DNA of 64,000 bases from an uncultured Alphaproteobacteria bacterium (GTDB lineage Bacteria > Pseudomonadota > Alphaproteobacteria > RF32 > CAG-239), in NCBI GenBank assembly GCA_944393225.1, contig CALXZK010000007.1:1-64000 (forward strand), given 5' to 3'. This document shows, piece after piece, positions 1-64,000 of this stretch (positions are counted from its first letter, which is position 1; the number at the start of each line of letters is the position of its first letter). Made by a program: the position numbers and the translations under genes. The notes beneath the pieces were generated by a model, which saw only the letters and a program-made list of their open reading frames with translations, was not told the origin of the DNA and did no database searches.

Positions 1-306
1 TACGGTGATGTTCGTAACATTGAAGTTGAAGCCGGTGTTAAGGTTGAGAAAACATATCTCCGCAAGAACGGCTATGCAAAACTTTATGTTAAACCGAGCA
101 TTATCCAAAATATTGGCAGCGGTGATGTTCAAGTTACCTCGTTACGCAAGGTTGATGGCTTAGAGAACTCAACACTTGGAAGAATTGAAGTTGGTGGTTC
201 GATGAGCTTTGATGAACAATGGAGCGGCTATGCTAACGCTGCTTACACGTTCGGCAGTGATTACACGAATGCTGCAGTCAACGCCGGACTTAACTACGCA
301 TTCTAA
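1..306 (+). CDS. Autotransporter, C-terminal beta-barrel fragment (5' end outside window)
   Basis: The window opens in frame inside the last 101 codons of an outer-membrane autotransporter. The protein ends in the strand pattern closing a barrel, with the terminal aromatic residue (NAGLNYAF) expected of a substrate recognised by the BAM complex. It is almost identical to the last 101 residues of the complete autotransporter at 32871-36560; apart from a short stretch near the end (NAAVNAG here, NLGLNAG there) the differences I see are largely synonymous. The passenger domain lies upstream of the window, so nothing can be said about ligand or function. The gene is followed directly by a structured intergenic repeat that also follows the second autotransporter. 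Confidence 0.85.
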   Translation, partial: YGDVRNIEVEAGVKVEKTYLRKNGYAKLYVKPSIIQNIGSGDVQVTSLRKVDGLENSTLGRIEVGGSMSFDEQWSGYANAAYTFGSDYTNAAVNAGLNYAF

Positions 307-567
307 AAAAGACGTATAGCGGGCGATTAGGGCGTTGCCATCAGAAAAAAGTTTTCTCATGTACGTTTTTGTACACTCCGGTACTTTTTTCCTCGGCGCC
401 TACTACTCGCCTCGCTCTCCGTCTTTTTATTGTGCCACGAGGAACTATTCGGAGAAAATCTTATTATCTTCTTCGTATAATCCATTTTTCCGGTGCTACG
501 TGTGGCGTTTACTTTTCCGTCTTTTTGGGGTGCCTTGTGGAAATTACGTTTATATTGAATTAAAAAA
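307..567 (+). repeat. Structured intergenic repeat, copy 1
   Basis: This stretch has no convincing gene. It holds a nested hairpin: outer arms AGAAAAAAGT (343-352) and ACTTTTTTCCT (383-393), inner arms TGTAC (360-364) and GTACA (371-375) around a 6-base loop, then about 65 bases peculiar to this copy, then CTTATTATCTTCTTCGTATAA (460-480, first 20 bases shared in pattern with other copies). The last part, about 500-567, closely matches the end of copy 2 (36691-36757). The overall order of elements matches copies at 36561, 45260 and 61194, but arm sequences differ while pairing is kept. Confidence 0.7.
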
Positions 568-591
568 GGGAGTGTTTACTCACTCCCTTTT
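562..591 (-). terminator. Intrinsic terminator of the cvpA transcript
   Basis: GGGAGTG (568-574), a 6-base loop and CACTCCC (581-587), flanked by A-run and T-run, form a perfect 7-bp stem. On the minus strand the A-run at 562-567 becomes the U-tract, immediately after the cvpA stop codon. The T-run on the other side means it could also stop plus-strand transcripts leaving the autotransporter. Confidence 0.85.
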
Positions 592-594
592 CTT

Positions 595-1365
595 TTATTC
601 TACAGCATTTTCTATCAGCCTATCTAAATTGCCTCTTTCGCTATCATTATAGCTTTTGGCTTTGGCTGCTTCTTCTTGCTTCTTTTTCTTTGCCGCCTCA
701 ATCTTTGCATTGGCTTTGCTATTATCAATAACCTTTATCGGTTCTTTTTTCTTGGCGATTTTCGGTTGAGCTAGCATCTCAAACAAAACATCTATATCTG
801 TTTTGCTCTTCTCATCATACTCAACTTTTTCTTTTTTCTCGTCTTCGTCAGCACCACTTACGGCTCTGGTTTTATCTCTTATCTTGGCCAGGGTTGATTC
901 CGGAATCAAATCTTCAATCGGTTTGGCAAAAGAACCGGCAATATTAAAGTATTTTGACTCTTGCATAACTTTGGCTTGGTTTTCTTTTGGAACCATCCAG
1001 TTGATTAAAATATAAACCAAAACGACCAGCAAAAAGGCTCTGAAAATACCAAAGAATAAGCCTAAAACTCGGTCTAATCCGCTTAATTTGCTGTTGCGAA
1101 TCGAACCGATTATCTTAGATGTAAGAATAATCCAGATGATGAAAAACAAAATGACAATGCCTGAAGCCGTAGCAACCGCTGCTGCCGAACTGTTGTCTAT
1201 ATATTTCTCAGCAAAAGGTGTTAACATCGGCATAAAGTAAATGACAGCAATAATTGCTAAAACCCAGCCGATTATTGATAATACTTCTTTAATCAACCCC
1301 CTGCCCAAAGCAATCAAGGCAGAAATGGCAACAATGATTAAAATTGCAATATCCAGACTATTCAT
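595..1365 (-). CDS. cvpA: CvpA family inner-membrane protein
   Basis: A 256-residue protein with a hydrophobic N-terminal half containing four likely membrane segments (about residues 5-22, 28-46, 62-85 and 100-125), the CvpA family pattern, with the conserved start MNSLDIAILI and the GLIKEVLSIIGW stretch. The C-terminal 100 residues are highly charged, lysine- and glutamate-rich and probably disordered; this tail is longer than in the E. coli protein, which is about 160 residues. Family members are linked to colicin V production and envelope homeostasis, but the biochemical role is not established. It is the last gene of a run with radA, 13 bp downstream of it, an arrangement common in alphaproteobacteria. 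Confidence 0.85.
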   Translation of the reverse strand: MNSLDIAILIIVAISALIALGRGLIKEVLSIIGWVLAIIAVIYFMPMLTPFAEKYIDNSSAAAVATASGIVILFFIIWIILTSKIIGSIRNSKLSGLDRVLGLFFGIFRAFLLVVLVYILINWMVPKENQAKVMQESKYFNIAGSFAKPIEDLIPESTLAKIRDKTRAVSGADEDEKKEKVEYDEKSKTDIDVLFEMLAQPKIAKKKEPIKVIDNSKANAKIEAAKKKKQEEAAKAKSYNDSERGNLDRLIENAVE

Positions 1366-1378
1366 TGATTTTTTTCCT

Positions 1379-2752
1379 TTAATTAAACCAATTTATCAGG
1401 CGTTGAACATTTCCGATTTCATACACATTCATATCGGTATGCAGACCGGATTTTTTATCTTTATTATGTGTCGGAGGAACAATGCAGCTTGCGAATCCAA
1501 GCTTTTGAGCCTCTTTTAATCTTAAAGAAGGTTGTGTCACGGCCCTTATCTCGCCGGACAAACCAATCTCACCAAAAATGACCATATCATGCGGTAGTGG
1601 CTTGTTGGTCATAGACGATATTACGGCCATGGCAACCGCTAAATCTGCCGCTGGTTCGGTTATTCTCAAGCCGCCGGCAATATTCAGATAAACATCTTGC
1701 GAGCTCAAATTCATGCCGCATCTGGCTTCCAAAACAGCCAAAACCATGGCTAATCTGTTAGAATCCCAACCAACAACGGCTCGCTTGGGGCTGGCGTAGC
1801 CCGTTGGGCTGACAAGTGCTTGAATTTCTACCAACACCGGTCTTGAACCTTCAATACCGGCAAAAACGCAAGAACCGGAGATATTTCCTTGTCTTTCTGC
1901 CAAGAACAAAGCTGATGGGTTTTCAACCTCTACCAAGCCTTGATCCTGCATTTCAAAAACGCCAATCTCATCGGTGGCGCCAAAACGGTTTTTAACCGCA
2001 CGCAAAATGCGGAAATGGTGCCCTCTTTCGCCCTCAAAATAAAGCACTGTATCTACCATATGCTCCAAGACACGCGGTCCGGCAATGGCGCCTTGTTTGG
2101 TCACATGTCCAACCACAAACAAGGTAAAGCCTTTTCTTTTGGCAAGTTTGATTAACTCATAAGAACAAGCCCTCACCTGCGTTACGCTTCCGGGGGTGGA
2201 TTCAACATCCTCCAAATACATGGTTTGAATAGAGTCAATAATCACCACATTGGCATTAGCTTTTTCTAAGGTGGCGACAATATCTCTGATATCTGTTGCA
2301 GAAGCCAAATGTACCGGTGCTTTTTCCAGACCCAATCTTTTGGCTCTTATTCTTACTTGGTCAATGGCCTCTTCTCCGGAGATGTAAAAGACTTCCGGTT
2401 TGCTCGGTAATTCTGCTACTTTGGCACAGGCTTGCAACAGCAAAGTGGATTTACCTATTCCGGGGTCGCCGCCAACCAAAATGACTGAACCGGCAACCAA
2501 ACCGCCACCGCAAACGCGGTCCAGTTCTTTGATGCCGGTCGATAATCTTTCTAAATTTTCTTCAGCTCCGGTTAAAGGAACAAAGTCTATCATTTTGCCT
2601 TTGTGCTTGGGTGTGAGGTTGGAAAACCCCTCACCGCCCACGTGTTCTTCAACAATGGCGTTCCATTCGCCACAAGCATCGCATTTGCCTTGCCATTTGG
2701 GATATACGGCACCGCAATTTTGGCAGACAAAATCTGTTCCCTTCTTTGCCAA
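1379..2752 (-). CDS. radA: DNA repair protein RadA
   Basis: A 457-residue RadA/Sms, a RecA-related DnaB-like helicase that promotes branch migration of recombination intermediates. Domains in order: zinc finger with C10-x2-C13 and C24-x2-C27; RecA-like ATPase with Walker A GGDPGIGKS (94-102) and Walker B ending VVIIDS (about 169-174); the RadA-specific KNRFG motif (254-258); and a C-terminal Lon-protease-like domain without an obvious catalytic serine-lysine pair, as is usual in the family. The length is normal. The start codon lies 3 bases after the stop of the ABC ATPase gene upstream, so the two are probably cotranscribed, with cvpA following. Confidence 0.96.
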   Translation of the reverse strand: MAKKGTDFVCQNCGAVYPKWQGKCDACGEWNAIVEEHVGGEGFSNLTPKHKGKMIDFVPLTGAEENLERLSTGIKELDRVCGGGLVAGSVILVGGDPGIGKSTLLLQACAKVAELPSKPEVFYISGEEAIDQVRIRAKRLGLEKAPVHLASATDIRDIVATLEKANANVVIIDSIQTMYLEDVESTPGSVTQVRACSYELIKLAKRKGFTLFVVGHVTKQGAIAGPRVLEHMVDTVLYFEGERGHHFRILRAVKNRFGATDEIGVFEMQDQGLVEVENPSALFLAERQGNISGSCVFAGIEGSRPVLVEIQALVSPTGYASPKRAVVGWDSNRLAMVLAVLEARCGMNLSSQDVYLNIAGGLRITEPAADLAVAMAVISSMTNKPLPHDMVIFGEIGLSGEIRAVTQPSLRLKEAQKLGFASCIVPPTHNKDKKSGLHTDMNVYEIGNVQRLINWFN

Positions 2753-2755
2753 AGC

Positions 2756-3520
2756 CTAAACCTCCACTTTTATCGGACCTTCCGAACTGCCGTTGATAAA
2801 CTGACGAACATATTCGTTATTGGTTTTATCAAGCTCTTTAACCGTTCCTTGCCAAATGATTTTGCCTTTATATAACATAGCAATTCTATCGGCAATTTTG
2901 CGGGCAGAAGCCATATCGTGCGTAATGGTCAAGGCAGTAGCTCCCAAACCTTTAACGGATTCAATAATCAAGCCGTTAATCACGTCAGACATAATCGGGT
3001 CCAAACCGGTGGTCGGTTCATCAAAAAAGATGATTTCCGGACGTGTTGCAATAGCTCTTGCCAAACCAACACGTTTTTGCATACCACCCGATAATTCGGA
3101 CGGAGCTAAATCGGCAACATCGGGTGCCAAACCTACTTGGCGTAAAACGCGAATAGCTTCCATTTTGGCATTTTTCTTATCCATTTTTTTGTTTTCCAAC
3201 AAACCGAAAGCCACGTTCTCCCAAACGCTCAAGCTATCAAACAAAGCGCCGCCTTGGAACAACATGCCCATTTTGGCATGAAGTTTCTCTTTTTCTTTTT
3301 CAGAAACACCGACGACTTCTTCATCATCAATCAAAATGGAACCGCTATCCGGTGTTAAAATACCTTGAATACATTTAATCAAAACAGATTTTCCGGTACC
3401 GGAACCACCGATAACAACCAGAGATTCACCTTTTTTGATTTCCAAATCGACACCATCCAAAACAACCTTACGGCCAAATGCTTTGTGAAGATTGGTTATT
3501 TTTATTTTTGTATCACTCAT
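2756..3520 (-). CDS. mlaF: ABC transporter ATPase, MlaF type
   Basis: A 254-residue ATP-binding subunit. Walker A is GGSGTGKS (38-45), the signature is LSGGMQKR (143-150), with the M-Q-K-R variant typical of the Mla/Ttg2/Mkl subfamily, and Walker B is IIFFDE (163-168) followed by the D-loop. It should energise lipid transport between inner and outer membranes, working with the MlaE-like permease encoded immediately upstream (21 bp between genes). No MlaD (MCE-domain) gene is adjacent, which is unusual for a complete operon but seen when mlaD lies elsewhere. The mlaF symbol rests on family resemblance and the mlaE neighbour. Confidence 0.88.
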   Translation of the reverse strand: MSDTKIKITNLHKAFGRKVVLDGVDLEIKKGESLVVIGGSGTGKSVLIKCIQGILTPDSGSILIDDEEVVGVSEKEKEKLHAKMGMLFQGGALFDSLSVWENVAFGLLENKKMDKKNAKMEAIRVLRQVGLAPDVADLAPSELSGGMQKRVGLARAIATRPEIIFFDEPTTGLDPIMSDVINGLIIESVKGLGATALTITHDMASARKIADRIAMLYKGKIIWQGTVKELDKTNNEYVRQFINGSSEGPIKVEV

Positions 3521-3541
3521 TTTATTTTCTCCACTTGAAGC

Positions 3542-4321
3542 TTATTTTGAAAAGAACATACCGGTAATGATATAGTTGAAAATCAAAATCAAAATTGATG
3601 AAGACACAACGGCATTGGTTGTGGCATCACCCACACCTTGCGCGCCGCCCTTGGATTTGAAACCGTTGTAGCAGCCCATAACAGCGATGATAAAGCCGAA
3701 AACAGCTGCTTTAACAACACCGGTGGTGATGTCCAAAGCCTCTAAGTTATCAATGGTAGATTTGATGTAGTTTGCCGGATTGAAGCCCAATTGATAAACA
3801 CCGACAACATATCCGCCGTAAATACCGATAACGTCACCAATCAATACCAACAACGGCAAAACGATTACAGCTGCGACAATACGCGGAGTGATTAAATATT
3901 TATACGGGTTGGTTGACAAAGTGGTTAACGCATCAATTTGTTCGGTAACGCGCATGGTACCGATTTCAGCAGCCATAGCGGCACCGATACGACCGGCAAC
4001 CATCAAAGCTGACAATACAGGTGCCAACTCACGCGTAACAGAAATTAAAACCACGGAAGCAACCGCACTCTCTGCACCAAAGCGAGAAAAGCCGGAATAG
4101 CTTTGAATGGCGATAACCATACCGGCAAAAATGGTGGTTAAGCCCACAACCGGTAAAGAATAGAAACCGATATCCATGACCTGACGCATGAAATTACGCA
4201 GATAAAACGGAGGTAAAAAGCAGTTTGCTACAGAGCGAATGATGAAAATGGACAACTCGCCCAAGCTTGAGAAAAATTTTACTAAAGGTTTTCCCAATTT
4301 ACGTAAAAATTTTTGAATCAT
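3542..4321 (-). CDS. mlaE: ABC transporter permease, MlaE type
   Basis: A 259-residue integral membrane protein of the MlaE/YrbE family. The N-terminal amphipathic stretch is followed by about five hydrophobic segments, and the family core LTTIFAGMVIAIQSY and the GRIGAAMAAEIGTM stretch (around residues 105-125) are clearly recognisable. With the ATPase encoded 21 bp downstream it forms the membrane part of a phospholipid transporter that maintains outer-membrane asymmetry. The length matches the family (about 260). It is separated from hprK upstream by about 100 bp that contain a short tandem repeat. Confidence 0.9.
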   Translation of the reverse strand: MIQKFLRKLGKPLVKFFSSLGELSIFIIRSVANCFLPPFYLRNFMRQVMDIGFYSLPVVGLTTIFAGMVIAIQSYSGFSRFGAESAVASVVLISVTRELAPVLSALMVAGRIGAAMAAEIGTMRVTEQIDALTTLSTNPYKYLITPRIVAAVIVLPLLVLIGDVIGIYGGYVVGVYQLGFNPANYIKSTIDNLEALDITTGVVKAAVFGFIIAVMGCYNGFKSKGGAQGVGDATTNAVVSSSILILIFNYIITGMFFSK

Positions 4322-4390
4322 TGTATATATACTTTCAAACAGATTAATCTAGATTGATGTTATATTATGACTTCATCTTTGATAAATCAA

Positions 4391-4413
4391 CAAACTTATC
4401 AAACTTATCAAAC
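4391..4413. repeat. Short tandem repeat, 9-bp unit
   Basis: CAAACTTAT occurs twice in tandem (4391-4399, 4400-4408) followed by CAAAC, between hprK and mlaE. It lies in non-coding sequence just downstream of the hprK stop. No function is evident. Confidence 0.6.
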
Positions 4414-4422
4414 CAAGAACGA

Positions 4423-4839
4423 TTATTTTAAAGATAAAGCTAAAATGATTTTATTGACGGCAGAAACTTCAAAAGCACAGATTTTGATTTTGGGAACGGA
4501 AATCCCTTCCAATTCTACAGTTTCAGGTTCCGGTAAGCGTTCAATGCTGCTTGAATCTTTAACCAAATCGACAACCAAATTAACTTCTGCCGATTTTTTG
4601 GAAGAAAAATGTGCCAAGCCAATACCCCTCACCTCAAGCATGTTGGCTATTGTTTTGATGCCATAGGCTTTCAATTTGCCTCTTTTGGCAAAAATATCAA
4701 CTCTATCGTCGCCTATAAGCGTGCAGCCTTTATCCATAATCAAGCGTAAGGCTAAATCCGACTTACCGCTGCCCGATTTGCCTCTGATTAAAATTCCTTT
4801 ACCAAAGTAGGAAACACATGTTGCATGAATATTTGCCAT
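4423..4839 (-). CDS. hprK: HPr kinase/phosphorylase, short alphaproteobacterial form
   Basis: A 138-residue protein equal to the catalytic C-terminal domain of HprK. The P-loop is RGKSGSGKSDLAL (19-31), followed by GDDRVD (43-48), and the family signature EVRGIGL lies at about 70-76. The N-terminal domain of the roughly 310-residue Firmicutes enzymes is absent, as is normal in alphaproteobacteria. It phosphorylates HPr or NPr-like proteins of a regulatory phosphotransferase system. In many alphaproteobacteria it neighbours a two-component system and PTS genes; here it follows tsaE by 2 bp, and no PTS gene is present in the window, so its partner must be encoded elsewhere. Confidence 0.88.
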   Translation of the reverse strand: MANIHATCVSYFGKGILIRGKSGSGKSDLALRLIMDKGCTLIGDDRVDIFAKRGKLKAYGIKTIANMLEVRGIGLAHFSSKKSAEVNLVVDLVKDSSSIERLPEPETVELEGISVPKIKICAFEVSAVNKIILALSLK

Positions 4840-4841
4840 TT

Positions 4842-5312
4842 TTATTTGCCGTTCAACAACCCAAAACGTTTTTTTCTTTCCGGTTCGGTAGCAAAAATTT
4901 CAAACAAACGACCTTCATCCAAAGGTGTGATTTTGATTGTGATGGCACGGCGCGGCAAATAGCCACCCATTTTTTCCGACCACTCAATCAAGCAAACACC
5001 TTGATACATCGCCTCTTCCATGCCAAGCTCAAAAATCTCGTCAGGATCTTTCAGACGATATAGATCAAAGTGATAAATCTCAAAGTCCGGAGCATCATAT
5101 GTTTGCAACAAGGTAAAGGTTGGGCTTGGGACATCAGTATTACCGACCAAACTTTGTATAAAAGCTCGGCTAAAAACACTTTTTCCCATACCTAAAGTTC
5201 CGTCAAGAGCAAATATATCACCCTTTTGAGCTATCTTAGCAATTCGTTGTCCCAAAGAAACCGTGTCAGCTTCCGTTTTTGACAAATATGAATAAACCGC
5301 TTCCATTTTCAC
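4842..5312 (-). CDS. tsaE: tRNA threonylcarbamoyladenosine biosynthesis ATPase TsaE
   Basis: A 156-residue P-loop ATPase with Walker A GTLGMGKS (38-45), the SPTFTL motif (63-68) and the later YHFDLYRL and EWSEK stretches, all diagnostic of TsaE. It supports the TsaBDE complex that installs t6A at position 37 of ANN-decoding tRNAs; tsaD is also in the window at 40216-41295, while tsaB is not seen. The length is normal. It begins 2 bp after the SNase-like gene ends upstream and is followed closely by hprK, suggesting one transcript. Confidence 0.94.
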   Translation of the reverse strand: MKMEAVYSYLSKTEADTVSLGQRIAKIAQKGDIFALDGTLGMGKSVFSRAFIQSLVGNTDVPSPTFTLLQTYDAPDFEIYHFDLYRLKDPDEIFELGMEEAMYQGVCLIEWSEKMGGYLPRRAITIKITPLDEGRLFEIFATEPERKKRFGLLNGK

Positions 5313-5314
5313 TC

Positions 5315-6304
5315 CTAAAAGTTAAGCATGCTTTTGCGCTCTTTTTTAGGCTTGGTGATTTTGATATTCGGTTTTCTGGCTTTCATTTTACGCCAATCTT
5401 CCGGACTATAGAATTTTCCTTGCCACAAACCATCACGACGGCTCATTGCTTGCTCTTGATAAGGAACATATACATCAGAATATTTGGTGTAGGCAATTGC
5501 CCAACCGGCATTAACCAATGCGGCACCGATGTCATATTGACCTAAAGAGCAAACACCCATCATGTTGCCTTTTTTGTCTTGTTGCATGATATGGCATTCA
5601 ACCGGATTATCCATCAGCCAATCGCGCAGCCATGTTGCAGCAACACGACCACAATGATATGCTCTGCCCATTTTGTTGGCACAGGTTTGGTCAGCTTCCG
5701 GCGCATCGATGGCAAATAGGCGAATATAACGACCATCCATCATCAAAGTATCACCGTTCACAACGCGAACAGGACCAATTATTGAAGGATAATCTTGCGG
5801 GCTTGCCGGGCGTTGTGCTTGCTGTTTTTTACCGCCAAAGTTTTGCAAAACTTTTTCAAATGTTTTGGCGGTTTGGGCGTGAGGTGTAGGTTGTCGCAAT
5901 TGAGGAACATCATTTAACTCGGCATTATCAATCACACCCTCTTCCGAAGCATCCAAGCCATCTATTTCTTCTTCACTCAAAACCATCATAGAAGGTGTGG
6001 TTTGTTGTTCGCTTTGTCCAAGAAAAGATTTTAATGTCGGAATGACACCGTTAATGCCATTATTGAAGCCGCCGATTGCGTAGACTATAAAGGTTATAAT
6101 ACCGGCAAAAATCAAAAATGACGGCAAACATCCCATGGCACGCCATGCCATTTTTACAAAGATGTATAAAACAACCAAGCCGATTAAGAAAAGTATAAAT
6201 CCGCCGCCTTGCATCATTAAACTTTTGCTTTGTGTTCCGGCTCCGCCCCAAAAAATAAGGAGAAAAGCACCTAATGCTGTTAAAATTTTTTTCAGAAAGC
6301 CCAT
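5315..6304 (-). CDS. Membrane-anchored staphylococcal-nuclease-like protein, altered active site
   Basis: A 329-residue protein. Residues 8-80 contain two or three membrane segments, 81-175 are a polar, probably unstructured linker, and 176-305 are an SNase/thermonuclease fold (VVNGDTL, RLFAIDAPE, GRVAATWL, LVNAGWAIAY). In staphylococcal nuclease the key residues are R35, D40, E43 and R87. Here R195, D200 and E203 are kept, but the position matching R87 in the D-K-x-G-R motif is N247 (DKKGN). Catalysis may therefore be weakened or lost. The membrane module resembles the 103-residue protein encoded just upstream (6401-6712), both ending in an A-W-R element. The role is unknown; a periplasmic or cytoplasmic orientation cannot be decided. 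Confidence 0.75.
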   Translation of the reverse strand: MGFLKKILTALGAFLLIFWGGAGTQSKSLMMQGGGFILFLIGLVVLYIFVKMAWRAMGCLPSFLIFAGIITFIVYAIGGFNNGINGVIPTLKSFLGQSEQQTTPSMMVLSEEEIDGLDASEEGVIDNAELNDVPQLRQPTPHAQTAKTFEKVLQNFGGKKQQAQRPASPQDYPSIIGPVRVVNGDTLMMDGRYIRLFAIDAPEADQTCANKMGRAYHCGRVAATWLRDWLMDNPVECHIMQQDKKGNMMGVCSLGQYDIGAALVNAGWAIAYTKYSDVYVPYQEQAMSRRDGLWQGKFYSPEDWRKMKARKPNIKITKPKKERKSMLNF

Positions 6305-6395
6305 TTTTTCACCTACATTTTTTTTGTAACTTCTATTGAATATTACATTTATATTCCGCTTTGGTAAATATATGGTTACCGAATTTAATTAAAAA

Positions 6396-6419
6396 AGGTC
6401 TTACTTTTCGGTAAGACCT
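6396..6419 (-). terminator. Intrinsic terminator after the parAB transcript
   Basis: AGGTCTTAC (6396-6404) pairs perfectly with GTAAGACCT (6411-6419) around a 6-base loop, with A-run and T-run on the two sides. On the minus strand the U-tract follows. The stem includes the stop codon and last four codons of the small membrane protein gene at 6401-6712, so the terminator is embedded in the coding end. Confidence 0.85.
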
Positions 6420-6712
6420 TTTCTGATATCTACATCTTCGATCAATTCTTGCGTGGCGTGATTTATTCCCGGCAGACTGAACTCTATGATTTCAAAGTAG
6501 CTCAATAAATAAATCATAAAAAATACACTCAAGATTAAAAATAATATTCGCCATGCAATTTTGGCAATAAAATTCAGGATGAGAAAACCGATTATAAAAG
6601 ACAGCGCCCAGCCGATTTTGGATAACCAGTCTTCTCCTCCTATTCCTAAAGAACCAGCAACAAAAGTGCCGATTATTATTAAGGCTATGATAAAATATTT
6701 AATCAAAAACAT
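6401..6712 (-). CDS. Small membrane protein of unknown function
   Basis: A 103-residue protein that I do not recognise. It has two or three hydrophobic segments (about residues 3-22, 32-50 and 53-72) and a short polar C-terminus. Its ATG overlaps the parB stop codon by one base, so it is probably translationally coupled to parB and belongs to the rsmG-parA-parB transcript. The middle part resembles the membrane module of the adjacent SNase-like protein, each with a hydrophobic run leading into A-W-R. In related bacteria holA often follows parB; this is not HolA. Confidence 0.65.
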   Translation of the reverse strand: MFLIKYFIIALIIIGTFVAGSLGIGGEDWLSKIGWALSFIIGFLILNFIAKIAWRILFLILSVFFMIYLLSYFEIIEFSLPGINHATQELIEDVDIRKGLTEK

Positions 6713-7701
6713 CAGTCAACAACTTTAATTGTAAATTTTTCGTTGTTTTGAGTAACCGGCTCTGATTTAAATACAGTGTTCGGATTTTGATTTTTCACAT
6801 TTTTTTTGCTTCCATCCAAAATATCAATAATCATATCCAACTCTGCAGGAGAGGCGTATTGCAACACTACTTTACCGCCACCCATTTTGCTTGGTGTAAT
6901 TTTGATTCTTAAGCCAAGCTCTTTATTCAGATCATTTTCAATATCGGTTAAATCTTGGTCTTTTTTAACAACCACTTTTTCTTTTTTAGGCTCTTTTTGT
7001 TTAGCAACCAATTCTTCAACCTGACGAACATTCAAATCTTTGGCAATAATTTGTTTTGCCAACTCTACAGCATTATCCAAACCAACCAAAGCTCTGGCGT
7101 GTCCGGCAGAAAGTTTGTTTTCTTTTACCATATTTTGAATTTCTTGCGGCAAATTCAACAATCTTAATGTGTTGGCAATATGGCTTCTGGATTTGCCGAC
7201 AATTTGTGACAAGGCTTCTTGTGTGTGTGAAAACTCGGTTATCAATCTTTGCAAGCCTTCGGCTTCTTCAATGGCACTTAAGTTTTCACGCAACAAGTTT
7301 TCAACTAAAGCAACTTCAAGAGCTTCTTGATCGGAAAATTCTTTAACAATAACCGGAACTTCTTTTAATCCAGCAATTTTTGCGGCACGCCAACGGCGCT
7401 CACCGGCAATAATCTCATATTTATCACCTTGTTTTCTAACCAAAAGGGGTTGCAAAACACCTTTTTCTTTGATGGATTCAACCAATGCATCTAAAGCTTC
7501 TTTATCAAACTCTGTACGCGGTTGATATTTTCCGGCATGCAAATCGTTAATATTAATTGTATTGACGTTGCGGGGCTGTACATTTTCGCTTTGATGTTTT
7601 TCAACCGGCATTTCCATTAAAACATCTAAATCGACATCATCTCCGCCGAGCAATGCACCCAAACCACGACCCAAACTTTTTTTCTTATTATCTTCTAACA
7701 T
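6712..7701 (-). CDS. parB: Chromosome partitioning protein ParB
   Basis: A 329-residue ParB/Spo0J. Domains in order: N-terminal start with the GRGLGALLG element (about 11-19) that contacts ParA; CTP-binding ParB/Srx domain with the GERRWRAA motif (100-107); helix-turn-helix around 150-180 that reads parS; and a C-terminal dimerisation domain. It is a CTP switch that loads at parS and slides along DNA. Exact or near-exact parS sites lie nearby in rsmG (9060-9075) and mnmG (11865-11880). It overlaps parA by 7 bases. A copy of the 15-bp origin-domain motif (6766-6780) lies inside its 3' coding part. Confidence 0.97.
   Translation of the reverse strand: MLEDNKKKSLGRGLGALLGGDDVDLDVLMEMPVEKHQSENVQPRNVNTININDLHAGKYQPRTEFDKEALDALVESIKEKGVLQPLLVRKQGDKYEIIAGERRWRAAKIAGLKEVPVIVKEFSDQEALEVALVENLLRENLSAIEEAEGLQRLITEFSHTQEALSQIVGKSRSHIANTLRLLNLPQEIQNMVKENKLSAGHARALVGLDNAVELAKQIIAKDLNVRQVEELVAKQKEPKKEKVVVKKDQDLTDIENDLNKELGLRIKITPSKMGGGKVVLQYASPAELDMIIDILDGSKKNVKNQNPNTVFKSEPVTQNNEKFTIKVVD
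6766..6780 (+). repeat. Origin-domain 15-bp motif, copy 1 (in parB)
   Basis: TTTAAATACAGTGTT, one of seven copies of the consensus TTTAAATAC-R-S-Y-G-T-W found in this orientation only between 6.7 and 23 kb. On the parB coding strand it encodes N-T-V-F-K in a poorly conserved region. Its function is unknown. Confidence 0.6.
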
Positions 7702-8474
7702 GCCAATAATTCCTTTTCTCTTTTCAAAACTTCACCGGTTAAACTGATATATGCTTGTGCTCCGGGGCATTTAAAGTCATAAATCAACACAGGCTTGCCA
7801 TGTGACGGAGCTTCTGAAATACGAACATTTCTCGGAATAACGGTTTGATAAACTTTTTTGCCAAAGAAGTGTCTGACATCATCTTCAACTTGTTGTGACA
7901 AATTGTTTCTCTTGTCATACATGGTTAAAACAACACCTTGCAATTCCAAATCGGGATTGAAGATTTTTTTGATTTGATTGATGTTGCGAATCAAATCCGT
8001 AATACCTTCCAAAGCTAAAAATTCACATTGTAACGGAACAATGACGGCATTGGCAGCAACCAAAGCATTAATTGTTATCAAACTCAATGAAGGAGGGCAG
8101 TCAATCAAGATATAGTCATAATTGACGGCTTGTTCAGCAATCGCATTCTTTAAACGAAATTCTCTTTTTTCAACATCGACCAACTCAATTTCGGCACCAG
8201 CCAAATCAGGAGAAGATGGGACGATTGAAAAGTTGGGAATCTCAGTCCAGACGATTGCTTCAGATAATTTTGCTTCACCAATCAAAACTTCATAAGAAGA
8301 AGACATGCGACCACGTTTGTTCACACCCATTGAGGTGGAAGCGTTGCCTTGCGGATCCAAATCAATAACCAAAACTTTTTTACCGGCAGCAGCCATGGCT
8401 GTAGCAACATTAACGGTGGTTGTGGTTTTTCCAACGCCGCCTTTACGATTGGCAATAGCAATAACTCTTGGCAT
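7695..8474 (-). CDS. parA: Chromosome partitioning ATPase ParA
   Basis: A 259-residue ParA/Soj ATPase with the deviant Walker A KGGVGKTTT (11-19), Walker A' region DLDPQGNAS (about 39-47) and Walker B YILIDCPPSL (about 120-129). It binds DNA non-specifically and is driven off by ParB to move origins apart. Size and motifs are normal for a chromosomal ParA. It starts directly after the rsmG stop and overlaps parB by 7 bases, the standard rsmG-parA-parB arrangement. Confidence 0.97.
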   Translation of the reverse strand: MPRVIAIANRKGGVGKTTTTVNVATAMAAAGKKVLVIDLDPQGNASTSMGVNKRGRMSSSYEVLIGEAKLSEAIVWTEIPNFSIVPSSPDLAGAEIELVDVEKREFRLKNAIAEQAVNYDYILIDCPPSLSLITINALVAANAVIVPLQCEFLALEGITDLIRNINQIKKIFNPDLELQGVVLTMYDKRNNLSQQVEDDVRHFFGKKVYQTVIPRNVRISEAPSHGKPVLIYDFKCPGAQAYISLTGEVLKREKELLAC

Positions 8475-9101
8475 TTATTTACCTCCCTTTTTCTTCAATA
8501 TGTGTTTGATAACCAAAATTTTTCCTTCATCGCTGGTTTCGCTGTCAAAAACTTGACAATCAAAATTCCAGTCTTTTTTTGCTTCTTCTATCTCTTCGGC
8601 ATATTTTTTACCTTTGGGGAAGATGCAAACAGTTTTATCTGAGCAAAAAGCTTGAGTATATTTTAACAACTCTTTTAATGATGCCATAGCACGTGAGGTG
8701 ATAACATCAACTTTCTTTTTGGGCAAAGATTCGATTCTTTGATTTAAAATTTCAACATCAAGATTGCAGATTTTTTTCACTTCGTTTAAATACAGCGTTT
8801 TTTTAGCAATACTTTCCACCAAGCTTATTTTTAAATACGGTGTTTTTTCTTTTGCCATCACAGCCAGAACCATAGCAGGAAATCCTGCTCCTGAGCCAAA
8901 ATCCAACAGGGTTTTAGCGGTTTCCGGAATAAACTTAAACAACTGTGCAGAGTCAACAAAATGACGATTCCAGCAATCTTGTAAAGAAGAGTTGCTGACC
9001 AGATTGAACTTGTTTTGCCACTCGACCAAGCTAGCCTCGTAAGCTTTTAACAGTTCAAATGTTTCACGTGAAACATTGTATTTTTCCATAAAATTTTGCA
9101 T
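8475..9101 (-). CDS. rsmG: 16S rRNA (guanine527-N7)-methyltransferase RsmG
   Basis: A 208-residue SAM-dependent methyltransferase (GidB) that makes m7G527 in 16S rRNA. The SAM-binding motif is LLDFGSGAGFP (about 65-75), followed by VESIAKK and SRAMASL elements. The length is normal. An exact parS site overlaps codons 9-14 (N-V-S-R-E-T), an arrangement known in other bacteria. Two copies of the 15-bp origin-domain motif (8785-8799 and 8830-8844) lie in its coding sequence in two different phases. Upstream, a PHP-domain gene and a MurA-like gene separate it from mnmG. Confidence 0.96.
   Translation of the reverse strand: MQNFMEKYNVSRETFELLKAYEASLVEWQNKFNLVSNSSLQDCWNRHFVDSAQLFKFIPETAKTLLDFGSGAGFPAMVLAVMAKEKTPYLKISLVESIAKKTLYLNEVKKICNLDVEILNQRIESLPKKKVDVITSRAMASLKELLKYTQAFCSDKTVCIFPKGKKYAEEIEEAKKDWNFDCQVFDSETSDEGKILVIKHILKKKGGK
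8785..8799 (+). repeat. Origin-domain 15-bp motif, copy 2 (in rsmG)
   Basis: TTTAAATACAGCGTT; differs from the commonest form by one base (C for T at position 12). Read on the rsmG strand it spans T-L-Y-L-N, a different phase from the parB copy. Confidence 0.55.
8830..8844 (+). repeat. Origin-domain 15-bp motif, copy 3 (in rsmG)
   Basis: TTTAAATACGGTGTT, starting 45 bp after the start of copy 2. On the rsmG strand it spans T-P-Y-L-K. Confidence 0.55.
9060..9075. promoter_or_regulatory. parS: parS centromere site (exact)
   Basis: TGTTTCACGTGAAACA, a perfect 16-bp match to the bacterial parS palindrome bound by ParB. It lies in the 5' part of rsmG, about 1.4 kb from parB and about 8.5 kb from the proposed oriC. 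Confidence 0.95.
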
Positions 9102-9220
9102 AAAATATTTATAGATTTTTTTTGCAAAATTTAAAATACAAAAAGAGGACTTATAAACACATATTTTTAAATAAAAAGAAAAGAATCTAAATACAAAGAC
9201 TTAAACTATATTTGTTGAAT

Positions 9221-10045
9221 CTATTTCTGAAGAAATTCTAAACCCAAACGTTCTTTACAGCCGAACTTTTTAAGTAGATTTTCAGCTCTTTCAAAATGCT
9301 GACCAATCATGGCGGTTGAATGTGCGTCATCACTCAACAAAGTGGGAACTTTTCTCTCGCAAAGTTCTTGCAACATCCAATCGCAAGGGTGCTGCATATC
9401 TATACGATTGTAACCACTGGTGTTTACTTCAAACGGCATCTTTGTTTTATCCAAAGCTTCAATAATCTTCCAGCGGTTTTCTTCAAATTCCGGAACATCC
9501 GGAATTTTAACAACGCAATAATCCGGATGAGCCAAAAAATTAAAGTATCCGCTTTCAACAGTATAAACCACGTTATTCCAATGTTGTTGCACTAGCTCCT
9601 TAAAATCTTCAGCTGAGAGGTTAGGGGGCAAGCAATCTAAGTGATAAATGTTATAAATTTGCGATTCATCTGCTGTGCGAATATAGTGGTTAGAACCAAT
9701 CAAATAATCAAAATCGAGCTTTTTCATCAGACGCTCAAATGCATTTCGCCAAATAGCAGAGGGAAAGAAATCTACCTCAGCGCCGACATAGACTTTAATT
9801 TTATGACCAACAGCAGCTGACCTTACTTCGTCAATAATTCTTAAATGAGCATCTAAGACTTTGCTTTCATCATTGAAAAACATTGGACTGCACAAAATCA
9901 TGTTCGGATGATAGCAAAAATGATTGGATATACCGATTGCCTCAAAGCCCATTTTTTCAGCTTGGCTAATCATTTCTTCTGCTGTGTTTCGACCATCAAA
10001 ACAATCAAGTGCATGTGTATGACAATGTAAGGTAAATTTTTGCAT
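9221..10045 (-). CDS. PHP-domain phosphatase, histidinol-phosphatase-like
   Basis: A 274-residue PHP-family metal-dependent phosphoesterase. Visible metal ligands are HCHTH (7-11), ISNHF (about 39-43), GAEVDFFPS, LAHPDYC and LSDDAHS near the C-terminus. The pattern and length fit the HisK/HisJ type of histidinol phosphatase, but no histidine biosynthesis gene is near, so the substrate is uncertain. It starts directly after the MurA-like gene with no spacer. The gap of about 120 bp to rsmG downstream is AT-rich and shows nothing clear. This pair interrupts the usual mnmG-rsmG-parA-parB order. Confidence 0.8.
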   Translation of the reverse strand: MQKFTLHCHTHALDCFDGRNTAEEMISQAEKMGFEAIGISNHFCYHPNMILCSPMFFNDESKVLDAHLRIIDEVRSAAVGHKIKVYVGAEVDFFPSAIWRNAFERLMKKLDFDYLIGSNHYIRTADESQIYNIYHLDCLPPNLSAEDFKELVQQHWNNVVYTVESGYFNFLAHPDYCVVKIPDVPEFEENRWKIIEALDKTKMPFEVNTSGYNRIDMQHPCDWMLQELCERKVPTLLSDDAHSTAMIGQHFERAENLLKKFGCKERLGLEFLQK

Positions 10046-11464
10046 TTATAACTCCGGTAAAGCTTGAATTTCTCTTCCTTCTTTTGATGCAGAAATATCA
10101 ACACCAAGGTCTTGTAAATTTTTTAACAAATTCGGATAACCGCGCAAAGCAAAGCTCGGATTATCTATGGTGCTTTCACCTTTTGCCGTGGCAGCCAACA
10201 TTATTGTTGCCATGGTTCCTCTTAAATCCGTTCCTTGAGCTTCAGCTGCATGGAAAGAAGACGGCTCAACATTGATATATAAGTTTTTTACGCTTCCTTG
10301 CTGCCCGCTGTTTACATCAAATTGATAGAACTTACTTTGTAAGCCAAATTTTGCCATTTGTTCTAAGTGTGCAGAACGTCCCGGCCAAATTAAATCTGAA
10401 ATAACTGAACCTGTTTTGGCTTGTGCCAAAATGGGTGTCCAGATTTGTTGTAAATCGGTTTCAAATCCGGGGAAGGGGGTTACTTGCATGATAAAACCGT
10501 CATAGGGTTTGGCTTTTCTAAAATCTAAATAGAGTTTTTTCAAATCCGTTGAATAGTAAATTCCGCGTGAGAACATTCTTTCCAATTGCCCGAGCCATGG
10601 AGAACAATGTTCAAAATTAATACCGTTTAACTCAACCGCGCCTTTGGTTGACAATGTGAGCAAAGCATAAGTTGCAGCCTCTAATCTATCGGGAATAACT
10701 TCAAAATCTACACCCTTCAACAATTTGCGGTTTTTGCCATCATAAATGATACCTGTTCTTTCATTACCAATTAAGCCCAAACCCATTTTTTGTAACATGG
10801 CGATCAGGTTTGAAACTTCCGGCTCTAATGACGCATTATACATCATTTTGCAATTATCAGAACCGGCAACTGATAATAACCAGTGGAATGTGGCTCCGTG
10901 AGAAGATTTAAATGTTGTATAAACCGGACACAACTCACTGTTTTCTTTTTGCGGAAGTTGAAAATTTAAATATGAATATTTTTCATTTTTTTTGGTTTCA
11001 ACACTTATTGTTGCGCCGAAAACTGTTTTTATCAGCTCTTCATGAAAATCTGTAGGGCGTTTTCCTCCAAAAGAACATCCTCCGGGGAGGCAAACTTTTA
11101 AGCTGTTAAATTCTTTTGTGCGGCAAAAACGAGCTAACAAAGAGCCCCAAAGATAGTAGCTGGCTCGAAAGTTTGCGGCTTGATGAGATATTTCATTTTT
11201 TATAATTTTGGCTGCATGAAGTCTTAATATTCTTTTTTGCGGATTGTATTGTACATCAACGCCAATATCACGCATGATATGCCCCATCTCCAAAACATCG
11301 GTAATATAGGGAACATTGCGCAGTGTTACAACATCATCGGTCAACAATGAAGCGGCCATCAAACCCAAAATTGAGTTTTTGGCACCGCTGATTTTGATGT
11401 CACCGGAAATTGGATTTCCGCCATTGATTTTCAAACTATCAGGAATAAAGAAATTTTCACTCAT
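10046..11464 (-). CDS. MurA-like enolpyruvyl transferase
   Basis: About 472 residues from the chosen start (482 from an ATG at 11494). ATG 11464 is preferred because GGAG lies 7 bases before it. The EPSP-synthase/MurA fold is shown by SGAKNS near the N-terminus (the lysine-asparagine pair that binds UDP-GlcNAc), PGGCSFGGKRPTD (about residue 127 from this start) with the cysteine matching Cys115 of E. coli MurA, and a C-terminal GTDLRGTMATIMLA region. It should transfer enolpyruvate to UDP-N-acetylglucosamine or a related sugar. It is about 50 residues longer than typical MurA (420), mainly in mid-protein, so it may be a divergent paralogue rather than the main cell-wall enzyme; whether another murA exists is unknown. 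Confidence 0.78.
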   Translation of the reverse strand: MSENFFIPDSLKINGGNPISGDIKISGAKNSILGLMAASLLTDDVVTLRNVPYITDVLEMGHIMRDIGVDVQYNPQKRILRLHAAKIIKNEISHQAANFRASYYLWGSLLARFCRTKEFNSLKVCLPGGCSFGGKRPTDFHEELIKTVFGATISVETKKNEKYSYLNFQLPQKENSELCPVYTTFKSSHGATFHWLLSVAGSDNCKMMYNASLEPEVSNLIAMLQKMGLGLIGNERTGIIYDGKNRKLLKGVDFEVIPDRLEAATYALLTLSTKGAVELNGINFEHCSPWLGQLERMFSRGIYYSTDLKKLYLDFRKAKPYDGFIMQVTPFPGFETDLQQIWTPILAQAKTGSVISDLIWPGRSAHLEQMAKFGLQSKFYQFDVNSGQQGSVKNLYINVEPSSFHAAEAQGTDLRGTMATIMLAATAKGESTIDNPSFALRGYPNLLKNLQDLGVDISASKEGREIQALPEL

Positions 11465-11536
11465 TACAGACTCCATCTTCAGAATGTTTTCCATTATAGA
11501 ATCTGCTCTTTAATTTTTGGTAAATCAGGCAAGAAA

Positions 11537-11562
11537 AAAGGCGGAATTTTATATCCGCCTTT
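11537..11562 (-). terminator. Intrinsic terminator after mnmG
   Basis: AAAGGCGGA (11537-11545) pairs with TCCGCCTTT (11554-11562) around an 8-base loop. On the minus strand a U-run follows. It separates mnmG from the MurA-like/PHP pair, which therefore needs its own promoter or read-through. Confidence 0.85.
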
Positions 11563-11567
11563 GCTGC

Positions 11568-13415
11568 TTATTTTTTTACATAACCCAAAATCGCGGTTAT
11601 GGCCGCCGGCGTTACACCGGGGATACGAGAAGCTTCACCAATTGTTGAAGGTTTGACCTTGCTCAACTTGGCTACCATCTCTCGTGACAAGCCTCCGATT
11701 TTGCTATAATCAATATCTTCTTTCAATTTAAGATTTTCATCTTTTTTGAAAACTTCAATATCTGCCATTTGGCGCTTGATGTATCCGGCATAGCGGGCTT
11801 CAATCTCGATTGCCTCGTAAACGACATCCGGCATATCAGCTAATTCAGGAAAGAGTTTATTGATTGTTTCACGTGAAACTTCTTCATAACTCATCAAGTT
11901 AAACGGCGTTCTCTTGGTACCGTCACGTTTAACATTCAAACCCAAAGCATCAATCTCTTTGTAGGTTGTTTGCAAAGTTTGGCAGAGTTCAGAATAATGT
12001 TCGATTTGCTCTTTTTTAGCTTTAAATACACTGTATCTATGTTCGCCAACGCAACCAATTTCATGACCTTTTTCAGTCAAACGACGATCGGCATTATCAG
12101 CACGCAAGAACAAACGATATTCTGAACGAGAAGTGAACATACGATATGGCTCATCAACTCCTTTGGTGATTAAGTCATCAATCATTACACCGATATAAGC
12201 TTCACTTCTATCAACAACAAATTCTCTGCCTTTGCCCTCAGCATATAAAGCAGCATTCACACCGGCAACCAAACCTTGAGCGCCGGCTTCTTCATAACCC
12301 GTGGTACCGTTAATTTGTCCTGCTAAGAATAATCCGGGGACTTTTTTAACGGCTAATCTGTTATCCAATTCTTGTGGGTCAACATAGTCATATTCAATGG
12401 CATAGGCATAGCGCAAAATTTCAACATCTTCCAAACCTTCCATAGTGTGAATGAAAGCATCTTGAACATCTGCCGGCAAAGAAGTGGAAATTCCGTTCGG
12501 ATAAACAACATCGGTATTCAAACCTTCCGGTTCCAAGAAAATCTGGTGGCTGGTTCTGTCAGCAAACTTGACTAACTTATCTTCAATACTCGGGCAATAT
12601 CTCGGACCAATACCGGTAATCAAACCTGAAAATAAAGCACATTTATCAAAATTATCACGAATGATTTTGTGTGTTCTCTCGTTGGTATGAGTTACATAAC
12701 ATTGAATCTGCGGATTGGTAATTTTATCCGTTAAATAAGAAAATGGAACCGGCGGATTATCACCATCTTGTGTTGCCAACTTTTCCCAGTGAATGGTTTT
12801 GCCGTTCAAACGGGCAGGGGTTCCGGTTTTCAAACGGCCGACTTTTAAGCCCAATTGCTTTAAATACGGTGTTATACCGGTGCAACTTTCTTCACCGATA
12901 CGTCCGCCAACCGTGGCTTGGTGCCCAACAAACATAACACCATTCAAAAAAGTGCCTGATGTTAAAACCGTGGCTTTAGCCCTAATTTCATCTCCGTTTG
13001 CTAAGATGACACCTTCAACTTGATTGTCTTTGATGATTAAACCTTCAACGGCGGCTTCTATAATATCTAAATTATCTTGCTCTTGCAAAGCCTCAAGCAT
13101 GTATTTTTTATACAATTCTCTATCAGCTTGGGCACGAGGACCTCTTACCGCCGGACCTTTGGAAGCATTCAACATTCTGAATTGAATACCGCCTTTATCA
13201 ATCACGCGTCCCATCAAACCATCAAGAGCATCAATCTCTCTGACTAAATGTCCTTTGCCCAAACCACCAATGGCCGGATTGCAAGACATGGCGCCAATAG
13301 TATCAATATGGTGCGTTACCAAAGCAGTTTTGGCTCCGGTTCTGGCGGCAGCCGCGCAAGCTTCGCAGCCGGCGTGTCCACCACCGACTACAATTACATC
13401 GTAAATTTTATTCAT
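11568..13415 (-). CDS. mnmG: tRNA uridine-5-carboxymethylaminomethyl modification enzyme MnmG
   Basis: A 615-residue FAD-binding protein (GidA). The dinucleotide-binding motif [12 protein letters not shown] is at the N-terminus, [12 protein letters not shown] and the [12 protein letters not shown] element follow, and a helical C-terminal domain binds MnmE. With MnmE (14086-15429) it forms the complex that builds the cmnm5 group on wobble uridine 34. The length is normal. A parS-like site overlaps codons in E-E-V-S-R-E-T, and two copies of the 15-bp origin-domain motif lie within the gene. An unknown gene stands between it and mnmE. Confidence 0.97.
11865..11880. promoter_or_regulatory. parS: Second parS-like site (15 of 16)
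   Basis: TGTTTCACGTGAAACT in mnmG differs from the parS palindrome only in the last base. It is 2.8 kb from the exact site in rsmG, a typical clustering of parS sites near the origin. Confidence 0.85.
12021..12035 (+). repeat. Origin-domain 15-bp motif, copy 4 (in mnmG)
   Basis: TTTAAATACACTGTA, the only copy ending in A. On the mnmG strand it spans Y-S-V-F-K. Confidence 0.5.
12859..12873 (+). repeat. Origin-domain 15-bp motif, copy 5 (in mnmG)
   Basis: TTTAAATACGGTGTT, identical to copy 3 in rsmG. On the mnmG strand it spans T-P-Y-L-K. Confidence 0.55.
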
Positions 13416-13501
13416 TATTTATAAGGCCTTAAAAAATTTTATTTAATTCTTGCCGGCATTATAATCAAAAAAATTTAGAAATCAATAAAAGGCATAAAAA
13501 A

Positions 13502-13527
13502 AAAAGACTGTCAAAAGACAGTCTTTT
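13502..13527 (-). terminator. Intrinsic terminator after the unknown gene 13547-13987
   Basis: AAAAGACTGTC (13502-13512) and GACAGTCTTTT (13517-13527) form a perfect 11-bp stem with an AAAA loop; on the minus strand a long U-run follows from the A-tract before 13502. It makes the 146-residue gene a separate unit from mnmG. Confidence 0.88.
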
Positions 13528-13546
13528 AAATCCATATGCCTCTGTT

Positions 13547-13987
13547 TTATATTTTTAAGATGGCATTTTTGCGACAGAAGTGAACAAACTTGTACAACAA
13601 TGCTTCCGGAAAATATCCTGCTGTTGAGATAATAATCGAAACAAGCAAGACGGCATAACAATAAGAATAATATGCGTCGTCCTCCTCATAAGAAGCGATA
13701 AAATCATCTACGACAGCAGCAAAGAGTTCACTTAATTCCTGCAAATCTTCATGGTTTGAGCTTTTAATGAAATACATATCGGCAAATGATTCAAAAGTTT
13801 TTCTACTTCCGAATGCTTGTAATTTATTTGCAAACGGAATAAAAACTTCTCTTTGCATGATTTCTTCCAATATGGGTGTTCTGTCTTCTGATTGTTCATC
13901 ATACAGAACATTGAACACCCGCATAGGATTAAAGACGAAACCTTTGTAATTTCTAATCTCAAAAAAGATTGAATCTGAAAATTTCAT
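13547..13987 (-). CDS. Unknown protein between mnmE and mnmG
   Basis: A 146-residue protein that I do not recognise. It is acidic in the middle (ED and EE runs around residues 98-103), with one possible hydrophobic segment near residues 110-128 and a basic, cysteine-containing C-terminus. No signal peptide and no catalytic motif are seen. No good ribosome-binding site precedes the ATG, but the codon pattern and its own terminator support a real gene. It sits between mnmE and mnmG, which normally are adjacent. Confidence 0.6.
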   Translation of the reverse strand: MKFSDSIFFEIRNYKGFVFNPMRVFNVLYDEQSEDRTPILEEIMQREVFIPFANKLQAFGSRKTFESFADMYFIKSSNHEDLQELSELFAAVVDDFIASYEEDDAYYSYCYAVLLVSIIISTAGYFPEALLYKFVHFCRKNAILKI

Positions 13988-14085
13988 AAAAAAAATATTT
14001 TAAGTTAATAATATGGTTAGTTGCCTGTTTTATAGCATAAAACAGGTTGAGAGTCAACTTTGCGAATATTAAAGAAATGTGACAA

Positions 14086-15429
14086 TTATTTACCGATGCA
14101 GAAATCACCAAAGATTTTATCTAAAATCTCATCCACCTCAATTCGGCCGGTGATTTTACCCAAAGCGCGGGCAGCAAGACGAACATCTTCAGCTGTCAAT
14201 TCAATTTCTTTATTAAAGCCAAAGTTTTGCAGATTTTCCAAAACATCTTGCAAAGCCTCTCGATAGCGACTTCTGGTAATCAAAAGGTTAGAGTTTGAAG
14301 TAAAGCGTTCTTGTATATTTTTTGAAATGGCTTGCAAAACTTTATCAACGCCTTGTTTTTGCTTGGCAGATATAACCAAACAACCTGATTTTTCTAACTC
14401 TGAACATTGTTCAGATGTTAATTTATCACTTTTATTTGCAACAAATAAAGCTTTGTTTTTAAATGAATCTTTTATTTTATCAAAGACTTGAACAGTGTCT
14501 ACAGAGGCATCAAACAAGCAAATCACCAAATCCGCATCATGAATTTTGCTATAAGCTATATCAATGCCCATTTTTTCAATTTCTTCTTCGGTTTCACGCA
14601 AACCTGCCGTATCGGTAAACATTACCGGATAACCGTTCAAGTCTAAATGAACATCAATGGCATCACGTGTGGTACCGGCAATATCAGATACAATCACAGC
14701 ATCTCTTTTGACAATGGCATTTAACAAGCTTGACTTTCCGGCATTGGGCGCGCCAACTATCACAACCCTGAAACCTTCACGCAATCTCTCACCAATTGAA
14801 TCACTGTTCAAGTGGCTTTTTATCTCGTTTTCAAGTTTAAATACAGTGTTATTCATATTATCAATAACCGAAGATGGAATATCTTCATCGGGAAAATCGA
14901 TAAAAGCTTCCAAGTGCGCCAACATCTTAACCAACTCAGCACGCCAGTTTTCATATAAGTTCTTTAATCCGCCTTCCATTTGGCGCATGGCGTATTTTTG
15001 TTGCTCAGATGTTTCCGAATCAATCAAATCTGCCAAACCTTCAGCTTCGGTCAAATCCATTTTGCCATTGTAAAAGGCGCGTTTGGAATATTCACCGGGT
15101 TCAGCCATTCTAAAACCATCTATTTGGCTCAGGCAATTCATAACCGAGCTGATTACAGCTTTGGAGCCGTGCGTTTGAAACTCTACAATGTCTTCTCCGG
15201 TAAAAGAATTGGGCGCCTTAAAATACAAAACCAAACTTTCATCCAAGTTCTCGGTTTTATCCAAATTATGCAGTTTGGAAAAATATGCATAGCGCGGTTT
15301 GATGTTCTTTACGTTAATGTTCGTCATCAGCTCAACGGCTTTTAAAGCTTCGGCTCCCGAAACACGAATTACAGCTACACCGGACTTACCGTAAACAGTG
15401 GATAATGCATAAATGGTTTGGTTTGTCAT
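14086..15429 (-). CDS. mnmE: tRNA modification GTPase MnmE
   Basis: A 447-residue GTPase (TrmE). The N-terminal formyl-THF-binding domain begins at YALSTVYGKSGVAVIRVSG (about 7-25); the G domain has G1 GAPNAGKSS, the DIAGTTRD switch region, DTAG, and NKSD; the C-terminal C-x-G-K (CIGK) carries the functional cysteine. It partners MnmG in wobble-uridine modification. An AAGGAG ribosome-binding site precedes the ATG. A copy of the 15-bp origin-domain motif lies at 14836-14850. Confidence 0.97.
   Translation of the reverse strand: MTNQTIYALSTVYGKSGVAVIRVSGAEALKAVELMTNINVKNIKPRYAYFSKLHNLDKTENLDESLVLYFKAPNSFTGEDIVEFQTHGSKAVISSVMNCLSQIDGFRMAEPGEYSKRAFYNGKMDLTEAEGLADLIDSETSEQQKYAMRQMEGGLKNLYENWRAELVKMLAHLEAFIDFPDEDIPSSVIDNMNNTVFKLENEIKSHLNSDSIGERLREGFRVVIVGAPNAGKSSLLNAIVKRDAVIVSDIAGTTRDAIDVHLDLNGYPVMFTDTAGLRETEEEIEKMGIDIAYSKIHDADLVICLFDASVDTVQVFDKIKDSFKNKALFVANKSDKLTSEQCSELEKSGCLVISAKQKQGVDKVLQAISKNIQERFTSNSNLLITRSRYREALQDVLENLQNFGFNKEIELTAEDVRLAARALGKITGRIEVDEILDKIFGDFCIGK
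14836..14850 (+). repeat. Origin-domain 15-bp motif, copy 6 (in mnmE)
   Basis: TTTAAATACAGTGTT, identical to the parB copy. On the mnmE strand it spans N-T-V-F-K in the non-conserved linker between domains. Confidence 0.6.
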
Positions 15430-15626
15430 TTTTATATCTCCTTATGGTGTTTTTATAGCGAGATTGTCTGACGAAAGCAAGTTTTAAAAAACGACTCTAA
15501 AAAAAAGCCGATTTTTTGACTTTTGAGAGGGGGTTTATATTTTTTTAATAAAACTATCGTAGAATCTTTGAAAAATGCTTCTACGGGCTTTTGACGGACT
15601 CAATTTTTTCTACCATGAATTGCAAA

Positions 15627-16298
15627 ATGAATAAAAACTCTAAAAGATTGATAATTTGGGATTTTGACGGTGTGGTTGCCGACACCGAATGTTTGTGGAT
15701 GGAAAATCGTCGTCAACTCCTTAAAAAATATTTTAACACAAATTGGGATTTAAAAACCACAAATCATCATCTTGGCGGAATGCATTGGACAACCCGATTG
15801 CAAACTTTGCAAAAAATGGGATTCAATGTTGATACAAAATTTGAAGACGAGGGAACAGAACTAGATTTACAAGTTTTAAGCAAAGGTATTTCGCTTACGC
15901 CGGATATTGAAAAAATTTTTGCGCGACAAGACATCAAACAATGTATTGCTACCGGCGGCACCAAAGAAAAAACTCAAATGAAGCTTAAAGCCGTTAAGAT
16001 TGATAAAATTTTTACGCCGGACAGAGTTTTTCTTTCCGAAATGGTAGCACAAGGCAAACCGGCGCCGGATTTATTTTTACTCGCAGCCGAAAAAATGAAC
16101 GAAAAACCAGAAAATTGCTTGGTTATTGAAGACTCTCTTGCCGGACTTAAAGCAGGATTGGCCGCCCAAATGGATACAATCGCCTTTGTCGGAAGCCAAA
16201 TGAATAACAATGAAGAATATATTGCTCAAGTTAAAGCCTTAGGCATAAAGCATATATTCAAAAGCATGGATGAAATTTATCATTTTATATTTGAATAA
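15627..16298 (+). CDS. HAD-superfamily hydrolase, beta-phosphoglucomutase-like
   Basis: About 223 residues from the chosen ATG. Motif I is DFDGVVADTE, with the acidic nucleophile and a helical cap; motif II is near IATGG; the motif III lysine is in QGKPAPD; motif IV is VIEDSLAGLKAG. This is the layout of the subfamily containing beta-phosphoglucomutase, phosphoglycolate phosphatase and small sugar-phosphate phosphatases; the substrate cannot be read from the sequence. ATG 15615 and TTG 15591 are alternative starts in the same frame; none has a strong ribosome-binding site. The gene is alone on the plus strand between mnmE and rho. Confidence 0.82.
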   Translation: MNKNSKRLIIWDFDGVVADTECLWMENRRQLLKKYFNTNWDLKTTNHHLGGMHWTTRLQTLQKMGFNVDTKFEDEGTELDLQVLSKGISLTPDIEKIFARQDIKQCIATGGTKEKTQMKLKAVKIDKIFTPDRVFLSEMVAQGKPAPDLFLLAAEKMNEKPENCLVIEDSLAGLKAGLAAQMDTIAFVGSQMNNNEEYIAQVKALGIKHIFKSMDEIYHFIFE

Positions 16299-16301
16299 AA
16301 G

Positions 16302-16325
16302 AAAAGCTCCTTTTCAGGAGCTTTT
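16302..16325. terminator. Bidirectional terminator between the HAD gene and rho
   Basis: AAAAGCTCC (16302-16310) and GGAGCTTTT (16317-16325) form a perfect 9-bp stem with a 6-base loop, followed by T on the plus strand and by U from the A-run on the minus strand. It serves the two convergent genes. Confidence 0.87.
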
Positions 16326-16332
16326 TTAATTT

Positions 16333-17586
16333 TTAAGAATTCATGTTATTGAAGAAATCTTGATTATCTTTGCTCTGTTTGAGCTTATCAAGCAAGAATT
16401 CCATACCGTCGGTCATGCCCATTTGCATCAGAACACGGCGCAAAACCCACATCTTGGACAAGGTTGCTTTATCAACCAACAATTCTTCTTTACGGGTGCC
16501 CGAACGAGTAATATCAATGGTCGGGAACAAGCGTTTATCGGTTAATTTTCTATCCAAAATGATTTCAGAGTTACCGGTACCTTTGAATTCTTCAAAAATA
16601 ACTTCATCCATACGAGAACCGGTATCAATTAAAGCGGTAGCAATAATGGTTAAAGAACCGCCTTCTTCCACGTTACGCGCAGCACCGAGCAAGCGTTTCG
16701 GACGTTGCAAAGCATTGGCATCAACACCACCGGTCAAAACTTTACCAGATGATGGAATAACCGTATTGTATGCGCGGCCCAAACGAGTGATTGAATCCAG
16801 CAAAATGACAACGTCTTTCTTGGTTTCAACCAATCTTTTGGCTTTTTCAATAACCATTTCAGCAACTTGAACGTGACGTGATGCCGGCTCATCAAAGGTA
16901 GAAGAAATAACTTCACCTTTAACGGAGCGCATCATATCGGTCACTTCTTCCGGACGTTCATCAATCAGCAAAACCATTAAATAGGCTTCTGGGTGGTTGG
17001 TGGCAATTGCGTGAGCAATGTTTTGCAACATAACGGTTTTACCGGTACGCGGCGGAGCCACAATCAAACCACGTTGACCTTTACCCTGCGGCGCAATCAA
17101 ATCAATCACGCGGGTGGTATAGTCTTTGTCACCGCAAATAATGTCAAAATCTAATTTTTCAGTAGGATAAAGGGGGGTAAGGTTATCAAAATTTATTCGG
17201 AGTTTGGAAAGTTCAGGATCAGCAAAATTAATTCGGTTTACTTTGGTAAGGGCAAAATAGCGTTCGTTGTCTTTGGGAGCTCTGATTTCTCCTTCAACGG
17301 TATCGCCGGTTCGTAAACCAAATTTTTTAACTTGAGAAGGAGAAACATAAATATCATCCGGACCGGCAAGGTAGTTTGACTGGCTGGATCTTAAAAAACC
17401 GAAGCCATCTTGCAGAACTTCGATTGTACCTTCTCCATAAATAATATTATCTTCGCTGGCAACTTTCTTCAAAATTGCGAACATTAAATCTTGTTTGCGC
17501 ATTGAAGAAGCATCTTCAATACCAAGGTCCTCTGCCTCTGTTAAGAGTTCTTTCGGAGATTTTTGCTTTAATTCTTGTAAATTCAT
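16333..17586 (-). CDS. rho: Transcription termination factor Rho
   Basis: A 417-residue Rho hexameric RNA helicase. The N-terminal helical part is followed by the cold-shock-like RNA-binding domain ([18 protein letters not shown], about 61-78), the Walker A APPRTGKT (about 178-185), Walker B VVILLDS, the Q-loop region and the R-loop near SGTRKEELL. The length is normal. An AAGG ribosome-binding site precedes the ATG. The long AT-rich region upstream both carries the proposed origin and could be a leader for rho, which is often autoregulated. Confidence 0.97.
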
Positions 17587-17621
17587 GCTTACCTTAATTT
17601 TTTGGGAATAAATTTCTGCAG

Positions 17622-17636
17622 TTAAGAATTTATTAA
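17622..17636. promoter_or_regulatory. CtrA-type site 1 in oriC
   Basis: TTAA-GAATTTA-TTAA fits the full CtrA recognition pattern TTAA-N7-TTAA. It is 36 bp upstream of the rho start codon, so it could also affect rho expression. Confidence 0.4.
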
Positions 17637-17769
17637 GTGTTTTTAATAAATATGTTCGGTAGGTAATTTTTATATATTCTCATATTTTATTTTTGTCAAT
17701 TGAATTTGGCAAAGGGAAGGAATGTAAAAAAATTATATTTACCTGCCGAGATTATATTAAGGTATTAGG

Positions 17770-17784
17770 TTAATTTTTTATTAA
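17770..17784. promoter_or_regulatory. CtrA-type site 2 in oriC
   Basis: TTAA-TTTTTTA-TTAA followed by C and preceded by G, giving GTTAA-N7-TTAAC, the preferred symmetric form. A GC hairpin begins right after it. Confidence 0.5.
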
Positions 17785-17850
17785 CAGCCCCGCAGGGCTA
17801 ACAATATATTTTTAAAATTTTAGTTGTTATTTGTATATCCCTGTGAGTTT

Positions 17851-17859
17851 TGTGGATAA
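17851..17859 (-). promoter_or_regulatory. DnaA box, perfect consensus
   Basis: TGTGGATAA, the complement of TTATCCACA, the strongest DnaA binding sequence. It lies 16 bp before an inverted near-box at 17876. Confidence 0.8.
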
Positions 17860-17875
17860 GTTTTCATAAACAGAG

Positions 17876-17884
17876 TTGTCCACA
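17876..17884 (+). promoter_or_regulatory. DnaA box, one mismatch
   Basis: TTGTCCACA differs from TTATCCACA by one base and faces the perfect box at 17851-17859. Confidence 0.65.
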
Positions 17885-17907
17885 AATGCTTGTTTTAAAA
17901 CGAATCG

Positions 17908-17922
17908 TTAATAAAAGATTAA
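17908..17922. promoter_or_regulatory. CtrA-type site 3 in oriC
   Basis: GTTAA-TAAAAGA-TTAAC, a symmetric full CtrA-type site 23 bp from the DnaA box at 17876, close enough for competition between the two proteins as described for Caulobacter. Confidence 0.5.
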
Positions 17923-18002
17923 CAAAATTTAGCTTTTTGGATTCTTTTTCAATCTCATAAACACCATAACTGGATTCAAAACTTTAATTTTTAATTTTTA
18001 AA

Positions 18003-18011
18003 ATATCCACA
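18003..18011 (+). promoter_or_regulatory. DnaA box, one mismatch
   Basis: ATATCCACA, one base from consensus, directly after an A/T-only run that could be the unwinding element. Confidence 0.5.
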
Positions 18012-18103
18012 AGGGGGTATAAGTTTTGGTGCCTGTATATAACTCTGAGTTTGGATTTTGCAATATGCGGATTAAATTGTATAAGAACTTTAAGTGATGT
18101 GAG

Positions 18104-18112
18104 TTATACACA
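18104..18112 (+). promoter_or_regulatory. DnaA box, R2 type
   Basis: TTATACACA matches the relaxed consensus TTWTNCACA and equals the R2-type box of E. coli oriC. It lies 5 bp from CtrA-type site 4. Confidence 0.65.
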
Positions 18113-18117
18113 GAAAG

Positions 18118-18132
18118 TTAACGTTCTGTTAA
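18118..18132. promoter_or_regulatory. CtrA-type site 4 in oriC
   Basis: TTAA-CGTTCTG-TTAA, 46 bp upstream of the coaE start and adjacent to a DnaA box. Confidence 0.45.
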
Positions 18133-18177
18133 TAACTCCGATTTGTTTTTATATATCAGATGTTTAAGGCATGAGTT

Positions 18178-18759
18178 ATGATTTTGGCGGCGATTACCGG
18201 TTCCATTGGTTGCGGAAAGACAACTTTGGCAAATATATTTAAAAAACTCGGATATCCGGTTTTTGATGCCGATGCTTGGGTGAGAAGACTTTATTTTAAG
18301 CCTGAATTTATTAAACTTATTTTGCAAAATTTTCCGCAAGCCCAAACAGACGGCGTTTTTGATAAAAGAAAATTGCGCCTGCTGGTTTTTGATGATAAAC
18401 AACAGTTGCAAAAATTGGAAAGTTTGATTCATCCTTTTTTAAAAAGACAACTCAAAGCTCTTATCAGAAAAAATGCGCAGACTGATGATTTGTTGTTTTT
18501 AGATGCCGCTCTTTTGTTTGAGCTTGGTTGGGATAAATATTGCGATTTTGTAATTACCGTTAATGTTGATGAAAAAGTACAAAAACAACGCGTTATGCAA
18601 AGAGATAAGGTCTCGGCAGAGCATGTTGACAAGATTATCGGCAAACAAATGAGCCAAAAAGAAAAAGTAGCCAAAGCCGATTGGGTGGTGGAAACCGATG
18701 TTCCACTTAATTTACTCAAAGTTTCGGCTTTGGAAATTGTTAAAGGTTTGAAGGGATAA
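18178..18759 (+). CDS. coaE: Dephospho-CoA kinase
   Basis: A 193-residue P-loop kinase that phosphorylates dephospho-CoA at the 3' hydroxyl in the last step of CoA synthesis. Walker A is GSIGCGKTT (8-16); the VFDADAWVR stretch (about 30-38) carries the catalytic aspartate; the lid region is around RVMQRDK. The length is normal. AAGG precedes the ATG by 9 bases. It is the first gene after the proposed origin and is followed by dnaQ after a few bases. Confidence 0.95.
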   Translation: MILAAITGSIGCGKTTLANIFKKLGYPVFDADAWVRRLYFKPEFIKLILQNFPQAQTDGVFDKRKLRLLVFDDKQQLQKLESLIHPFLKRQLKALIRKNAQTDDLLFLDAALLFELGWDKYCDFVITVNVDEKVQKQRVMQRDKVSAEHVDKIIGKQMSQKEKVAKADWVVETDVPLNLLKVSALEIVKGLKG

Positions 18760-18763
18760 AGTG

Positions 18764-19483
18764 ATGGTTAGAGAGATTGTTTTTGATACGGAAACTACCG
18801 GTTTTGACGCGGATAAAGGCGATAGATTGGTCGAAATCGGCGCGGTTGAGCTCATTAACCATGTTCCTACCGGAAAAACTTATCACCAATATATCAACCC
18901 GCAGAGAGAAGTGCCGGAAGATGCTTTCAAAGTGCATGGTTTGTCTTATGAGTTTTTGAAAGATTTTCCGACTTTCGATCAGGTTGTTGATGAATGGCTC
19001 GACTTTGTTGGTGAAGACGGCATTTTGGTAGCGCATAATGCCAAGTTCGATATCACTTTCTGTAACTTTGAGCAAAAAGCATTAAATAAACGTGAGTTTA
19101 CGTGGGATAAGGTTATTGATACCTTGGAAATTGCCCGCAATATGTTTCCCGGATCACGTGTTAATTTGGATGCTCTTTGTAAGCGTTTTAATATTGATAA
19201 CTCAAACCGTACCAAACACGGCGCTTTGCTCGATGCTGAACTCTTGGCCGAAGTTTATCTGCAATTGATTGGCGGTCAAGAACCTGCGATGATGTTTGAT
19301 GAGAAGAAAAAAACTACTCAGCAAACAACAGAGGTTCAATTTGGTGCAGCAGACGGAAAGGTGCGAGAAGCGCGTCATTTTCCTTTGAGCGAAGAAGAAA
19401 TTAATATTCATAACGAATTTTTGCAAAACAAAATAAAAGGTGCAATTTGGCTCGCCGAGCCGGAAAGCGAAAATAAACAATAG
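18764..19483 (+). CDS. dnaQ: DNA polymerase III epsilon subunit (3'-5' exonuclease)
   Basis: A 239-residue DnaQ proofreading exonuclease. ExoI is DTETTGFD near the N-terminus, ExoII is AHNAKFDITF, and ExoIII-epsilon is HGALLDAELLAEVY with the catalytic histidine and aspartate. The C-terminal polar tail ending in an NIHNEFL region probably contacts the polymerase alpha subunit. ATG 18764 is preferred over the GTG three bases upstream, using AAGGG as the ribosome-binding site. The stop codon abuts the stop of the convergent Smr gene with no spacer. Confidence 0.94.
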   Translation: MVREIVFDTETTGFDADKGDRLVEIGAVELINHVPTGKTYHQYINPQREVPEDAFKVHGLSYEFLKDFPTFDQVVDEWLDFVGEDGILVAHNAKFDITFCNFEQKALNKREFTWDKVIDTLEIARNMFPGSRVNLDALCKRFNIDNSNRTKHGALLDAELLAEVYLQLIGGQEPAMMFDEKKKTTQQTTEVQFGAADGKVREARHFPLSEEEINIHNEFLQNKIKGAIWLAEPESENKQ

Positions 19484-20026
19484 TTATCTTTTGCGGCGGA
19501 GTAAAACGTATAAAGCGCCTTCGCCGCCGTCTTTGATTTGTGAATAGCTGATACTTAAAATTAAGGGTCTTAATTCTCTTGAATTGAGCCATTGCGGCAC
19601 TTTTTCTTTCAATATGCCGCGACGGGGCATAATCTCTTCATCTTCCGGATGAGATTTGCCTTTGCCGGTGACAATCAAAATGCAGCGCAAATTGTCAATA
19701 TAAGCGTTTTTAACAAAGTTGGTAACGGCTTTCCAAGCTTCATCTTCGGTGTAGCCGTGTAAATCTAATCTTCTTTCGATTTTGAATTCGCCGCGTTTGA
19801 ATTTGGTTGCCGTGTTTCTATCTAAATCGGCAATTTGTCCGATGGCTAAGTCGTTTAATTTGTTGCCATGATAAACCGCAGAATTGTCAATGCTGTTGCG
19901 AATGGGCGGCAATTCTTTTGTCGGGCGCTCAATTTCTTCTGCTTGCGGAATGGTTTGTATGTCTTTGGTGGTTTCAAACCACAGGCTTAAATCTTCTTTA
20001 CTTATGTTCGGTTGGTTGTTCTTCAT
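19484..20026 (-). CDS. Smr-domain protein
   Basis: A 180-residue protein with an N-terminal polar part (1-90) and a C-terminal Smr domain (about 91-180) bearing LDLHGYTEDEA, the TGKG motif and a final basic patch RRKR. Smr domains of MutS2 and stand-alone proteins are nucleases acting on DNA or RNA; the exact substrate of this DUF-type alphaproteobacterial protein is not known. Its start overlaps the preceding membrane-protein gene by 29 bases, and mltA and the Tim44-like gene lie upstream, a conserved alphaproteobacterial neighbourhood. Confidence 0.87.
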   Translation of the reverse strand: MKNNQPNISKEDLSLWFETTKDIQTIPQAEEIERPTKELPPIRNSIDNSAVYHGNKLNDLAIGQIADLDRNTATKFKRGEFKIERRLDLHGYTEDEAWKAVTNFVKNAYIDNLRCILIVTGKGKSHPEDEEIMPRRGILKEKVPQWLNSRELRPLILSISYSQIKDGGEGALYVLLRRKR

Positions 20027-20492
20027 CTTTTTTAGTTTCTTCCGGTTTTTTATCCAACATATAATCGGAAAAGTTTAAAATGACAAACTCTTTCCAATCG
20101 CCTTCGGGCGCAACGCAACCAAGTTTTTTGTTTTCGGCATTTACCAAAACAATGCCGCCGAATTTCCATAAGTTTTCGCAGTTTTCATATGATGAAATGA
20201 GATAAGCTTTGGTTCTTTCAATGACCTTATGATAGAGCTTTTTCTTGAAATAAGTGCTGTAAACCATAATCATGGCTACAATAAACAATAATCCAAAGAT
20301 GACCCCGACCAAAATGATGAGTATTAAGCCAATGAGCACGGGGACAAGAATTGGAAGCAAACATTCCCACGGATTATATATCGGAGAGCCTGGGCGGTTG
20401 ACTTTGCCATAATCCATATACAAACGAAGTTGGTCTTTTTCTACGGCTGTTTTTAAGGCTCTGAAAACCATTTTGTCTGCTTTTGTTACCAT
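19998..20492 (-). CDS. Membrane protein of unknown function
   Basis: A 164-residue protein that I do not recognise. A basic N-terminal region of about 43 residues precedes a long hydrophobic stretch (about 45-82) long enough for two membrane segments in a hairpin, then a soluble domain, and a charged tail rich in lysine and glutamate (about 148-164). It overlaps the Smr gene by 29 bases and follows mltA by 1 base, so it belongs to the tim44-mltA-smr transcript. Confidence 0.65.
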   Translation of the reverse strand: MVTKADKMVFRALKTAVEKDQLRLYMDYGKVNRPGSPIYNPWECLLPILVPVLIGLILIILVGVIFGLLFIVAMIMVYSTYFKKKLYHKVIERTKAYLISSYENCENLWKFGGIVLVNAENKKLGCVAPEGDWKEFVILNFSDYMLDKKPEETKKDEEQPTEHK

Positions 20493-20493
20493 G

Positions 20494-21645
20494 TTATTTT
20501 ACCTCGGTTGAATTGGGTAGAAGAATGTAATATTGTCCTTTGGCGTGCATGCGACCGGCTTTTTCTAAAACTTCATCGCCGCCACTGCCCCAGAAATAGT
20601 CACCGCGGATGGCTCCTTTAATGGCTCCGCCGACATCTTGAGCAACAACCAATTTGTTGATGCTTTCTTTATCCGGACCGGTTGTTTCCAGCCATAATAA
20701 TGCGCCCAAAGGAATGAATTTGCGGTCAACAGCCAAGCTTCTGCCTGCGGTTAATGAAACACCTTGCGCGCCAATCGGACCATCGGCTTTGACCAAGCGA
20801 TGAAAAACATATCTTTCATTTTTGTTCATGGGCGAAAGAGCTTTATCGGGGTTTTCTTTGAGCCATTTTTTGATTTTGCCCATGGATGCTTGTCCGGGTT
20901 TGATAAGTTTTTCTTCCAGCAAGATGCTGCCGATACCCTTGAAAGCTCTGCCGTTGTTGTCGGCATAGCCAATGCGAATCAGCGAGCCGTCTTCCATTTT
21001 GGCAACGGCGGAACCCTGAATTTGCATAACATAAATATCAACCTCATTATCTGCCCACAAAATTATCGGCGCATTTAAGGGTTTATCATGAATTTCGGCA
21101 CGCGTGTAATAAGGAATGAAAGTGTTGTCTTTGACGCGTCCGACTAATCTTTTGTTGGGCAAAGATTTATCAAAATCTTGCAGGTTGAGCTCTATCATAT
21201 CAAAGGGACGACCATAAACCGGATATTTGTATTTATCTGATTTGTGATATGAAGCATGCAACTCGGTTTCATAATATGAGGTGAATTTTCCTTCTGGTGA
21301 ACCTTGATATTCTACCAAATAAGGTGTGAAGTTTTGTTCCAAAAAGTCTTTATATTTGGTCGGTCGCACGTTTTTCAGATTGTGGCAAAGCTTTTTATAA
21401 TCTGCCGTAGAAATTTTGATGGCAGACAAGCTGTCTATATATTCATTTTTCTTATCTTTTATTTTTTCGCAAGACTTTTTGAAGGCTTTGATAGCCATGC
21501 TGATATCATCTTCTTGCCAGTTGATGAGGTCGGAATATTTGCTTTTTTTCAAACTCAAGTCTTCCATGCTTGTCGGTGTTGAGGTTTCTTCTCCGCAAGA
21601 GCTTAAAAACAGGCTTAAACCTAAAATAAAAGCAATATGTTTCAT
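20494..21645 (-). CDS. mltA: Membrane-bound lytic murein transglycosylase A (lipoprotein)
   Basis: A 383-residue lipoprotein. Start 21645 is preferred over an upstream in-frame ATG at 21756 because the protein then begins with a signal peptide ending in the lipobox LSSC (cysteine 16) and sits 4 bp after the Tim44-like stop. The MltA domain and the C-terminal 3D domain are clear; the latter has AQDVGGAIKGAIRGDYFWG with the conserved aspartates. It cleaves the glycan strand to give 1,6-anhydromuramyl ends, which the AmpG-like permease (26523-27797) may recover. Confidence 0.92.
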   Translation of the reverse strand: MKHIAFILGLSLFLSSCGEETSTPTSMEDLSLKKSKYSDLINWQEDDISMAIKAFKKSCEKIKDKKNEYIDSLSAIKISTADYKKLCHNLKNVRPTKYKDFLEQNFTPYLVEYQGSPEGKFTSYYETELHASYHKSDKYKYPVYGRPFDMIELNLQDFDKSLPNKRLVGRVKDNTFIPYYTRAEIHDKPLNAPIILWADNEVDIYVMQIQGSAVAKMEDGSLIRIGYADNNGRAFKGIGSILLEEKLIKPGQASMGKIKKWLKENPDKALSPMNKNERYVFHRLVKADGPIGAQGVSLTAGRSLAVDRKFIPLGALLWLETTGPDKESINKLVVAQDVGGAIKGAIRGDYFWGSGGDEVLEKAGRMHAKGQYYILLPNSTEVK

Positions 21646-21649
21646 ATTT

Positions 21650-22300
21650 TTATTTCTTTGTTGAGACCAAAATCCAGTTGGGGTTTGTTGAGGTGATGGC
21701 TTTTTCAAATGTCCATTTATCGGTGATGGTTTGAATGTATTGATCATCTCCTTCAATGATTTTTTCTTCTTTATCTTTGAGCAAGTTAACTTGTTGCGAA
21801 ATGAACTCTACCGTGATTTTGGCAATGTTGTTTTTATTGATTTTGGCATCAACGATTTCTGCTTTGTCAAAACCGATAAAATCTAACTCGGCAGTGATGC
21901 CTTCTTCTTTTCTTTTTTCGATAATGTCTTTGAATTTGTTATAAATGGTTTTATTAACCAACATTTCCAAAGTTTCTAAATCAGCTTTGCTGAAAGCCGT
22001 TAAAATGATTTCAAAAGCTTTTTTTGCACCTGATAAAAAGTTGTTTTCTTCAAAATTGGGAATTTGTGCCAAAGTTTTTTGAGTTTCGGTCAAATTGACA
22101 TCTTTAATCTCTGCTTTGTTTTGTTCTTGGTTTTTGTGTTTTTCGGCTTCTTTCATGATAATATCAAAGATTTTGGCAGCGCTTTCTTTTGACAATTTGG
22201 TGCTTTCACCTTCCGGACGTGTGCCCAAAACAGATTTTAAGCGTTGCAAAATAAACACAACAACCAACAAAAGTATGATAATGTCAATATATTGTCCCAT
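21650..22300 (-). CDS. Tim44-domain membrane protein
   Basis: A 216-residue protein with one N-terminal membrane anchor (about 4-20, rich in I, L and V), a charged, coiled-coil-prone linker (30-80) and a C-terminal Tim44-like domain (about 85-215). It is the bacterial relative of the mitochondrial import factor and is found between secB and mltA in most alphaproteobacteria. Members are thought to act at the inner membrane in protein assembly; the precise role is not settled. It is divergent from secB with a 167-bp gap. Confidence 0.86.
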   Translation of the reverse strand: MGQYIDIIILLLVVVFILQRLKSVLGTRPEGESTKLSKESAAKIFDIIMKEAEKHKNQEQNKAEIKDVNLTETQKTLAQIPNFEENNFLSGAKKAFEIILTAFSKADLETLEMLVNKTIYNKFKDIIEKRKEEGITAELDFIGFDKAEIVDAKINKNNIAKITVEFISQQVNLLKDKEEKIIEGDDQYIQTITDKWTFEKAITSTNPNWILVSTKK

Positions 22301-22467
22301 TTTTATCTTTTTCCTCTTTCATATTTCGATAAAAATAATATAGGTTTTTTTTCTTCTCTTCGCAATATAAAATATCTTTATTAAAAAATATCTAAGTAAT
22401 TGACCTGCGCATTTTTTAAGTGTAATTTTGATATAATTTCAGTTTTAATGTTGTTGAGGAGAGAACT

Positions 22468-22935
22468 ATGCAACAAGATAATCAGCCGCAAAATGAAAAC
22501 AAACAACAATTGCCGGCTATTGTGATTAACAGTCAATATATTAAAGATTTTTCATTAGAAATTCCATACGCTCCCGAGATTTTTAAGGAAATTAAGAAAA
22601 ATCCGGATGTTAGTGTAAATGTTGATGTTAATGCTCGTCCGTTGGAAGAAAATTATTTTAATGTGGATTTGGTCTTCACCATTAACGGAGATGTCGAAAA
22701 TAAAAAATTCTTTATTATTGAATTGACCTATTCTGCCGTTGTTCAACTCAACATTCCGCAAGAGCATATTGAACAAGTTTTGATGATTGAAATTCCGAGA
22801 ATGCTTTTCCCGTTTGCGCGTCAGATTATTACAACTTCTTTAACCGAGGCCGGTTTGCCGCCGTTTATGTTGAACCCGATTGATTTTGTTTCAATGTATC
22901 AGGCAAGAAAACAAGCTGCTCAGACTAAAAACTAA
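22468..22935 (+). CDS. secB: Protein-export chaperone SecB
   Basis: A 155-residue SecB, the tetrameric chaperone that keeps outer-membrane and periplasmic precursors unfolded for SecA. The family core (YIKDFSLEIPYAPEIF near residues 24-39, LNIPQEHIEQVL, LFPFARQIITT and the LNPIDF region) is intact. GAGGAG gives a strong ribosome-binding site. It is likely needed for the autotransporters and LptD encoded in this window. Confidence 0.97.
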   Translation: MQQDNQPQNENKQQLPAIVINSQYIKDFSLEIPYAPEIFKEIKKNPDVSVNVDVNARPLEENYFNVDLVFTINGDVENKKFFIIELTYSAVVQLNIPQEHIEQVLMIEIPRMLFPFARQIITTSLTEAGLPPFMLNPIDFVSMYQARKQAAQTKN

Positions 22936-22937
22936 TC

Positions 22938-22952
22938 TTTAAATACACTGTT
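22938..22952 (+). repeat. Origin-domain 15-bp motif, copy 7 (after secB)
   Basis: TTTAAATACACTGTT, the only intergenic copy and the only full copy on the coaE side of the proposed origin; the orientation on the plus strand is the same as in the other six. It lies just before the secB/nrdB terminator. Confidence 0.6.
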
Positions 22953-22960
22953 CAAAAAAA

Positions 22961-22990
22961 AAGAAAGGGCTGAAAAATCAGCCCTTTCTT
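22961..22990. terminator. Bidirectional terminator between secB and nrdB
   Basis: AAGAAAGGGCTGA (22961-22973) and TCAGCCCTTTCTT (22978-22990) form a perfect 13-bp stem with an AAAA loop, flanked by A- and T-runs. Confidence 0.9.
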
Positions 22991-22995
22991 TTTGC

Positions 22996-24030
22996 TTAAA
23001 TTTCGTCCCAACCTTCAACCGCGGTGGATTGGTTGTATGAAGAAACATTGGCTTCAAAGAAGTTGCCTTTAACGTTACCTTCCCCATTCGTATCGGAGAT
23101 TTTTTCCAAATTTTTATACGGGGTTTCGTTAAAGCCTTCATAAATCGGGTTCAAGCCGATTTCTTTCAAGCGTTTGTTAGCCATAAACTTGGTATATTGT
23201 TCAATGGTTTGCGGTGTGATACCCAAAACGTTATCGCCGATGATATGGTTGCTCCAAGCAATTTCTTGCTCTGTGGCTTTGCGGAACATATCATAAATCT
23301 CGTCATCATTGAAAAATTGCGGTCTTTCTTTGCGAATTTCTTTGATGATATTTGAGAATATAACGCAGTGGGTTAACTCATCGCGGTTGATGTATTTGAT
23401 TTCATCTGCCGTGCCAATCATCAGAGAACGGGCAGCCAGATTGTAAAAGAAGTTAAAGCCGTTGTAAAAATACAAGCCTTCCAGAAGGAAGTTGGCGACC
23501 AACACGCGGGCAAAGTTAACATCGTTACGGTCATCTACAAACTTTTGATAGATTTCGGCAATATATTTATTGCGCTCGAGCAAGACTTTATCTTCACGCC
23601 AACGGTCGTAAATCGTGGCTCTTTTTTCTGCCGGAATAATACTCTCAATGATATAAGCATAGCTTTGAGAGTGAACGGCTTCCTGATAAGTTTGAATGGC
23701 CAAAATGAGGTTGACCTCAGGTGCGGTGATATAGTCGGAAATGTTTGGCAGGTTGTTGGTTTGAATACTGTCCAAGAAAACCAAAAAGGACAAGATGCCG
23801 TCATAGGCGTTTTGCTCTGAAGGAGTGAGCTCGTCATAGCAGCGTTTGTCATCATAAAGCGAAACTTTTTCCGGAATCCAGAAGTTTTCCATCATCAGAC
23901 GATAGAGCTTGTTTGCCCATTGATATTTCACGTTGTTTAAGTTGAACAAGTTGGTGACGTTGCCGGCAATCATTTTGCGTTGCAAAACATCATCATTACC
24001 TTCAATGTTAAAAAGTTTTTTTCTTTGCAT
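22996..24030 (-). CDS. nrdB: Ribonucleotide reductase class Ia, beta subunit
   Basis: A 344-residue R2 protein. Iron ligands and the radical site are recognisable: D87 in LDSIQ, E117 and H120 in YQEAVH, and the radical tyrosine Y124 in QSYAYI; further ligands lie in the ELTH region. It generates the tyrosyl radical used by NrdA (24050-26332), which is 19 bp upstream in the same direction. The length is typical (about 340-375). Confidence 0.95.
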   Translation of the reverse strand: MQRKKLFNIEGNDDVLQRKMIAGNVTNLFNLNNVKYQWANKLYRLMMENFWIPEKVSLYDDKRCYDELTPSEQNAYDGILSFLVFLDSIQTNNLPNISDYITAPEVNLILAIQTYQEAVHSQSYAYIIESIIPAEKRATIYDRWREDKVLLERNKYIAEIYQKFVDDRNDVNFARVLVANFLLEGLYFYNGFNFFYNLAARSLMIGTADEIKYINRDELTHCVIFSNIIKEIRKERPQFFNDDEIYDMFRKATEQEIAWSNHIIGDNVLGITPQTIEQYTKFMANKRLKEIGLNPIYEGFNETPYKNLEKISDTNGEGNVKGNFFEANVSSYNQSTAVEGWDEI

Positions 24031-24049
24031 TTGTGTTGTCCTTTAATAT

Positions 24050-26332
24050 TTATCCGGCGCAGCTGACACATTCTTCTTTGGCAGCAGAAGAGCCGTCTTT
24101 TTGGATGGTGCGGGTGTAATACAGTGTTTTAATGTCTTTTTTCCAAGCAGACATAATGGTTTCATAAATATCTTTGGCTCTGATGTCGCGGTTGAGATTG
24201 TACATCAGCTCAATAGAAATACCGGTATCAATCCATTTGTTAATGCGTGACATGATTTCGATGATTTTTCTTTGATCGATATTGCGATTTTCTTGATAAA
24301 ACCAGAATTTGTCTTTGATGAACGGCGGGCAGTTCGGAATGCTGCCTTTGCCATGCGTTTCGACAAAGAATTTGCTGTATATCGGCAAAACGGAAGCGGT
24401 GCAGCCTTGAATCAAAGAAGAGCTGGTGTTTGGCGCAATGGCTGAAATTTGCGAATTGCGAATGCCGTATTTTTGCAAGTTTTCATAAATTTCATTCCAG
24501 TCTTTTTTGTATTTGGAGTTGGCGTTGAACCAAACTTGGGTTTTGCCCAAGATGATGCCTTTTTGCCAATCTGAACCTTGATATGCCCCAAAAGTGCCTT
24601 TGTTTTTGGCAACATTGATGCTGGCTTTGATGTTGTAAATGGCCATTTTTTCAAACAAGTCATCAACCACATCGGCAGAGTTAACATAAGGAATGTTATT
24701 TTTAGCCAAATAGTCTGCCAAGCCCATGGCGCCGATGCCGATGGTGCGGTATCTTTGGTTGTGCAGAGAACCTTCCATAATCGGCACTTGTGTAAAGTCG
24801 ATGGCATTATCCAAAATGCGAACGGAAGTTTGGCAGATGCTTTCCAATTCTTCATCGCTGTTTACGTTTGCCAGGTTGATGGAAACCAGATTGCAAACGT
24901 GAACCAAGCCATCGTAAGTTTCAGAGATGATTTTGCCGTTTTCAATTCTCTTTTCAGCAAACTTAGACGGACGGACGTTACTGTGAGATTCCGTGCAAAG
25001 GTTTGTGCCGACAATGATACCGTCATGTTTGTTGGGGTTGTAACGGTTTAAGGTATCTTTGAAAGCAATATAGGGCATGCCGGTTTCGACTTGCGATTTC
25101 ATCAAGCGTTTCAAAAGCTCTTTGGCGGGAACAAACTTGAACATTTCAAGATTGCCGAACTCTGCATCAAAATAAAGTTGATTATAAAGTTTTTCAAAAT
25201 CTTCACCCCATAAGTCAGCAATTTCTTGATGATATTTGGTGCGGACTTCTTGCGGGTCAACCAAAAGCCATTTTTCATTATTCTCAACTTTTTTCATGAA
25301 TAAGTCGGGAATGACAACTTGCGGGAAGATGTCATAAGCTTTCATGCGCTGGTCGCCGTTTTCGGTGCGAAGTTCCAAAAAGTTTTCAATATCCAAATGC
25401 CACATATCTAAAGAAACAGTAACTGCCCCTTTGCGTTTGCCTTGTTGGTTGACGGCAATAGCAGTGTCGTTGATGATGCGAATCCAAGGAATGACGCCGC
25501 CGGAGGCATTTTTGATGCCTTTAATGCGGGCCCCTTTGGCGCGTACGCGAGAGATATTTACACCCACGCCGCCGCCGAATTTGGAAATGGCAGAAATTTG
25601 GTCTATAACATAAAAAATGGAATCACGATTATCATCCATAACGGTGATAAAGCAAGAGCTCAAATTGCCGTTCGGGCGGCGCAAATTCATCAATAACGGA
25701 GTGCCCAAAGAGATTTTGCGGTCGGCTAATTTGAGATAAGTGTCTTTGACTTGAGCCATGCGGACGGTTTTATCTTCGTTTTGCTCAATTAACAACGCTA
25801 TACTCAAAAACATTTCTTGCGGGAGCTCAACGATATGGTCATCAAACTCGCACAAATATCTTTTGATGAGCAAGTTGGCGCCGGCATAGTCATAAACCAA
25901 ATCTAATTCGGGTTGAATGAAAGATGCTGCCTCTTTAATTTCTTCTCTGGAATATTTTTCTTGAATTACAGATGAATAAACATTGTTTTGAATGGCAAAA
26001 TCTAAAAACTTTTCATAATCATAAGGAACAGCTTTGTCGGTTTTTCTATAGTTTTTTACTTCCTTATAGAGGTCAAACATTTTCAAACGACCGGCAAAGT
26101 TTTTCCAATCAGGCTCTAAAACCGAAGTTAAATTCAAAGCGCTTAAAATGAGGGCTTTGTTGATTTCTTGAGAGGGCATATTTTCGGTATAAAAAGAGGG
26201 AATCGTTTCCAGAAGTTTGTTTTTATCCAGCTCAAAACCATCTAAAGCACGTTCAACGGTACGAGTTATTTTGTTTAAGTCAAAATCTACAATTTGACCA
26301 TTTCTTTTGGTAATTTTTTGATTTTGCGTCAT
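24050..26332 (-). CDS. nrdA: Ribonucleotide reductase class Ia, alpha subunit
   Basis: A 760-residue R1 protein that reduces ribonucleoside diphosphates. An N-terminal ATP-cone (KRNGQIVDFDLNKI, about 9-22) implies dATP feedback control. Active-site elements include LSSCFI (redox cysteine), the NLCTE triad and the C-terminal pair C-V-S-C that passes electrons from thioredoxin. An NrdR box lies about 52 bp before the ATG (26384-26399). nrdB follows after 19 bp. Confidence 0.97.
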   Translation of the reverse strand: MTQNQKITKRNGQIVDFDLNKITRTVERALDGFELDKNKLLETIPSFYTENMPSQEINKALILSALNLTSVLEPDWKNFAGRLKMFDLYKEVKNYRKTDKAVPYDYEKFLDFAIQNNVYSSVIQEKYSREEIKEAASFIQPELDLVYDYAGANLLIKRYLCEFDDHIVELPQEMFLSIALLIEQNEDKTVRMAQVKDTYLKLADRKISLGTPLLMNLRRPNGNLSSCFITVMDDNRDSIFYVIDQISAISKFGGGVGVNISRVRAKGARIKGIKNASGGVIPWIRIINDTAIAVNQQGKRKGAVTVSLDMWHLDIENFLELRTENGDQRMKAYDIFPQVVIPDLFMKKVENNEKWLLVDPQEVRTKYHQEIADLWGEDFEKLYNQLYFDAEFGNLEMFKFVPAKELLKRLMKSQVETGMPYIAFKDTLNRYNPNKHDGIIVGTNLCTESHSNVRPSKFAEKRIENGKIISETYDGLVHVCNLVSINLANVNSDEELESICQTSVRILDNAIDFTQVPIMEGSLHNQRYRTIGIGAMGLADYLAKNNIPYVNSADVVDDLFEKMAIYNIKASINVAKNKGTFGAYQGSDWQKGIILGKTQVWFNANSKYKKDWNEIYENLQKYGIRNSQISAIAPNTSSSLIQGCTASVLPIYSKFFVETHGKGSIPNCPPFIKDKFWFYQENRNIDQRKIIEIMSRINKWIDTGISIELMYNLNRDIRAKDIYETIMSAWKKDIKTLYYTRTIQKDGSSAAKEECVSCAG

Positions 26333-26383
26333 ATCTTTTCCTTGCTTTGTTATTCCATATTATGTATTGTTGTTTTCTGGTCA

Positions 26384-26399
26384 ACACTATATATAGTAT
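26384..26399 (-). promoter_or_regulatory. NrdR box upstream of nrdA
   Basis: ACACTATATATAGTAT matches the NrdR consensus ACACWATATATWGTGT at 15 of 16 positions. NrdR represses ribonucleotide reductase genes. A weaker second box may lie at 26355-26370 (11 of 16), near but not exactly at the usual 30-31 bp offset. nrdR itself is not in the window. Confidence 0.7.
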
Positions 26400-26522
26400 A
26401 TTGGAAGCTTGTAAATATGGTTTTTATGATTTTTTATAATGGGTTGAAAAAACAACAAAAGCCATGTGCAAAATTATGATTTATTAACTTATTTAAGTTA
26501 TGGTCATTTTCGAGGTGAAAAA

Positions 26523-27797
26523 ATGATTCAAAAATGGAAAAATTCTTTAGCAGTTTATTTTGATTGGCGCATGCTGACGATGATCGGCTTGGGTTTTTCC
26601 AGTGGTTTTCCGTTTTTGCTTGTGAGTGGAACTTTGGCTCTGTGGCTGACAGATTCCGGTGTTGGGCTTGAGATGATAGGTCTGTTTTCTTTGGTTAAAA
26701 CGCCGTATAGTTTCAAATGGCTGTGGTCGCCTCTGGTCGATAGATTTAATATTCCTTTATTTTCAAAACTCGGGCGTCGCCGCGGTTGGGCTGTTTTTTC
26801 GCAGATATTTTTGCTTTTAGCCATTTTAAGTATGGCCTCGGTCGAGCCGGCACAATCGGTTTATTTGATGATGTTTTTGGCTCTTCTAACCGTTTTTGCT
26901 TCGGCCACGCAAGATATTGTTCTTGATGCTTATCGTGTGGAGAGTTTTGATAACCGTGACCAAGCGGCGGGAACTGCCATGTTTATTTTGGGATACCGTA
27001 TCGGTTCTGTCTTTTCCGGCGCGGTGGCTTTGCTTTTGGCAACCATTTTAACATGGAATGAAGTTTATGTTTGCATGGCTTTGGGTGCGGTTTTGGGTAT
27101 GATAACAATTTTATGTTCGCGTGAACCGCAGAAAAGTAAAGAGCAGAAACTTAAATTTGAGGGCAATTTTATCCAGAGATTGAAAAACTTTTATCAAACG
27201 GCGATTAAAAGTCCGATTGCTGATTTTATCACGCGTCCGTCTTGGTTTATTGTTTTGCTCTTTGTGATGTTTTATAAGCTTTGTGATGCCTATATGGTGC
27301 CGATGACCATGCCTTTTTATGATGCAATGGGCTTTACCAAAGGGCAAATTGCTTTTGTGACCAAGTTTTATGGCATGGCAGCAACTATCATCGGCGGTAT
27401 TTTGGGCGGTGTTATCGTCAACCGTTTCGGTATTGTTAAAAGTTTGTATTTGGGAAGCATTCTTCAAGGTTTGACAACGCTGATGTATGTTTGGCAAGCT
27501 CTAGCCGGTAATGATTTATATTTGCTGATGGGTACGGTTTCACTCGATAATTTAGCGGGAGGAATGAGCACAACCGCATTTGTGGCATATATTTCTTCTT
27601 TGTGCAATACGGCTTATACGGCAACGCAATATGCTCTTCTGTCTTCTTTTATGTCTTTGGCAAGAGATTTACTCGCTTCCACTTCCGGTGCGCTGGTTAA
27701 AGTGACGGGGTGGAGTATGTTCTTTATTATCACGACCTTGATGGCACTTCCGGGGCTTTTGATTTTATTTTATTTGCAGAAAAAATTGAAAAAATAA
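26523..27797 (+). CDS. ampG: AmpG-like MFS permease
   Basis: A 424-residue major-facilitator protein with about twelve membrane segments. Near the start it has GLGFSSGFPFLLVSGTLALW and further on KWLWSPLVDR, typical of AmpG, which imports anhydromuropeptides released by lytic transglycosylases such as the MltA encoded nearby. The start at 26523 is chosen for its GAGGTG ribosome-binding site; an in-frame ATG lies at 26466. It is divergent from nrdA. Confidence 0.85.
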   Translation: MIQKWKNSLAVYFDWRMLTMIGLGFSSGFPFLLVSGTLALWLTDSGVGLEMIGLFSLVKTPYSFKWLWSPLVDRFNIPLFSKLGRRRGWAVFSQIFLLLAILSMASVEPAQSVYLMMFLALLTVFASATQDIVLDAYRVESFDNRDQAAGTAMFILGYRIGSVFSGAVALLLATILTWNEVYVCMALGAVLGMITILCSREPQKSKEQKLKFEGNFIQRLKNFYQTAIKSPIADFITRPSWFIVLLFVMFYKLCDAYMVPMTMPFYDAMGFTKGQIAFVTKFYGMAATIIGGILGGVIVNRFGIVKSLYLGSILQGLTTLMYVWQALAGNDLYLLMGTVSLDNLAGGMSTTAFVAYISSLCNTAYTATQYALLSSFMSLARDLLASTSGALVKVTGWSMFFIITTLMALPGLLILFYLQKKLKK

Positions 27798-27820
27798 AAG
27801 CGGAGAAAAACTCCGCTTTT
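27796..27820. terminator. Bidirectional terminator between ampG and the SDR gene
   Basis: AAAAGCGGAG (27796-27805) and CTCCGCTTTT (27811-27820) form a perfect 10-bp stem with an AAAAA loop; the ampG stop codon overlaps its first bases. Confidence 0.9.
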
Positions 27821-27823
27821 TCT

Positions 27824-28714
27824 TTAAGCTTTGTCAGGAAGCTTGGCATATATTTTATCACTCAGCCAATTGGGCAAAATGGAAACGAACCAAGTGGAAA
27901 ATCTTAGTTGCCAAGGAAAAGCGATAATACCTTTGTTTTTTTCCAAGCCTTTGGCAATGATTTGTGCTGCCTCTTCTCCTTCCATAAAGAAAGGCATTGG
28001 GCAGGTGTTTTGGTCGGTAATGCGTGAGCGAACAAATCCGGGGCAGATGACGCTGACATTGATTCCCGATTTGCGGAATTTTACGCGTAAAGCCTCGCCC
28101 CAAGCTTTGACACAGGCTTTGGTTGCGCTATAAGCAGGGCAGGTTGCCAAACCATGATAACCTGCAATAGAACTTACAATAGCAATACTATGATTGTGTA
28201 AGTGAAAATATTCGTTGCCTTTTTGACTCAAGCGAATTTTATCCCAGAACGGAATGTAAAAAGCTTGTTTTTTGTTTTTCATATTTGAGATGAAGCGGTC
28301 TAAAGAAGAGGTTTCTTTTTTCTTGTTAATGATGTTATTTTTATAAATGTCTATGGTTGGTAAAACAGTGTTCAATACGCCGTTGACGTTAGTATTAAAC
28401 GTATCATAAATAGCTTGATTGGTTTCATTTACCACCCCGATACCGGCATTGGCAATAACCAAGTTTAATTCGGCAATATTATTGCACTCTTTTATCCATT
28501 CGCACATGGTTTCTTTATCTGTTACATCAACAATTTTGCTATACACAACGGTACCAAAGTTGCGGCATTTGTTTTCTACAATTTTAAGCCGGTCGGGATT
28601 TCTTCCGCAGATAAATAAATTTTTGGCGGTTGTTTTGGCATAATGTATGGCCAAAGCCTCGCCGATACCGGAAGACGCGCCGGTAATCAATATATTTAAA
28701 TTGCGGTTTTGCAT
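27824..28714 (-). CDS. Short-chain dehydrogenase/reductase
   Basis: A 296-residue SDR. The cofactor motif is TGASSGIG (11-18), NAGIG follows, SSIAG holds the catalytic serine, and YSATK the tyrosine and lysine. A lysine-rich insert of about 40 residues precedes the serine strand, and the C-terminal extension has a hydrophobic stretch (FSTWFVSILPNWL) that could touch the membrane. This resembles SDRs near lipid metabolism, but the substrate is not predictable. AAGGA serves as ribosome-binding site. Confidence 0.85.
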   Translation of the reverse strand: MQNRNLNILITGASSGIGEALAIHYAKTTAKNLFICGRNPDRLKIVENKCRNFGTVVYSKIVDVTDKETMCEWIKECNNIAELNLVIANAGIGVVNETNQAIYDTFNTNVNGVLNTVLPTIDIYKNNIINKKKETSSLDRFISNMKNKKQAFYIPFWDKIRLSQKGNEYFHLHNHSIAIVSSIAGYHGLATCPAYSATKACVKAWGEALRVKFRKSGINVSVICPGFVRSRITDQNTCPMPFFMEGEEAAQIIAKGLEKNKGIIAFPWQLRFSTWFVSILPNWLSDKIYAKLPDKA

Positions 28715-28799
28715 TTTGTTGTTTTTCCTTAAATTACTATTAACAATTGGAAATTATAATAAGTAAATACTAATAAAAAGTTTAAGGAGGTTTGAGGGT

Positions 28800-29705
28800 A
28801 TGATTGCCAGTATGACCGGTTTTTCTCGTAAAAACGGTGAGTTCCATTTTGATAAAATGGATTTTAGTTGGTTTTGGGAAGTGAAAAGCGTGAACAATAA
28901 ATCTATTGATATTAAAATGAAGGTTCCCGCTTGGTTGGATAGTGCATTGGCTCAATCTTGCAAAAATATTTTAATGCAAAATTTTGCTCGCGGCAGTTTT
29001 TCTCTTTATTTGGATTTGTCTTCCAATGTTGCCAGCCAACAATTGAAGATTAATGAGGATTTGCTCAATGCTTTGACAGCAAAAGCAATAGAATTGTATC
29101 AATCTCATGAAGCTGTTTTGCAAAAACCGACAACCTCTGAATTATTGGCAATTAAAGGTGTATGTGAAACCGAAGATGTTTCTTTGAATGAAGAAGAAAC
29201 CGAGATGTTGGTTAAAGCCTTGCTCAAAAGCTTTGAAGAAGCTTGTCAAAAATTGCAGCACGACAGAAAAGAAGAAGGCGAGAAAATCAGACAGGCTTTA
29301 TTGGATATTTTACAAAATATTGCCTCTATTGTTGCCAAGGTTGATGCTTTTGCCAAAACTCAGCCGGAAAAACTTAAAAGCCGTTTGCAGGCACAGCTTG
29401 ATTTGCTTCTTGATCCAACTAATCCGGTTTCGGAAGACAGATTGGCGCAAGAAGTGGCGCTATATGTGGCAAGAGCCGATATTCAAGAAGAAGTTGACCG
29501 CCTTAAAGCTCATATTGCCACAGCACAAAATCTGCTTGCTTTGAACGAGCCGGTTGGGCGTAGACTTGATTTCTTATGTCAAGAACTGAATCGTGAAGCA
29601 AATACAACATGTTCAAAATCTTGCGATATTGAATTGACAAATTATGGAATGGATTTAAAAACACTCATAGAACAATTCAGAGAGCAAGTGCAAAATATTG
29701 AGTAA
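28800..29705 (+). CDS. YicC family endoribonuclease
   Basis: A 301-residue YicC-like protein. The N-terminus MIASMTGFSR and the WEVKSVNNKSIDIK element, and the C-terminal LDFLCQELNREANT and EQFREQVQNIE parts, define the family, whose E. coli member is an endoribonuclease involved in small-RNA turnover. AAGGAGG is a strong ribosome-binding site. It lies directly before gmk, the usual arrangement. Confidence 0.92.
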   Translation: MIASMTGFSRKNGEFHFDKMDFSWFWEVKSVNNKSIDIKMKVPAWLDSALAQSCKNILMQNFARGSFSLYLDLSSNVASQQLKINEDLLNALTAKAIELYQSHEAVLQKPTTSELLAIKGVCETEDVSLNEEETEMLVKALLKSFEEACQKLQHDRKEEGEKIRQALLDILQNIASIVAKVDAFAKTQPEKLKSRLQAQLDLLLDPTNPVSEDRLAQEVALYVARADIQEEVDRLKAHIATAQNLLALNEPVGRRLDFLCQELNREANTTCSKSCDIELTNYGMDLKTLIEQFREQVQNIE

Positions 29706-29717
29706 GTGAGAAATAAG

Positions 29718-30383
29718 ATGAATGCCATTATTGATAAATTGAGACAAGTTCGCCGCGGGGCTATGTTTATTATTGAAGGACCGTCCGGTGTGGGTAAGGG
29801 GACGATTGCCAAAGAAATTTTGAAACGCGACCCAAATATCAAATTTTCGGTTTCGGTAACAACTCGTGCCAAAAGAGAAGGAGAGGTTGACGGCGTGGAT
29901 TATTATTTCATCTCCGATGAACAATATAATCAATATATGAAAGAAGATGCTTTTTATGAATGTGTTGACTCTCAATATGGTAACAGATATGGAACTTTGC
30001 GCTCTGAAGTTGATAGCTTTTTGAATGTGGGCGAAGATGTGCTTTTTGATATGGATTGGGTCGGAGCACGCCAAATGCGTCAAAAAGCTCCTGATGACGT
30101 GGTCACAATTTATCTTTTGCCGCCTTCTATTAAAGAATTGCGTACACGTTTGGAAAATAGAGCGACAGATAGCCAAGAACAAATTAACAAACGCATGGGC
30201 ATGGTTTTGGACAAGATGAGCCATTGGAAAGAGTTTGACTATGTGATTGTCAATGTAGATGTGGAAGAAACTATCGCCAAAGTGCAAAAAATTATCTCCG
30301 GAGAGCGTATGAAACGCGTTCGTCAAACCGGATTAGATGACTTTGTAAACGAACTTATTAAAGAAGCTTCTGCTCATGAGTAA
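29718..30383 (+). CDS. gmk: Guanylate kinase
   Basis: About 221 residues from ATG 29718 (GTG 29706, directly after the yicC stop, is an alternative). The P-loop is EGPSGVGKGT, followed by SVTTRAKREGEVDGVDYYF, the GMP-binding stretch. It converts GMP to GDP, feeding ribonucleotide reductase and other pathways. The length is usual. The NUDIX gene starts inside its last codons. Confidence 0.96.
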   Translation: MNAIIDKLRQVRRGAMFIIEGPSGVGKGTIAKEILKRDPNIKFSVSVTTRAKREGEVDGVDYYFISDEQYNQYMKEDAFYECVDSQYGNRYGTLRSEVDSFLNVGEDVLFDMDWVGARQMRQKAPDDVVTIYLLPPSIKELRTRLENRATDSQEQINKRMGMVLDKMSHWKEFDYVIVNVDVEETIAKVQKIISGERMKRVRQTGLDDFVNELIKEASAHE

Positions 30384-30867
30384 TATCTTTTTTGACAGAC
30401 ATGGTAAGCAAAAATATGGGGAAGATATTATTCCCATGCACCAAAAAGGCTATTTTGCCATTTTGGTCAAGGATGATAAGGTTTTGCTTACCTATCCGCC
30501 GCAGGTTGATTTGCCCGAATTTCCGGGGGGGGCGGTTAGTCGAAAAGAAGATTTCAGAGATTGTTTGTATCGCAAACTTTATGAAGAAGCCGGAATTGAT
30601 TTTATGCTCGATTACGGCACAAAAGAGTTTTCGCAAACCATAAATTATTTTGCCGATGATGCCAAACCCAATGGTGTTTATTGCATTTATGAGCAAATGT
30701 TTATTGTTTATGATGCTTCTTCTTATGGGTTTGATACCAATAAAAGTATGTGGCGGACGCCGGAAAACGGTAAAGCGGAATGGGTGAAAGTTGAGGACAT
30801 TCTCTCACAAAAAGTTAAAATCAATTATACCCATTGGTTAGCCGTACAGAATTTATTTAAAAACTAA
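30376..30867 (+). CDS. NUDIX hydrolase
   Basis: A 163-residue NUDIX-fold pyrophosphohydrolase. The NUDIX box spans GGAVSRKEDF through LYEEAGI (about residues 52-75); the usual R-E of the core is R-K here while the paired E-E metal ligands are kept. The substrate is unknown. It overlaps gmk by 8 bases. A run of eight G (30525-30532), very unusual in this AT-rich sequence, lies in the Pro-Gly-Gly codons just before the box. Confidence 0.85.
   Translation: MSNIFFDRHGKQKYGEDIIPMHQKGYFAILVKDDKVLLTYPPQVDLPEFPGGAVSRKEDFRDCLYRKLYEEAGIDFMLDYGTKEFSQTINYFADDAKPNGVYCIYEQMFIVYDASSYGFDTNKSMWRTPENGKAEWVKVEDILSQKVKINYTHWLAVQNLFKN
30525..30532 (+). repeat. G8 homopolymer inside the NUDIX gene
   Basis: Eight consecutive G within codons P-G-G-A at the entry to the NUDIX box. 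Such runs are slippage-prone; a one-base change would destroy the protein after about residue 53. Confidence 0.7.
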
Positions 30868-30943
30868 AACATTGAATCGATTCACTTTTTTTTAATATAT
30901 TTTTAGTCCTATATAGAAAATATTTTATGGGTGTGTTGATTCT

Positions 30944-32791
30944 ATGTCTGATATAAAGATTTCAGTTGTTGTGCCTGTTTATAACGCAGCAAAGTTTTTG
31001 CCGCGGTGCTTAGATAGTATTTTAGGACAAGATTATCAAAATTTGGAAGTTATTTGCGTTAACGACGGTTCTCAAGACGAGAGCTTGTCTATCTTACATA
31101 TTTATGCGCAAAAAGATTCTCGAGTAAAAGTCATATCTCAGTTTAATCAAGGAGCTGCTGCAGCCAGAAACAAAGGTTTGAAAAATGTAACCGGAGAATA
31201 TGTTTCTTTTATTGATGCTGATGATTATATTTCTCAAGGGTTATATAGCTCATTTGTTCAAGCCATTGAACATGACAGAGTTGATATTTTTATGTTTAAT
31301 GGTTTGGTAAACCAGACAAATAATTTTTTTACCGAAAAAAACTTTTATCATCCCGTATCTGAATATCAAAACGTAACTTATAGAGATTTTTTGGGAATTT
31401 TTTATGGAAACAGCAGTGTTTGCAATAAAATTTTTAAATTTTCTTTTTTGAAAGAAAATAAAATTGCGTTTTTGAACAACTGTTGTTTTGAAGATGTTGA
31501 TTTTTGGTTTAAGAGCCTTATTAGAGCCAATCTGGTAAAGGTTTCTTTCAAGCCATATTATCATTATATGTATGATAATAATGCATCTATTACCAAAAAC
31601 TTTGGTCTTAATGCGTTTAGCTTATTTGATGTTTTTGCTTCTATAATGAACTCTGTTCAAAAGCAAGGATTGGAAGATTTTTTTCAAGATGCCGTTTTTC
31701 AATATCAGTATGAAAAAATTGCTGAAACTTTATTTTTATTAAAACCAGAGTTTCAAGAAAAATTTTATGCCAAAGCAAAAGACTTTTTAGAAAAAAGAGT
31801 TGCTGATCTCAAAGGTGAGAAATATAAAAATCTTTTGAATTATGGTATCTGCCGGAATATTTTTGCAAATGATTTTATAGATTTTAAGAACAGCACCTTA
31901 TTGTTTAGAGAAAAATTTAATTATTTGGCGGAAAAGCCCAAAAAATTGCGCTTTTCAGTGATTGTGCCGGTTTATAATGTGGAGGCATATTTAGAAATAT
32001 GCTTAAAAAGTTTAATCAACCAAACATTTCAAGATTTTGAAATTATTTGCGTTAATGACGGTTCAACAGACAAAAGCGGCGACATTTTAAATTATCATGC
32101 AGCAAAAGATGCGCGCATTAAAGTCATAAATCAAGAAAACAAAGGTTTGGGTGCCGCAAGAAATGTAGGTGTTGCTCAAGCGCAGGGCGAATATCTGGTT
32201 TTTGTTGATAGTGATGATTGGCTCAGAACCGATGCTTTGGAAGTTTTAGATAAACAATTGCAAGAAAAACCGGTTGAAGTGTGCATCTTTGGTTATAGCA
32301 ATTTCTTTGATAATCAAAAGTTTAACCTTCCTATTTCATTTTTAAGCAATTTGAGAAATAAACAGTTTAGTCATGTTTGGGATTATATGTTTGTTAATGT
32401 AACGGCATGGGGAAAAGTTTATAAACGAGATTTTTGGCAAAAAAATGATATTTCTTTTGCTGAAAAAATGTTTTTTGAAGATAACATTGCAAATGTAAAA
32501 GTGTTTAGTCTGGCGGAAAGTGTCGATATTTGTTGGCATGATTTTTATTATTATCGGATACGAGAAAACAGCATTACTCAGAAGTTTTCAGAACAAAAAG
32601 TCAATGATTTGTTTAAGTCTCTAGATGATATGTACTTTTTTATAAAAAAACAAAAATTCTATGATTCGATTAAATTGAATTTTATTACTTTTTTGCAAAA
32701 TTGTTTTAATTTTCATTCATCAAAGATACCTCCGGAAGAAAAAGAAGCATTTTTGGCTAAAAAAGAAGAGTTTTTGAAAAAAGTCTTTTAA
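30944..32791 (+). CDS. Tandem family-2 glycosyltransferase
   Basis: A 615-residue protein with two GT-A domains. The first, from about residue 5, has VVVPVYNAAKFL, CVNDGSQDES and FIDADDY; the second, from about residue 336, has VIVPVYNVEAYL, CVNDGSTDKS and FVDSDDW. Both keep the DXD-like metal site, so both may be active. No membrane segment is visible. Tandem enzymes of this type usually extend surface polysaccharides or glycosylate proteins. It sits 79 bp before a large autotransporter in the same direction, so modification of surface structures is possible but not shown. Confidence 0.9.
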   Translation: MSDIKISVVVPVYNAAKFLPRCLDSILGQDYQNLEVICVNDGSQDESLSILHIYAQKDSRVKVISQFNQGAAAARNKGLKNVTGEYVSFIDADDYISQGLYSSFVQAIEHDRVDIFMFNGLVNQTNNFFTEKNFYHPVSEYQNVTYRDFLGIFYGNSSVCNKIFKFSFLKENKIAFLNNCCFEDVDFWFKSLIRANLVKVSFKPYYHYMYDNNASITKNFGLNAFSLFDVFASIMNSVQKQGLEDFFQDAVFQYQYEKIAETLFLLKPEFQEKFYAKAKDFLEKRVADLKGEKYKNLLNYGICRNIFANDFIDFKNSTLLFREKFNYLAEKPKKLRFSVIVPVYNVEAYLEICLKSLINQTFQDFEIICVNDGSTDKSGDILNYHAAKDARIKVINQENKGLGAARNVGVAQAQGEYLVFVDSDDWLRTDALEVLDKQLQEKPVEVCIFGYSNFFDNQKFNLPISFLSNLRNKQFSHVWDYMFVNVTAWGKVYKRDFWQKNDISFAEKMFFEDNIANVKVFSLAESVDICWHDFYYYRIRENSITQKFSEQKVNDLFKSLDDMYFFIKKQKFYDSIKLNFITFLQNCFNFHSSKIPPEEKEAFLAKKEEFLKKVF

Positions 32792-32870
32792 AAATGTTTT
32801 GATTCAATTAAAAATTTGTGGTATTATAACAATGGGTACTTTTATTCTCAGAATGAGAAAGAGGTGTGAT

Positions 32871-35800
32871 ATGATTAAGTCAGGTTTATTTTTATTTGGT
32901 TTGAGTACTGTGCTTTATTCGAGTACAGCTCTTGCAAGCGTTGATATTTCTGAAAAAGAACAGGTTCCTGTTTCATCTTGGGAACAGTTTAAAGAAGCTG
33001 TTGAAAAATCAGAAAATGTTGGCAAAGTTATCGTTCTTACAGATGATATTGTTCTTGATGATAGTTTTTCTGCAGCATCAATTGTTAGCGGAATTATTAT
33101 TGATGGACAAGGTCATACCATTAAAGGCGAAGATTCTAACAAACAATTTCTTTCAAATAAAAATAAAGATGTCGTTATCCAAAATGTTAAATTGGATGGC
33201 TTCTCTTCATCTTCAAATGGCGGCGCTATTTATAATAGTGGTGCGTTCTCAGATATAAGTGCAGATTTTTCTAATAATAATGTTACAACAACCACAGATG
33301 CTAGAGGTGGCGCCATTTATAATAGTGGTGAAATTGGTAAAATAGATGGTACTTTTACCAATAATGACGTTGTTTCTTCAAGCTATAGTTCTTATACTGC
33401 TTCCGGTCTTGCCGGTGGTGCTATTTATAACAGAGGTCATATTGGCGAAATTGATGGCGATTTTGTTAACAACTCTGTAGATTCCAAAAAAATAGCACAA
33501 GGAGGTGCTATTACCAATGGAGCAATTTACGATAGTTATAGTTCTATAACAGGTGTTGGCACAATTGATAAATTGAGCGGTGATTTTACCGGAAACAGTG
33601 CAAAATCTGAAACCTCTTATGCTCAAGGTGGTGCAATTTATAATGCCGGTTCATTAACCTTGGTTAACAGTAGTTTTTCAGATAACTATGTTGAAACAGC
33701 TGCAGAAAAAGATAGTGTGGCTGGTATTTCCACTCAAGGTGGTGCAATTTATAATACAGGCGATTTAACCATCAAAGCTGATGGCGGTGAATCTATTTTT
33801 AAGGGTAATAAAGTTAAATGGGCTGACGGTGAAGAAGAATCTTCAGCAATTTTTATGGCCGGTTTGGAGGGTACACCAACCTTAAACTTGGATTCTCGCA
33901 ATAATGGTTTGATTCAATTTGATGATAAAATTTCCGGCATGGCAATGATTGATGCTATGCTGGCGGAGGCTAAAGCCGAAGGCGCAATCGTTACGGATGA
34001 TGGCGAAGGCGGATATATCATCAAAATGCCCGAGGGAGCTTCGGCAAGTTTAGCTTTGGGATTGCAAGCAGAAAGAAAAGAAATACACCTTAAAAAAACG
34101 GAAGGTGGCTTTATCTATAAGGTGGCAGAAGAAGAAGGCGGAACAAAAGAGCAAATAGAAGAATTTGTTCAACAAGCCACCGAAGAGGGGTATGATGTTC
34201 AACAAGATGGAGAAAATTATACAATAAAAGCTACTGTTGAAGGTATGACAATGGTTATGGAAATCATCAAACAAGAAGATGGAACATATACCATGACAGA
34301 AAATATCTTCTTGTCAGAAAATAGCGGTGATATGGTTATTACCGGTGATAGCAGCAGTAAAGTTGTCTTTAACAATGCAATTGAAAAATTAGGAACGATT
34401 GATATTTCCGGTACGAATGTTGATGTGAATGAAGGAGCGGGAACGATTTATCGTACAGTGACACACGATGGTGGTGTGTTGAACATCAATGCCGGTGCTA
34501 AAGCTGAAGACAGTATTGTTAACAAAGGTGGTACAATGAATGTGGCTGATAAAGCTGAAGTTCGTCGTACAGAAGTTAACGATGGCGGTGTTTTGAATGT
34601 TGCAGCCGGTGGTTATGCCGAAGATACAATCGTAAATTCCGGTGGTAAACTCTCTGCCGAGGCTGAAGCTCGCTTGAATAATATGCTTGCCAATGGTGGC
34701 GCCATTTTGGATATTGATAGTGGTGTTGTTTTGACTGGTAATATTGTTATTGATGCCGGTGCTACGATGGGTGGTAGCTATGATTATAGCCAAATCTTTA
34801 AAGATGAAGTAACAGACAAAGGTTCTTTGACTTTGGTTGGTGGTTTGAACGATGTTTTGAACAAAAGTTCTTTGGTTAATACCACAGGACAGAAAAACTT
34901 ACACTTAACAGCCGGTAGTTATGCTATTGGTGATGGTGTTCAAGCGGTCAAAGGATGGGATATGTTAACCTTTAAAGATAACGCTACCGTTAAATTGGAA
35001 GGTGATATTTATCTGAGTGGTCCTAACAAAAAGGTTATTATTGAAAATGGTTCAGTCCTTGATTTGGCAGGACATTCTCCATCTGATTACACGATTAACG
35101 GTTCAGTTAGTAACGATGGTTCAATGACCTTTACTCACTCGGGCGATGATGCAGATGATGTTACTACGATTTATGGTAACTATACTGCTTATAATAAAGC
35201 TCAGATGACAATTGATGTTAACCCGACTGCTAACACTTCCGACTTGTTACGTGTTGATGGTGACGTTGCCGGAACAACAGATGTGGTTTTGAATATTGTT
35301 GGTGCCGATGTTCGTCCGACCGAGCGCATCAAATTTGTTGAAGCACTAAATGATGACCTTTCTACCGGTGCATATTTCAACATCTTCCGTGTTGATGGTA
35401 GTGCTTTCAAATGGAATAGCTTATATGAAGATGGTGCTTGGTATACTGCAACCGATGACATTATCTCTGATGGAAGTGAAAATGGTTATGGTGATGGTGA
35501 TAAAGGTAATATCGAAGATGATGAAAACTTGGAAGATGATGCTGTCTTGCCGCCGAACTTCCCGGATACACCGAGCAGTGGTGGAGATGGTGGCGACAGT
35601 GGCAAAGCACCGAGCGTCGTCGGTGAAGCGATTGCTTATATGGGCTTGCCGAGTGCCGGTATTGAGCAAACGCGAGATATGACGAGAAACATTACCAACA
35701 AAGTGGCTTCGACCAAAGTTTACAGCCAACAATGTCATGGTTTCTATGACTGCGAATACGATGGCAAAGCTTTGCGCAATGCCTGGGCTGCGCCGGTTTA

Positions 35801-36560
35801 TAGTTATAGTGATGTGAAAGCACCTTATAGCTATGAAGCTGAGATTTCGGGCTTTGAAGGCGGATTTGATATTCAATCGGATGTTTACAATCGCTTAGGT
35901 GTCTTTGCATCATATCGTCAAGGTAGTTACGACTTTGATGGTGACGGCGATGATTACTACTCAAAAGTCGGTGCAGATATGGATATTGATAGCTATATCT
36001 TAGGTTTGTACCATCGTTATGATGAAGGTAAACTCTGGACGATGGGACAAATCTTCTTAGGATACCAAGATGTATCTTTATCATCTGATGACGGTGTAAG
36101 CTCAAGCACCGATGGTATTGAGTTTGGTGCGGCTGTTGAAGGAGGTTTAATCTTCAACCCGATGACAAACTTGACGATTGAACCGATTATCCGCTTGGCA
36201 TACACGCAAATCAACTATGATGATGCTACTGATAATTACGGTAAAACCGCAAAATACGGTGATGTTCGTAACATTGAAGTTGAAGCCGGTGTTAAGGTTG
36301 AGAAGACATATCTCCGCAAGAACGGCTACGCAAAACTTTATGTTAAACCGAGCATTATCCAAAATATTGGTAGCGGTGATGTTCAAGTTACCTCATTACG
36401 TAAGGTTGATGGCTTAGAGAACTCAACCCTCGGACGTATCGAGGTTGGTGGAAGTATGAGCTTTGATGAACAATGGAGCGGTTATGCTAACGCGGCTTAC
36501 ACGTTCGGCAGTGATTATACAAACTTGGGACTCAACGCCGGACTTAACTACGCATTCTAA
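32871..36560 (+). CDS. Autotransporter with beta-helix passenger
   Basis: A 1229-residue type V secreted protein. Start 32871 follows GAGGTG and gives a signal peptide ending in S-S-T-A-L-A; an in-frame ATG at 32799 would precede it with a non-signal extension. Order: about residues 23-115 N-terminal part; 117-300 repeats around GGAIYN (at least five), as in polymorphic outer-membrane proteins; 360-470 an acidic domain with two similar segments; 530-620 AIDA-like repeats (GGVLNINAGAKAEDSIV, GGVLNVAAGGYAEDTIV); a linker with an acidic and glycine-rich patch (about 865-920); and a C-terminal beta-barrel of roughly 280 residues ending in N-Y-A-F. It is probably an adhesin. Its last 101 residues nearly equal those of the partial gene at 1-306. 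Confidence 0.9.
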   Translation: MIKSGLFLFGLSTVLYSSTALASVDISEKEQVPVSSWEQFKEAVEKSENVGKVIVLTDDIVLDDSFSAASIVSGIIIDGQGHTIKGEDSNKQFLSNKNKDVVIQNVKLDGFSSSSNGGAIYNSGAFSDISADFSNNNVTTTTDARGGAIYNSGEIGKIDGTFTNNDVVSSSYSSYTASGLAGGAIYNRGHIGEIDGDFVNNSVDSKKIAQGGAITNGAIYDSYSSITGVGTIDKLSGDFTGNSAKSETSYAQGGAIYNAGSLTLVNSSFSDNYVETAAEKDSVAGISTQGGAIYNTGDLTIKADGGESIFKGNKVKWADGEEESSAIFMAGLEGTPTLNLDSRNNGLIQFDDKISGMAMIDAMLAEAKAEGAIVTDDGEGGYIIKMPEGASASLALGLQAERKEIHLKKTEGGFIYKVAEEEGGTKEQIEEFVQQATEEGYDVQQDGENYTIKATVEGMTMVMEIIKQEDGTYTMTENIFLSENSGDMVITGDSSSKVVFNNAIEKLGTIDISGTNVDVNEGAGTIYRTVTHDGGVLNINAGAKAEDSIVNKGGTMNVADKAEVRRTEVNDGGVLNVAAGGYAEDTIVNSGGKLSAEAEARLNNMLANGGAILDIDSGVVLTGNIVIDAGATMGGSYDYSQIFKDEVTDKGSLTLVGGLNDVLNKSSLVNTTGQKNLHLTAGSYAIGDGVQAVKGWDMLTFKDNATVKLEGDIYLSGPNKKVIIENGSVLDLAGHSPSDYTINGSVSNDGSMTFTHSGDDADDVTTIYGNYTAYNKAQMTIDVNPTANTSDLLRVDGDVAGTTDVVLNIVGADVRPTERIKFVEALNDDLSTGAYFNIFRVDGSAFKWNSLYEDGAWYTATDDIISDGSENGYGDGDKGNIEDDENLEDDAVLPPNFPDTPSSGGDGGDSGKAPSVVGEAIAYMGLPSAGIEQTRDMTRNITNKVASTKVYSQQCHGFYDCEYDGKALRNAWAAPVYSYSDVKAPYSYEAEISGFEGGFDIQSDVYNRLGVFASYRQGSYDFDGDGDDYYSKVGADMDIDSYILGLYHRYDEGKLWTMGQIFLGYQDVSLSSDDGVSSSTDGIEFGAAVEGGLIFNPMTNLTIEPIIRLAYTQINYDDATDNYGKTAKYGDVRNIEVEAGVKVEKTYLRKNGYAKLYVKPSIIQNIGSGDVQVTSLRKVDGLENSTLGRIEVGGSMSFDEQWSGYANAAYTFGSDYTNLGLNAGLNYAF

Positions 36561-36758
36561 AAAGGCGTTCTATGGAAACCTAATACAGAAACACGGAGGA
36601 TTTTTTGCGGTCATGTACGCTCTTTGTACACTTCCTTAAAAATCCTCCAGTTTCTTATTATCTTCCTCATATAACGCCTTTTTATGGTGCCTTGTGGCGC
36701 TTACTTTTCCGTCTTTTTGAGGTGCCTTGTGGAAATTACGTTTATATTGAATTAAAAA
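36561..36758 (+). repeat. Structured intergenic repeat, copy 2
   Basis: Best-formed copy. Leader GTTCTATGGAAACCTAATAC (36567-36586), outer arms GGAGGATTTTT (36595-36605) and AAAAATCCTCC (36638-36648), inner arms TGTAC (36614-36618) and GTACA (36626-36630), then CTTATTATCTTCCTCATATAAC (starting 36654). The 3' section 36691-36757, containing GTGCCTTGTGGAAATTACG, closely matches copy 1. It follows the complete autotransporter immediately. Confidence 0.75.
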
Positions 36759-36761
36759 ATT

Positions 36762-37316
36762 TTATTTTGCCAAACTTTCTCTTTGATCACGGCTCATGGC
36801 ACGGTAAACTTGAGCGGCATTTTTTCTGGCGTCTTTGACACCCAGTTTTTCGGCCTTGCGATAAAGCATGAAAGATTCAATTAAATTGGTTTTAACACCA
36901 TATCCTTTAGCAAGCATCCAAGCTTTGATTTCAACAGCTTTAGGGTCATCTTTAGCAACATATTCATCCAAGATTTTTAACTCTTTTGCCGTAAAATTAT
37001 TTGCTTGAATGGCCTTGATGGCATTTTGCCATCTTTCTGCTTCGGCTTTTATGGCATCTTGTTGAATTTTTCTTTCATCAAGAAGTTTTACTATCGGTTT
37101 TGCCTTTTTTGTTTCTTCTTGAGCTTTTTCTTTGGGAAGAGAATCTTCAAATAATAATTCGGGGCGATTGCGGTTTCTGACAAAAATCGGGAGATAACCG
37201 CTATTATCATCGCGGACAATGTCACGATAAATATCATCCAAACTGGCGGCTTGTCCAGTTTGGATTGATGAACAAAATATGATTAATCCCAAAATTATTT
37301 TTAGTTTTTTATTCAT
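36762..37316 (-). CDS. Secreted protein with a Sel1-like segment
   Basis: A 184-residue protein with a signal peptide (basic start, hydrophobic core, cleavage after G-Q-A-A). Residues 60-110 are lysine- and glutamate-rich and probably helical; residues about 115-165 resemble one or two Sel1/TPR helix pairs (AKGYG, then SFMLYRKAEKLG). Specific function unknown. It ends at the tail of structured repeat copy 2 and is divergent from cysK. Confidence 0.72.
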   Translation of the reverse strand: MNKKLKIILGLIIFCSSIQTGQAASLDDIYRDIVRDDNSGYLPIFVRNRNRPELLFEDSLPKEKAQEETKKAKPIVKLLDERKIQQDAIKAEAERWQNAIKAIQANNFTAKELKILDEYVAKDDPKAVEIKAWMLAKGYGVKTNLIESFMLYRKAEKLGVKDARKNAAQVYRAMSRDQRESLAK

Positions 37317-37426
37317 TTCTTTATTTTATGTTTTTAAAACTTGTGTTAATAGTAGTTCAATGTTACTCCTAATGAAAGTATAAATTGCCTTTTATGAACA
37401 TTTTAGAATGGTTTTGAGGTCATATC

Positions 37427-38353
37427 ATGAAAAAAATTTATAATTCAGTTACCGAACTGGTCGGAAAAACACCGATGTTGCAACTTTCGTGTTTGGCAAA
37501 ACATTTTCACGTTAAAGCGCATCTCTTGGCAAAGTGCGAATTTTTAAATCCGCTTTTTTCCATTAAAGACCGTGTGGCTTTGAATATGATTGAACAAGCT
37601 GAAAAAACACATAAAATTACCGATGAAACCGTTTTTGTTGAAGCTACCAGCGGTAATACCGGTATCGGATTGGCCGGAATTTGCGCCGCCAAAGGATATA
37701 AACTTGTTATTACCATGCCTGAAAATATGACTAAAGAACGCATCATGCTTATGCGTCACTTTGGGGCAGAAGTGATTTTGACACCTGCCGAAGATGGTAT
37801 GCAAGGTGCTATCGCCAAGGCAGATATGTTGGCAGAAAAAAATGAAAATGTTATTCTTCTGCGTCAATTTTCTAACCAAGCAAACCCAGATGCACACCGT
37901 TTTACTACAAGTATTGAGATTATTGAAGATACGGCCGGAGAAGTTGATGCTTTTGTTTGCTCGGTCGGAACTTCAGGAACTTTAACCGGTATTGCTTCCA
38001 CTTTGCGTACATATAATCCGGATTTGCATGTGGTTGCCGTAGAGCCTGCTTCAAGTGCGGTTTTGAACGGAGGACAAGCCGGAGCTCATAAAATTCCCGG
38101 AATTGGTGCTGGTTTTGTGCCGGAATTTTATGATAAATCTTTAGTGGATGAAGTGATGGATATAACCGACGAAGATGCTGAGTTCTTTTCCAAACAGCTC
38201 GGTATGCTTGAAGGTGTTTCTGCCGGTATTTCTGCCGGAGCTGCCGTTGCCGCTGCTGTTAAACTCGGTCAACGTCCGGAAATGAAAGGTAAAAATATTG
38301 TCATCATCTTGCCGGACAGCGTGGAACGTTATCTCTCTATGCTTCAAGACTAA
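37427..38353 (+). CDS. cysK: Cysteine synthase (O-acetylserine sulfhydrylase)
   Basis: A 308-residue PLP enzyme that forms cysteine from O-acetylserine and sulfide. The PLP lysine is K47 in FSIKDR; SGNTGIGLA binds the substrate; GTSGTLTG binds the phosphate. The length is typical of CysK. GAGG precedes the ATG. No other sulfur-assimilation gene is nearby. Confidence 0.93.
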   Translation: MKKIYNSVTELVGKTPMLQLSCLAKHFHVKAHLLAKCEFLNPLFSIKDRVALNMIEQAEKTHKITDETVFVEATSGNTGIGLAGICAAKGYKLVITMPENMTKERIMLMRHFGAEVILTPAEDGMQGAIAKADMLAEKNENVILLRQFSNQANPDAHRFTTSIEIIEDTAGEVDAFVCSVGTSGTLTGIASTLRTYNPDLHVVAVEPASSAVLNGGQAGAHKIPGIGAGFVPEFYDKSLVDEVMDITDEDAEFFSKQLGMLEGVSAGISAGAAVAAAVKLGQRPEMKGKNIVIILPDSVERYLSMLQD

Positions 38354-38423
38354 TTTTTAGTTTGATATTTTATATATGATGATATATTTTGTCGTTAATA
38401 TTAACTGTTAAAAGATTGTTCCG

Positions 38424-39533
38424 ATGAACCCAAAGTCCATTTTAGGTCGCTATTTGGCCAAACAAATTGTAATTAACTTCCTTTCCGTCCTCCTGATGGT
38501 GGTTGGGGTGGTTTTGATGTTTGAGATGGTTGAACTCTTGCGCAAAGCCTCCGGTCGTGAAGATGTTACTTTTTGGTTTTTGTTGGAAATTGCCCTGACC
38601 AAGATGCCCAAAACCATTGATATGGTCTTTCCGTTTGTTATGATGATTGCCGCCATGGTCACTTTTTGGCGTGTGAGCAAAAGTAATGAATTTGTGATTA
38701 TTCGTGCTGCCGGCGTTTCCATTTGGGGCTTTTTAACACCGGTTTTGTTTGCTGTTTTTGTTTTGGGCGTGTTAAACATTACTTTGGTTAACCCAATTGC
38801 CGCTCGTCTGTATGAAATTTATGAAACGCTGGATTACCGTTTTGATACCAGAAACCCCAATGCGGTTTTGTTTTCCGACAAAGGTTTGTGGACAAGAGAA
38901 GCCGTTGATGAAGACACTTTCCAAGTGATGCAGGCAAAATCTGCTCGTCAGGAAGGAAAAGATTCATTATTGCTTCGCAATGTTAGCATTTTGGAAATGG
39001 ACAGACAATCCCAGCCACAAAGAACCATTGAAGCTTTTGCAGCCATTCTTCATGAAGGTTATTTTGATTTGAAGGATGTGCGCGTTTATGAAGCCGGAAA
39101 ACCAACCCAAACGCTTAACAGTATGAAATATAAATCAGCTTTAACAATTGACAGAATCAAAGAAAACTTTGTTGAACCTGATGCCATTTCTTTTTGGGAT
39201 TTGCCTGATACTATTCGTTTTTATGAAAATGCCGGTTTCTCTGCGCAAAAACACTTGATGCGTTATTATTCTTTGTTGGTTTCGCCTTTCTTGCTTTGCT
39301 CCATGGTTTTGGTGGCAGCTTTGTTTGCTTTGCGAGCCAATAACCGTCGCGGCGGAGTAATGTTTTTGATTGTGGGGGGTATTACCACAGGTTTTATTGT
39401 TTATTTTATGTCGCAACTGATTTACGCTTTTGGTTTGAACGGAACAATTCCGGCGTTTTTGGCTGTATGCACGCCCACTTTGGTGGCAACGCTTATCAGC
39501 GTTTCGGTTCTGCTGCATTTGGAAGATGGTTAA
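38424..39533 (+). CDS. lptG: LPS export permease LptG
   Basis: A 369-residue LptF/LptG-family protein with three membrane segments at each end (about 13-33, 63-83, 98-118; then about 280-300, 307-327, 337-360) and a periplasmic beta-jellyroll between. In the LptB2FG transporter it helps extract LPS from the inner membrane. Its partner LptF is at 51841-52974 next to lptD; separation of the two genes is unlike the usual adjacent lptFG. Assignment as LptG rather than LptF rests on N-terminal resemblance and the presence of a better LptF elsewhere. Confidence 0.85.
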   Translation: MNPKSILGRYLAKQIVINFLSVLLMVVGVVLMFEMVELLRKASGREDVTFWFLLEIALTKMPKTIDMVFPFVMMIAAMVTFWRVSKSNEFVIIRAAGVSIWGFLTPVLFAVFVLGVLNITLVNPIAARLYEIYETLDYRFDTRNPNAVLFSDKGLWTREAVDEDTFQVMQAKSARQEGKDSLLLRNVSILEMDRQSQPQRTIEAFAAILHEGYFDLKDVRVYEAGKPTQTLNSMKYKSALTIDRIKENFVEPDAISFWDLPDTIRFYENAGFSAQKHLMRYYSLLVSPFLLCSMVLVAALFALRANNRRGGVMFLIVGGITTGFIVYFMSQLIYAFGLNGTIPAFLAVCTPTLVATLISVSVLLHLEDG

Positions 39534-39534
39534 T

Positions 39535-39562
39535 AAAAAAGGCTGAGAAATCAGCCTTTTTT
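39535..39562. terminator. Bidirectional terminator between lptG and nth
   Basis: AAAAAAGGCTGA (39535-39546) and TCAGCCTTTTTT (39551-39562) form a perfect 12-bp stem with a GAAA tetraloop. Confidence 0.92.
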
Positions 39563-39583
39563 ATTAGTTGCTTTACCACCTAT

Positions 39584-40219
39584 TTATATTCTTTTATCTT
39601 TGCTGTGACAATAGGATGCTATCGGACATTTTTCGCAATCGGGCTTTTGAGCCTTGCAAATATAGCGTCCGAACAAAACCAGCCAGTGATTGGCATTTTT
39701 AACATACTCGGTCGGCAAAACTTTCATTAAATCTTGCTCGATGGCTAAAGGGGTTTTACCTTCGCTGAAACCAAGTCTTTGTGAAATGCGCATAACATGT
39801 GTATCAACAGCCAAAGTCGGTTGATTGAACCAAACATTTAAGACGACATTGGCTGTTTTGCGTCCGACACCGGGGAGATTTTCCAAAGCTTCACGGTTTT
39901 CGGGAACTTCCCCATGATATTTGGCAACCAGCTCCTGACTTAGAGCCAAAATGTTTTTGGCTTTGTTGTTATATAGACCGATTGTTTTGATATATTCTTT
40001 GATTTTTTCCAATCCCAAATCAGCCATTTTTTGCGGTGTGTCTGCTACCTCAAACAGAGCTTTGGTGGCTTTGTTTACGCCTTTGTCGGTGCTTTGAGCC
40101 GAAAGAACAACGGCAACAAGCAAGGTGAAAGCATTTTTATAGTCTAACTCACAACGGGGATTGGGATCTTCTTTTTGGAAGATTTCCATAATCTCCAATA
40201 TTTCTTTTTTGTTTCTCAT
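39584..40219 (-). CDS. nth: Endonuclease III
   Basis: A 211-residue DNA glycosylase/AP lyase for oxidised pyrimidines. The helix-hairpin-helix is LPGVGRKTANVVL with the catalytic lysine, and the catalytic aspartate is in AVDTHVMR. The 4Fe-4S cluster is bound by C-x6-C-x2-C-x5-C near the C-terminus. It overlaps tsaD by 4 bases, so the two are coupled. Confidence 0.96.
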   Translation of the reverse strand: MRNKKEILEIMEIFQKEDPNPRCELDYKNAFTLLVAVVLSAQSTDKGVNKATKALFEVADTPQKMADLGLEKIKEYIKTIGLYNNKAKNILALSQELVAKYHGEVPENREALENLPGVGRKTANVVLNVWFNQPTLAVDTHVMRISQRLGFSEGKTPLAIEQDLMKVLPTEYVKNANHWLVLFGRYICKAQKPDCEKCPIASYCHSKDKRI

Positions 40220-41295
40220 GCTTTAACTCCGCCTGCACCGGCTGCTTTGGGTGCATTTTCATCTAAAGGCCAACGCGGACGGGGTTTGAAGTCGAGCTCA
40301 TTGGTGTAGCCTTTTTGAAAACGCTCTAAACCAGCCCAAGCAATCATGACACCGTTATCGGTGCAAAAACGGATAGGAGGAGCTGAGAAAATTAAACCTT
40401 CTTTTTCTGCTAATGCTGCCATTTTTTTACGTAAGTAAGTATTGGCGGCAACACCTCCGGAAACAACGATATCTCTGCCTTCAGGGCATTCTTTTTTGAA
40501 AATTTTGATGGCTTTTTCAAGTTTGTGAATTAAACAATCGGCAACAGCTAATTGGAAGCTGGCGCAAATATCTGCCGTGTCTTTTTTGTTCAAGCTGACA
40601 TGCTCGATATTGCCGTCAACAGCGTAAGATTCAATGATTTTTCTAACCGCGGTTTTTAAGCCTGAGAAAGATAAGTTGCAATCGCCGGAGTTGGCTAACG
40701 GACGCGGCAAAACAAAGCGGGTTTCGTCACCGGTTTCTGCCATTTTTTCAATAATCGGACCGCCGGGGTAGCCTAAATTGAGCATTTTGGAAACCTTATC
40801 AAAAGCTTCTCCCGCAGCATCATCAATTGTGGTGCCAAGTCTTTCAAAATCACCAACACCGCGAACGATTAAAATTTGACAATGTCCGCCGGAAACAAGC
40901 AATAACAGGTACGGATATTTTACATCTCCGGTCAAGCGTGGAGCCAAAGCGTGTCCTTCCAAGTGGTTGACGGCAATAAAAGGCTTGTTCAAAGCTAAAG
41001 CCAAGGCTTTGGTTGCCATAACACCAATGACAACACCGCCGATTAAGCCCGGACCGGAAGATGCAGCAAAGGCATCAATGTCTTCGGGTTTTAAATTGGC
41101 TTTCTTTAAGGTGTGTTCAACAATCTCGTCAATGTGTTCCAAATGGGCGCGAGCGGCAATTTCAGGTACAACACCGCCAAAAACTTTGTGGTCTTCTATC
41201 TGTGTCCACAAGCATTCACCCAAAATTTCTTTCTTTTCGTTGACTATTGCGGCTGCGGTTTCGTCACAGCTGCTCTCAATTCCTAATACCAACAT
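40216..41295 (-). CDS. tsaD: tRNA N6-threonylcarbamoyltransferase TsaD
   Basis: A 359-residue ASKHA-fold enzyme that transfers threonylcarbamoyl to A37 of tRNA. It starts with LGIESSCDETAAA; the metal site is HLEGHALAP (two histidines); SGGH and GGVAANTYLR follow. The length is slightly above the E. coli protein (337), with a short polar tail. Works with TsaE encoded at 4842-5312. Divergent from the mic60-hemY operon. Confidence 0.97.
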   Translation of the reverse strand: MLVLGIESSCDETAAAIVNEKKEILGECLWTQIEDHKVFGGVVPEIAARAHLEHIDEIVEHTLKKANLKPEDIDAFAASSGPGLIGGVVIGVMATKALALALNKPFIAVNHLEGHALAPRLTGDVKYPYLLLLVSGGHCQILIVRGVGDFERLGTTIDDAAGEAFDKVSKMLNLGYPGGPIIEKMAETGDETRFVLPRPLANSGDCNLSFSGLKTAVRKIIESYAVDGNIEHVSLNKKDTADICASFQLAVADCLIHKLEKAIKIFKKECPEGRDIVVSGGVAANTYLRKKMAALAEKEGLIFSAPPIRFCTDNGVMIAWAGLERFQKGYTNELDFKPRPRWPLDENAPKAAGAGGVKA

Positions 41296-41380
41296 TGTTT
41301 TTTTTCCGTTATTTTATTGAAAGTTTTTTTTATTTATATACACTAAGAAAATAAAAATAGCAAATAAGGAATTTGGGAAA

Positions 41381-42391
41381 ATGGCTGATACGAAAGAGAA
41401 AAAAGAACAAACCGAAAATTTGCCCGTTAAAACGCATGCTTTCGGTAAATTTACTTTCAGAGTTTTGTTGATTGCGCTTGTTTTAGGCGGCGGATATGCC
41501 TTTTGGAAAAATCCGAATTTGGCTGATGATTTGTCTGCTAAAACAAAAGAGCTTTTTGCAAACACAAATAGCGAATCCGCAACTCCTGAAGTTGACCAAG
41601 TGGCTTTGCTTAGACAAGAGGTGAAAGATTTAAGAACCCAAATTGCTTTGTTGCAAAGTTTGCAAGCGCAAAAACAAGATACCGCTACTTTGGAAAAACG
41701 CTTTGATACGCTCGAAAAATTTAACCAAAACGTGATTAATTCCAAAGCTGATGTAGCGATAGTTTTGGGAATGTTGACACGTCTTGATGCCGCAGAACAA
41801 CAGTTGGATGTGTTGAGCCGAATCACAGACCAAAGTGCCGTTGTTTTAACCGCCTCCATGATGGTGAAAGATGCTGCCGAAAAGGGCGGTAGTTTTATTT
41901 ATGAAGCCGAGGTGTTGAACCAGCTTGCCGCTGATAACGTCAAAATCAAACCCGCTTTGGAAGTGGTACAAAAAGCAGCCGTTGACGGTATTTTCAATAA
42001 TGCTTATTTGATGAAGTCTTTTGATGAAGTTTATTCCTCTTTGCTTGAACAGACCAAACAAGAATCCGAAAAAACATGGAAAGATCGTTTGAACAGCAAA
42101 ATCAGCGAATATATTAAAGTGCAGAAAAACGGTGAGAAATCTCCGGTAAATCAAAATATTCAAGAATTGGAAAATGTAAAAATTTTGGTAAATTCAGGAA
42201 ATATTAAAAAAGCTGTTGTATTGTTACAACATCTTTCCAATGCGAATCTGCAAAATGAGCCTTCGCTCATGGCTTGGATGGAAAAAGCTCAAACAAAAAT
42301 TGCTTTTGATGAAGCCATTTCTCAAATTGCAACTTATTATTTGGCGGCTTTGAAGGTAAACTTTATTAAGAAAGAGACGCAGCATGACTAG
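41381..42391 (+). CDS. Mitofilin/Mic60-like membrane protein
   Basis: A 336-residue protein with a short cytoplasmic start, one membrane anchor (about 25-45), a coiled-coil region (about 70-120) and a C-terminal helical domain resembling the mitofilin signature. This is the alphaproteobacterial relative of Mic60 (COG4223), normally encoded beside hemY and heme-synthesis genes, as here. It shapes or scaffolds inner-membrane invaginations. AAGGAA precedes the ATG, and its end overlaps hemY by 8 bases. hemC and hemD, frequent upstream partners, are absent. Confidence 0.8.
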   Translation: MADTKEKKEQTENLPVKTHAFGKFTFRVLLIALVLGGGYAFWKNPNLADDLSAKTKELFANTNSESATPEVDQVALLRQEVKDLRTQIALLQSLQAQKQDTATLEKRFDTLEKFNQNVINSKADVAIVLGMLTRLDAAEQQLDVLSRITDQSAVVLTASMMVKDAAEKGGSFIYEAEVLNQLAADNVKIKPALEVVQKAAVDGIFNNAYLMKSFDEVYSSLLEQTKQESEKTWKDRLNSKISEYIKVQKNGEKSPVNQNIQELENVKILVNSGNIKKAVVLLQHLSNANLQNEPSLMAWMEKAQTKIAFDEAISQIATYYLAALKVNFIKKETQHD

Positions 42392-43844
42392 AAAAACTTC
42401 AATATTTATTTTCCTTGGACTTATTTTTACTTTTACAATATGGATGATGGACAGAGCCAGCCTGGTTGCCGTAAGCTGGCGTAAGGTTTATTTTGAGTTT
42501 TCTATTCCGGAAGCAATGCTCTTCCTTTTGGTGATTTTTGCCATTATTGATTTGTTGACCAGAATTATCAGAGCCGTGCAAAAAGCTCAGCTCAAAGAAG
42601 TTTACAGAACTTCCGTCTTTAGAGATAATACCGATGAAAATGCTGCTATTGATGTTTTGGCCGGAAAAATTAGCGAGAAAATGATTATCAACCGCCATGA
42701 TTTTGATAACTCCATGCTCCTTGTTTTGCAGGCTATGACCTCTATTACCGCCGGTGATATGAAAGAAGCGCGCTCCAATCTTTCTAAACTCAAAAAAATC
42801 ATTGGTGATGATCCGATCATCGATGTCTTGAAAATGAAAATTTATAAAGGCGAAAAAGACTTTGATAAGATGGAAAAACTCTCCGGTAAGATGATGAAAA
42901 ATGAAAATATTCAACTTATCGGTTTGAAAGCTGCCGTTGAAGCACAAATGCAGAAAAAAGAATTTAAAGAAGCCTTGGCTACCGTTAATAAAGCTTATGA
43001 ACTGCGTCAAGATTTGTATTGGGTTATTGAAAGTGCCTTTGAATTGCGTGCCAAAGCCAAAGATTGGGAAGGTGCTATGCAGGTGCTTGATGCCGGCTTG
43101 AAAAAGAAAATTATTAATAAAGTTAACTATGATAGATTTAAATCTATCGTGCTTTTGGAAAGAGCTTTTGAGTTCAAAGCCAAAAAAGATGAAGTTAACT
43201 TCTTTAAGTTTGCTTCTCAATCTTTTGAAGCTGATGAAACTTTGGTCGCTGCCGCAATTTCTTTGGCTCGTTATTACAAAGAGCATGATAATCAGGTCAG
43301 AAAAGCCGCTAATATTTTGACTCAGGCTTGGAAGAGAAATCCGGTTGATGAGTTGGCTTATGAATATATGAAACTTTGGCCTGAAGATGATATTTTAGAC
43401 CAAATCAAACGTATTGAAGGTTGGGCTAATATGAACAGCTTGCGTCCGTCTTTGAATAATCGATTGATTGCCGAATTGGCCGTTAAAGCCGGTTTGTGGA
43501 ACAAAGCTAAAACCGAAATTGATATGTTTATCATTAACAATCCTTGTACCAAGAAAATTTGTTCTCTCTTGGCAACCTATGAAGAAAAAGCAAATAAAGA
43601 CAAAAAAGCTGCCGCTGAGTGGAAACAACGCATGAAAACTTGTGATGAAGATTCCGGTTGGGTTTGCGAAGACTGCGGTGAAGTTTCTGATAAATGGGAA
43701 GCCGTTTGTGATAAATGTGGTTCTTTCGGTACAAAAAAATGGCATCTCTATATTGAGAAAAATGAAGGTGCTAAATTTGCCGAAGTTCCGCAAGATATTG
43801 CAGAGCAAATTCCGGCTCTTGAAAATGAAGAAGATGATGATTAA
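42384..43844 (+). CDS. hemY: HemY-like TPR membrane protein
   Basis: A 486-residue protein with two N-terminal membrane segments (about 5-25 and 40-60) and a long series of TPR helices. The C-terminal part has a zinc-ribbon-like pair WVCEDCGE and AVCDKCGS, common in alphaproteobacterial HemY and in LapB. Despite the name it is not protoporphyrinogen oxidase. It is coupled to the Mic60-like gene by an 8-base overlap and followed 14 bp later by the ADP-dependent kinase, so all three may share a transcript. Confidence 0.83.
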   Translation: MTRKTSIFIFLGLIFTFTIWMMDRASLVAVSWRKVYFEFSIPEAMLFLLVIFAIIDLLTRIIRAVQKAQLKEVYRTSVFRDNTDENAAIDVLAGKISEKMIINRHDFDNSMLLVLQAMTSITAGDMKEARSNLSKLKKIIGDDPIIDVLKMKIYKGEKDFDKMEKLSGKMMKNENIQLIGLKAAVEAQMQKKEFKEALATVNKAYELRQDLYWVIESAFELRAKAKDWEGAMQVLDAGLKKKIINKVNYDRFKSIVLLERAFEFKAKKDEVNFFKFASQSFEADETLVAAAISLARYYKEHDNQVRKAANILTQAWKRNPVDELAYEYMKLWPEDDILDQIKRIEGWANMNSLRPSLNNRLIAELAVKAGLWNKAKTEIDMFIINNPCTKKICSLLATYEEKANKDKKAAAEWKQRMKTCDEDSGWVCEDCGEVSDKWEAVCDKCGSFGTKKWHLYIEKNEGAKFAEVPQDIAEQIPALENEEDDD

Positions 43845-43858
43845 CGGAGATTGATGAG

Positions 43859-45259
43859 ATGACAGATTTTGCTAAAGCTAAAACCTCTTGGCTTGAAAAA
43901 TATAAAGTTGTACCGCAAACTTTACAAGACGTTCAAAAGGTTGAAAGCGCGGCGACTGCTTTTAATACCAATGTGGATGCGGTGTTAAAAATCAGCGGTA
44001 AAAAAATAGCCGAGTTGGCAAAAAAGCAAAATCTGTCGTTGAAACAACTTCAAGATATTAAAGAAACTAAGCTTTCTACCCCGCAAGATGTTATTAAAGG
44101 CATTTTCAAGTGCTTTTCTAAAGGTATTGCTGAAGAATGGTTGACCGAAGATAAGCTCGTTTATGATTGGATGGTCAAAAATTTAGGTTATGACCGTTTG
44201 CAGATGGGTGGACAAGGCGGCATTGTGGCTAATATCTTAGCCGTTGCCGGTGTGAAAAAAGTTTATGCTCATGCCAACTCTTTGCCCGAATTGCAGGCTC
44301 AACAATTTTTAACTCTTGATAACTTGCTTTCTTTTGATGAAAAAGGTAATGAAAAGCCAGCTTATCAAATTGACCGCAAAACCGATATTCCTCTCATTCA
44401 CTGGATTATTGAGTTTGATAAAGGTGATAAAGTTGAGCTTGATGGCGAAACCTTTGTTTGCCCAAAAGCAAACCGTTTTATTGCGACCTATGATCCATTG
44501 AACCTTCATTTGGTGATGGATGAAAACTTTGTGAAAGCTGCTGAGAAAAATAAGCTCAACTATATGATTTTATCCGGTTTCCATGCATTGACCGAAAATA
44601 ATGACGGTGTGGCACTCACCCATAGTGTTTTGCCGATGCTTAAGGCTTGGAAAGATAACGGTACCATCGTGCATTTGGAAATTGCTTCCACACAAGATTT
44701 AGCTGTACGTAAAGCCATTATTGAAAAGATTGCACCGAAAGTAGATTCAATCGGTATCAATGAGCGTGAAGCTATTGATATTTTGGAGATTATCGGACAA
44801 GAAAAATTGGCTGAAACTTGCGAAAAAGATACGCATAGTCAAAATATGTTCAAAGCGCTGGTGGCTATTAAAAAGGCTCTCAAAGCTCCCAGAATTCAGT
44901 TGCATATGTTTGGGCTTTATATCACTTTGCAAGACAAAAACGCTTTTGTTTCTCCTGAAGCCAACCTGCGTGGTATGATGACTGCCGCCACAATTGCCGC
45001 CGGAAAAGCCGGTACGGGTAGCGTGAACCAAAAAGAGAACTTGCTTTGGGCGCAAGGTCGTGAAGTTTCTGATGTCGGCCTTAACGAGCTTAAAGATTTG
45101 GCATCTTATATCGGAGATGCTTCTTTGCTTGAAACGGGTATTTCAACCTTTGACGGTTTTGATGTTATTGCCCTTCCGACAATTTTGATTGAAAAGCCGG
45201 TTACTCTCGTGGGTATGGGGGATACGATATCGTCGATGTCGCTTGTCTCCGCAAGATAG
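43859..45259 (+). CDS. ADP-dependent glucokinase / phosphofructokinase family enzyme
   Basis: A 466-residue sugar kinase of the ADP-dependent (archaeal-type) ribokinase superfamily. Three family motifs are intact: HXE (H272-L-E274), NXXE (N301-E-R-E304) and GXGD (G452-M-G-D455) with D455 the predicted catalytic base. It would phosphorylate glucose or fructose 6-phosphate using ADP and forming AMP. The choice between the two substrates cannot be made by eye. Such enzymes are common in Euryarchaeota and rare in bacteria. CGGAGA precedes the start; it follows hemY by 14 bp and is followed at once by structured repeat copy 3. Confidence 0.85.
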   Translation: MTDFAKAKTSWLEKYKVVPQTLQDVQKVESAATAFNTNVDAVLKISGKKIAELAKKQNLSLKQLQDIKETKLSTPQDVIKGIFKCFSKGIAEEWLTEDKLVYDWMVKNLGYDRLQMGGQGGIVANILAVAGVKKVYAHANSLPELQAQQFLTLDNLLSFDEKGNEKPAYQIDRKTDIPLIHWIIEFDKGDKVELDGETFVCPKANRFIATYDPLNLHLVMDENFVKAAEKNKLNYMILSGFHALTENNDGVALTHSVLPMLKAWKDNGTIVHLEIASTQDLAVRKAIIEKIAPKVDSIGINEREAIDILEIIGQEKLAETCEKDTHSQNMFKALVAIKKALKAPRIQLHMFGLYITLQDKNAFVSPEANLRGMMTAATIAAGKAGTGSVNQKENLLWAQGREVSDVGLNELKDLASYIGDASLLETGISTFDGFDVIALPTILIEKPVTLVGMGDTISSMSLVSAR

Positions 45260-45416
45260 GGAAAAGTCTGTTCTATGGAAATCTAATACAGATTTTGCGG
45301 ATAAATTGTTCAGTCATGTACTTATTTGTACACTCCTTCACAATTTTCCTTAAATCTTATTATCTTTCTCATATAACAAACTTTTCTAAAAAACTCGTAT
45401 AACGGGGAACTAGAGC
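45260..45416 (+). repeat. Structured intergenic repeat, copy 3
   Basis: Leader GTTCTATGGAAATCTAATAC (45269-45288), outer arms AAATTGT (45303-45309) and ACAATTT (45340-45346), inner arms TGTAC (45317-45321) and GTACA (45328-45332) around TTATTT, then CTTATTATCTTTCTCATATAAC (from 45356). After it a second, partial leader-like piece CTCGTATAACGGGGAACTAG lies at 45394-45413. It follows the ADP-dependent kinase and precedes the HD-domain gene. Confidence 0.72.
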
Positions 45417-45447
45417 AATTTTTAGAAAGTGTAGATTAGGATTTTTT

Positions 45448-46101
45448 ATGCTGACAAAAACAGAGGCTAAAAGTTTAATAGACCAACTCAGAGATAAAGA
45501 AATTTCTTTAGGCAGAGTTCCTGATACTTGGTATACTTATGAAAATCATGTTTTGGGTGTAGCAAAAGTTGCTCAAACCATTGCGCAAAAAATTGAAGGT
45601 TTGAATCCTGAGAGAATTTATGTTGCGGCAATGCTTCACGATATTTCTCGCACTGAAGAGGAAAGAGAAAAGCGCTTTCACGGAATTTTGGGCTATGAAA
45701 AGCTGATTGATTTAGATGCTGATGCGGCTCGTTCTGCCATTACCCATATGTTTCCGTGGAATATTATACCGCCTTTTGAATCTTGTTCTAAAATGTTTTT
45801 CGGCAACAAAGCCGATTATGATTTTGTTGCCGCTTTCTTAAAAAATAATCCGCGAACGGATGTCGATTTGCTTATTCAACTCTCTGACACTATGGCAAAC
45901 AAGGATGGAATCGTTACTTTGGAGCAAAGGGCGCAAGAATATGCACAAAGGTTTAATATCTCCATACCCAAAGAAATGATTGAGCCACGTTATAAACTTA
46001 AAGCCTATTTTGATGACAAAATCGGCGGTAATGTTTATGACCTCTTTAAAGCCAAAGATATTGATGTGAATTATCAATCAAAAGTGCAGAAAGAGAGATA
46101 A
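45448..46101 (+). CDS. HD-domain phosphohydrolase
   Basis: A 217-residue metal-dependent phosphohydrolase of the HD superfamily, with H34 in YENHVLGVA, H64-D65 in AAMLHDISR, and a later D in LSDTMANKDG. It resembles small HD proteins such as YqeK or nucleotidases; the substrate is unknown. AGGA precedes the start. It is convergent with aroK. Confidence 0.8.
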   Translation: MLTKTEAKSLIDQLRDKEISLGRVPDTWYTYENHVLGVAKVAQTIAQKIEGLNPERIYVAAMLHDISRTEEEREKRFHGILGYEKLIDLDADAARSAITHMFPWNIIPPFESCSKMFFGNKADYDFVAAFLKNNPRTDVDLLIQLSDTMANKDGIVTLEQRAQEYAQRFNISIPKEMIEPRYKLKAYFDDKIGGNVYDLFKAKDIDVNYQSKVQKER

Positions 46102-46111
46102 TTGTTGTAGG

Positions 46112-46657
46112 TTATTCCTTGTTTTCTTCCATATATTTATTGATGGCGGCAATGACGCGGTTGACGGTGAGGTCAACTTGTTCGTCTTTGGTTTCAACCA
46201 CAATATTGGCTTCAGAATAGTAGGGGTATTCTTCGTTTATATATCTTTCCAGTTTGCTTTTTAATTGGTCATCACTGCCGATTAAAAACGGGCGGTGCTT
46301 TCTTCCTGCCGTGCGGTGATACAAAACATCAATATCGGCTTTGAGCCAAATGGTTAAGGCATGTTCTTTTGCTAAAGCTCGGGTTTGTTCGGCAACAAAT
46401 GAACCGCCGCCGGAAGCTAAAACGCAAGGCGCACCTTGCAGCAAGCGTTTCATTACACGCATTTCTCCGGCTCTAAACTCGGTTTCACCAAAGCATTTTA
46501 ATAAATCCATTAAGGATAAGCCGGCTGCTTTTTCCACTTCCGTATCGCCATCGATAAAGGGCAAATTTAATTTTTTTGCCAATCTTTTACCAACGCTGGT
46601 TTTACCGCTGCCCATTAATCCGACAAGTAAAATTATTTTATCTATTTTTTTGACCAT
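46112..46657 (-). CDS. aroK: Shikimate kinase
   Basis: A 181-residue kinase that makes shikimate 3-phosphate in aromatic amino-acid synthesis. Walker A is GLMGSGKTS (13-21), the DGD motif with FIDGDTEVE (about 35-43) and GGGSFV (about 78-83) bind shikimate, and GRKHRPFL is the lid. Normal length. aroB, often next to it, is absent from the window. Confidence 0.95.
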   Translation of the reverse strand: MVKKIDKIILLVGLMGSGKTSVGKRLAKKLNLPFIDGDTEVEKAAGLSLMDLLKCFGETEFRAGEMRVMKRLLQGAPCVLASGGGSFVAEQTRALAKEHALTIWLKADIDVLYHRTAGRKHRPFLIGSDDQLKSKLERYINEEYPYYSEANIVVETKDEQVDLTVNRVIAAINKYMEENKE

Positions 46658-46740
46658 TGTTACTTTTTTTCATTTTTCTTTTATAGATTTTGTGCTAACT
46701 GTTATATAAACAGTTTTAATTTAATTAAGGTTTATATATC

Positions 46741-46887
46741 ATGCGTCAAAAAAAATCAAAGGCTATCTTTTATATTTTGGGATTAATTATTGTTTTGGCT
46801 TTCCTTTTTGTCATTTCTACCGAAGTTCCAGTTAAAGTTGAACATGTAGAACAACCTTTGGAAAATACTTTTTTGAACAATAAATAA
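46741..46887 (+). CDS. Small single-pass membrane protein upstream of xerD
   Basis: A 48-residue open frame: basic start (MRQKKSK), one hydrophobic segment (about 9-26) and a polar, acidic tail (STEVPVKVEHVEQ). It ends two bases before the xerD ATG, so the two genes are probably cotranscribed. It is too short for firm family assignment; its position between aroK and xerD and its clean membrane-anchor design support a real gene. Confidence 0.5.
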   Translation: MRQKKSKAIFYILGLIIVLAFLFVISTEVPVKVEHVEQPLENTFLNNK

Positions 46888-46889
46888 TC

Positions 46890-47795
46890 ATGTCGGCGGG
46901 AGCATTACTCGAAAGCTTTTTGGCCATGATGGTTGCCGAACGCGGCGCCTCACAGAATACGATTGAAAATTATCAGCGTGATTTAGAGCAGTTTTTGGCA
47001 ATCGTTACCGTTTCTGATATGGCAAATGTCACGGATAATGATGTTTATCAATATGTGCAGAAGCTTAGCCGTATGAATTATGCTCCCAAAAGTATTGCCC
47101 GCAAAATCTCAGCATTAAAAGAATTTTTCAAATTTCTTTTTTCCGAAAAGGAAATCAGAGAGAATCCTACCGCTTATTTAATGGCTCCCAAGCAAGAAAA
47201 GCCGTTACCCAAGTTTTTAACGGAAAATGAGCTCAAACGCCTGATTGATACGGCGCAAAGTAAAGAAGGAATGCATGCGCGTCGCCTGGCCGTGATGTTG
47301 GTTTTAATGTCAGCTTGCGGTTTGCGTGTTTCTGAGCTTGTCGGACTACCTGAAAACTGTATCAATTTTGATAAAAAAGAAATTTTAGTTAGAGGTAAGG
47401 GGAGCAAAGAGCGGCTTATTCCGATTTCTGATGAGGCAATAGAAGCCGTGCTGGATTATACAACTTATCGCGATAATTTTATTCGTGGCGGGCGAAAATC
47501 CATTTGGCTTTTTCCTTCGCTTACATCATCTTCGGGACATATGACCAGAGAGGCATTTTTTATGGCTTTGAAAGAGATTGCTGCCGAAGCCGGTATTTCG
47601 CCTGAAAAAATTTCACCACACGTTCTGCGCCACACTTTTGCCACGCGTTTACTTAATCATGATGCAGACTTGCGTAGCGTGCAAAAAATGCTCGGTCATG
47701 AAGATATTTCTACAACCGAAATTTATACGCATATTACTTCGGAAAAATTGATTGATACGGTTAAGCGTTTGCACCCGTTAAGCTGCCTAAAGTAG
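46890..47795 (+). CDS. xerD: Site-specific tyrosine recombinase XerD
   Basis: A 301-residue tyrosine recombinase. The N-terminal SAM-like DNA-binding domain (about 1-100) is followed by the catalytic domain with R146, K170, H244-x2-R247, H270 and nucleophile Y279. With a partner Xer protein it resolves chromosome dimers at dif, activated by FtsK, which is encoded at 56040-58322. XerD rather than XerC is chosen by overall resemblance. The 3' end overlaps the convergent rsmA by 9 bases. Confidence 0.9.
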   Translation: MSAGALLESFLAMMVAERGASQNTIENYQRDLEQFLAIVTVSDMANVTDNDVYQYVQKLSRMNYAPKSIARKISALKEFFKFLFSEKEIRENPTAYLMAPKQEKPLPKFLTENELKRLIDTAQSKEGMHARRLAVMLVLMSACGLRVSELVGLPENCINFDKKEILVRGKGSKERLIPISDEAIEAVLDYTTYRDNFIRGGRKSIWLFPSLTSSSGHMTREAFFMALKEIAAEAGISPEKISPHVLRHTFATRLLNHDADLRSVQKMLGHEDISTTEIYTHITSEKLIDTVKRLHPLSCLK

Positions 47796-48641
47796 TTTGG
47801 CAAGCTCTAAATATTGTTCCGGTGTGATTTGTTCGGCACGTAAGGTTAAATCTAAGCCTAAAGAGGCGCATTTTTCTTCCAAACCTTTAACTGATTTCAA
47901 ACTTTGGCGAATCATCTTACGGCGTTGGCTGAAGGCTTGCGTGGTTAGTTTTTCTACCTTTTCCAAAAGTTCATTACTGATATCGGCATGCTTTGGGCGA
48001 AACAAAACAACGGTTGACCAAATTTTGGGTGCCGGTACAAAACAGCTGGGATTGATGTCAAACAAGCGTTCAATTTTGCACAAGAGCTGAGAAAGAATGG
48101 AAATACGACCATAGTCTTTGCAGCATGTCGGTGCGCAAATTCTATCAGCTACTTCTTTTTGAAACATCAAGGTCAGACTGTCAAAATTTTCAATTTGCTT
48201 TAACCAACCGACCAAGAGCGGAACGGAAATGTTATAAGGCAAGTTACTGACAATATTTTTGGGATGACCCTCAAATTGAGAAAAATCTTGTTTCATGGCG
48301 TCGCCGTTGATGATTTCAAGCTTATCTTCACCGACTTTTTCTCTGATTTCTTGCATGATTTCTATGCAACGGTCATCCATCTCGACAACGGTCAATTTTT
48401 TAGGATTGTGGCGCAAAACAGAGCGTGTCAACCCTCCTGGTCCGGAACCAATCTCAAAGACATATTCTCCGCTGAAATCAGGCTTATTTTGCTTTGCTAA
48501 AGAGGTGTTGATGATTTTGTCGGTGATGTTTCTATCCAACAAAAAGTTTTGTCCTAAGGCTTTTTTTGCCATTAGTCCATGCATTTCTACCGTTTCTCTT
48601 AAGCTAGGCAGCTCATCTATTTTGATTGCTAAATCGGTCAT
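47787..48641 (-). CDS. rsmA: 16S rRNA dimethyladenosine transferase
   Basis: About 284 residues from ATG 48641, one base after the surA stop; a TTG at 48659 would extend it by six residues. It is KsgA, which dimethylates A1518 and A1519. Motifs are KALGQNFLLD, EIGSGPGGLT (SAM binding) and NLPYNIS (catalytic). The length is normal. It is part of an lptF-lptD-surA-rsmA run, the standard operon in Proteobacteria, usually with pdxA between surA and rsmA; pdxA is missing here. Confidence 0.95.
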   Translation of the reverse strand: MTDLAIKIDELPSLRETVEMHGLMAKKALGQNFLLDRNITDKIINTSLAKQNKPDFSGEYVFEIGSGPGGLTRSVLRHNPKKLTVVEMDDRCIEIMQEIREKVGEDKLEIINGDAMKQDFSQFEGHPKNIVSNLPYNISVPLLVGWLKQIENFDSLTLMFQKEVADRICAPTCCKDYGRISILSQLLCKIERLFDINPSCFVPAPKIWSTVVLFRPKHADISNELLEKVEKLTTQAFSQRRKMIRQSLKSVKGLEEKCASLGLDLTLRAEQITPEQYLELAKLL

Positions 48642-48642
48642 T

Positions 48643-49563
48643 TTAGTTTCTGATTTCAATAACGGCTTTTTGTCTTAAATCTTGTAAATATTTTTGAGCC
48701 AAAGTTTCCATCTTTTGGTTGGTCAGGTAGTTTTGAATTTCTTCCTTGTTTGGCATGGTCGGTTTATCTTTTCTGGGGTCAAAAGTTTGGTTCAAACGGA
48801 TGATATAGTAACCATCATTCAAAAGAATGGCGTCGCTGATTTCTCCCTGTTTCATCCCTAAAATGGTTTCTTCCAATTTCTCAGGAAGTTTACCTTGGTT
48901 AACCCAACCTAAGTTGCCGCCTTTGGCAGCACTCGGACTATCAGAAAATTTCATGGCATAAAGCTCAAAGCGCGGATCTTTTCTCAAGTTTTCAACCAAA
49001 TCTTGAATATCTTTGGCTTTAGCCTTTTTTACAAAGATTTCTGAGATTTGATATTTTGGTGTGTTTAAATCTTTTCTAGCTTCAGCCAAGGCATTTTCAA
49101 TTTCACTTTGAGTGATGTTTCCTTCCATACGCAATTTGTTTCTTAAAAAGCGAACCCAAGCTAAATCGGCTTTCATTTGTTCACGAAAACTCTTTTGTGA
49201 AACGTTGGCTTCTTTTAAAATATTTTTTAATTCACCGCTTGGAATTTTGTTGCTTTTTTCAAAATTGGCAACTGCGTTATCAATGTCTTTTTCCGAAATA
49301 GTTATACCATCTTTTTCGGCTGCTTGAAGTTTGATTTTTTCATCAATGGCTGAGTGGATGACTTTTTGCACAATCATTCCTTTGGTTTGGTCATTTAAGG
49401 GAATTTGCGACGTCATCAAAAAGGAGTTAATTCGGTTTTGAATATCTTGGTTGGAGATGATTTCTCCGTTGACCAAAGCTGCGATTTTTATGGAGTTTTG
49501 GGCTTGAGCATTGTGACTGATGATACTCAGGCTTAAGCCTAACAAAATTAAAAATTTTTTCAT
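48643..49563 (-). CDS. surA: Periplasmic chaperone SurA-like
   Basis: About 306 residues from ATG 49563, 7 bases after AGGAG. A signal peptide ends in N-A-Q-A; the N-terminal chaperone domain (about 25-165) contains VNGEIISNQDI; one parvulin PPIase domain (about 170-275) is shown by YQISEIFV, AAKGGNLGWVNQGKLP and ILLNDGYYIIRL. E. coli SurA has two parvulin domains and 428 residues; a single domain is common in alphaproteobacteria. It assists outer-membrane protein folding, including LptD encoded upstream. Confidence 0.9.
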   Translation of the reverse strand: MKKFLILLGLSLSIISHNAQAQNSIKIAALVNGEIISNQDIQNRINSFLMTSQIPLNDQTKGMIVQKVIHSAIDEKIKLQAAEKDGITISEKDIDNAVANFEKSNKIPSGELKNILKEANVSQKSFREQMKADLAWVRFLRNKLRMEGNITQSEIENALAEARKDLNTPKYQISEIFVKKAKAKDIQDLVENLRKDPRFELYAMKFSDSPSAAKGGNLGWVNQGKLPEKLEETILGMKQGEISDAILLNDGYYIIRLNQTFDPRKDKPTMPNKEEIQNYLTNQKMETLAQKYLQDLRQKAVIEIRN

Positions 49564-49577
49564 CAAAATCTCCTTTT

Positions 49578-51848
49578 CTATTTGCTTGTTCCACCAAGTG
49601 TTTTTAACAAGAAGTTGGCACCAAATTCAAAATCACCATCATACTCAGGATCGCTTGAGTTGTCTTTCTGTAAGTACAAAATAAGAGCTGTACATTCATC
49701 TTCATAAATCAAATCACCGCCGTATTCCAGAGAACCGCCGTTATCGGTCAGGTCTTGACGGTTATAAATGCTGACGCTCCAGTTCTTTGTTAGCTTACTT
49801 CTTAATGCGGTATAAAGTTCTTTACGTTCGCTGTTCTCAATTAAAGAAGAATTGCTGTTATCTTGTAAATATATGTATGAAATGTAAGCATTCAAGATTT
49901 GTGGACCAATAGATGTTGAAAGCTCGCTGTATGTCAGTTCAAAGTCATCTTTATCTACTCTGAAACGATAGTTCAAATCAAAATAATCGTTTGGTCTGGC
50001 ATAAACACGACCGACATAGTCGCTCAAATGACCTTCTTTTTCATTAAGATCTTTGCTGCTGACATTATTCAATGTTTCATTTTTATCAAAGTAATAACTT
50101 TGAGCTAAAAAGGCAGAAGTACGACCGGTGATATCTCCATAAGAACTCCAGTTAAAACCATAGCTGACGCGGCTTCCCGTATCGTTACGATCATAACCGG
50201 CATAACGGTCAATATCCAAAACATTAGAATCGTCCAATTCAAAATCCTGGCTGTCTTCGTTGGGGATTTTATCAGTCATGTTACTATCGTTTGGAGCCAA
50301 GACGGCAACAACGGTCGGCTCTAAAATCTGACGAGATGTTTCGCTTGCTCTGATAAACGGTAACTTCCATTCCAAACCTAATTGCGGGAAAATTCTGGCA
50401 ACTCCGCCGGTGAATTCTTCTCCTTCAGGATTAAGGTAATTGTCAACATAATACAAATCTGATTTTACCGATGCAACCATGCGATATTTTTCACCGTAGG
50501 GAGAAGTGTACGGTAAAACCCAAGAGTTTATCATTGAGAAGCGTTGAGTGTTGGTTTCTTCTTCACGATAAATGGAGGCAAAGTTCAAATTTGTTTTGGT
50601 ATAAGCTCCATAAGGTCCAACATCGCTGATGTTTTCATAGTTCATCAAAGGCAAAACAACAGGCTCATCATATTCTTTCATGTCATAACTCAAAAGCTGA
50701 TAATAGTAGCTTTCGATAGATGCGTAGTTTCGGTTATCAAAACCTTGCATCTTTAAGCTTGATGTGAGCCATGCATCATCTTGTTTGTCTAAGGACATAT
50801 CTTTCAGATAGTTGCGGTCGGAAGCATAGTTGACGTCCATATCGGCAACCCAATAATCATTGACCTCATATCGCCCCTTAGCGAAGATATTTCCGCGCGT
50901 TTCATCTTTGTCATCATCACGCATGAAGCTACCTTCCGCAGTTAAGTCGCCACGATAGGTATATTTATTATATTTACCGCTGAAAATTAAGCCTTTATCG
51001 GTAGAGAAAATAGGATCTAACAATAAATCTTCATGGTCGGATATGTTCCAAAAATATTTAGGTTGAACGGCAGCTCCTAAATATGAACTGCTGGCGATGT
51101 TTGGAATCAAAAAGCCGGAACGGCGTTTAACCGTCGGATCCGGATGTGATAAGAACGGGGTGTAAAATACAGGGACACCTTTTAATTCCAGAAAAGCATG
51201 GTCGTAATAGACATTTTTGTTTTTTGCGTCGTGTTTAATTTTTTTGGCTTTAAGTTGCCATAAAGGGTCTTTTCCGGTACATACATCGCAAGGAGAATAA
51301 ACGGCGTTTTCCATTTCTTTATCATCATTGGCGTATTTGGTTACTTTGCTTGCAGCAACCTGACTTTTGTCTTTCATGATGATTTTGATGTTTTCCATTT
51401 CTCCTTCTTGCATTTTATCTGATAAAACAACATAGTCAGAGAAAACAACGGTGCCATCTTCGTTAAGTAAAACAACATTACCGACAGCCGTGACAACATC
51501 GTCTTTTTGGTTGTAAACGATTTTATCTGCTTTTACAGTTAGTGTGTCGCGCACAATATTAACATCACCTATTGCCGTGATGGTTTGCAAATGCTGGTCA
51601 TTTTGCATTTCATTGGCGCTGAAATAAATATCTTGTTCTTCTTCTTCAACTTGGGGTTTTACAATATTGGCGGCATCTGCCAAGTTGAGAGGCTCCATAG
51701 TTGCTTGGGGTAATGTTTCTACATCAGAATCGTTTAATACAACTCCGGCGTCGGTTGTGTTGTATACAACTTCTTGTGCCTGAGCCATGCTGGTTCCAAG
51801 CAAGAGAGATGCCAAAAGACAATATTTTCCGATTGTGGGTCTAGTCAT
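49578..51848 (-). CDS. lptD: LPS-assembly outer-membrane protein LptD
   Basis: A 756-residue protein with a signal peptide (ending S-M-A-Q-A), an OstA/LptA-like N-terminal domain (about 70-200) and a large C-terminal beta-barrel. The element YSPCDVCTGKDPLW (about 184-197) carries two cysteines that in the family form disulfides. It inserts LPS into the outer leaflet together with LptE. It overlaps lptF by 8 bases and precedes surA, needed for its folding. Confidence 0.94.
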   Translation of the reverse strand: MTRPTIGKYCLLASLLLGTSMAQAQEVVYNTTDAGVVLNDSDVETLPQATMEPLNLADAANIVKPQVEEEEQDIYFSANEMQNDQHLQTITAIGDVNIVRDTLTVKADKIVYNQKDDVVTAVGNVVLLNEDGTVVFSDYVVLSDKMQEGEMENIKIIMKDKSQVAASKVTKYANDDKEMENAVYSPCDVCTGKDPLWQLKAKKIKHDAKNKNVYYDHAFLELKGVPVFYTPFLSHPDPTVKRRSGFLIPNIASSSYLGAAVQPKYFWNISDHEDLLLDPIFSTDKGLIFSGKYNKYTYRGDLTAEGSFMRDDDKDETRGNIFAKGRYEVNDYWVADMDVNYASDRNYLKDMSLDKQDDAWLTSSLKMQGFDNRNYASIESYYYQLLSYDMKEYDEPVVLPLMNYENISDVGPYGAYTKTNLNFASIYREEETNTQRFSMINSWVLPYTSPYGEKYRMVASVKSDLYYVDNYLNPEGEEFTGGVARIFPQLGLEWKLPFIRASETSRQILEPTVVAVLAPNDSNMTDKIPNEDSQDFELDDSNVLDIDRYAGYDRNDTGSRVSYGFNWSSYGDITGRTSAFLAQSYYFDKNETLNNVSSKDLNEKEGHLSDYVGRVYARPNDYFDLNYRFRVDKDDFELTYSELSTSIGPQILNAYISYIYLQDNSNSSLIENSERKELYTALRSKLTKNWSVSIYNRQDLTDNGGSLEYGGDLIYEDECTALILYLQKDNSSDPEYDGDFEFGANFLLKTLGGTSK

Positions 51849-52974
51849 GACTTAAGACCTCTTCGGGAACATGTTTTTTGCGACTGAACATTGTCGGATT
51901 GTAATAAAGTAATAAATATATGCATGCAAAAAGCGGTAATAATAAGTTGGCATAAATTAAAGATAATAAAGATATGTTGTTAACGGCAATGTTTGTTAAA
52001 GATAGATCTAATGCCAAAATGACAATCATTAAGGTAACGGAAATGGATATAATTTTGGTTTGACCGCGACGATTGAAGTTTCCGCAAAGTAAGCCAGTAC
52101 AAGCTAAAACAGCAAAAAGAAGGTTGAAGAAAGGATTGAGCAAGCGGCGGTTGCCTTCAACGAAAAAGCGGTTGGCTTCTTTTTTATCTAAATTTGGGTT
52201 GTTGCGAGCACTTAACAATTCTTCCAAACTTCTTTCTCTGACGCCGGCTTCTTTTTTGCGGTGGCTTTCTTGTATGCCGAAATCGACTGAATATCTGGCA
52301 AAAGATACAGATGTGAATTGTTGGCTCTTTTTATTAATTTCTTGGCGGGCACCGTTGACCATGATGATTTTGGGACCTTTATCGGTGTAAATAACACGAC
52401 CTTTTTCGGCAGATAGGGTTACTTTAGAGGCGGGATTTCTTTCATCATTGACCATAATTCCAGTGATGGAGCCGTCTTTTTCATGTGTGGTGATGAAAAC
52501 GGTTAAACCGTTTTGCAGAGTGGTAAATTCTCCTTCTCTGAGCATGAGATGAGAAACATCATTTTTCACTTTCCATTGTAGCTCGGCAAACTGTTTTTCC
52601 GACCATGGAATACCATAGTTGTATACAAAGATATTAAAGAAAGACATCAGCAATCCGAAAACAATGGCGGGAACGGCGCATTGAAGCGGGCTGATGCCGG
52701 CAGATTTCATAACAACCAACTCGCGGTCGGAAAGCATGCGGTTATAAACAAACAAAACAGCGGCAAATACGGCAATTGGTGCTAAAATGGTGAAAATTCT
52801 GGGCATTAAAAGTGAGGTGAGCTGTACGAATATGCTCATAGGAATCCCTTTGTTGGTTATCAATTCAACAAAGCGTAAAGACTGTGTCAGCCAAATAATG
52901 GACATTAATGAGAAGGTTACCAACAAAAAGCCCACGAATATTTGTCTGATTATGTAACGGTTTAATTTTTTCAT
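51841..52974 (-). CDS. lptF: LPS export permease LptF
   Basis: About 377 residues from the ATG at 52974 (MKKLNRYIIRQ); an upstream in-frame start at 53028 is less likely because it adds a polar leader before the first membrane segment. Three N-terminal and three C-terminal membrane segments flank a periplasmic jellyroll domain. Together with LptG (38424-39533) and LptB it drives LPS toward LptD. The gene overlaps lptD by 8 bases. Confidence 0.9.
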   Translation of the reverse strand: MKKLNRYIIRQIFVGFLLVTFSLMSIIWLTQSLRFVELITNKGIPMSIFVQLTSLLMPRIFTILAPIAVFAAVLFVYNRMLSDRELVVMKSAGISPLQCAVPAIVFGLLMSFFNIFVYNYGIPWSEKQFAELQWKVKNDVSHLMLREGEFTTLQNGLTVFITTHEKDGSITGIMVNDERNPASKVTLSAEKGRVIYTDKGPKIIMVNGARQEINKKSQQFTSVSFARYSVDFGIQESHRKKEAGVRERSLEELLSARNNPNLDKKEANRFFVEGNRRLLNPFFNLLFAVLACTGLLCGNFNRRGQTKIISISVTLMIVILALDLSLTNIAVNNISLLSLIYANLLLPLFACIYLLLYYNPTMFSRKKHVPEEVLSHD

Positions 52975-53072
52975 GCCGCCGATTTTTATTCTTTTTATAC
53001 CATTTTCTGCATATATGGTTAGTAACATACCTTTATTTCTAAATGAATCAATATTTTTTTACGGAATCAATC

Positions 53073-53573
53073 ATGAAAATACGTTATGCAGAGGTTTTTG
53101 ATGCTTTTTCCATCACAAAAATACAAAGCGACGGTTGGCAAAAAACATATACAGACATGTTGCCTGATGTTATTTTGCAAAAAAGAGCTTTTTCACAAGA
53201 GAGAGTTTTGCGCTGGGAGAATCGCCTGAAAGAGAGGCAACATATTGTTTTGGTTTCGGAAAATGAAAAAGGAATCGTAACAGGCTTTGTTTGGGGTGGA
53301 ATCGGAACAGATGCGCGAATCCTGATAAAGCACGAACTTTATGCTTTGTATGTTGATGATAGAGAACAGAATCGTGGATATGGTTCTGCTCTCTTAGCCG
53401 CTTTTGCTAAAGAAGTTCATGATGATTTTTATTTGTTTGCTCTTCGTGGTAATGAAAAAGCTCAAAACTTTTATCTTAAAAAAGGCGGAATCTTGAAACC
53501 CGAATTTGCCAAAAACCAAGAAGATGAAGGTTATTTTTTGAAAGAGGATTGTTTTTTCTTTCTTAAATCATAA
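53073..53573 (+). CDS. GNAT family N-acetyltransferase
   Basis: About 166 residues from ATG 53073 (MKIRYAEVFDA); an ATG at 53043 in the same frame would add ten residues. The acetyl-CoA site appears in LYALYVDDREQNRGYGSALL (Q/R-x-x-G-x-G/A variant NRGYGS) and ALRGNEKAQNFYLKKG. The substrate is unknown. It stands alone between the lptF and fabG gene groups. Confidence 0.85.
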   Translation: MKIRYAEVFDAFSITKIQSDGWQKTYTDMLPDVILQKRAFSQERVLRWENRLKERQHIVLVSENEKGIVTGFVWGGIGTDARILIKHELYALYVDDREQNRGYGSALLAAFAKEVHDDFYLFALRGNEKAQNFYLKKGGILKPEFAKNQEDEGYFLKEDCFFFLKS

Positions 53574-53574
53574 A

Positions 53575-53608
53575 AAAAGCACTTGTTCAAATTTGAGCAA
53601 GTGCTTTT
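53575..53608. terminator. Bidirectional terminator between the GNAT gene and fabG
   Basis: AAAAGCACTTG (53575-53585) pairs with CAAGTGCTTTT (53598-53608); the intervening TTCAAATTTGAG can extend the stem by internal pairing. A and T runs flank it. Confidence 0.88.
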
Positions 53609-53629
53609 GTTGTATCAAGGTATAAAACC

Positions 53630-54367
53630 TTAAATCATTGCCATACCACCGTTGATGTTGATGGTTTGACCGGTGATGTATTGAGCTTCATCAGAGGCCA
53701 AGAAAGCAACAACGTTAGCAATATCTTGAGCTTCACCAAGTTTGCCTTCAGGAATTTTTGCAAGCAAAGCAGCTTTAACATCATCAGGCAAAACATCGGT
53801 CATCGGAGTACGAATGAAACCCGGAGCAATAGAGTTTACGGTAATGCCGCGAGAACCAACTTCTTGAGCCAAGCATTTGTTCATAGCAATCATACCAGCT
53901 TTGGAAGCAGAGTAGTTTGCTTGACCAGCGTTTCCGGTTACACCAACAACAGATGCAATACCGATGATACGACCGAAACGACGTTTCATCATGCCGCGAA
54001 CAGCAGCTTTTGCCAATTTGAAGCCGGCAGAAAGGTTAACATCCAATACCAATTGCCAATCTTCATCGCTCATGCGCATGAACAAGTTATCTCTGGTTAA
54101 GCCGGCATTGTTTACCAAAATGTCAATGCGACCCAATTTTTCTTCAACTTTAGCAACCAAGTTTTTAACATCGTCAGCGTTGGTCAAGTTAGCTGTGAAA
54201 ACTTCTACGCGGTCACCCAATTCTTCTTTGAGTTTGAGCATGGGTTCTTCGCGCATATCGGTCAAAGCCAAAGTTGCGCCTTGTTTGTGCAAAGTGCGAG
54301 CAATTTTGTCGCCCAAACCACCGGCAGCACCGGTAATCAAAGCTACTTTATCATGTAATTCGAACAT
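53630..54367 (-). CDS. fabG: 3-oxoacyl-ACP reductase
   Basis: A 245-residue SDR that reduces 3-ketoacyl-ACP in fatty-acid elongation. Cofactor motif GAAGGLGDKI (about 13-22), NNAGLTRD, catalytic serine in IASVVG, and YSASK with tyrosine and lysine; the C-terminus ITGQTININGGMAM is typical. It follows fabD by 14 bp in the usual fab order; acpP and fabF are not present downstream. Confidence 0.95.
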   Translation of the reverse strand: MFELHDKVALITGAAGGLGDKIARTLHKQGATLALTDMREEPMLKLKEELGDRVEVFTANLTNADDVKNLVAKVEEKLGRIDILVNNAGLTRDNLFMRMSDEDWQLVLDVNLSAGFKLAKAAVRGMMKRRFGRIIGIASVVGVTGNAGQANYSASKAGMIAMNKCLAQEVGSRGITVNSIAPGFIRTPMTDVLPDDVKAALLAKIPEGKLGEAQDIANVVAFLASDEAQYITGQTININGGMAMI

Positions 54368-54381
54368 GTCTGTTTTCCTTA

Positions 54382-55332
54382 TTAAATTAAACTTTTAGCC
54401 AATTCTTCAATTTCAGCGGCTGTTCCGACTGAAATTGCATTAATTTCTTTGTCGCATCTCTTTACAAGACCGGACAAAACTTTACCGGCGCCGAGTTCTA
54501 CAACATCGGTTACACCGTTATTCTTCATGTAAGCAACACTTTCTCTCCAGCGAACAGAACCTGTTACTTGTTCGATTAAGTGTTGAATGATTTCTTCTTT
54601 TTTGCTGATGGCAGAAGCCAAAACATTGGCAATCAACGGAATGTTGGCATCATGAGCTTTAACTTCGTGCAAGGCTTTGGCCATAACTTCGGCAGCCGGT
54701 TTCATCAACGGGCTGTGGAACGGAGCACTTACAGGGAGTTTTAAGCAGCGTTTGGCACCAAATTCGGGACCGGCAATTTCAACGGCCTTGTCAATAGCTC
54801 CCATATGACCGGAGATAACAATTTGTCCGTCTGAGTTGTCATTGGCACATACGCAAACATTGTTTTCATCAGCACATGCATCAGCCAATTCGCGTACTTT
54901 TTCTGCGCTCAAACCGATAACGGCAGCCATACCGCCAACACCTAACGGAACGGCTTTTTGCATGGCATTACCGCGGGTACGCAATAATTTTGCTGTGTCT
55001 GTTAATGAGAAAACACCTGCAGCGCAAGCAGCTGAATATTCACCTAAAGAGTGTCCGGCAACAAAAGAGGCTTTATCTTTGAGGTTGATGCCGAATTCTT
55101 TTTCCAGAACTCTGACAACAGCCATAGAGTTTGCCATCAATGCCGGTTGTGCGTTGCTGGTCATTGTTAAGTCCGCTTCCGGACCTTCTACCATAATTTT
55201 GAATAAGTCTTGATTTAAGGCTTCATTGACTTCTTCGAAAACTTCTTTGGCTGACTTAAAGTTCTCAGCCAGTTCTTTTCCCATGCCGACAAATTGAGAT
55301 CCTTGTCCGGGGAATACGAAAGCTCTAGTCAT
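54382..55332 (-). CDS. fabD: Malonyl-CoA:ACP transacylase
   Basis: A 316-residue acyltransferase that loads malonate onto ACP. FPGQGSQ near the N-terminus, the nucleophile serine in GHSLGEYSA (about 92-100), and the histidine in APFHSPLM are all present. The length is normal. It starts the fabD-fabG pair; the region upstream to 55510 is shared with the divergent HIT gene. Confidence 0.96.
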   Translation of the reverse strand: MTRAFVFPGQGSQFVGMGKELAENFKSAKEVFEEVNEALNQDLFKIMVEGPEADLTMTSNAQPALMANSMAVVRVLEKEFGINLKDKASFVAGHSLGEYSAACAAGVFSLTDTAKLLRTRGNAMQKAVPLGVGGMAAVIGLSAEKVRELADACADENNVCVCANDNSDGQIVISGHMGAIDKAVEIAGPEFGAKRCLKLPVSAPFHSPLMKPAAEVMAKALHEVKAHDANIPLIANVLASAISKKEEIIQHLIEQVTGSVRWRESVAYMKNNGVTDVVELGAGKVLSGLVKRCDKEINAISVGTAAEIEELAKSLI

Positions 55333-55433
55333 TCATTGTCTTCCTTATTATTAATATCAGGAAAAGCATTATCTTATAGAACGAAAAAGTCAAGTATTTA
55401 AAGCCTTTTATAAACTTGAATCGTTAATCTTTA

Positions 55434-55448
55434 TTAATTACATATTAA
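55434..55448. promoter_or_regulatory. CtrA-type site upstream of the HIT gene
   Basis: TTAA-TTACATA-TTAA matches the TTAA-N7-TTAA pattern, 63 bp before the HIT start and about 0.6 kb before ftsK. In DNA this AT-rich a single match may be accidental. Confidence 0.25.
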
Positions 55449-55510
55449 TCAATTAAGTCTATAACCCTTATATATTGATTAAAAAAACAAGTTGAATGCG
55501 AGAGGTTAAA

Positions 55511-55969
55511 ATGTTTGAACTTGTTCCGGCTTTGGCTAAAAAAGCTCATGTTATTGATTTGAAGCTTTGTTCCGTTTTGTTTGAAGATAATGCTCTTTAC
55601 CCTTGGGTGATTTTGGTTCCGAGGGTGGCAAATGTTAAAAACATGCTCGGTCTTTGCATGGAAGACAGATTGCAGCTCATGCGAGAGATTGACTTATGTG
55701 AAGAGGTTATGGCAGAAAACTTTCCTCATGACCAGACCAATGTGGCTGCCATCGGCAATCTTTGTCCGCAACTTCATGTTCACATCGTTTGCCGCAAAAA
55801 AGGTGATCCGGATTGGCCGACAACGGTTTGGAATAATCATTCAGAGCCTTATAAACCGGAAGATAAAGAAGCTAATATTGCCAAAATTAAACGTGCTATC
55901 ATGATTAAACAAACCGATCCAAAGTATATGCAAGGTATGCATAAGCCGGATTACAGCACTTTTGAGTGA
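55511..55969 (+). CDS. HIT-domain protein
   Basis: About 152 residues from ATG 55511, preceded by GAGAGG; an ATG at 55496 would add five residues. The histidine triad is Q87-L-H89-V-H91, with glutamine replacing the first histidine as in one well-populated bacterial subfamily. These proteins hydrolyse nucleoside phosphoramidates or dinucleotides; the substrate is not known. It precedes ftsK in the same direction with a 70-bp gap. Confidence 0.85.
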   Translation: MFELVPALAKKAHVIDLKLCSVLFEDNALYPWVILVPRVANVKNMLGLCMEDRLQLMREIDLCEEVMAENFPHDQTNVAAIGNLCPQLHVHIVCRKKGDPDWPTTVWNNHSEPYKPEDKEANIAKIKRAIMIKQTDPKYMQGMHKPDYSTFE

Positions 55970-56039
55970 TAATTAAGAATATTTTGATAATTTATGCTTA
56001 TACTTCCCTGTATATAATCATTTATGGGTATTAAGGTTC

Positions 56040-58322
56040 ATGGCGAAAAAGAAGAAAAAAGAAAAAAGTTTTGCGGCAAAGCTCGGAATCAGGCTGTTAG
56101 GTCTGGTTTTGATGTTTTTATCCCTTTTTATGATTGTAAGTATTTTCTTTTTTAACCCGTTTGATTCCTCCTATAATACGGCATCAGCCGAAGTACACAA
56201 TATGTTAGGAAGCATGGGGGCTTTGTGTTCAGACTTTATCTTATCTTGGTTTGGCTATGCTTTGCCTCTGTTTTTGATTGCGCCTTTTGTTTGGGGATAT
56301 CATCTCTTGCGATTGCGCGAAGTGATTAATCCTTACAGCCGCATTTTTGCTTTTGGTTTCGGTATATTTTGTTTTTCTGTTTTGCTCAGTTTGGTTCCGC
56401 AAACTTGGGGCTTTGGCAAAATTGGCGGAAATATAGGCGTGTTTTTTGCCCGCCATTTATTGACGTTGTTTAACACAATCTATGTTTATGCCTACGGAAA
56501 ATATATTTTTGCCCTTATTTTGTTTGTTTTAGCCTTTTTGGCTTTTGATTTTGCCGTTGGTATTACTTATAAAAATTGGTTTGCTTGGTTTAGAAAAGCT
56601 TATGAGTTTTGTGCTCGCGGAGCCAACTTGTTGGCACAATGTTGCTACGGAATTTTCAATTTTGGACGTCGCTTCAAAAAAGAAAATGATGAGCAACGCG
56701 TGGTTAAGCCTAAAAAGACAAAAGAGCGTAAAGAACCTAAAGTTTCCGATAGTTCTCCCGCTGCTGAAAAAATGGTTGCAAAAATGTCTGTTGCCAAAAA
56801 CAAAGAAGTTGATGACGGTTATCAAAAACCGAGTGTCAATTTGCTTTCCATGGTCAAAGATAAAAATGCCGGTCAAGTTAATGAAAAAGAGCTTGAAGCC
56901 ATTGCCAGAGATTTGGAAAATGTTTTGCAGGAATTTGGTGTTAACGGCAAAATTGTTAAAGTGCGTCCCGGTCCGGTTGTTACCTTGTATGAGTTGGAGC
57001 CTGCTCCCGGTACCAAAACAGCTCGAGTTATCGGCTTGGCTGATGATATTGCTCGCTCAATGTCTGTTGTATCGGTTCGTATTGCCGTGGTTCCCGGCTC
57101 TAATACCATCGGTATTGAAATGCCGAATGCCAAACGCGAAACCGTATGGCTCAGAGAACTTCTGGAAGATAAAGCTTTTGAAGAATCCAAAAATATTCTT
57201 AACGTGGTTTTGGGTAAAGATATCGGTGGTCGTAACGTTTATGCCGACTTATCTAAAATGCCGCACTTGTTGGTTGCCGGTACCACAGGTTCCGGTAAAT
57301 CTGTCGGTGTGAACTCTATGATTTTGTCGCTTCTCTACAGAATGCGCCCTGATGAATGCAAACTCATCATGATTGACCCGAAAATGCTTGAGTTCTCCAT
57401 GTATAACGGTATTCCGCATTTGCTTACACCGGTGATTACCGATCCGGCTAAAGCGGTTATCGGTTTGAAATGGGCAGTGCGTGAAATGGAAGACCGTTAT
57501 CGTGCGATGGCCAAACTCAATGTGCGCAATATTGTCGGTTATAACCAAAAACTTAAAGAACTTCGTGCCAGCGGCGAAAAGGTTACACGTACCGTCCAAA
57601 CCGGATTTGATAAAGAAACCGGACAGCCGATTTATGAAGAACAAGATTTAGATTTAACCCCGTTGCCTTACATTGTGATTGTGGTCGATGAAATGGCAGA
57701 TTTGATGCTTGTTGCCGGTAAGGAAGTGGAAGCCGCCATTCAGCGTTTGGCACAGATGGCTCGTGCCGCAGGCTTGCACCTCATTATGTCCACCCAACGT
57801 CCGTCTGTGGATGTTATCACCGGTACGATTAAGGCAAACTTCCCGACGCGTATCAGTTTTCAAGTTACCTCAAAAATCGATAGTCGTACCATTTTGGGTG
57901 AGCAAGGCGCCGAACAGCTCCTTGGTATGGGTGATATGCTCTATATGCCTGCCGGTCAAAGACCATTGCGTGTTCATGGTAGCTTTGTTAAAGACAGCGA
58001 AGTTGAAAAAGTGGTTGAATTTTTGAAATCACAAAAAGAGCCGGAATATGTTGAAGGTGTGACCGAAGGTGAGCTTAATGAAAAAGGCTCATCAGGTTCA
58101 GCCGTGTTTGATAAAACCGGTATGGGCGGCGGTGACGGCGGCGATGAGGACTTGTATGCGCAAGCAGTGGAAATTGTCCGTAACGATAAAAAAGCCTCAA
58201 CCTCATACATTCAACGCAAACTACGTATCGGTTACAACCGTGCCGCATCTTTGATTGAACGTATGGAAGAAGAAGGTGTGATTTCGGCAGCCGACCATGT
58301 TGGTCGTCGAGAGGTTTTGTAA
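56040..58322 (+). CDS. ftsK: DNA translocase FtsK
   Basis: A 760-residue FtsK/SpoIIIE translocase. About four membrane segments lie in residues 18-185, followed by a charged linker (210-270), alpha-beta motor domain with Walker A GTTGSGKSVGVN (about 414-425) and the VVDEMADLM Walker B region, and a C-terminal gamma winged helix (about 690-760) for sequence-directed translocation and XerD activation. It pumps DNA at the division septum. The linker is short compared with E. coli FtsK, giving a total typical of alphaproteobacteria. Confidence 0.96.
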   Translation: MAKKKKKEKSFAAKLGIRLLGLVLMFLSLFMIVSIFFFNPFDSSYNTASAEVHNMLGSMGALCSDFILSWFGYALPLFLIAPFVWGYHLLRLREVINPYSRIFAFGFGIFCFSVLLSLVPQTWGFGKIGGNIGVFFARHLLTLFNTIYVYAYGKYIFALILFVLAFLAFDFAVGITYKNWFAWFRKAYEFCARGANLLAQCCYGIFNFGRRFKKENDEQRVVKPKKTKERKEPKVSDSSPAAEKMVAKMSVAKNKEVDDGYQKPSVNLLSMVKDKNAGQVNEKELEAIARDLENVLQEFGVNGKIVKVRPGPVVTLYELEPAPGTKTARVIGLADDIARSMSVVSVRIAVVPGSNTIGIEMPNAKRETVWLRELLEDKAFEESKNILNVVLGKDIGGRNVYADLSKMPHLLVAGTTGSGKSVGVNSMILSLLYRMRPDECKLIMIDPKMLEFSMYNGIPHLLTPVITDPAKAVIGLKWAVREMEDRYRAMAKLNVRNIVGYNQKLKELRASGEKVTRTVQTGFDKETGQPIYEEQDLDLTPLPYIVIVVDEMADLMLVAGKEVEAAIQRLAQMARAAGLHLIMSTQRPSVDVITGTIKANFPTRISFQVTSKIDSRTILGEQGAEQLLGMGDMLYMPAGQRPLRVHGSFVKDSEVEKVVEFLKSQKEPEYVEGVTEGELNEKGSSGSAVFDKTGMGGGDGGDEDLYAQAVEIVRNDKKASTSYIQRKLRIGYNRAASLIERMEEEGVISAADHVGRREVL

Positions 58323-58349
58323 GACTATACCTACCAAATTATCAACAAA

Positions 58350-58383
58350 AAAACCGCTGATTGATAAAAAAATCAGCGGTTTT
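58350..58383. terminator. Bidirectional terminator between ftsK and grpE
   Basis: AAACCGCTGATT (58351-58362) pairs perfectly with AATCAGCGGTTT (58371-58382), flanked by A and T runs. Confidence 0.92.
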
Positions 58384-58405
58384 GGTATGTATATTTTTTA
58401 TCTTT

Positions 58406-59014
58406 TTATTCGCCACCTTTAGAAACCACAACCATGGCTTCACGCAAAATACGGTCATTAATCATGTAGCCGGTTTGCAGTTCGGCAATAACGGTGCCGT
58501 TCGGTTTGCTTTTATCTTCAACTTCTTGAATAACTTGATGGAAATTGGGGTCAAAATGTTTGTTCAAAACTTCCATTTTGGTGATACCGTGTTTGTTGAA
58601 CACTTTCATCAACTCGGTCTCGGTCATCTCAACACCTTTGAGCAAATCTTGGCAATTTTCGGCATTTTGAGCGGCAGCTTCAATAGCGCGGTGCAGATTA
58701 TCAGCCACGGTCAGTAAGTTTTTAGCAAAGGAGGAAATAGCGTATTTGTTGTTTTTTTCAATTTCTTGAGCGCAACGTTTTTTGGTATTTTCACTTTCGG
58801 CCAAAGCTCTTAAATATTCATCTTTGAGGTGAGCATTTTCAAGGCGCAAACTTTCAATATTGTCTTTTTCAATTTGTGAAAAATCACCTGCTTCGGCTAT
58901 CTCTTTCGCCATTTCTTCTTCACTTAAATTAGCTTCATTTTCGGTAGGAACATCATTAACATCAAATGTTGTGTTTTCAGCCGGTTTTTCTTCATTATTT
59001 TTATCTTTTGTCAT
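58406..59014 (-). CDS. grpE: Nucleotide exchange factor GrpE
   Basis: A 202-residue DnaK co-chaperone. An acidic N-terminal tail (1-50) is followed by a long helix (about 55-120) and a C-terminal beta-domain containing the family signature around NPNFHQVIQEVEDKS and LQTGYMINDRILREAMVVV. AGAGGA precedes the start. hrcA, often adjacent in alphaproteobacteria, is absent, and no CIRCE element is seen upstream. Confidence 0.95.
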   Translation of the reverse strand: MTKDKNNEEKPAENTTFDVNDVPTENEANLSEEEMAKEIAEAGDFSQIEKDNIESLRLENAHLKDEYLRALAESENTKKRCAQEIEKNNKYAISSFAKNLLTVADNLHRAIEAAAQNAENCQDLLKGVEMTETELMKVFNKHGITKMEVLNKHFDPNFHQVIQEVEDKSKPNGTVIAELQTGYMINDRILREAMVVVSKGGE

Positions 59015-59057
59015 GCGATTCCTCTTTACAAATCAACTTATCGATTTTATATTTAGA

Positions 59058-59086
59058 TATCTAGTGATAATTGACGCACAAGTCAA
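59058..59086 (-). promoter_or_regulatory. Possible grpE promoter
   Basis: On the minus strand TTGACT (59081-59086) and TAGATA (59058-59063) are separated by 17 bp, about 44 bp before the grpE ATG. The -35 is good, the -10 weak. The CTTGAC start also resembles a heat-shock sigma-32 element. Confidence 0.3.
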
Positions 59087-59153
59087 GTATCTAACCTCAA
59101 TTATCAAATAAATTTGACGCTAAATTAATTATTAAAGGCAGAAGGGTTTAGTC

Positions 59154-61193
59154 ATGAATAATAATGTTGCCATCACAGGTTCCGATGCGCAGTATAAATT
59201 TTTAGAGAAAGATTTTAATAAAAAGAAAAAGTTTTCAATTATCTATTCTGTCTGTAATAATCCTCATTTAAAAGAAATTCAGAATATTTCCCGTAGTCAA
59301 TGCTTGGGGCGTTTTTCTTGGCCCGAGATTGATAAAATTAATACATGGATGGTTTCGGCTGAAACCGGAACATTTATGAAATGGGGCGGCTTGGGTATGA
59401 TTGCCTCCGAACTACCGGAAGCTTTTAATAAAACTTTTGGGGCACAAGGTCATCGTTGCACGGTTGTAACCCCAATGTATTTGGGTAATACCGGAAAGAA
59501 AAAAGCCGAGCTTAACGGTGATATTTATCTCGGGGCGGAGGGAAAAAGCATCAAGGTCAAAAAAATTAAGACCATTCACGTTCCTTTCTTTGGTAATCGT
59601 GCTGTTTTGAGCCGCTTTGCCGTTAATGTCTATACGGCAAAATTTGATAATACCGATTACATTTTTTTAGAGAGCGATAGGTTCTTTTCTATTAATCCGA
59701 GCCCAAAAAATGTTTCGGCACAAGACGGTTGCTATGTCTTGAATGAATTTAACGTTAATGAGGTTGAGCGTTTTGCGTTCTTTTCTAAAGCCGTTTATGA
59801 GCTCTTAGAAACAATTGCTTGCAAAAACTGCCGTGAAATTGCTTTGCCGAATGTGATTTTGGCAAATGATTGGCACGTGGGTGCTTTGTCCGGCTTGACC
59901 AAATATTTTACTTTGGCACAAATTGATGCCGGAATTTTAGATGAAAAAATTGTTCGTCAGCTCAAAAATATTCCGATTATTCATATTGCACACCACTTTG
60001 GTTATCAGGGTTGGGATTACGATAATACATCAAAAATTCTTAACTCTTTGTATGAAAATTTGGCAACAACCGTGTTTAAAAATGCCAAGACTGTTAAAAA
60101 CAGTAACCCCAGAGCCGTGAATAGTTTGGTCATTTCCGATTGCTACAATCAGGCAGCTTGTAATGTCTTTACAGCAGACAGAATTGTGACTGTTTCCAAA
60201 AATTATATGGAAGAGGTTTCTAAAGAACTTGAGCTTGGCTTGGATTTTCGTGATGTCTTAAAAATCAGAAAAGACCACCGTAATTTTTACGGCATTGTCA
60301 ATGGATATGATAAAAAGCTGATTGCGCCGCTCAAAGATAAAATTGAGGCAATTAACGCTTATTTCAAAACCACCGATTTCAAATATTTTGATGCTGAACA
60401 CTTAGATGTTAAACTTCATAACAAGCAAGAGTTTATCAAGCTCATTTCTAAAATTGCCAAAGACAAGGCTTATAAAGATGAGGTCATTCCTCTGATTGAT
60501 ATTTATAAATTTGCCGATATTGAAAAATCGGTTCAAAATGTGGCTAAAACGCCCGTCTTTTGCATGACCAGCCGCTTGGTTGAACAAAAAGGTTATGATA
60601 TTGCCGCCAAAGCCATTTTGAATGTTTTGGAAAATCACACTTACCGCGAATATCCGATTTTTGTTCTCGGTGGCGCCGGTGATAAAGATTATTTCAAACA
60701 GCTTCTGGAAAAACTGAAAGATGAGGTGGCAAAAGTCAGTCCGATTGCCGCTAAACGCATTTTTGTTTTCCGTGGTTATAAAGATGAGTTTGCCTACGCC
60801 ATTCAGCTTGCTGCCGATTTTTATATGATGCCTTCTCGTTTTGAGCCTTGCGGGTTGACGCAAATGGAAGCTATGGCAAAAGGTGCTTTGCCGGTGGCAA
60901 CATCAACCGGTGGTTTGGTTGATACCATTGAAGAAGGTGTTGATGGTTTTAGAACCGAAGTTTTCTTTGCCAAAAAACAACATGTTTATGGTAACAACAT
61001 AACGGCGCGTCGCGTTAAAAATAACAATAATGCTTATACCGAAACCCTAAATCATGCCATCAATACATTTTTTGCCAAACCCGAAAAAATCAAGCGTATG
61101 CAAGCAGCCGCTATGTGCAAAGATTTTAGTTGGGATATTGAAGGCGGTTCAGTTTATAAGTACTTTAACTTGCTTAAAACCGGTCAACTGTAA
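59154..61193 (+). CDS. glgA: Glycogen synthase (GT5 family)
   Basis: A 679-residue ADP-glucose-type glycogen/starch synthase. The glucose-nucleotide binding motif is K76-W-G-G-L-G; NDWHVGAL and IAHHFGYQGWD follow in the first Rossmann domain; the second domain has SRLVEQKGYD and the E-x7-E region in SRFEPCGLTQMEAMAKG (about 561-577). About 50 residues precede the usual start and there are internal insertions, so it is some 200 residues longer than E. coli GlgA (477). No glgC, glgB or glgP is near. It is followed by structured repeat copy 4 and divides grpE from rph. Confidence 0.88.
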   Translation: MNNNVAITGSDAQYKFLEKDFNKKKKFSIIYSVCNNPHLKEIQNISRSQCLGRFSWPEIDKINTWMVSAETGTFMKWGGLGMIASELPEAFNKTFGAQGHRCTVVTPMYLGNTGKKKAELNGDIYLGAEGKSIKVKKIKTIHVPFFGNRAVLSRFAVNVYTAKFDNTDYIFLESDRFFSINPSPKNVSAQDGCYVLNEFNVNEVERFAFFSKAVYELLETIACKNCREIALPNVILANDWHVGALSGLTKYFTLAQIDAGILDEKIVRQLKNIPIIHIAHHFGYQGWDYDNTSKILNSLYENLATTVFKNAKTVKNSNPRAVNSLVISDCYNQAACNVFTADRIVTVSKNYMEEVSKELELGLDFRDVLKIRKDHRNFYGIVNGYDKKLIAPLKDKIEAINAYFKTTDFKYFDAEHLDVKLHNKQEFIKLISKIAKDKAYKDEVIPLIDIYKFADIEKSVQNVAKTPVFCMTSRLVEQKGYDIAAKAILNVLENHTYREYPIFVLGGAGDKDYFKQLLEKLKDEVAKVSPIAAKRIFVFRGYKDEFAYAIQLAADFYMMPSRFEPCGLTQMEAMAKGALPVATSTGGLVDTIEEGVDGFRTEVFFAKKQHVYGNNITARRVKNNNNAYTETLNHAINTFFAKPEKIKRMQAAAMCKDFSWDIEGGSVYKYFNLLKTGQL

Positions 61194-61269
61194 AAACTCA
61201 TATAACGGAAAACTAATACAGAAACTGCGAATAAAATTTTTCGGTCATTTACTAATATGTAACAATTCC

Positions 61270-61361
61270 GACTAAGGCTTTGCTCTGAAAGCTGTCGCAT
61301 TCTGACAAAGCCAAGTCTCATTGCGTCTCCTTAAAGAAAGCACATTTAAGGTGCTTTCTTT
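61270..61361 (+). ncRNA. Possible small structured RNA with its own terminator
   Basis: GACTAAGGCTTTG (61270-61282) pairs with CAAAGCCAAGTC (61306-61317) around a 23-base loop, followed by a 15-base linker and the perfect terminator-like stem at 61333-61361. The layout is that of a small RNA of about 90-100 nt or a 3' UTR structure of glgA. I do not recognise a known RNA family. Confidence 0.35.
61333..61361 (+). terminator. Terminator-like hairpin between glgA and rph
   Basis: AAAGAAAGCAC (61333-61343) and GTGCTTTCTTT (61351-61361) form a perfect 11-bp stem with a 7-base loop. The following T-run is short. Confidence 0.75.
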
Positions 61362-61542
61362 TGCGGCCGCCCTCAAATTTTTTCTTGTTTCTTATTATTT
61401 TTCTCGTTCTCTGAGTTTTTATAAAAATTCGTATTCTACGGAATCCATATTTTGCTGTTTTAAATGACTTTTGTGCTTGATGAAAGGGCGAATCTGGTCT
61501 ATCTTCATATCAGTTTTGAAACTTGAATGAAAGAAGAATAAA

Positions 61543-62253
61543 ATGCGTCATTCTCAGCGTGAAAATAATCAAATTCGTGAAGTTGAAATTATCCCTCATT
61601 TTAACCCTTATGCCGAAGGTTCTTGCCTGATTAAATGCGGTAATACTCATGTGGTTTGTACCGCCAGTGTGGAAGACAAACTCCCTTCTTGGCTCAAAGG
61701 ACAAAACAAAGGTTGGGTTACGGCAGAATATGCCATGTTGCCGCGTTCGGCGCAAACCAGAATCCCGAGAGAAACCAAGAAACCATCGGGTCGTTCACAA
61801 GAAATTCAACGCCTTGTCGGCAGAGCTTTGCGTGCCGTGGTCGATTTAGAGGCTATGAAAGATATTTCCATCTGCATTGACTGCGATGTTTTGCAAGCAG
61901 ACGGTGGCACTCGCACCGCGTCCATTACCGGAGGTTATGTGGCTTTGGCTTTGGCTTTGCAAAAACTCCAAGATGAGAAAAAACTTCTGGTTAATCCGCT
62001 CAAAGGTATGGTTGCTGCCATTTCTTGCGGTATTTGCAACGGTGAATGTGTTTTGGATGTGGACTATGAAGAAGATTCAACCGCTGAAGTGGATATGAAT
62101 TTTGTTTTGACCGATGATAACAAAATTGTAGAAATTCAAGGCACGGCTGAAGGTAAACCTTTTGATGAAAATCAGTTTAATCAGCTTTTTGCTTTAGCAC
62201 GCAAAGGTGTTGCCGAACTTATTGAAAAACAAAAACAAGCATTGGGAAAATAA
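61543..62253 (+). CDS. rph: Ribonuclease PH
   Basis: A 236-residue phosphorolytic 3' exoribonuclease that trims tRNA 3' ends. VCTASVEDKLPSWLKG, the GRSQEIQRLVGRALRAVVDL region and CDVLQADGGTRTASITGG (phosphate-binding) are diagnostic. Normal length. It heads the rph-rdgB-addB run; hrcA, the frequent neighbour, is absent. Confidence 0.96.
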   Translation: MRHSQRENNQIREVEIIPHFNPYAEGSCLIKCGNTHVVCTASVEDKLPSWLKGQNKGWVTAEYAMLPRSAQTRIPRETKKPSGRSQEIQRLVGRALRAVVDLEAMKDISICIDCDVLQADGGTRTASITGGYVALALALQKLQDEKKLLVNPLKGMVAAISCGICNGECVLDVDYEEDSTAEVDMNFVLTDDNKIVEIQGTAEGKPFDENQFNQLFALARKGVAELIEKQKQALGK

Positions 62254-62256
62254 GAT

Positions 62257-62847
62257 ATGAAGTTTGATAAAATTGTTTTAGCCACACACAATCAAGGCAA
62301 AGTTCAAGAAATCGGTCAAATGCTGAAACCTTTTAACATTCAGGTTGTATCTGCCGCCGATTTGAATTTGCCGGATGTTGAAGAAACCGGCACTACTTTT
62401 GAAGAAAATTCTCGCCTCAAGGCTGATGAACTTTGTAAAATCAGCGGGCTTCCTTGCTTGGCAGATGATTCCGGTTTGTGTGTGAATGCTTTGAACGGTC
62501 GCCCCGGAGTTTATTCCGCACGTTATGCTCCCGATCGCGATTTTGATAAGGGTATGGATAAACTCCTTAAAGAAATTAAAGACACTGGCTCAAATGACCG
62601 TTCGGCTTATTTTGCTTGTGTGATGGCTTTTGCTGTACCAGGTGAAGACACAAAAGTTTTTGAAGGTCGTGTCAACGGCATGATTACGGAAAGCAAAGAA
62701 GGCAAGGGTGGTTTTGGTTATGACCCGATTTTCAAACCCAATGGTTATGACCAAACCTTTGGTGATTTGCCGAAAGAAGAGAAAAACAAAATTTCTCACC
62801 GTGGCAATGCCTGCAAAAAATTTGTGGCTTATTTAGAAAGTTTGTAA
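62257..62847 (+). CDS. rdgB: XTP/dITP diphosphatase
   Basis: A 196-residue Ham1-like enzyme that removes non-canonical purine nucleotides. ATHNQGKVQEI near the start, the ADDSGLCVNALNG segment with catalytic acids, and GFGYDPIFKPNG and SHRGNA near the end are all conserved. It begins 3 bp after the rph stop; hemW is the usual next gene, but addB follows instead. Confidence 0.96.
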   Translation: MKFDKIVLATHNQGKVQEIGQMLKPFNIQVVSAADLNLPDVEETGTTFEENSRLKADELCKISGLPCLADDSGLCVNALNGRPGVYSARYAPDRDFDKGMDKLLKEIKDTGSNDRSAYFACVMAFAVPGEDTKVFEGRVNGMITESKEGKGGFGYDPIFKPNGYDQTFGDLPKEEKNKISHRGNACKKFVAYLESL

Positions 62848-62850
62848 AAA

Positions 62851-64000
62851 ATGTCTGCCTGCCGATTGTATAACATTCCTGCAACCTGCTCTTTTGTTGA
62901 CACTTTGGCAGGCAAACTTTTGGCGGAATATCAAAATAATCCATTAGAATTAGCCGAGGTTTTGCTCCTTTTACCGAACCGACGTGCGGTGAAGTCAATG
63001 GCAGATGCTTTTGTGCGTGCGCAAGGTATGGCACCAACCTTATTGCCCAAAATGATACCGATTGGCGATGTGGAAGAAGATGAGCTTTTCTTATCCGGTC
63101 TCGATAGTGATGCTGAGATTTTGAACTTGCCGCCCGCCATTGAGCGCAACGAGCGTTTGCTCCTTTTTACCAAAATCATTATGGCAAAACCTTCTGATTT
63201 TGGATTGGAAAAAATCCCCCTTAATCAAGCTTGTTTTTTGGCGCAAGAGCTCGCTAACCTTATTGACACGGTTAATAATGAAGACTTGAGCTTTGCCAAT
63301 TTGCAAAATTTGGTGCCGGAAGAATATGCCGCGCACTGGCAAGAAACTTTGAAGTTTTTGGAAATCATCACCCGCTTTTGGCCGGATATTCTCAAAGAAA
63401 GAAATTTGATTGACCCAAGTGAGCGGCGCAATCTGCTTATTCGCGCGCAAAGCCGTCAGTGGTCAGAAACCAAGCCTGATAAACGCATTATCATTGCCGG
63501 AACCACGGCAACTTATCCGGCCATGAAAGAGTTGGTGCAAACGGTTTTGAACTTGCCCAAAGGCGAGGTTATTCTCTCCGGCTTGGATAGAGATTTGGAT
63601 GATGAAGATTGGCAAGAGATTGATGAAACTCATCCGCAGTTTGAATTTAAGCTTTTGCTGGATTATTTGCAGATTGAACGCTCGGAAATTGCCGATTTGG
63701 TAGAAGCGCAAAACAAATCGCGAGAAGAACTTATTTCCGAGATTATGCGTCCGGCAAAAACCACTGATAAATGGCGTGATATTCAAAAGAAAAAACTTGG
63801 CATTGAAGCCACAGCCGGTATTAGTTTGATTGATTGTGCCGATATTAGAGAAGAGGCTTTGGCGATTGCGCTGATTATGCGCGAAACCTTGGAAGAGCCT
63901 GAAAAAACCGCGGCGCTTATCACTTCAGACAGAAATTTGGCGCGCCGTGTGGCGAGTGAACTCGAGCGCTGGGAGATTAAGGTTGATGATTCCGCCGGAA
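62851..64000 (+). CDS. addB: Double-strand-break repair protein AddB, N-terminal part (runs off window)
   Basis: 383 codons are visible with no stop. The N-terminal helicase-like domain shows SFVDTLAGKLL, the VLLLLPNRRAVKSM segment and, near the end, DIREEALAIALIMRETLEE and ALITSDRNLARRV, typical of the alphaproteobacterial AddB subunit of the AddAB helicase-nuclease. It would process DNA ends for RecA. The ATG lies 3 bases after the rdgB stop. The 3' part, with the nuclease domain, is outside the window. Confidence 0.88.
   Translation, partial: MSACRLYNIPATCSFVDTLAGKLLAEYQNNPLELAEVLLLLPNRRAVKSMADAFVRAQGMAPTLLPKMIPIGDVEEDELFLSGLDSDAEILNLPPAIERNERLLLFTKIIMAKPSDFGLEKIPLNQACFLAQELANLIDTVNNEDLSFANLQNLVPEEYAAHWQETLKFLEIITRFWPDILKERNLIDPSERRNLLIRAQSRQWSETKPDKRIIIAGTTATYPAMKELVQTVLNLPKGEVILSGLDRDLDDEDWQEIDETHPQFEFKLLLDYLQIERSEIADLVEAQNKSREELISEIMRPAKTTDKWRDIQKKKLGIEATAGISLIDCADIREEALAIALIMRETLEEPEKTAALITSDRNLARRVASELERWEIKVDDSAG

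Follow-up and report, generated by a model that had tools for sequence, protein, structure and literature searches.

Activation of sugars with ADP is regarded as an archaeal trait, often tied to heat, and the characterized members of the ADP-dependent sugar kinase family are mostly archaeal. In the table of enzymes of a review from 2025, ADP-glucokinase (ADP-GK) stands under Archaea (PMC12965863), and our literature search found no paper on ADP-GK in the alphaproteobacterial lineage considered here. The residues K179, N181 and R212 bind fructose 6-phosphate (F6P) and are conserved only in the phosphofructokinases (PFKs) and bifunctional enzymes of the family, and their loss worsens the Km for F6P 200- to 1000-fold; E90 is conserved only in the glucokinases (GKs) and bifunctional enzymes, and the position of N181 is occupied by histidine in the GK of T. 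litoralis (Munoz et al., PMC7948494). Among the PFK-A enzymes, those carrying the signature GGDGSxxI are ADP-specific, as assayed in Synechocystis and Azospirillum brasilense, whereas the ATP type is marked by GGDGSxxG and the PPi type by GGDD (Shen et al. 2024, PMC11609450).

The window, i.e., the whole stretch of 64,000 nucleotides analysed here, comes from an alphaproteobacterium of the family CAG-239 (order RF32) and contains, where the initial annotation had placed it, the gene of a 466-aa kinase (Table 1). With a probability of roughly 0.74, we interpret the product as an ADP-GK of a bacterial PF04587 branch, encoded behind mic60/hemY-like genes and feeding an Embden-Meyerhof pathway in which PFK-A is also ADP-dependent. 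Family, fold, motifs, site residues, gene order, presence across the family and gene inventory come from computation; that both enzymes use ADP in vivo, that glucose is the main substrate, that the genes are transcribed as an operon and that the cell benefits is inferred.

Table 1. Features of the kinase locus and of two further sugar kinase genes in the same genome (window positions unless a contig is given).
Feature	Position	Strand	Basis
mic60-like gene, overlaps the start of the hemY-like gene	41381..42391	+	named by position; conserved beside tsaD in relatives
hemY-like TPR protein, upstream partner	42384..43844	+	TIGR00540 E 3.4e-18, below cut-off; conserved neighbour in relatives
GGAGA ribosome-binding site, 8 nt ahead of ATG	43846..43850	+	read from sequence
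ADP-dependent sugar kinase gene, predicted ADP-GK	43859..45259	+	full-length PF04587 match of 240.6 bits; Z 48.9 between the model and the ADP-GK of P. horikoshii
E93, corresponding to E90 of AncMsPFK (GK and bifunctional enzymes only)	44135..44137	+	alignment and PMC7948494
L179-I-H181, where ADP-PFK has F6P-binding K179 and N181	44393..44401	+	H181 is the glucokinase state (alignment and PMC7948494)
D212, replacing F6P-binding R212	44492..44494	+	alignment; D212 invariant in 45 homologues
HXE motif, H272-L-E274, Mg-ADP binding	44672..44680	+	H272 and E274 invariant (45-sequence alignment)
NXXE motif, N301-E-R-E304	44759..44770	+	first residue N, shared with PhGK; D in the PFK/bifunctional enzymes sampled
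GXGD motif, G452-M-G454-D455, catalytic base	45212..45223	+	invariant in 45 homologues
Sole PFK-A of the host genome, GGDGSMNI	G000 contig C2:88797-89702 (L116:5789-6865 +)	+	ADP-dependent PFK-A signature
ROK sugar kinase	L117:5425-6297 (G000 contig C30)		shares a 6-kb stretch with nagA and nagB; best score as N-acetylmannosamine kinase

In a profile search, Pfam PF04587 spanned residues 31-463 of the kinase (profile positions 3-429 of 430) with an E-value of 3.5e-71 and a score far above the cut-off of 27 bits; no second PF04587 gene occurs in the host genome. The catalytic residues of HXE, NXXE and GXGD are invariant across the aligned homologues, and next to these motifs the family residue R206 is kept as well. 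The prediction of an ADP-dependent sugar kinase with all three motifs intact was thereby borne out. A phmmer search against solved structures retrieved the same family, with the ancestral PFK 6c8z (AncMsPFK) as the best PDB sequence match. The AlphaFold2 model (mean pLDDT 92.8) found its top structural match in the ADP-GK of P. horikoshii (PhGK, 5o0j; rmsd 1.9 Å over 438 residues), followed in the ranking by Z through other ADP-GKs and then AncMsPFK. The cut-offs of the NCBIfam equivalogs for archaeal ADP-GK were not reached (209 vs 387 bits for NF010642, 194 vs 554 bits for NF010641), nor was that of the ADP-PFK model (197 vs 408 bits). The kinase therefore lies beyond the curated archaeal equivalogs, as one would expect of a bacterial branch of its own. 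By each computable feature the enzyme belongs to PF04587, with ADP as its presumed donor.

To which substrate the kinase is directed was assessed in an alignment of 118 rows with four PFK or bifunctional references and PhGK as the one specific archaeal GK. At the positions 179, 181, 212, 244 and 310 the kinase has L, H, D, H and N; the four PFK or bifunctional references uniformly have K, N, R, Q and D there, and PhGK has C, H, D, E, H and N at 179, 181, 212, E90, 244 and 310. Across 22 functional positions it deviates from PhGK at just two, namely 179 (L vs C) and one residue of the nucleotide site (M vs T). Thus, it presents the residues of an ADP-specific GK (E90 kept, the F6P-binding trio gone, histidine at 181) and not those of an ADP-specific PFK, and K179, N181 and R212 are missing from all of the approximately 111 bacterial sequences aligned. 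The glucokinase-type states at five discriminating sites therefore identify it as a predicted ADP-GK rather than a PFK, probably with glucose as the main substrate.

A kinase acting as an ADP-dependent PFK or as a bifunctional PFK/GK in the style of methanogens is improbable given the substituted F6P-binding residues, the PFK-A already present in the genome and the fact that the highest structural Z and the smallest rmsd belong to ADP-GKs; what speaks for it is that AncMsPFK, besides its rank in the sequence search, came first by Foldseek E-value, and that E90, D36 and R206 are common to the kinase and the bifunctional enzymes. Replacement of PFK by the ADP-dependent kinase, one form of the proposal that the gene substitutes for an ATP-dependent glycolytic kinase, was ruled out by the same PFK-A, the only one returned by a genome search for pfkA, together with the lost F6P-binding residues. 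Slightly less improbable, though still unlikely, is an enzyme serving mainly another hexose or derivative (glucosamine, mannose or 1,5-anhydroglucitol) beside a ROK glucokinase. Leucine instead of the cysteine of PhGK at position 179, an identity of only about 30% to assayed enzymes and the presence of a ROK gene in the host genome would agree with such a role, but the listed glucose contacts (D36, E90, GGQ, D471 and H at 181) are all in the glucokinase state, many relatives have no ROK whatsoever, and the ROK protein of the host is encoded close to nagA/nagB and scores highest as an N-acetylmannosamine kinase.

The single PFK-A is the only PFK gene of the host genome. Its signature GGDGSMNI recurs in 21/21 PFK-As read from the host family, and GGDGSxxI was found in several other alphaproteobacteria as well. 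In a phylogenetic tree, the host enzyme fell into a cyanobacterial/alphaproteobacterial clade with Acaryochloris (97/100), apart from the ATP and PPi types. Both signature and clade make it a predicted ADP-dependent PFK-A; annotation pipelines would label it ATP-dependent. Bacteroidota with the same ADP-GK have ATP-type and PPi-type PFKs in addition to a GGDGSQKI type, and exclusive possession of the ADP type is therefore an alphaproteobacterial feature.

According to the proposed scheme, ADP and glucose would be converted to AMP and glucose 6-phosphate by the predicted ADP-GK in the first Embden-Meyerhof step, and glucose 6-phosphate, after isomerisation by PGI, would be phosphorylated by PFK-A, again presumably at the expense of ADP. 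The AMP from both priming steps could be recharged by adenylate kinase, which we assume to be present, or by PPDK. Genes for PGI, PPDK and pyruvate kinase were found in the host genome. PPDK and pyruvate kinase occur together across the host family, and a stoichiometric recycling of AMP via PPDK in place of pyruvate kinase is therefore not put forward as a firm claim.

Searches of the host genome for glk and for a PTS EIIC (glucose permease) found neither a true Glk, a weak PF02685 match being the ROK protein, nor an EIIC. This ROK kinase could act on glucose. As a universal alternative glucose kinase, ROK was ruled out, because it is missing from many relatives; in seven genomes of at least 99% completeness ADP-GK is present, and ROK, Glk and EIIC are all absent. 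A full-length ROK was detected in all four tested near-complete genomes without ADP-GK, compared with 10 of the 32 that carry ADP-GK (Fisher p 0.017, uncorrected for kinship), a pattern that fits a functional exchange at the glucokinase step. From the suggested replacement of an ATP-dependent kinase, what stands is that ADP-GK may fill in for the glucose kinase.

Within the window, the stop codon of the hemY-like gene and the ATG of the kinase gene are separated by 14 nt, as the initial annotation had reported; the gene names in that report, mic60 and hemY, are less secure. The hemY-like name relates to a TIGR00540 match under the cut-off (65.6 vs 142 bits), and the mic60-like gene, named from gene order, yielded no Pfam or NCBIfam match. 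The suggested placement in a core gene neighbourhood was upheld: in relatives from the host family, down to about 51% identity, the kinase gene follows mic60 or mic60-hemY near tsaD and nth, mostly with gaps of 0-66 nt to the upstream gene. The kinase probably shares one transcript with the mic60/hemY-like genes. A promoter scan of the locus gave counts near chance, a terminator scan no clear operon end and an Rfam search no matches. Kinase loci of the Bacteroidota relatives have no mic60/hemY neighbourhood. In part of the relatives (L037, L042, L045-L048, L050 and others) a mic60-like ORF of about 350 aa abuts the kinase gene, and no hemY-like gene was recognised in between. In the window, a gene for an HD-domain protein (45448-46101, +) is located between the kinase gene and aroK; it was not seen in this position in relatives, including those as near as 97%.

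Survey of 48 CAG-239 genomes revealed PF04587 in 42 of them; one of the six others is only 59% complete. Given these six genomes, ADP-GK is dispensable in the host family. One genome was read from a sister family within the host order (G048), and it has the domain too; the 39 other families of that sample were negative. Among 385 alphaproteobacterial genomes five were positive, one of which (G097) lies outside the host order. The closest sequences from outside the Alphaproteobacteria, with approximately 49-53% identity, belong to Marinifilaceae, Salinivirgaceae, Melioribacteraceae and Spirochaetales. In the maximum-likelihood tree a long branch (100/100) separated all 58 bacterial rows from the archaeal ones, whose thin sampling comprised PDB chains and two genes from haloarchaeal plasmids; PhGK itself sits on a long branch. 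The copy of G048 groups within the host-family sequences (96/91), though it is located elsewhere than behind mic60-hemY.

The kinase is part of a bacterial PF04587 clade, and exchange among bacteria is likely. The acquisition proposed in the initial annotation, if taken as a recent and direct import from an archaeon, is in our judgement highly improbable, although the characterized members are mostly archaeal: the nearest kin outside the Alphaproteobacteria are Bacteroidota, Ignavibacteriota and Spirochaetota, and archaeal enzymes, thinly sampled as they are, share only 25-32% identity with the kinase across the fully supported split. With this sampling of PDB and haloarchaeal plasmid sequences, the gene tree did not nest the kinase among the archaeal rows. 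The proposed host-associated lifestyle accords with the records of several relatives, which are titled as animal-gut or rumen assemblies.

[FeFe] hydrogenases were detected in nearly all genomes of the host family, consistent with a fermentative anaerobe, and the scheme above would thus be set in a fermenting, [FeFe]-hydrogenase-bearing cell. Outside the host family, the ADP-GK gene of G048 is divergently oriented beside an operon of an NADH-dependent [FeFe] hydrogenase (L160:5911-11579), and that of G097 lies near hydrogenase-type NuoE/NuoF genes (L159:1-6578), which may point to a connection with anaerobic fermentation.

Taken by itself, the kinase adds a bacterial member to a family already known; more interesting than this single enzyme is the predicted pathway arrangement, with two superfamilies providing for ADP use at both steps. 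We incline, with some reserve, to the broader view that the whole gut-alphaproteobacterial family primes glycolysis twice with ADP, by a ribokinase-superfamily ADP-GK and an ADP-dependent PFK-A, without an ATP-dependent PFK and often without another recognised glucose kinase, which would make it a counterpart of archaeal modified glycolysis built from unrelated parts. If both priming kinases are ADP-dependent in bacteria of the animal gut, the trait would be uncoupled from thermophily, sugars would be expected to be used when the energy charge is low, yielding AMP, and the two enzymes would provide a test for convergent evolution in the choice of the nucleotide donor. It would also be a warning about mis-annotation, as a PFK-A of this kind receives an ATP-dependent label and the glucokinase step may seem to be missing.

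Among the known systems, animal ADPGK (5ccf, 5ck7) belongs to the same superfamily and catalyses the same reaction, but is far more distant, with a Z of 32 and approximately 20% identity. The ADP-GKs of Thermococcales (PhGK 5o0j/1l2l, PfGK 1ua4, TlGK 4b8s) share the full-length fold (Z 47-49), the catalytic motifs and the glucokinase-type sites; in contrast to them, the host kinase, approximately 26-31% identical, comes from a gut bacterium that is not a hyperthermophile, falls into a separate bacterial clade and has leucine at 179 where PhGK has cysteine. With the ADP-PFKs and bifunctional PFK/GKs of Thermococcales and methanogens (1u2x, 5od2, 6c8z/6xio) it has family, fold and Mg-ADP site in common, whereas K179, N181 and R212 are absent and (N/D)XXE appears in the N form. 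The host PFK-A shares GGDGSxxI and its clade with the assayed ADP-dependent enzymes of cyanobacteria and Azospirillum brasilense (PMC11609450), from which the host-family proteins, known from sequence, differ in being paired with an ADP-GK. Finally, the archaeal modified Embden-Meyerhof pathway, with ADP-GK and ADP-PFK, places both priming phosphorylations on ADP, as is predicted for the host, but there the second step is catalysed by a ribokinase-type ADP-PFK, to which the PFK-A of the host is unrelated.
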